The notes under the pieces were generated by a model, which worked only from the letters and a program-made list of their open reading frames with translations, was not told where the DNA came from and did no database searches. 20,052 bases of DNA, from positions 1 to 20,052 of the IMG/VR virus record IMGVR_UViG_3300042897_000129, one strand, 5' to 3'. Source of the DNA: a virus. Positions 1-20,052 of the stretch are shown here, piece after piece (within the stretch, counting starts at the first letter, position 1; every line of letters begins with the position of its first letter). The position numbers were made by a program, and so were the translations under genes.

Positions 1-1
1 A

Positions 2-862
2 TATGGATTAGAAGCAGATAGTGGTGGTAATTTAAAATGGCATTCTGCATCATTAGAATTAGTAGATCAGAAACAATCATATAGTATACGTGCTGCAGTT
101 GAAAAATCATTGGGTATAACTTTAAGTAATACAAGTTCAATTGAAATAAAACGAGTATTACATAATCCACCACCAGCAATCGTAAGATTCTTTGATCCAT
201 TTATCGGAACTGGTTTAGGTTCTCAACAAATGTTAGATGCATTTGGGTTTGGTGGAATGTCACCGTCGGTTAGTTTTATGATGATGCCTATATCATCTGA
301 CTTAATGAGATTGCAAAGTATTGAGTTTAATGACCAGATACGTAAATCACATTTTTCATTTGAATTGCATGGTGATGATATAAAAATATTCCCAATACCT
401 GGTACTCAGGGTAGTAGCGCAACTCAATATTTTGGTACTGTTTGGTTTGAATTTTTATTTGAAGAACAGAAGGCACACGATGCCGTCTTATTTGGTAATA
501 ACGCACTACTAACGGATGCGGTAAGTGATGCATCCAATATACCATATACATTCCAACCATATAGTACAATTAATGATATGGGGCGTTCCTGGATATTAAG
601 ATATGGAGCTGCAATGGTTAAAGAAATGTTAGGCTATGTTCGTGGTAAATATACCACTATTCCAATACCTGGCGCTGAAGTAACAATGAATGGCGCTGAA
701 CTAGTTTCACAAGGACAAGCTGAAAAAGAAGCATTGTTAGCTCAACTAAGAGAATTTCTGGGAAAGATGTCTAAAGAGAATATGTTAACTAGACAAAATG
801 CAGAATCGACTCAAATGAATGAAATGCTAGCTAAAGTTCCATTAAAAATATATGTTGGGTAA
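2..862 (+). CDS. 13: Neck protein, T4 gp13-like (5' partial)
   Basis: The reading frame is open from the first bases, so the true start lies upstream; 286 residues are visible, close to the roughly 309 of T4 gp13. In T4, gp13 and gp14 complete the portal vertex after DNA packaging and provide the docking site for the tail. The call rests on the C-terminal half: a W-x-x-x-Y-x-x-A-x-x-K-E-x-L-G stretch (from WILRYGAAMVKEMLGYVRGK), then IPIPGAEVTMNGAELVSQGQ, followed by a charged helical tail. This is the layout I know from gp13 proteins of T4-like environmental phages. The TTG at 110 is only an internal in-frame codon, because upstream codons are coding-like. The gp14-like gene follows 9 nt later and the gp15-like gene after that, matching T4 gene order 13-14-15, which is the strongest support. 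Family assignment is from memory of motifs, not a search. Confidence 0.75.
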   Translation, partial: YGLEADSGGNLKWHSASLELVDQKQSYSIRAAVEKSLGITLSNTSSIEIKRVLHNPPPAIVRFFDPFIGTGLGSQQMLDAFGFGGMSPSVSFMMMPISSDLMRLQSIEFNDQIRKSHFSFELHGDDIKIFPIPGTQGSSATQYFGTVWFEFLFEEQKAHDAVLFGNNALLTDAVSDASNIPYTFQPYSTINDMGRSWILRYGAAMVKEMLGYVRGKYTTIPIPGAEVTMNGAELVSQGQAEKEALLAQLREFLGKMSKENMLTRQNAESTQMNEMLAKVPLKIYVG

Positions 863-871
863 AGGTTAGCT

Positions 872-1390
872 ATGGCACTATTCGGAGGACGTAGAGATGC
901 ATTTTTTTTAGCATCAGTTAACAGAGAATTATTAAACGCAATTGTAGATACTGAAATAGAATTCTTTAAACTAATTATAGAACAAAGTGATTCTAATTTA
1001 TATGGAGAATCTGAATCAAAATCATTTTATAATTCAATACTAATTCCATGTTTAATAACAAAAGATGAAAAATCAGGTAAAATGGATGATTATGGTCATT
1101 CATATACACGTACATCGCAATTTGCTATTTCGCGTGATATATTGGAACGAGCTAACTTTTTTCCTGAGGTTGGTGATATTGTATTTTGGGATAATGAATA
1201 CTATGAGTTAGATGGTGTAGATGCAAATCAATACTTTGTTGGTAAAAATCCAGAAACATGGCCAAATGGTAGTAACCATGGTTATAGTGTTTCTGTTATA
1301 TGCAATGCACATGCAACTAGACAATCAGCTCAACAAATTAAAAATATTCGGTCCGGCGGTAATAATGATTTACCCGCATATAAACAATAA
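872..1390 (+). CDS. 14: Neck protein, T4 gp14-like
   Basis: A 172-residue protein, shorter than T4 gp14 (about 256). The diagnostic part is the centre to C-terminal half (residues about 96-130), where PEVGDIVFWDNEYYELDGVD is followed by NQYFVGKNPETW. T4 gp14 has the same order: an EGDLIYFP-type strand, an FEI-type strand, then a YQLG segment. In T4, gp14 joins gp13 in the neck that closes the head and accepts the tail. The ATG has an AAAGG-type ribosome site 7-10 nt upstream, and only 9 nt separate it from the gp13-like stop. The C-terminal 35 residues are polar and probably flexible. The conserved gene order and the downstream gp15-like gene raise confidence. The N-terminal 80 residues alone would not be recognisable. 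Confidence 0.7.
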   Translation: MALFGGRRDAFFLASVNRELLNAIVDTEIEFFKLIIEQSDSNLYGESESKSFYNSILIPCLITKDEKSGKMDDYGHSYTRTSQFAISRDILERANFFPEVGDIVFWDNEYYELDGVDANQYFVGKNPETWPNGSNHGYSVSVICNAHATRQSAQQIKNIRSGGNNDLPAYKQ

Positions 1391-1399
1391 AGGAGGTGA
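1390..1399 (+). promoter_or_regulatory. Exceptionally strong Shine-Dalgarno site
   Basis: AAGGAGGTGA lies just upstream of the gp15-like start and complements ten consecutive bases of the bacterial 16S rRNA 3' end. Most other genes in the window have only AGGA, AAGG or AGGAG. The site overlaps the last base of the gp14-like stop codon. It fixes the ATG at 1403 as the gp15 start and implies strong initiation on the shared transcript. Confidence 0.85.
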
Positions 1400-1402
1400 C
1401 TT

Positions 1403-2629
1403 ATGTCACGTATTAATAGAGAAGATATTGATCGTAAAACAAATAAACCAAATCCGTCTACAACAGAAGGATTTACCCCTGACATTCGTTTAAATCGAGC
1501 AAATCAAGTACGACGCGATGATGATGTTATCAAAAGTAATCAGCGAAGTATATATGATATTGATTATGCAATGAAAGCATTTATTGATAAAGAGATACAA
1601 CCACAAATTATTGATAATAAAATAATCATTCCAGTACCTGTTATATTTGCTAACGGTGAAAAATGGGACAATGTGCGTCGGTTAGGGTATATGCGAGATG
1701 AAAAGGGGATGTTACAATCGCCATCAATTATGCTTAAAAGAAATAGTTTTTCGGAACGAGATTCTTATAAGACTTTAGATGTTAATAGAAATCCATCGAA
1801 CAATTATATGATACATCGTAATCCATATAATGCAAGAAATAGGTACGAAGATAGGTTATTTCCATTTCCATTAGCACAATTAGCTCCGTCATTACCTGTA
1901 TACGTCGTAGATATACCAAAATATATTACAGTAGAATATGATATGATGATTTGGTGTGATTTTAGCACACAATTAAATGAATTGGTTAATCAAATATTTA
2001 CATACAATCGTTTTAGTTGGGGCGTTGGTGAAAACAGATATCATACGACATTGGGTGCTGTAACATTTGAAACGGTTAATACAGTCGGTGAGGATAGATT
2101 AGTGAGAGCATCAATTCCGATGACTGTATTAGGTACATTGCAGAATGAACATGAGATGCGGGTATCATCTATTAAAAAAATGTATTCTATTAAAAAATTA
2201 ACATTTGAAACTGTAATTGAAACTGCTATTAGTATATTCGATACGACAACGGTACCATTACGATTAATAACACACCAATCAGACATATTATCCGGTGGTA
2301 GTGTTACTGTCTCAACTAATGGAAATAATATTAGTATCGATGCAAATGCGATGATGTATTTAACCATGTTGAGCGATAAACAAGCATTTAGAACTAATAA
2401 TACAACAGTAACGGTAACGGGTACTGCTAAGATTAATCCAGTAACATTTGTAACTGCTACGGTTAATGAATTTGATATATATATTAACGGACAATATATT
2501 GATAAAGTTTGTTATACATGGACACCTAGTGACATTACATCAACGCAAACAATTACATTTGATACAACTGCATTAGGCTATCCGATTGATGTTAATGATT
2601 TGATAATTATAAATGGAAGGTGGGCATAA
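1403..2629 (+). CDS. 15: Tail terminator / sheath stabiliser, T4 gp15-like, with C-terminal extension
   Basis: A 408-residue protein, against about 272 for T4 gp15. T4 gp15 forms the hexameric ring that caps the finished tail tube and sheath and connects to the neck. Residues about 55-290 carry the family layout. IPVPVIFANGEKW matches the gp15 IRVPITYASKEH-type strand. RYEDRLFPFPLAQLAPSLPV and a YDMMIWCDFSTQLNELVNQI segment follow; the latter parallels the gp15 YELSIFTRYEDDMFQIVEQI region. The last 130 residues or so are extra: a Thr/Asn-rich beta segment ending in FDIYINGQYIDKVCYTW and a final VNDLIIINGRW strand, resembling a small beta-sandwich found at fibre C-termini. The start is set by the strong ribosome site. 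The stop overlaps the next ATG (TAATG), so the next gene is probably translationally coupled. Neck order 13-14-15 supports the call; the role of the extension is unknown. Confidence 0.75.
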   Translation: MSRINREDIDRKTNKPNPSTTEGFTPDIRLNRANQVRRDDDVIKSNQRSIYDIDYAMKAFIDKEIQPQIIDNKIIIPVPVIFANGEKWDNVRRLGYMRDEKGMLQSPSIMLKRNSFSERDSYKTLDVNRNPSNNYMIHRNPYNARNRYEDRLFPFPLAQLAPSLPVYVVDIPKYITVEYDMMIWCDFSTQLNELVNQIFTYNRFSWGVGENRYHTTLGAVTFETVNTVGEDRLVRASIPMTVLGTLQNEHEMRVSSIKKMYSIKKLTFETVIETAISIFDTTTVPLRLITHQSDILSGGSVTVSTNGNNISIDANAMMYLTMLSDKQAFRTNNTTVTVTGTAKINPVTFVTATVNEFDIYINGQYIDKVCYTWTPSDITSTQTITFDTTALGYPIDVNDLIIINGRWA

Positions 2630-2946
2630 TGACATATACTAGACAATTTAAACCATCACAATTAATACCGGGCTTATTATATGATATAACAGCATCATAT
2701 GCGGTTACCGCATCATATGTACAAGGAATGGATTTAGAACCATATCGTATTATATCTGGTAGTACAACAGCAGCCGTTAACCCAACTGATAAAATATTTT
2801 TAATTAAACAAGGTACGACACCAGTACTGACTATAACACAAAGTGGTGTTGTGATATTAGCAACTCAATCTGCAGAAATCACCGGGTCGGCTCAAATTGG
2901 GGGTATTTATTTTACTTCTAGTTCATTTTTTATAGGATTGGAATAA
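2629..2946 (+). CDS. Small structural/fibre-associated protein with ASY motifs
   Basis: A 105-residue protein. The ATG at 2629 is preferred over an in-frame GTG at 2620 because GGAAGG sits 9 nt upstream and the ATG shares a base with the gp15 stop. It begins MTYTRQFKPSQLIPGLLYDI and then has TASYAVTASY, the same ASYA motif that recurs in the two larger fibres downstream. The rest is predicted beta: two segments resembling the AVLTI / SGVVILA strands of fibre shafts, then EITGSAQIGG. No signal peptide, membrane helix or enzymatic motif is visible. Its position at the head of the cassette and the shared repeat suggest a minor virion or fibre component. The exact function is unknown. Confidence 0.6.
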   Translation: MTYTRQFKPSQLIPGLLYDITASYAVTASYVQGMDLEPYRIISGSTTAAVNPTDKIFLIKQGTTPVLTITQSGVVILATQSAEITGSAQIGGIYFTSSSFFIGLE

Positions 2947-2951
2947 TAACG

Positions 2952-2967
2952 ATATTTATATATAAAA
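2952..2967 (+). promoter_or_regulatory. Candidate late promoter (ATATTTAT element)
   Basis: ATATTTAT followed directly by ATATAAAA lies 37 nt before the first WKKVIVSGS fibre gene, in a 42-nt gap. The same octamer recurs in five other intergenic gaps. TATTTATA within it is the exact reverse complement of the T4 late -10 box TATAAATA. The promoter role is inferred from recurrence and position. Confidence 0.5.
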
Positions 2968-2988
2968 TTAAGATAGGAATGAAATAAC

Positions 2989-3771
2989 ATGGCAGAATGG
3001 AAAAAAGTCATTGTCTCCGGTAGTGCCGGAAATTTATCTACAATACAAGTTGATAATTTAACATCGGGACAAGTAGTAATAGGAGGCGGATCTGGTAGTA
3101 TACTATCAACTACCGCAATTAATGGTACGGGTACAATTGTTGCAACAACAGGTGCAACGGGTTTATCACATTCAGGATCATTCTCAGGATCATTTATTGG
3201 TAATGGTAGTGGGTTAACGGGATTAGCAACAACATTAACTGTATCAGGTTCTTCTGGTGCCGGTGGTACTACTATATCATTAGGTTCACAAACGTTGAAT
3301 ATTATAGGTACGACTAATCAAATTGCAACTTCTGCTAGTGCACAGACAGTAACAATTAGTTTACCAACAAATGTTACAATACCTAATAATTTAACAGTAA
3401 CTGGTGATTTATTTGTTAATGGTACTACTACAACTATTAACACAACTGATTTATACATAGAAGATAAATTTATAGTATTAGCTTCTGGCTCTGCTGCATC
3501 AGGTGATGCTGGTATTATAGTTGATAGAGGTTCTGATGTTAACTTAAATATTGCATTTGGTTTCGATAATGATACAGATCGATGGGGATTCCAGAATGGA
3601 GTAACCGATTCGACAAATGCAATGACAATTGGTACTAACGGAAATAGTGCATTTGCTGGTATAGTATTTACAGAAACGGCTCATACCAGTACAAAACCAA
3701 TTACTGGTGAATTTGTTAAAGAAGGTGCAATTTATACTGCAACAGATGGTACAATTTGGATGTATTCATAA
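2989..3771 (+). CDS. Tail fibre-like structural protein (WKKVIVSGS type 1)
   Basis: A 260-residue, Gly/Ser/Thr/Asn-rich protein with the look of a trimeric fibre shaft. It opens MAEWKKVIVSGSAGNLSTIQ, a start shared with the SHAEG fibre downstream. Residues about 59-80 hold SGSFSGSFIGNGSGLTGL, a module common in phage fibres. Residues about 125-165 hold a TNVTIPNNLTVTGDLFVNGT stretch leading into TTTINTTDLYIEDKFIVLA, a beta-repeat I recognise from fibres of T4-like environmental phages. The protein ends in an FVKEGAIYTATDGTIWMYS-type strand. A TAGGAA ribosome site precedes the ATG, and a candidate promoter lies in the gap. No cysteine-rich, enzymatic or intramolecular chaperone region is seen. 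Whether it forms a long tail fibre, whisker or other virion fibre cannot be told from sequence. Confidence 0.7.
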   Translation: MAEWKKVIVSGSAGNLSTIQVDNLTSGQVVIGGGSGSILSTTAINGTGTIVATTGATGLSHSGSFSGSFIGNGSGLTGLATTLTVSGSSGAGGTTISLGSQTLNIIGTTNQIATSASAQTVTISLPTNVTIPNNLTVTGDLFVNGTTTTINTTDLYIEDKFIVLASGSAASGDAGIIVDRGSDVNLNIAFGFDNDTDRWGFQNGVTDSTNAMTIGTNGNSAFAGIVFTETAHTSTKPITGEFVKEGAIYTATDGTIWMYS

Positions 3772-3791
3772 ATTAATTTTGAATAGGTTAT

Positions 3792-3986
3792 ATGTCTATT
3801 ATAAATAAACTAAATAATAATTCCTCTCCGGTTACTCAAACTAATCGGGAGGAATATATTTTAATTCAGCAAGAAATTGAGTACTTGTTAGAATTAATTA
3901 AAAATTCAATGTTCAAAGGTGAACAATTAGAAACGATATATAATATAGTATACAAGTTACAGCAACAATATGTATCACAAAAATAA
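3792..3986 (+). CDS. Small helical protein of unknown function
   Basis: A 64-residue protein with a weak ribosome site (ATAGG, about 7 nt upstream). After a polar N-terminus it is almost entirely predicted helix: REEYILIQQEIEYLLELIKN, a short FKGEQLE turn, then IYNIVYKLQQQYV. This looks like a helix-turn-helix hairpin with a hydrophobic heptad face. It lies 20 nt after a fibre gene and 6 nt before another small helical gene. I recall similar tiny proteins beside structural genes of marine T4-like phages, but no function is known to me. A minor virion or assembly role is only a guess. Confidence 0.6.
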   Translation: MSIINKLNNNSSPVTQTNREEYILIQQEIEYLLELIKNSMFKGEQLETIYNIVYKLQQQYVSQK

Positions 3987-3992
3987 CAAGTT

Positions 3993-4163
3993 ATGTTTAC
4001 AGCACAAGATTTAAGTATATTGCGTCAAGCATTAGATATAATCACAATAACAGGTAAAGATGCAAAATATATTGCATCGCTTCAAATTAAAATTGAACAA
4101 GAATTAGATAACACAGTTCAATCAACACAACCAACTCCAGAAAAATCTCCAAGTAAAAAGTAA
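3993..4163 (+). CDS. Small helical protein of unknown function (56 aa)
   Basis: A 56-residue gene starting MFTAQDLSILRQALDIITIT and continuing GKDAKYIASLQIKIEQELDN, with a Pro/Ser/Lys tail PTPEKSPSKK. It starts 6 nt after the stop of the preceding small gene, and the frame is closed by TAA. Codon use (TTA, CAA, GCA) matches its neighbours. Two amphipathic helices are separated by GKDAKY, a size and layout like the preceding gene product, so the pair may be related or act together. There is no clear ribosome site (only AACAAG), so translation may be coupled to the upstream gene. Function unknown. Confidence 0.6.
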   Translation: MFTAQDLSILRQALDIITITGKDAKYIASLQIKIEQELDNTVQSTQPTPEKSPSKK

Positions 4164-4182
4164 CGGTATTTTATAGTATTTC

Positions 4183-4199
4183 ATATTTATTTATAAATA
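4183..4199 (+). promoter_or_regulatory. Candidate late promoter with perfect T4 late box
   Basis: The element ATATTTAT is followed at once by TTATAAATA, which contains TATAAATA (4192-4199), the exact T4 late -10 consensus on the coding strand. It lies upstream of the SHAEG-repeat fibre, with an unusually long leader of nearly 80 nt between box and start. It is the best individual promoter candidate in the window. Confidence 0.6.
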
Positions 4200-4200
4200 G

Positions 4201-4278
4201 TATTGTTGGCCGCAAGGAAGTAGGCACACGCACGGCATAAGTGTATGTAACTAACCACAATATATAAAGGAATATAAT
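4201..4278 (+). other. GC-rich leader, possible structured 5' UTR
   Basis: Between the late promoter and the fibre start is a leader whose core (4205-4257) is about half G+C by count (27 of 53), well above the surrounding sequence. Short pairings are possible: GTTGG (4205-4209) with CTAAC (4251-4255), GCCG (4209-4212) with CGGC (4233-4236), and ACAC (4226-4229) with GTGT (4241-4244). No single long hairpin is visible. It does not code: the only notable frame stops at a TAA around 4238 and uses CGC and ACG codons foreign to the phage. The leader ends with AAAGGA before the ATG. Confidence 0.4.
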
Positions 4279-5361
4279 ATGCCGTCATGGAAAAAAGTAA
4301 TTGTCTCGGGGTCTGATGCTTCGTTAAATTCATTAAATGTTGAAACATATGTAATTATATCCGGGTCGTTACAAAACGGGTCTAATACAAATGCATCTGG
4401 TTCATATTCCCATGCCGAAGGCGCTGCTACTACATCATCTGGTGATTATTCCCATGCAGAAGGCTTCAGGACTAAAGCTTCTGGTTCATTTTCGCACGCA
4501 GAAGGTAATAGTTCATTTGCAATTGGTTCATATTCCCATGCAGAAGGAACGAGTACTCAAGCAAATGGAACTAATGCACACTCAGAAGGTCAAAATACAA
4601 ATGCAGCAGGTGACGGATCGCATTCAGAAGGATCTAATACACAAGCATCTGGTGATTCTTCCCACACCGAAGGTGTTGGTACAAATGCAATAGGTGGTGC
4701 ATCGCACGCAGAGGGTGAGTCGACATTAACTATCGGCTATGCATCGCACGCTGAAGGATATTACACTGTAGCATCGGGTTCATACCAACATGTTCAAGGT
4801 CAATATAATCAATCTTCATCTGCACAGTCAGCATTCATTATAGGTAATGGTACGAGTGATATTAGCCGGTCCAATCTAGTATTTGCATCTGGATCTACTT
4901 TCCAAGTTACTGGGTCTATTATTGCATCGGCAGGATTCACCGGATCATTACAAGGTACTGCATCATATGCATTAACAGCATCATATGCATTAAATTCTGC
5001 GGGTGGTGGTGGTAGTACCGGTTCATTGCTAACCACCGCTTCATTTTCAGATCCAATTATCACATTTACAAAAGGAGATGGTTCTACATTTGGTGTAGAT
5101 TTAACCGGACTTCAACAAACAAGTCCGATTGCTGCTTATTACACATTAACATCATCTGTATTATCTGGCACTATAATTTCATTGCCAAACGGATTGACAT
5201 ATGTTAGTTCATCAGTATATGAATTTTTAGAAGTGCATGTTAATGGATTACAATTAAGATATAATATAGATTATATACCGATGAGTACATCATCAGTAAA
5301 ATATCTACTATCAATACCAACCGAATCAGAATTAATATATAAAAGTTATAAAAGGCCATAA
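4279..5361 (+). CDS. Fibre protein with YadA-like SHAEG beta-roll repeats (WKKVIVSGS type 2)
   Basis: A 360-residue adhesin/fibre. It starts MPSWKKVIVSGSDASLNSLN, matching the N-terminus of the fibre gene about 1.3 kb upstream. Residues 44-169 are nine 14-residue repeats of the form S-H-A/S/T-E-G-x-x-T-x-x-x-G-x-x. A partial repeat lies in front and a degenerate QHVQGQYN copy behind. The pattern matches the left-handed parallel beta-roll of YadA/Hep_Hag trimeric adhesin heads. Then come FTGSLQGTASYALTASYALN and a TGSLLTTASF...FTKGD module shared with the 1217-aa fibre. The C-terminus ends EFLEVHVNGLQLRYNIDYIP, a small beta domain seen at phage fibre tips. The ribosome site is AAAGGA. The product is probably trimeric; its receptor is unknown. 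Confidence 0.75.
   Translation: MPSWKKVIVSGSDASLNSLNVETYVIISGSLQNGSNTNASGSYSHAEGAATTSSGDYSHAEGFRTKASGSFSHAEGNSSFAIGSYSHAEGTSTQANGTNAHSEGQNTNAAGDGSHSEGSNTQASGDSSHTEGVGTNAIGGASHAEGESTLTIGYASHAEGYYTVASGSYQHVQGQYNQSSSAQSAFIIGNGTSDISRSNLVFASGSTFQVTGSIIASAGFTGSLQGTASYALTASYALNSAGGGGSTGSLLTTASFSDPIITFTKGDGSTFGVDLTGLQQTSPIAAYYTLTSSVLSGTIISLPNGLTYVSSSVYEFLEVHVNGLQLRYNIDYIPMSTSSVKYLLSIPTESELIYKSYKRP
4408..4785 (+). repeat. Nine 42-bp coding repeats (SHAEG, 14 residues)
   Basis: Nine in-frame 42-nt units encode SHAEG or variants (HSEG, HTEG) at exact 14-residue spacing. At the DNA level the TCNCAYGC core and GAAGG are kept while third positions vary (CCC-CAT-GCC, TCG-CAC-GCA). This implies old, selected repeats, not a fresh duplication. 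The period fits one coil of a YadA-type beta-roll. Confidence 0.9.
5017..5106 (+). repeat. Fibre module copy A (TGSLLTTASF...FTKGD)
   Basis: These thirty codons are paralogous to 10830-10919 in the 1217-aa fibre, with 24 of 30 residues identical and the stretch TCATTGCTAACCAC identical in DNA. Both copies sit beside ASYAL repeats, so the two fibres have exchanged or duplicated a module. Confidence 0.85.
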
Positions 5362-5364
5362 ATT

Positions 5365-5664
5365 ATGAATATATCACCAATACCAATGATTAGATTAGAA
5401 GAATTATTACCAATGCCAATGATGTTTTTATATGGATGTCTACGGCAAGGGCAAATTAATGTTGATCGAGAAAATCAATTAATTACAATTTCAGAAATAC
5501 CATATGATGTGAATATGTTAGATTCATACATGATCCGGTTAGATCAATATCAGGCGGAATATACATCTAAATTAGAATCGATTGGTTCTGAAATATCTTC
5601 TAATGAATTACAAATGTTCAATTCAATTCGAGAAATATATTCGGACATAAAAGCATTTATATAA
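5365..5664 (+). CDS. Hypothetical protein, 99 aa
   Basis: It starts 3 nt after the SHAEG fibre stop (weak AAAGG upstream). Its stop is one nucleotide from the start of the 1539-aa gene, so the three are probably co-translated. The N-terminus is Met/Pro/Leu-rich (MNISPIPMIRLEELLPMPMM), followed by FLYGCLRQGQINVDRENQLI and a helical C-terminal half with a charged, coiled-coil-like pattern (LDQYQAEYTSKLESIGSEIS). No signal peptide is convincing. I do not recognise the family. Position between two large fibre genes would suit a fibre-linking or assembly protein, but nothing in the sequence proves it. Confidence 0.55.
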   Translation: MNISPIPMIRLEELLPMPMMFLYGCLRQGQINVDRENQLITISEIPYDVNMLDSYMIRLDQYQAEYTSKLESIGSEISSNELQMFNSIREIYSDIKAFI

Positions 5665-5665
5665 T

Positions 5666-8600
5666 ATGGCAACTATAACAGCAAAAGCAACATCTGGTTC
5701 TATATACAATGTATTAGATCCAAATACATGGATTGGTGGGGTAGTACCCGGCCCGGATGATATAGCAGTTTTTCCATCCCAATTGATACGAGCATATCCT
5801 GCTCCAACTGTTGCTACGAATTACGCTACGTACACACCATGGACTGGCTATCGTACATTAACTGTGAATGCTACAACCGGATTTCCGGCATCTGGTAGTT
5901 TTTATTGTTTTCCTGAGTTAATGCAAGATGTAATGTTACCGGTAAAGATAGATTATCAATCAACATCATCTATAACGTTTATCAGTTGTAGTATAGATCA
6001 TTCATATCGAGAATGGCGTTATCAAAATTCACATTCATATACAGAAAAATTTCCAGGTGATAACCCAGTTGCTATAGGAGATTTACGAAGTAGTAATGCA
6101 TATTTTTATCGTGGTTATGGAAATGCAACTGCTTCTATAAATCCATCCAATTGGCAAAACTGTTATCAATTAACAGGAAGTAGCACATGGTCTGTTGCTC
6201 GTATTGATATTAACATTGCATGTGATTTTACTGTTAAGGATACTGCACGATTGAACATGTTTGCTACAAGTTCGGCATCTGGATATATTAATATATTAGG
6301 TGGGTTTAGTGGCGTAAAACTGTTAGATAGAATGACATTTAATGCTACTGGGTCATGGAATACTGCGACTAGTTCATTTAATGGAATTTTAAGTAATTCA
6401 GCAGCAGCAACATATGTAATAATGTCAGGGTCATCAAATTATTCATCATCATTATTAGCAAGTTCATCAGTAGCCGGCACTAGTACACTAACATTACAAT
6501 CACCGGATAGTTTCGGAGTTGGTGATTTCATTACGGTACAATCAACACCTACATTTAATAGATATGCAAATGTAATGACCGCTAGTGATGCTACAAAATT
6601 AAATGGTATAATACCTAGATATAATACTCCTACATTATTTTATGATCATCGTTTTGGTACTGGTTCATATTATGGACCACAACAATATTCTATATTTGAT
6701 ACCGCATCATATGAAACTGATGATGTAGTTCAGATTGAAAGTATATCTGGTAGTGTTGCTACTATATCTAAACGATATGGAAAACATGGAGATGTACAAC
6801 AAGATCTTGGATTATTAGATTATCAAACATATGTACAAACATATGGAGATACTCAACCAAACTATTTCCCGGGACAAAAACGTGTTGTATTAGTTGATAG
6901 TCAACATATGGATTATCAAGTCGGAGAAACGTTAATTATTAGCGGTGGCGCTTATAATATAATTGAAGCTACTACGTATTTATCTCAATCTCATTATATA
7001 GATTTTACAAATCCAGCTACTAGTTGGACTGATTATATTGATTTAGATGTATATATGTATTCAGGGTCTGGTTATAACATGGCAGCTACTACCAATGTAG
7101 CAAATGATTGGAATAAATTATATAGAAAATATACCTTATTAACTACAGCATCTAGATCAGGTACATCATCATTACATATGTCGTCGGCAAGTTTATCAAA
7201 TCCAGCTTCACCAAATGGATATGAATTTCAAGCATATTTACCTATTAAACGAACATATTTTAAAAATGGTGAAATTGAAATTACAGGTAGTATAATTCGA
7301 GATTTTACTCGTACCGGCTCAACTGACGTAGCAAATTTATTTGGGATATTTGCTGGTGGTACTGTATATGCACGATCATCACATGTTGGTAATATATGGT
7401 TAGATCCAACTATTAACGTTACATATGATTCCGCGCCTGGATTTTTAGTAAATAATACTGACATATATTCTAGGAATCGTGTAAATAGTAATACATTAAC
7501 TGCAGGAGCTGCTAGATATCCATTAATCATGTCACAATCTATTAGTGTGAGTTCACAAGATGGTGATTTGGTAATACCAACATTTACTGGATCCAATCAA
7601 ACCGTATCACTTAAATTAGAAGTTAACCAGGGAATTCAACGACATTATGTACAAAATGTATTGATAGATGAATTTTTAAATCCAGCACAACAACGAGGTA
7701 CTGTCAGTGTAGCATTACAAAAATATGCATCATTACTATCAATAAAAATAAAAAATCGATATCAATTATTAGTTTTAGATACAACTGCTAGTATGTCATA
7801 TGGCGATCGTATTAAACAAGGCGGATTATTAGATACACAAGTTGCTGGTAAAACATGTAAATTTATAGCAAATGAAATTGAAGATCCAATGGGATTTCAA
7901 AACTTAAATTGGGACTATTTTTATAAAAAAGGACAAACCAATTTAAATCCATATGCACATAATTTAATATATAATGTATCCGGTGCTCTTAATACCGCTG
8001 TACAAGGATTTATTCAACAAGCAGGTCCAAAAGCGTTAGACATACAAACAAATGGCGTTGGATATGCACAATGGACTGCATACGGTAAATCTGGAGCTGA
8101 TTTTTTTATAACATATGATTTAGGTACAAATGTAAATTTTGATTCTGTCGGAATTGGACATACTGGTACTAGTATTGAAGCAGCTGTTAATAATATTATA
8201 TCCGGATCTAGAATCGACGTCGCAGACAACCCAGATAATTGGACCACTGTTTGGGCAAAACAACATGATTTACGTAGATCTACCGGTGGTAATGCAATAC
8301 GATTCTACACATTTCCTAGCGGATCTGTTAATAAAAGATTTATACGTGTATATTCAGATGGGGGTACTGCAAATGCTGATTCAAATCGACATGGATTTTT
8401 TGGAGTATATTCATTTGCAACAGCATCATATGGTGTATATGGAGCATCTAATACAACCAATCAAATAAAATTACGAAGTGCAAAAAACTTTGCAGTCGGC
8501 GATACTATAATGTTTTGGAATAGAGATGTTACTGGTACCAGATGTGATAATTTTCAAGCAGGAAATATTGTTTTACCAATATTATATGATACTATAACTA

Positions 8601-10285
8601 ATATACATAATAATGCGGTAACCGATGCAGATGTAGTTGGTGGTAAAACAACATATTATACAATAACCGCAATATCAGGAAATATAATCACATTAGATAG
8701 ACCACCGGCATATGATCATTTATTTGTTGGTACTATTGTAATGAAGTGTAATAGAGGTAAACTTAATTTTGTTGGACGTGATAGAAACCGAATACAAACA
8801 TACTTTCTTAGTAAATATGGTACATTTTCAATAACGCATGTTAACATGTATAATGCAACCTCCGCAAATGGAGGAGGAGTTGGTATAACGAGAGCTAGCT
8901 CAGGTAATACAGCAACGATACGATGTGAATTAGAAGATTCATTTATATATTCACCACGTAGAAATTATAATTCAGTTAATGGTGATATACTTAGAATACG
9001 TAATACAATTGGTAAATTTAATAATCCACCGGGTAGAGTAGAAAATGATGTTTCACAAACAGCTGTTAGTTTTAATATGTTTTGTTTGGAAGGATTAACT
9101 GCATGGTATTATCCTGTAACTAAATTTAATAAAACGGTATTCAATCATTTAGTATGTATGAATCATAATATTAATAGCACAATATATGATAGTTCAATAG
9201 CAACACATGGTTTTAATAGTATGTATGATTCATCATTTCGAGGTGGTAGAATATATGTTAAAAATAATATGTTTCATACTAATTGGAATGATCCGAGAAT
9301 GTTTACTGCTCAACAAAATGCAAGTTTAAGTTCACAAATTAGCAAACAACTTGTTTGGGGTGAAAATTATTTTATGGGTAATATTATCAGCGGATATCCT
9401 GGATCTCAATTTATAATGAATGATATATTTCAGAAATGCAAACTAATTGATTATCGTAATTATTGTAGTAATGTACCATCTGAAAATAGAAAAGGACATC
9501 CAAATTTTGTAAATAATAATATACCATATATATATGATCAATATAGTTACCTGAATAATAAATTTAATGGTACGATAGAAAATATAAGAATACGATTTGA
9601 CCGAGATAAATGTCTTCGAATGCAAGGTAGATTTAATGCTAGTTTATATATATTTGATGAAAATACATATTATAGTGTTTGGTCTGATATTCCAAATTTA
9701 AATAATATATTAGATCTAGGTAATTTTTTATTATGCAATTTTTACGTTAAACAAGACGCCGAAGTTCGTATACAATTAAACGTTTCAGCTAGGACAACTG
9801 TTGCTAAAAAATATGCAATCGGTACTTCTCTTAATAGTACAACCCATGTCGCAACTGGACATGAGTATTACGGTAAATCATTTCCAAAGATATTAGTAAT
9901 TGATAAACAAACAAATACGGTTATTGCAAGTAAATTAGTATCTAGTTTACAATTTCAGGATTATAGTATCAATGAAACCTTCAATTTAAAACAAGGCGAC
10001 TATGCAATATCGTTTGAATTAGGTTATGATGACAATACATTTTCCACCGGTTTAACTTCGACACATATATTTGACTATACACAACCAACATTAGACATAC
10101 TAACTGCAGATGTGAACAATATTGATATTATTAACAATAACTGGGATAACTATAAATTATTAAAAAATATTGACAATAACGTGGTAACGGATATTTATTT
10201 TAAAGATAATATTGGTTCTGAAACCGTAGCACAAACAACATCTGATTTATCATCTACAACCAGATTTAACAAGGTAAAATTATAA
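5666..10285 (+). CDS. Giant multidomain virion adhesin, G8-like N-terminus (1539 aa)
   Basis: Residues 10-36 contain an SGSIYNVLDPNTWIGGVVPG segment and then PDDIAVF. This is the start pattern of G8-type beta domains (W-x-G-G-x-x-P-x-x-x-D) found in carbohydrate-processing and surface proteins. Long Ser/Thr/Tyr-rich beta regions follow. Residues about 780-910 look like an F5/8-type (discoidin) or related carbohydrate-binding fold: WTAYGKSGADFFITYDLGTN, FDSVGIGHTGT, DNPDNWTTVW, then a final RFIRVYSDGG strand. Residues about 1030-1300 have the short Asn-rich strands of a right-handed beta-helix (ITHVNMYNATSANGGGVGIT, RGGRIYVKNNMFHTNW). The C-terminal 200 residues form another beta domain. No catalytic motif is clear, so polysaccharide binding is inferred and depolymerase activity is only possible. 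There is no ribosome site before the ATG; it starts one base after the upstream stop, suggesting coupling. A receptor-binding or baseplate-associated role is likely. Confidence 0.6.
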   Translation: MATITAKATSGSIYNVLDPNTWIGGVVPGPDDIAVFPSQLIRAYPAPTVATNYATYTPWTGYRTLTVNATTGFPASGSFYCFPELMQDVMLPVKIDYQSTSSITFISCSIDHSYREWRYQNSHSYTEKFPGDNPVAIGDLRSSNAYFYRGYGNATASINPSNWQNCYQLTGSSTWSVARIDINIACDFTVKDTARLNMFATSSASGYINILGGFSGVKLLDRMTFNATGSWNTATSSFNGILSNSAAATYVIMSGSSNYSSSLLASSSVAGTSTLTLQSPDSFGVGDFITVQSTPTFNRYANVMTASDATKLNGIIPRYNTPTLFYDHRFGTGSYYGPQQYSIFDTASYETDDVVQIESISGSVATISKRYGKHGDVQQDLGLLDYQTYVQTYGDTQPNYFPGQKRVVLVDSQHMDYQVGETLIISGGAYNIIEATTYLSQSHYIDFTNPATSWTDYIDLDVYMYSGSGYNMAATTNVANDWNKLYRKYTLLTTASRSGTSSLHMSSASLSNPASPNGYEFQAYLPIKRTYFKNGEIEITGSIIRDFTRTGSTDVANLFGIFAGGTVYARSSHVGNIWLDPTINVTYDSAPGFLVNNTDIYSRNRVNSNTLTAGAARYPLIMSQSISVSSQDGDLVIPTFTGSNQTVSLKLEVNQGIQRHYVQNVLIDEFLNPAQQRGTVSVALQKYASLLSIKIKNRYQLLVLDTTASMSYGDRIKQGGLLDTQVAGKTCKFIANEIEDPMGFQNLNWDYFYKKGQTNLNPYAHNLIYNVSGALNTAVQGFIQQAGPKALDIQTNGVGYAQWTAYGKSGADFFITYDLGTNVNFDSVGIGHTGTSIEAAVNNIISGSRIDVADNPDNWTTVWAKQHDLRRSTGGNAIRFYTFPSGSVNKRFIRVYSDGGTANADSNRHGFFGVYSFATASYGVYGASNTTNQIKLRSAKNFAVGDTIMFWNRDVTGTRCDNFQAGNIVLPILYDTITNIHNNAVTDADVVGGKTTYYTITAISGNIITLDRPPAYDHLFVGTIVMKCNRGKLNFVGRDRNRIQTYFLSKYGTFSITHVNMYNATSANGGGVGITRASSGNTATIRCELEDSFIYSPRRNYNSVNGDILRIRNTIGKFNNPPGRVENDVSQTAVSFNMFCLEGLTAWYYPVTKFNKTVFNHLVCMNHNINSTIYDSSIATHGFNSMYDSSFRGGRIYVKNNMFHTNWNDPRMFTAQQNASLSSQISKQLVWGENYFMGNIISGYPGSQFIMNDIFQKCKLIDYRNYCSNVPSENRKGHPNFVNNNIPYIYDQYSYLNNKFNGTIENIRIRFDRDKCLRMQGRFNASLYIFDENTYYSVWSDIPNLNNILDLGNFLLCNFYVKQDAEVRIQLNVSARTTVAKKYAIGTSLNSTTHVATGHEYYGKSFPKILVIDKQTNTVIASKLVSSLQFQDYSINETFNLKQGDYAISFELGYDDNTFSTGLTSTHIFDYTQPTLDILTADVNNIDIINNNWDNYKLLKNIDNNVVTDIYFKDNIGSETVAQTTSDLSSTTRFNKVKL
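10191..10198 (+). promoter_or_regulatory. Possible internal late promoter element
   Basis: ATATTTAT, followed by TTTAAAG, lies inside the end of the 1539-aa gene, 96 nt before the 1217-aa fibre start. That distance equals the one seen before the SHAEG fibre. It codes for Asp-Ile-Tyr-Phe and may be chance in AT-rich DNA. Confidence 0.2.
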
Positions 10286-10286
10286 T

Positions 10287-13200
10287 ATGAAATTTAAAAT
10301 TTTAAATAACGAACCATTACAATTTTATGATTCTAATGCTAATTTAACAGGTACAATCAAGATATCCGGATCCGGGGGTGATTTATATATTACTCCTGAA
10401 TCTGGTTCATCGCGTAATGTAATTATAGGCGATTCTACAACTGTTGGCGATGTTGAAATTGGTGGAACCGCATCACCTGTAAATTTAAGATTGTTAGGTG
10501 GTGGTACTTTAACTAGCAATGGTAATATCCTATATATCGGTAATTCGGCTACGAGTGATCAAGTAATAATATCAAATGCTACATTTACATCGTCCTTACA
10601 AATAACAGGTTCATTGCGGGTATCTGGCAGTGCATATGCACAATATTTCGTAGGCGACGGATCTGGCTTAACCAATATAAACGCATCAGCATCAATTGCT
10701 ATACGCGATGAAGGTACGTTATTAACATCATCAGTTGCATCAATTGATTTTGTTGGAACCGGGGTAAGTGCATCTGTTGTAGGTGGATCTGTTACTGTTA
10801 CCATTAATGGCGGTGGCGGTAGTGCCGATACTGGGTCATTGCTAACCACTGCATCGTTTTCAAATCCTAATTTAACATTTACAAAAGGCGATACTAGTAC
10901 ATTCAATGTCAATTTAACCACATTACAACCAACTACTGCTTCATATTCATTAACAGCATCATATGCATTAAATGCTAGTGCAACAGTTGATACCGGTTCA
11001 TTATTAACTACGAGTTCATTTAATAGCTTTACTAGTTCATATACAACGGGATCATTTACTGGTAGTTTCTTTGGTAATGGTAGTGGGTTACTAGGTGTTA
11101 TAAGTTCGAGCTATGCAGAATCAGCATCATATGCTTTAACGAGTTCATATTCAATTAGTTCTAGTTATGCTACTAGTGCATCATATGCTCTAACTTCATC
11201 ATATGCTCAAAATATAGTTATATCGGGTTCAGTTAATAATGTAGATTACATTGACTTTAATACTGGATCTGCAGAACCAACATGGAAATCAGGAAGAGTT
11301 TATTGGAATAATACAGACGGAGCCTTATCAGTTTACAATGCTGAAGCAGATATATCACTACAAGTAGGTCAAGAGAACTGGGTAAGAGTCCGTAATGCAA
11401 CTGGTGTACTAATTACAAATGGAACTGCAGTAAGACTTATAGGATCTCATGGAGATACACCCAAAGTAGTACTAGCTCAATCTATACAGGTATCAGGGAG
11501 TGTAACTAGAGATAACCAGCTCTTAGGAATAGCTACACACGATATTGAAATAAATTCTTTTGGATATATAACAGCACAGGGTTTAGTAAAAGGGCTAAAT
11601 ACATCTGCTTTTGTGGATGGAGATAGGCTATACGTTTCTTCTTCAGCAGGTAAACTTACAAATATTCCTCCAGTTGCCCCGTATGAACTTATTCCTGCAG
11701 GTATTGTAGTAAAGGCAGGTCCGGGTGGAAGTGGAATTTTATATGCAGATCCTTACCAGCCAATGGACTTTACAGACTTAAGCTCAGTAGAGATAGGAGA
11801 TTACACATATGGAGATATTTTTACATATATTAAAAGTGGATCTATAGGGGTATGGAAACATACAAATCAATTATCTGGATCATATGGTATAACAGGTAGT
11901 TTAACTACTACCGGTTCAAATACATTTATCGGTACTCAAATTATCACAGGTAGTTCATCAACAGATCTAGTAAGAATTACACAAACCGGAACAGGTAATG
12001 CATTTATTGTTGAAGATTCAACTAATCCAGATGCATCACCATTTGTAATAGATAATGCAGGTAATGTTGGGATAGGAACTACTACACCGACACAAAAACT
12101 TACTATTTCTAGTGGTTCTATTCTTTTAGATAATACATATGCATTAAAAATAAAAACTACATCAGGTAATGATGCTGATATAGTTACTCTAAATGCTGGT
12201 AACAGTTTATACTTAGGATCGGCACAACGAGATATATATTTTAGAACAGGTAATAATAACATAATGTATATTACAAGTTCTGCTGTTGGTATTGGTAATT
12301 CTGCTCCTCAATCTGGATTTATATTAGATGTACTTGGTAAATCTGTATTCCGTGGAGATATATATATTAGTGGGTCTTTAATCGAATTTGGTGCATTATC
12401 ATATAAACTAAGTCAAGGTGGTAATAGTTGGATTAATAGTGGTTCTGGAAATTTGGGTATCGGTACGTCCACACCGAATGCTAAATTGGATGTAAATGGT
12501 AATACTCTTATCACCGGTTCATTAACAGTAACCTCAGGTATAACAGGTTCGATATTTGGAACCTCGAGTTGGGCAAATAATGCAGTATCATCATCATATT
12601 CCGCAAATTCAAAACTATTTGATGGAAACAATACTGCGGTATTTGCTACTACAGCAAGTAATATATTTATCGGTAGCCAAACAATAACCGGTTCATTGAT
12701 AATTACCAATGATTTAACAGTAATTGGGTCATCATCTATACAATATATAACATCATCACAATTAAACATTGCAACCAATTTAATTAATGTAAATACAAAT
12801 ACACCGAGTATTCGATTTGGTGGTATTGCGGTTAATGATTCAGGCTCATCCCCAATTAGATCAGGATCATTCCTTTTTGATTCACAAGAAAATCATTGGT
12901 TAGCAGTACACGAAAATGGCGGTGTTGTAGTAACATCATCATTATTTTTAATGGGTCCGGAGACATATAATTCAATTGGTTCCGAAACCCATCCTACTAC
13001 TAATCGAGTATTAAAATCAGTAGATGATGAACACGTTGGTGATTCAAATATTACAGACACCGGAACAACAGTATCTATTAATAGCAATACCGAAATCACC
13101 GGATCTGTATTAATATCTGGTTCATTAACGGTAGGCGGTGTCATATTCGGTAATGGTGGAATGAGTATGTCGGGATCTAATAGTGTTACTGGCTCTTTGA

Positions 13201-13940
13201 TAATTTCTGGATCTGCTACAGCATTAAACGTAGTTGGTAATGCTACGATAACAGGATCATTAAACGTAACACAAAATATTACTGGTTCTGGATTACGGAT
13301 AACTGGCTCAACATCAAGTGATTTAGTTAAAATAACACAAAATGGTGCCGGTAATGCATTTGTTGTAGAAGATTCAACTAGCCCGGATTCAACTGCATTT
13401 ACTATATCAGCAACAGGAAATACCGGTATAGGTGTTTCACCAGACTCCCTAACTAAATTAACAATAACAAATCAATCCAACGTTGGAACTTCATACGGTA
13501 TGTCATCCACAGCAATAGGACCAGATAATGGTACTTCATATGCAATTGGTATATCAGGTATTGGTAATAACGCACAGGATAACATAGGTGTAACAGGTCA
13601 AGCTTCAGCAGCTTTCCTTGGCTCTAATTCTAATATAGGTGTATATGGTACTGCCAATGGAGTTGATACTTCTATACTAAGTATAGGTGGATATTTTTCC
13701 TCAGAACGATCTATAGATAACTACTCATTACAATTAATTGATGGTACTGAAGGAGCTGGTAAAGTATTAGTATCCCAAACATCGGATGGTAAAGCAAATT
13801 GGTCAACCAAATTATCCGGCTCATATGAAATAACAGGTTCACTCGCAATATCCGGATCAGTAATAGGTCAATCAGGAAATACAATATCTAGTGATGCATT
13901 AGTACAAGCATCTCTGTTATATTTATCGAACAATTTCTAA
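10287..13940 (+). CDS. Long modular tail fibre protein (1217 aa)
   Basis: A Gly/Ser/Thr-rich fibre made of recognisable phage modules. In order, by approximate residue: FVGDGSGLTNINAS (121); an IRDEGTLLTSSVASIDFVGT module (137-175); TGSLLTTASF...FTKGD (182-211, paralogue of the SHAEG fibre); SSFTGSFFGNGSGLLGV (255); six SYAxxA hexamers (275-309); a domain around NGTAVRLIGSHGDTPKVVLA to PPVAPYELIPAGIVVKAGPG (364-490); GNAFIVEDSTNPDASPFVID with GNVGIGTTTP (560-600); GNLGIGTSTPNAKLDVNG (721-738); a second GNAFVVEDST/GNTGIG copy (1012-1049); and a GVTGQASAAFLGSNSNIGVY module (1096). No S74-type intramolecular chaperone is visible at the C-terminus. AAGG lies 12 nt before the ATG, which is one base after the previous stop. 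It is probably a trimeric tail or accessory fibre. Roughly residues 331-530 use a different codon style. Confidence 0.75.
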   Translation: MKFKILNNEPLQFYDSNANLTGTIKISGSGGDLYITPESGSSRNVIIGDSTTVGDVEIGGTASPVNLRLLGGGTLTSNGNILYIGNSATSDQVIISNATFTSSLQITGSLRVSGSAYAQYFVGDGSGLTNINASASIAIRDEGTLLTSSVASIDFVGTGVSASVVGGSVTVTINGGGGSADTGSLLTTASFSNPNLTFTKGDTSTFNVNLTTLQPTTASYSLTASYALNASATVDTGSLLTTSSFNSFTSSYTTGSFTGSFFGNGSGLLGVISSSYAESASYALTSSYSISSSYATSASYALTSSYAQNIVISGSVNNVDYIDFNTGSAEPTWKSGRVYWNNTDGALSVYNAEADISLQVGQENWVRVRNATGVLITNGTAVRLIGSHGDTPKVVLAQSIQVSGSVTRDNQLLGIATHDIEINSFGYITAQGLVKGLNTSAFVDGDRLYVSSSAGKLTNIPPVAPYELIPAGIVVKAGPGGSGILYADPYQPMDFTDLSSVEIGDYTYGDIFTYIKSGSIGVWKHTNQLSGSYGITGSLTTTGSNTFIGTQIITGSSSTDLVRITQTGTGNAFIVEDSTNPDASPFVIDNAGNVGIGTTTPTQKLTISSGSILLDNTYALKIKTTSGNDADIVTLNAGNSLYLGSAQRDIYFRTGNNNIMYITSSAVGIGNSAPQSGFILDVLGKSVFRGDIYISGSLIEFGALSYKLSQGGNSWINSGSGNLGIGTSTPNAKLDVNGNTLITGSLTVTSGITGSIFGTSSWANNAVSSSYSANSKLFDGNNTAVFATTASNIFIGSQTITGSLIITNDLTVIGSSSIQYITSSQLNIATNLINVNTNTPSIRFGGIAVNDSGSSPIRSGSFLFDSQENHWLAVHENGGVVVTSSLFLMGPETYNSIGSETHPTTNRVLKSVDDEHVGDSNITDTGTTVSINSNTEITGSVLISGSLTVGGVIFGNGGMSMSGSNSVTGSLIISGSATALNVVGNATITGSLNVTQNITGSGLRITGSTSSDLVKITQNGAGNAFVVEDSTSPDSTAFTISATGNTGIGVSPDSLTKLTITNQSNVGTSYGMSSTAIGPDNGTSYAIGISGIGNNAQDNIGVTGQASAAFLGSNSNIGVYGTANGVDTSILSIGGYFSSERSIDNYSLQLIDGTEGAGKVLVSQTSDGKANWSTKLSGSYEITGSLAISGSVIGQSGNTISSDALVQASLLYLSNNF
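10830..10919 (+). repeat. Fibre module copy B (TGSLLTTASF...FTKGD)
   Basis: Paralogue of the module at 5017-5106, differing at 6 of 30 residues. A shorter third echo, TGSLLTTSSF, follows about 60 codons later in the same gene, so the module has also spread within the fibre. Confidence 0.85.
11109..11213 (+). repeat. SYAxxA hexapeptide repeats
   Basis: Five full and one partial 18-nt units encode S-Y-A/S-x-x-A/S (SYAESA, SYALTS, SYSISS, SYATSA, SYALTS, SYAQN). The DNA word GCATCATATGC recurs here and in the other ASYA-containing genes. A strict six-residue period with an aromatic at position two suggests a repetitive shaft structure. Confidence 0.8.
11964..12077 (+). repeat. Duplicated fibre module, copy 1 (DLVRITQ...GNVGIG)
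   Basis: A 38-codon segment, repeated at 13320-13433 of the same gene with 25 of 38 residues identical and no gaps. It precedes a GIGTTTP strand. Internal duplication has lengthened the fibre shaft. Confidence 0.85.
13320..13433 (+). repeat. Duplicated fibre module, copy 2 (DLVKITQ...GNTGIG)
   Basis: Partner of the copy at 11964-12077, diverged mainly in its second half. Both copies keep GNAF-V-VEDST-PD, a known phage-fibre motif. Confidence 0.85.
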
Positions 13941-13945
13941 TCAAG

Positions 13946-13963
13946 ATATTTATTAATATAAAA
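13946..13963 (+). promoter_or_regulatory. Candidate late promoter (ATATTTAT element)
   Basis: ATATTTAT followed by TAATATAAAA fills most of the 35-nt gap before the 142-aa structural gene, 30 nt ahead of its ATG. The same octamer recurs in five other gaps. Confidence 0.5.
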
Positions 13964-13975
13964 TAAAATAAAATT

Positions 13976-14404
13976 ATGGCAACAGGTTTAACATTCACAG
14001 GGGCATTATTAGCATCTTCATCATTTTTAGTCAGTTCATCACAATTAACACCCATAGTTATAGCACACGGTGGTAGTAACGGATCTCGTATTTATAGCAT
14101 TGCAGTTTCGACAAATTCTACAACTGCTGCCAATCACTTACTAGGTATTTCTAGTTCAGCAGGTATTGCTCGTTTGGGTGTATTAGCAGTAACTGCTAAT
14201 TCAGGACATACTGCAGGTACTGCTACATTTGATTTTTTCGGTAATGCATTATTTGCTGCTGTATTTCAGAAACAAAAAGATGCAAACGGTGTACCATATT
14301 TCAATTTAGCACCAAATACATTCTTAACAATGCAAACGTCAGCATCAGTATTTTTATCTACAACATCCACATCTAGTATACATGTTAGTGGTGAATTCTA
14401 TTAA
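13976..14404 (+). CDS. Structural protein of unknown role (142 aa)
   Basis: A small, Ala/Ser/Thr-rich beta protein. It starts MATGLTFTGALLASSSFLVS and contains LGVLAVTANSGHTAGTATFD followed by FFGNALFAAVFQKQKDANGV and PYFNLAPNTFLTM. That last pattern (NSG-x-T-A-G, D-x-F, QKQ-DANG-PYFNLAP) resembles a beta-sandwich virion domain I recall from other marine phages, with no fixed function. The N-terminal hydrophobic stretch is Ser-rich and not a convincing signal peptide. No Shine-Dalgarno site is visible, only an A-rich leader; the late promoter candidate sits directly upstream. The stop and the next ATG are 2 nt apart. A fibre or baseplate accessory, or a decoration protein, is plausible. Confidence 0.55.
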   Translation: MATGLTFTGALLASSSFLVSSSQLTPIVIAHGGSNGSRIYSIAVSTNSTTAANHLLGISSSAGIARLGVLAVTANSGHTAGTATFDFFGNALFAAVFQKQKDANGVPYFNLAPNTFLTMQTSASVFLSTTSTSSIHVSGEFY

Positions 14405-14406
14405 TA

Positions 14407-15300
14407 ATGGCTACATCAGGTTTACAGCGAGGATTTAATCAAGGCATATTGCAAGGTGTTAAAACCGGATTTGGTATGTCAAAAATGCGTACCGGCTTTG
14501 GTAGTGGTTTTACCGATGGTACTGTTTATCCAGACAAGTTCCAAGATCCAGTATTATTAACCGGAAGAAAAAAACCATTAATCTTTTGTAATGCTGATAA
14601 CGTTACAACTAATACCGGTACGGTAATTACACTAACTGATTTAATTGGATCTGGTGTTACACTTACAAATGCACAAGGATCTGCGTCTACCCCAGGTCTT
14701 ATTACAAATGGTATTTTTAATTTACGTAACGCATTAGATTTTGATGATTCCAGATGCTCATTATATCCTACACCGGCATTAAATTTTAGTGGTGATTCTG
14801 AAATATCGGTTATGATGGTTGTTAAATTAAAAGCAATTGCTAATCAGATTTTTTATATAAATGATAGTATTACACCTGGTGGTATCGATTTATCAACATC
14901 AGATACTAGTCGAACTATACGAAGTATATATTACGGAGGACAACCTGGTTCTATAACTAATAGTCAATATGATACATTTGCATCTCAAGTAGAACGAGAA
15001 GATTGGATGATATTGACAGCTAAATATCAATTAAACCAATCACAAGGCGCGGGATCAGAACAAGAAGTATATATCAATGGAACATTGAAGAAACAGTTAT
15101 TTACATCTAACTTTAACATAGTAACTACTACAATGACTGCAGGACAAACATTTATAGTAGGTAATACTAACATCGCCTCCGGAACTAGAGGAGCTGGTAT
15201 ACATTTAGGTGCATTTTTACTATTTGATTATCGGATAAATGAATCAGAACAACTTAGATTAGAAAATTATTTTAGAGATTATTATGGTCACAAATTTTGA
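14407..15300 (+). CDS. LamG/ConA-like lectin domain virion protein (297 aa)
   Basis: The N-terminus is a short Gly-rich helix (MATSGLQRGFNQGILQGVKT, then GFGMSKMRTGFGSGF) that may anchor the protein. From residue about 48 the sequence follows a concanavalin A-like/Laminin_G_3 jelly roll: a central ALDFDDSRC strand, an EISVMMVVKLKAIANQIFYI pair of strands, W-M-I-L-T-A-K-Y, then EVYINGTLKKQLF (the Y-I-N-G hairpin). It closes with HLGAFLLFDYRINESEQLRL and ENYFRDYYG, the typical end of these domains. Such domains bind sugars or form virion spikes; binding here is inferred. It starts 2 nt after the previous stop, without a clear ribosome site, and its last 17 nt overlap the next gene. Confidence 0.7.
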   Translation: MATSGLQRGFNQGILQGVKTGFGMSKMRTGFGSGFTDGTVYPDKFQDPVLLTGRKKPLIFCNADNVTTNTGTVITLTDLIGSGVTLTNAQGSASTPGLITNGIFNLRNALDFDDSRCSLYPTPALNFSGDSEISVMMVVKLKAIANQIFYINDSITPGGIDLSTSDTSRTIRSIYYGGQPGSITNSQYDTFASQVEREDWMILTAKYQLNQSQGAGSEQEVYINGTLKKQLFTSNFNIVTTTMTAGQTFIVGNTNIASGTRGAGIHLGAFLLFDYRINESEQLRLENYFRDYYGHKF

Positions 15301-15493
15301 TGCATCTACACAAGAATTAGTATTCCGAGCAGAATACTTAACCGAACAACCACCATTACCAATTATGGTTATAAAAAATGGTTTAGAATATATGACAATA
15401 TATCCAGATCAAGCAACTCAACAAGAAATGATTGATTGTTATACAACACACAATTTATGGCATTTATTTGATATAATTGACAATCCGGTTTGA
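15284..15493 (+). CDS. Small protein overlapping the lectin gene (69 aa)
   Basis: The ATG lies within the last codons of the lectin gene (17-nt overlap, different frame). Codon use matches the phage. The product is acidic, with FRAEYLTEQPPLPIMVIKNG, EYMTIYPDQATQQEMIDCYT and HNLWHLFDII. It is compact with no membrane helix or signal peptide. I do not recognise a family. The overlap suggests stop-start coupling with the lectin protein and thus a partner or assembly role. It ends the fibre cassette; a 55-nt gap follows. Confidence 0.5.
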   Translation: MVTNFDASTQELVFRAEYLTEQPPLPIMVIKNGLEYMTIYPDQATQQEMIDCYTTHNLWHLFDIIDNPV

Positions 15494-15517
15494 TTACACT
15501 CAATTATATCATATAAT
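15490..15517 (+). promoter_or_regulatory. Possible sigma70-type promoter
   Basis: TTGATT and TATAAT (15512-15517) are spaced by 16 nt, in the one long gap that lacks the ATATTTAT element. The -10 box is perfect and the -35 box matches at TTGA. In DNA this AT-rich a chance match is quite possible. Confidence 0.25.
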
Positions 15518-15548
15518 AGATTATACGTTACATTAATAATAAACAAAA

Positions 15549-15818
15549 ATGACAAAAAAGTTAAACACTGAAGATTTAGATGCAATAACTGCATTGAAAA
15601 CAAAATTCCAAGAAAATTATTCCAATCTAGGATTAATAACAATTGATGAACATACATTGTCCGAACAATTGGAATATGTAAAACATAAAAAAGAAACGTT
15701 ATTATCCGAATTTACTGAATTAAGAACATCTGAGGATGAATTAATGACAAAATTAAAAGATACTTACGGCGATGGTGAAATCAATTTAGCTGATGGAACT
15801 TTTACTTCGGTTGAGTAA
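15549..15818 (+). CDS. Small coiled-coil protein upstream of sheath (89 aa)
   Basis: MTKKLNTEDLDAITALKTKF starts a protein that is nearly all amphipathic helix up to residue about 70, with heptad spacing (LSEQLEYVKHKKETLLSEFT, then ELRTSEDELMTKL). It ends KDTYGDGEINLADGTFTSVE, a short beta tail. I recall small proteins with this layout (helical body, then YG-G-I-L-G-x-F/I-T) in many marine T4-like phages, always without assigned function. No Shine-Dalgarno site is seen before the ATG (A-rich leader). It lies in the tail operon just before the sheath gene. Confidence 0.6.
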   Translation: MTKKLNTEDLDAITALKTKFQENYSNLGLITIDEHTLSEQLEYVKHKKETLLSEFTELRTSEDELMTKLKDTYGDGEINLADGTFTSVE

Positions 15819-15837
15819 TGTTTGAAATTACACATAT

Positions 15838-15854
15838 ATATTTATATTAAAAAA
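15838..15854 (+). promoter_or_regulatory. Candidate late promoter for the sheath gene
   Basis: ATATTTAT followed by ATTAAAAAA, 32 nt before the sheath ATG in a 51-nt gap. It contains TATTTATA and is followed by an AGGAG ribosome site. Strong late expression is expected for a major tail protein. Confidence 0.55.
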
Positions 15855-15869
15855 TAGGAGTATTATAAA

Positions 15870-18323
15870 ATGGCAGAAAGAATAGTATCGCCAGGTGTTT
15901 ATACGAAAGAAATTGATCAATCGTATTTACCTAGAGCAATAGCACAAATCGGTGCAGCAGTTGTTGGTCCAACCGTAAAAGGACCTGCACTTGTACCAAC
16001 CAAAGTATCATCATATAGCGAATTTGCAAATATCTTCGGATCATATTCAGATGACACATATGTACCATATGTAGTTAATGAGTATTTTAGAAATGGTGGA
16101 ACTGCAATGACCGTTACACGTACATTGTATGAAGATGGTTCAAATTACCAAAATGGTGTAATTGCAGTAGTAGCAAAATCGGGTTCTACACAATTAGTAA
16201 CACATGTATTACATCCAACCATACGAGTAGCAAATGATACTACACTTAATCTATTATCTGAGTCAACATTAGCAAATTTCCAATCGGGTAGTTTTTCAAT
16301 TAAATTAAATGGTGCGTATACGGGTTCTGGTACATATAATTTATATCCAACGGCGAATGTAGCAATATCAGCATCAATTAACCTAAACGCAAATAACTAT
16401 GTAACAAAAATATTTGGTACTAATCCGAAATCAACAGATTTTCCGGTATATGTTCAATATGACAATCCACGTGCAATTACATCATTCGCAAATCTAGCAC
16501 ATGTTACTACGAGTTTAGCTATATTTCCAACATATCAATATGATGCAGCATTTAAAGCAGCAGAAACACCATGGATTACTTCTCAGAAGCTAGGAACATT
16601 AACAAAAAACTTATTTAAATTTGCTACATTATCACATGGTACATCTGTTAATCATGAAGTTAAAATTGCAATTCGAGATATTAAAACATCAACAGAGGTA
16701 TCTGATCCAGATAAATATGCTCAATTTACAATCGATGTACGACGAGTAAATACTTCGTATATTCCAAACTCACCATATTTTTCAGCAGATACCGATAGAT
16801 ACCCGGATTTACTTGAATCATTTACTGTAAGTTTAAATCCTGATTCTACTCGATATATTGAACGTGTAATTGGTAATCAATATATGTCAATTAATTCACA
16901 AGGTGATATGCTAGTAAATGGCGATTATCCAAATCAATCACAATTTGTTCGAGTAATTGTTGAGGATAGCGTTGTTAAGAAAAATAATGATAAATCATTA
17001 TTACCATTTGGATTTAAAGCATTATACCAACCGATTCCGGTAATTACTGGATCTGTATTAAATGGTGTTTCTTATATAGCAAGTCAAACTATCGAAGGTG
17101 CATTTAATATTGCTAATTATCATGGATTTAATTATAATGCATCTATATATTTACCAAATAATTTAAATTTTTTAGCACCATTACAATCAGCTGGATTAAC
17201 AACATCAGGCAGTACTGATTTTTATCTAGGAGATTGTACACAAGAAAAAGGTGTTAATTTTCCAATCACTGCTGCATATAGCGGATCGTTAGAAAATGCA
17301 TTAGTATCAGGTTCATTTAATACGAATATTGCTAACACTACTCGTAAATTCATAGTACCATTTCAAGGTGGATATGACGGAGATCGTCCAAACTTACCTA
17401 AGAATTCCGGACTTGATATTTCATCGACTAACACATTTGGTTTCAATTGTAGCGATACTGATACATCTGGAACTAGAACATATCGTAAAGCATTTAGTCT
17501 TCTTAGCAATACAGATTACTATGATATAAACATGTTATTAACACCTGGTATATTATTATCACAACATGGTATAGTAGCAGGAGAAGCACAACAATTAGCA
17601 GAAAATCGCCAAGATACATTCTATGTAATGGATTCGGATGTTATTAACGCAACTATATCAACGGTTAAAACAACGGTCGCAGATGTTGATAGTAATTATA
17701 CTGCTACATATTATCCATGGGTTCGTATTACAAATCCGTCTAAAAATGTTCCGGTATGGGTACCACCATCTGTTGTTATTCCAGGAGTATTAGCATTTAC
17801 TGATGCAAATGCAGCACCGTGGTATGCACCAGCTGGTTTGAATAGAGGTGGTTTAACAAGCGTATCTGATACATATTTAAATTTATCACAAGCATCTCGA
17901 GATAAATTGTATGATGAATGCCGTGTTAACCCAATTGCAAATTTTCCATCAAGTGGTATTGTAGTTTGGGGACAAAAAACATTGCAAGCTCGTGCATCCG
18001 CATTAGACCGTGTTAATGTTAGAAGAATGCTAATTGAGGTTAAAAAATATATTGCATCTGCTACTAGATTTTTAGTATTTGAACAAAATACTGAAGCAAC
18101 GAGACGTAGATTCTTAAGTATTGTTAATCCATATTTAACTGATGTACAAACTAAACAAGGTTTATACTTATTTAAGGTAGTTATGGATGGTACAAATAAT
18201 ACAGCGGATATGATAGATCGTAATATAATGTATGGTCAATTGTTTTTACAACCAACGAGAACGGCTGAATTCATATTGTTAGATTTCAATATCCAACCAA
18301 CGGGGGCATCTTTCCCTGAATAA
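15870..18323 (+). CDS. 18: Tail sheath protein, T4 gp18-like
   Basis: The contractile sheath subunit, 817 residues against about 659 in T4. It begins MAERIVSPGVYTKEIDQSYL, the usual sheath opening (SPGVY-x-x-E), then VVGPTVKGPALVPTKVSSYS and EFANIFGSY, the first conserved block of the Phage_sheath_1 family. The C-terminal block (residues about 640-815) is also typical: APWYAPAGLNRGGL, then VNPIANFPSSGIVVWGQKTL, ALDRVNVRRMLIEVKKYIAS, FEQNTEATRRRFLSIVNPYL and a closing EFILLDFNIQPTGA strand. The middle (about 120-560) is larger and more variable, presumably surface-exposed insertions. An AGGAG ribosome site lies 12 nt upstream. The gene sits between its own promoter candidate and a terminator, with the tube gene next, as in T4 (18-19). 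Confidence 0.93.
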   Translation: MAERIVSPGVYTKEIDQSYLPRAIAQIGAAVVGPTVKGPALVPTKVSSYSEFANIFGSYSDDTYVPYVVNEYFRNGGTAMTVTRTLYEDGSNYQNGVIAVVAKSGSTQLVTHVLHPTIRVANDTTLNLLSESTLANFQSGSFSIKLNGAYTGSGTYNLYPTANVAISASINLNANNYVTKIFGTNPKSTDFPVYVQYDNPRAITSFANLAHVTTSLAIFPTYQYDAAFKAAETPWITSQKLGTLTKNLFKFATLSHGTSVNHEVKIAIRDIKTSTEVSDPDKYAQFTIDVRRVNTSYIPNSPYFSADTDRYPDLLESFTVSLNPDSTRYIERVIGNQYMSINSQGDMLVNGDYPNQSQFVRVIVEDSVVKKNNDKSLLPFGFKALYQPIPVITGSVLNGVSYIASQTIEGAFNIANYHGFNYNASIYLPNNLNFLAPLQSAGLTTSGSTDFYLGDCTQEKGVNFPITAAYSGSLENALVSGSFNTNIANTTRKFIVPFQGGYDGDRPNLPKNSGLDISSTNTFGFNCSDTDTSGTRTYRKAFSLLSNTDYYDINMLLTPGILLSQHGIVAGEAQQLAENRQDTFYVMDSDVINATISTVKTTVADVDSNYTATYYPWVRITNPSKNVPVWVPPSVVIPGVLAFTDANAAPWYAPAGLNRGGLTSVSDTYLNLSQASRDKLYDECRVNPIANFPSSGIVVWGQKTLQARASALDRVNVRRMLIEVKKYIASATRFLVFEQNTEATRRRFLSIVNPYLTDVQTKQGLYLFKVVMDGTNNTADMIDRNIMYGQLFLQPTRTAEFILLDFNIQPTGASFPE

Positions 18324-18342
18324 CAATTTAAAATAATTAATT

Positions 18343-18368
18343 AGGTAGGCAAATATGTCTACCTTTTT
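18343..18368 (+). terminator. Intrinsic terminator after the sheath gene
   Basis: GGTAGGC and GTCTACC form a 7-bp stem (one G-T pair) around the loop AAATAT, followed by five T. It lies 20 nt after the sheath stop and before the next promoter candidate, so sheath transcription can be separated from the tube gene. Confidence 0.8.
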
Positions 18369-18378
18369 AACATTACAT

Positions 18379-18394
18379 ATATTTATATAAAAAA
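18379..18394 (+). promoter_or_regulatory. Candidate late promoter for the tail tube gene
   Basis: ATATTTAT followed by ATAAAAAA, 26 nt before the tube ATG and just after the terminator. It contains TATTTATA. The ribosome site AAGGA follows. Confidence 0.55.
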
Positions 18395-18404
18395 GGAAAT
18401 TAAT

Positions 18405-19022
18405 ATGTCATTTAACTATAATGCTACAAAAACCGATTATACAATTGCTGATGATTCTGAATTAAAAGCATTCGGTGATATTGGTACTAATACTGCTGGT
18501 GCGGCCGCAACTAGTATACCTAGTCAAACACAAGTAAAATCTCAAACTGAACTATTTGGCGATGCATTCAGTTGGGAACCAAAGTACCAACATAGATTTA
18601 TAATGTCAATGACCGATGGAATACCATCTCATTTAATAAAAGCATCAGCAAAACCAACACTAGAAAACGGCGAGATTACGTTAGATCATATCAATGTTAA
18701 GCGTAAAATAAAAGGTAAATCTATGTGGAATAGTATTGCTATAACAATTTATGACGCAATAGTTCCATCAGCTGCACAGGCGGTAATGCAATGGGTACGT
18801 TTACATCATGAATCTGCTACTGGTAGAGATGGGTATTCTAGTCAATATAAAAAAGATATTACATTGCAACAATTATCTGGTCTAGGTGAAGTAATTGAAG
18901 AATGGACATTGTATGGTTGTTATTTACAATCAGTTAATTTTGGTAGTTTAGATTGGTCTGCAGAAGATGTAGTAACAATCGACGCAACATTAAATTATGA
19001 TTATGCATTCTTAAGTTTCTAA
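18405..19022 (+). CDS. 19: Tail tube protein, T4 gp19-like
   Basis: A 205-residue protein; T4 gp19 is about 163. The first 45 or so residues are a polar Ala/Thr/Ser-rich extension. The core follows the tube pattern: FGDAFSWEPKYQHRFIMSMT, then IPSHLIKASAKPTLENGEIT with IKGKSMWNSIAITIYDAI, where strands form the inner barrel of the hexameric ring. A VMQWVRLHHES helix and an EEWTLYGCYLQSVNFGSLDW strand pair follow. The end, DVVTIDATLNYDYAFLSF, parallels the T4 gp19 F-E-V-T-L-A-L-D-Y-W end. The product stacks as the inner tube for DNA passage inside the gp18-like sheath. It has its own promoter candidate, an AAGGA ribosome site and a downstream terminator, as expected for a highly expressed gene. 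Confidence 0.9.
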   Translation: MSFNYNATKTDYTIADDSELKAFGDIGTNTAGAAATSIPSQTQVKSQTELFGDAFSWEPKYQHRFIMSMTDGIPSHLIKASAKPTLENGEITLDHINVKRKIKGKSMWNSIAITIYDAIVPSAAQAVMQWVRLHHESATGRDGYSSQYKKDITLQQLSGLGEVIEEWTLYGCYLQSVNFGSLDWSAEDVVTIDATLNYDYAFLSF

Positions 19023-19044
19023 TCAAACTAAAAATACAAGTAAG

Positions 19045-19070
19045 GGTAGCATTAATTTGCTACCTTTTTT
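19045..19070 (+). terminator. Intrinsic terminator after the tail tube gene
   Basis: GGTAGCA and TGCTACC form a perfect 7-bp stem around TTAATT, followed by six T. It has the same GGTAG/CTACC arms as the terminator after the sheath gene, and the next promoter candidate starts 10 nt downstream. Confidence 0.85.
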
Positions 19071-19079
19071 ACAATCTAA

Positions 19080-19093
19080 ATATTTATAATAAA
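19080..19093 (+). promoter_or_regulatory. Candidate late promoter for the gp26-like gene
   Basis: ATATTTAT followed by AATAAA, 33 nt before the ATG. It contains TATTTATA, sits directly downstream of a terminator, and is followed by an AAGGA ribosome site. Confidence 0.5.
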
Positions 19094-19112
19094 GTTATAA
19101 GGAAACGATAAT

Positions 19113-19886
19113 ATGACAAAAATGACAGATCGCCTAAGTGATTCAAACATCATCGAATTGGCAAAACGTAGTTATGAAAACAAAGAAAAAAGTAAATTAC
19201 CATCATCGATTGTAAATTTAGCAAGTAAAGGATTGATATATCCAAAATCACACCCATTTAGAAAAGGATATACTGAAATGCGTTATATGACTGCATATGA
19301 TGAAGATATATTAACTAATGTATCGTATGCTAGAGAAAACGTTATATTGGATAAGTTATTAGAAGCATTAATATTAGATCCTATAGATATTAGTAGTATA
19401 GCTATATGTGATAAAGAAATATTAGTAATAAATGCTAGAAATATGGGATATGGTCCTGAATATCCAATTTCATTAATAGATCCTAATACAAATACAATTG
19501 TAGAAACAATTATGAATCTAGATGATATTAAAACATCGGATTTTAAATTAATTTCAGACGATAATGGCGAATTTTCATATGAATTAGAGAACTCAAAAGA
19601 AATTAAATATCGTTTTTTATTGCAACGAGATGTAGATAAGATAAAAGAATCGAACGCAATATCTGGATTTTTAGAAAGAACTATAACAGAAGTAAATGGT
19701 AATAGAGATATTGAATCAATTCGTACTTTTATAAAAACAGAATTGACATTGCGAGAATCGAAACGATTACGATCATTTATAAATGACAATACACCAGAAG
19801 TTATAAAACAAATAGAAATGCAAAGCGAGGATGGTAGTACTTTCACTGCTAGCTTTCGATTTAACGCCGACCTTTTTTGGTTATAA
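19113..19886 (+). CDS. 26: Baseplate/tail assembly protein, T4 gp26-like (T4_baseplate family)
   Basis: A 257-residue protein; T4 gp26 is about 208. Residues about 28-110 have the family layout: LPSSIVNLASKGLIYPKSHP, then MRYMTAYDEDILTNVSYARE with VILDKLLEALI (M-T-x-x-x-E-D-I-L-T and V-L-D-K-L-x-E). ICDKEILVINARNMGYGPEY follows, the block that in relatives precedes a strand-rich domain. The end, SFRFNADLFW, resembles the hydrophobic FFWP-type end I recall for this family. In T4, gp26 acts in baseplate hub assembly. Here the gene directly follows the tube gene, the place of lambda-type tail assembly chaperones. AAGGA lies 16 nt upstream. Just before the stop is a run of six T, and a second frame continues past it. 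Confidence 0.65.
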   Translation: MTKMTDRLSDSNIIELAKRSYENKEKSKLPSSIVNLASKGLIYPKSHPFRKGYTEMRYMTAYDEDILTNVSYARENVILDKLLEALILDPIDISSIAICDKEILVINARNMGYGPEYPISLIDPNTNTIVETIMNLDDIKTSDFKLISDDNGEFSYELENSKEIKYRFLLQRDVDKIKESNAISGFLERTITEVNGNRDIESIRTFIKTELTLRESKRLRSFINDNTPEVIKQIEMQSEDGSTFTASFRFNADLFWL

Positions 19887-20052
19887 ACCAGAAGATTCTA
19901 TTTCATTGCATGATCAGTTATTCGAATTCATATGGATGAGTGATGGTAGATTTGATTGGGATACTGTATACAATATGCCAATTTTTATTAGAAATTTTTG
20001 GATTCGTAAATTAAATCATAAATTAGCAGAACGAGCTAATGTCGGTACTTCA
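19831..20052 (+). CDS. Overlapping downstream frame, putative frameshift-expressed extension (3' partial)
   Basis: This frame is open from 19816 (after a TAG at 19813) to the window end and is offset +1 from the gp26-like gene. It encodes FDLTPTFFGYKPEDSISLHD, then QLFEFIWMSDGRFDWDTVYN and MPIFIRNFWIRKLNHKLAER. The W-D-x-V-Y-N-M-P-x-x-x-R-x-F-x-x-x-K-L pattern is one I recall from small proteins coded beside tail assembly genes in T4-like phages. The only upstream ATG (19831) has GAGG directly abutting it, too close to act as a ribosome site. The next ATG (19936) has none. Expression as a frameshift fusion with the gp26-like protein is therefore inferred; a separate overlapping gene is the alternative. 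Confidence 0.55.
   Translation, partial: MVVLSLLAFDLTPTFFGYKPEDSISLHDQLFEFIWMSDGRFDWDTVYNMPIFIRNFWIRKLNHKLAERANVGTS
19873..19894 (+). promoter_or_regulatory. Candidate +1/-2 frameshift site with hairpin
   Basis: Six T (19873-19878) lie three codons before the gp26-like stop, read CTT-TTT-TGG. A tRNA-Phe on TTT (19875-19877) re-pairs perfectly after moving +1 or -2, entering the downstream frame. TTTTTGGTT (19874-19882) can pair with AACCAGAAG (19886-19894) around ATA, nine pairs including two G-T, enclosing the stop codon. This is a sequence-based proposal. Confidence 0.4.

Follow-up and report, generated by a model that had tools for sequence, protein, structure and literature searches.

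Probable +1 programmed frameshifting in a T4 gp26-family tail gene conserved among mostly uncultivated phages

Introduction

At the end of a viral contig, directly after the tail sheath and tail tube genes, a frame encoding a T4 gp26-like protein is closed by a stop codon, while a second frame, offset by +1, crosses this stop and remains open up to the last base. How is the second frame translated, and what would it contribute to the protein encoded upstream? A first-pass annotation of this DNA had proposed a programmed frameshift, +1 or -2, joining the two frames at the position held by G/GT in lambda.

Chaperones of the lambda G/GT type are produced by programmed frameshifting (Levin 1993; Xu, Hendrix and Duda 2004; review PMC5009743). 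This frameshift is among the most conserved features of long-tailed phages, and T4 was still listed as its exception in 2016: the review (PMC5009743) describes it as widespread except in T4. T4-like chaperone genes were identified by Vladimirov, Gautam and Davidson (2022), as cited in PMC10885494 and PMC12846349. From this work, the PRFect paper (PMC10885494) retains that some T4-like phages encode the longer fusion in a gene distinct from the short one, and PMC12846349 mentions poly-T -1 signals in T4-like TAC-N genes. As far as these citing papers convey it, gp26/gp51-type tail assembly chaperones (TACs) of T4-like phages, some of them with poly-T -1 signals, appear to be already published. 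The link to T4 and the -1 signals are therefore not claimed here as new.

Results

The overlapping frames in the window

The window, i.e. the whole stretch of DNA that was analysed, is the entire virus record IMGVR_UViG_3300042897_000129 (20,052 bases). The features that matter here are the following.

15870..18323, + strand: tail sheath protein, 817 aa (phrog_23 tail sheath, 2.6e-68; Pfam Phage_sheath_1/1C)
18405..19022, + strand: tail tube protein, 205 aa (phrog_4542 tail tube, 6.1e-28; PF06841 gp19, 7.6e-6, under the gathering score)
19113..19886, + strand: putative short tail assembly chaperone (TAC-N), T4 gp26-like, 257 aa (PF12322, phrog_150 and model matches)
19816..20052, + strand: full open stretch of the +1 frame, ended by the contig end (reading of the frames)
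19872..19880, + strand: slippery site CTT TTT TGG, kept as YTT YTT T in relatives, the preceding base being hardly ever T
19879..20052, + strand: predicted C-terminal extension (T / TAC-NC domain) after a +1 slip, incomplete, GYKPEDSISLHDQLFEFIWMSDGRFDWDTVYNMPIFIRNFWIRKLNHKLAERANVGTS... (codon-position signature; profile match to the Mel-type T domain)

The gp26-like ORF (frame 0, 257 aa) begins at the ATG at 19113, preceded by AAGGA, and terminates at the TAA at 19884-19886. Its 3' end reads GAC CTT TTT TGG TTA TAA, so that the stop lies two codons past the site (CTT at 19872-19874, TTT at 19875-19877, TGG at 19878-19880, with a T6 run at 19873-19878). The positions first given for this stop (19886) and for the beginning of the second frame (19816) were correct on re-reading. 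The +1 frame is cut at 20052 because the virus record itself ends there; in the nearest relatives (L002 and L003), the extension stops about 30-36 nt past the equivalent position. Elsewhere in the window, at 4279-5361 and 2989-13940, we found large proteins of repetitive sequence, with repeats of the GSYSHAEG type and GS-rich stretches, mostly without clear family, which are probably fibres or decoration proteins.

Conservation of the second frame

In the window alone, the 56 open codons past the stop in the given frame have a probability of about 1.4% by chance, which is suggestive, not decisive, and relatives are needed. Three sets of loci were considered. For the window-type set (52 unique contigs), the short form had 343 confirmed relatives in IMG/VR, and we read the best 80. 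The second set comprises 80 loci found with the short form of the Microcystis phage Mel-JY01 (67 unique contigs; Mel-type). The third set was obtained by searching with the downstream domain only, blind to frame (44 unique loci).

All window-type loci with enough sequence keep the stop two codons past the site and an ORF in the +1 frame that crosses this stop. The Mel-type loci reaching far enough have the identical layout with TTT TTT TGG CCT, and in the frame-blind search the downstream domain was in a +1 relation to a long upstream ORF in 44 of 44 unique loci. Cultured phages agree: a +1-frame domain follows TTT CTT TGG in immuto (Flavobacterium) and TTT TTT TGG in Mel-JY01. With these relatives, the overlapping-frame layout is decisive, far beyond chance.

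Moreover, the +1 frame evolves as a protein under purifying selection. Among relatives, its codon positions 1, 2 and 3 take 30, 17 and 54% of the differences, respectively, and the extension stretch contains no stop per sequence in this frame vs. 2.0 and 3.8 in the two others. The T domains of the window type and of the Mel type constitute one family (99.8% in a pairwise profile comparison, uncalibrated against a database). Searching bacterial and archaeal genomes for the T domain returned zero relatives. The comparison of homologues called for by the first-pass annotation showed the slippery site, the overlap and the offset to be all kept; together with relatives devoid of any start for the second frame (see below), this supports the programmed frameshift that it had proposed.

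Tail-gene context and short-form family

The gene order is sheath, tube, short form, extension and then tape measure, the last being known from relatives, as the window is cut before it. The next large gene of immuto carries a tape measure annotation, and the next gene of window-type loci matches both the immuto tape measure and the Mel-type tape measures (hhalign, 99.6 and 99.7%, respectively). In addition, the tape measures of Mel-JY01 and SP-15 match PHROG tape measure families. The position of lambda G/GT is thus borne out, with the tube directly upstream and, as anticipated, a tape measure gene next in relatives.

The short form matches PF12322 (T4_baseplate) with 26.6 bits, for a gathering score of 24.5, and phrog_150 (1.6e-6). 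The short form and a T4-like gp51 were modelled separately. The AlphaFold model of the short form (pLDDT 88) matches gp26-type predicted proteins in BFVD; fold search of the PDB gave no solved structure, chaperones included, that resembles it at E < 0.001, nor did sequence search give any, fold likeness to a solved tail chaperone being not strictly defining, as tail chaperones are highly diverged. The suggested link between the T4_baseplate family and a chaperone role is supported, a link which, as far as the citing papers convey it, has prior art in T4-like phages.

Constraints on the slippery site

Several variants of the site exist across relatives (CCTTTTTTGG, CTTTTTTTGG, GTTTTTTGG, CTTCTTTGG, TTTTTTTAC). 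The 7-T variants (GACTTTTTTTGG) hold the identical frame relation via substitution, not insertion, and sites with an interrupted run occur (CTTCTTTGG, TTTCTTTGG). The slippery codons are kept beyond the need of amino-acid coding. When Leu is encoded by the first codon of the site, it is CTT in every window-type case, vs. 7% of Leu codons elsewhere in these genes. Presuming that synonymous sites are otherwise free and that clusters are independent, synonymous usage predicts a T before the run in 13.0 of 18 window-type clusters and 10.6 of 20 Mel-type clusters at 70% identity, and it was observed in none of them (P = 7e-12 and 2.7e-8, respectively); at 90% identity, it was observed in 1 of 37 window-type clusters (26.9 expected) and 0 of 55 Mel-type clusters (27.7 expected).

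Trp is present at the site in all 50 window-type proteins and only three times elsewhere in them. In two Mel-type loci (L241 and L243), TAC replaces TGG after the run, and the Trp codon is therefore not essential to the site. In the Mel-type loci L171-L250, a Gly directly before the run is nearly always encoded by GGG, which makes up 10% of Gly codons elsewhere, and never by GGA or GGT, a preference that T avoidance explains only in part. No conserved downstream stimulatory RNA structure was found.

Alternatives to a +1 ribosomal slip

The downstream ORF might simply be an overlapping gene that has a start codon and a ribosome site of its own. In the +1 frame of the window there is an ATG at 19831, many window-type loci do have an upstream ATG or GTG in this frame (many relatives an ATG at -71 or a GTG at -59 relative to the stop), and separate starts occur in related layouts, i.e. 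the cyanophage gp51 ATG just past the gp26 stop and the overlapping start in LR756511. However, in part of the loci, the +1 frame is free of ATG, GTG and TTG between the preceding stop and the junction. This applies to 2 of 52 window-type loci (L003 and L004, ranked second and third among the relatives), to 26 of 67 in the Mel-type set and to 13 of 44 in the frame-blind set; in 14 Mel-type loci, the preceding stop is only 8 nt from the junction. In the start-free loci, the first start codon after the slip is mostly located 16 or 32 codons inside the conserved domain. With no start before the junction, the domain is reachable only through the upstream frame, barring an unusual start codon, and this explanation, which would not account for the constraint on the slippery codons either, is very unlikely. 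The first-pass annotation had relied on neither ATG of the window having a usable ribosome site; this point is weak for the window itself, but start-free relatives now carry the argument, and the opposite case of a separate gene with a good start of its own is contradicted by many of them.

We also considered a sequencing or assembly error in the T run, the two frames then being one gene, or a pseudogene with one dead frame. Such errors are common in homopolymers, and here the site lies near the end of a metagenome contig, but the offset is common to more than 100 unique contigs with 6-T, 7-T and interrupted runs as well as to the cultured phages immuto and Mel-JY01, so that a systematic fault common to all projects would be required. 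Given these cultured phages, the interrupted runs and the selection acting on the +1 frame, error and pseudogene were rejected as having a negligible probability; a run of really five or seven T is itself excluded by the 7-T substitution variants and the interrupted runs. Transcriptional slippage on the T run would generate mixed mRNAs, both products then resulting from standard decoding, and most members do have a run of 6-7 T. Such slippage usually needs longer runs than this, and the layout persists at the interrupted sites CTTCTTTGG, TTTCTTTGG and TTCTTTCGT, which have no more than three T in a row. The site can do without a homopolymer, which speaks against both sequence error and transcriptional slippage, the latter being highly improbable.

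The fusion might finally be made by a -2 (or longer backward) slip, with one extra Phe at the junction. The -2 offset equals +1 modulo 3, T6 and T7 sites permit full -2 re-pairing of tRNA-Phe, and phage Mu tail genes have been described as using a -2 frameshift. Left undecided by the first-pass annotation, the direction now appears to be +1 rather than -2, because of divergent sites and of a base before the run that is almost never T. In the Streptococcus phage GXN1 (TTCTTTCGT; TTC TTT CGT) and in LR756508 (TTTCTATTC / AACTTTCTA; TTT CTA), re-pairing would be possible at +1 (UUU to UUC) but fails at -2. A +1 slip also fits the immuto (TTTCTTTGG) and SP-15 (TTTTTTCAC) sites. The variants with CUU resemble the slip of prfB, and CTTCTTTGG and TTTCTTTGG would suit such a CUU U slip; since the slipping codon is YTT, a slip of tRNA-Leu on CUU, known from prfB, would be required as well. 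The absence of T before the run in all clusters at 70% identity further disfavours tandem backward slips. Two cases call for caution: GXN1 carries CCC C farther on, a possible true slip site, and in LIS04 (TTT TTT AGT) the slip would be needed one codon earlier. With these caveats, the P-site tRNA would be able to re-pair at +1 in all members, and in some of them not at -2. The argument for +1 over -2 is good but not closed, and a backward slip is unlikely.

Relationship with T4 gp26 and gp51

T4 gp26 and gp51 both match PF12322 over full length. Only gp51 covers phrog_150 up to its end and also matches phrog_634, the short cyanophage gp51 family; gp51 thus corresponds to a gp26-like domain plus a C-terminal domain. 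In the T4-like gp51 model, the elements are similarly ordered, and three helices follow at the C-terminus. In pairwise profile comparisons, uncalibrated against a database, the Mel-type T domain matches the Aeh1/HTVC008M type at 91.8%, and the latter matches the T4 gp51 C-terminus at 96.8%. Compared directly, the window-type T domain and the T4 gp51 C-terminus give no significant match (0.3%), and the link passes through these intermediates.

In cyanophages, an invariant NNT TTT TTC is followed by the gp51 domain in the -1 frame, and U UUU UUY with a -1-frame domain was also found in HTVC008M, pf16, OLIVR5, Aeh1, K575, Vibrio 1.081 and S13. The cyanophage gp26 (L091-L170 and P-SSM2, L088) ends with this canonical -1 heptamer, NNT being AGT, AAT, GCT or TCT, and the gp51 domain also has a conserved ATG two bases past the gp26 stop; frameshift and own-start routes may both operate there. 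In Aeromonas phage Aeh1 (L256, just after 3717) and Cronobacter phage S13 (L272, just after 3723), an unannotated gp51-type domain follows GAT TTT TTC in the -1 frame. Being unannotated and without ATG before their body, these domains are likely missed frameshift extensions.

Other layouts were observed. In T4 (L090) and phiAS4 (L269), gp26 and gp51 are divergently transcribed neighbours, and in RB43 (L268), the gp51-like (3001-3744) and gp26-like (3737-4294) genes overlap on one strand. In the 595 kb phage LR756511 (L089), a gp26-like protein is lengthened by a long N-terminal addition, and a separate gp51-like domain follows from an overlapping start, TAATGG, which constitutes a fourth arrangement.

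Discussion

Programmed +1 frameshifting very probably yields two tail assembly chaperones from this locus, a short one (G/TAC-N) and a long one (GT/TAC-NC). The layout, its conservation, the selection on the +1 frame, the missing starts, the downstream tape measure of relatives and the gp26/gp51 family are computed results; we infer the slippage itself, its +1 direction, its efficiency and the chaperone function. Most ribosomes would stay in frame 0 and make the 257-aa short form, with the role of lambda gpG. A minority would slip by +1 with the P-site tRNA-Phe (tRNA-Leu in CUU variants) on the second YTT of YTT YTT T and re-pair with the overlapping UUU. In the window, the P-site TTT at 19875-19877 would be exchanged for 19876-19878, the next codon being GGT (19879-19881). 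Slipped ribosomes would then decode GGN and add a helical T domain of about 60-75 aa, giving the equivalent of lambda gpGT. On the lambda model, the tape measure protein would be coated by many copies of the short form and few of the long one, and the T domain would recruit the tail tube protein.

More broadly, a single chaperone family has probably reached at least three solutions for making two products: +1 slippage at YTT YTT T (the window, Mel-JY01, immuto and probably SP-15), -1 slippage at U UUU UUY (cyanophages, Aeh1, pf16 and similar phages) and gene duplication in which one copy has the fusion built in (T4 gp26 and gp51). Selection on the base before the run would act in opposite ways in the +1 and -1 lineages.

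We found no report of the +1 version in the window lineage in the open-access literature, and its conservation seems to be the new part relative to Vladimirov et al. (2022) as the citing papers present it. If true, it would be the first +1 version whose conservation has been shown over a large lineage, most of it uncultivated. As a lambda-style layout is here combined with a T4 gp26-family protein, the window lineage may show the ancestral gp26/gp51 arrangement, and it may show how the direction of frameshifting switches inside one family. The compact conserved +1 site would also be useful for ribosome studies. Finally, it provides an annotation rule for a gene part missed by standard pipelines: annotation of the T domain is missing from Aeh1 and S13, and the immuto record lists just a 36-aa ORF farther downstream.

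Compared with known systems, the slip chemistry of the CTT variants would be like that of prfB (CUU U to UUU), with a difference in the A site, a stop codon in prfB and UGG (or UAC) here. In the lambda G/GT type, the frameshift is mostly -1, whereas the offset is +1 in the window family, whose short form is, unlike that type, a T4_baseplate-family protein without a solved fold match. Among tail chaperone pairs, the haloarchaeal myovirus HSTV-2, for which +1 frameshifting is considered very likely (PMC5009743), has the same +1 offset. T4 gp26 and gp51 belong to the same PF12322 family, and the C-terminal domain of gp51 may be related to the window extension through the chain of profiles, but T4 has the two forms as separate divergently transcribed genes, in contrast to the single overlapping pair adjoining tube and tape measure in the window family. 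The -1 poly-T signals of T4-like chaperone genes share gene family and position with the window family. In these -1 lineages, the base before the run is always a T (22 of 22 cyanophage clusters) and the -1 frame encodes the extension, whereas the window family avoids this T and has its extension in the +1 frame.
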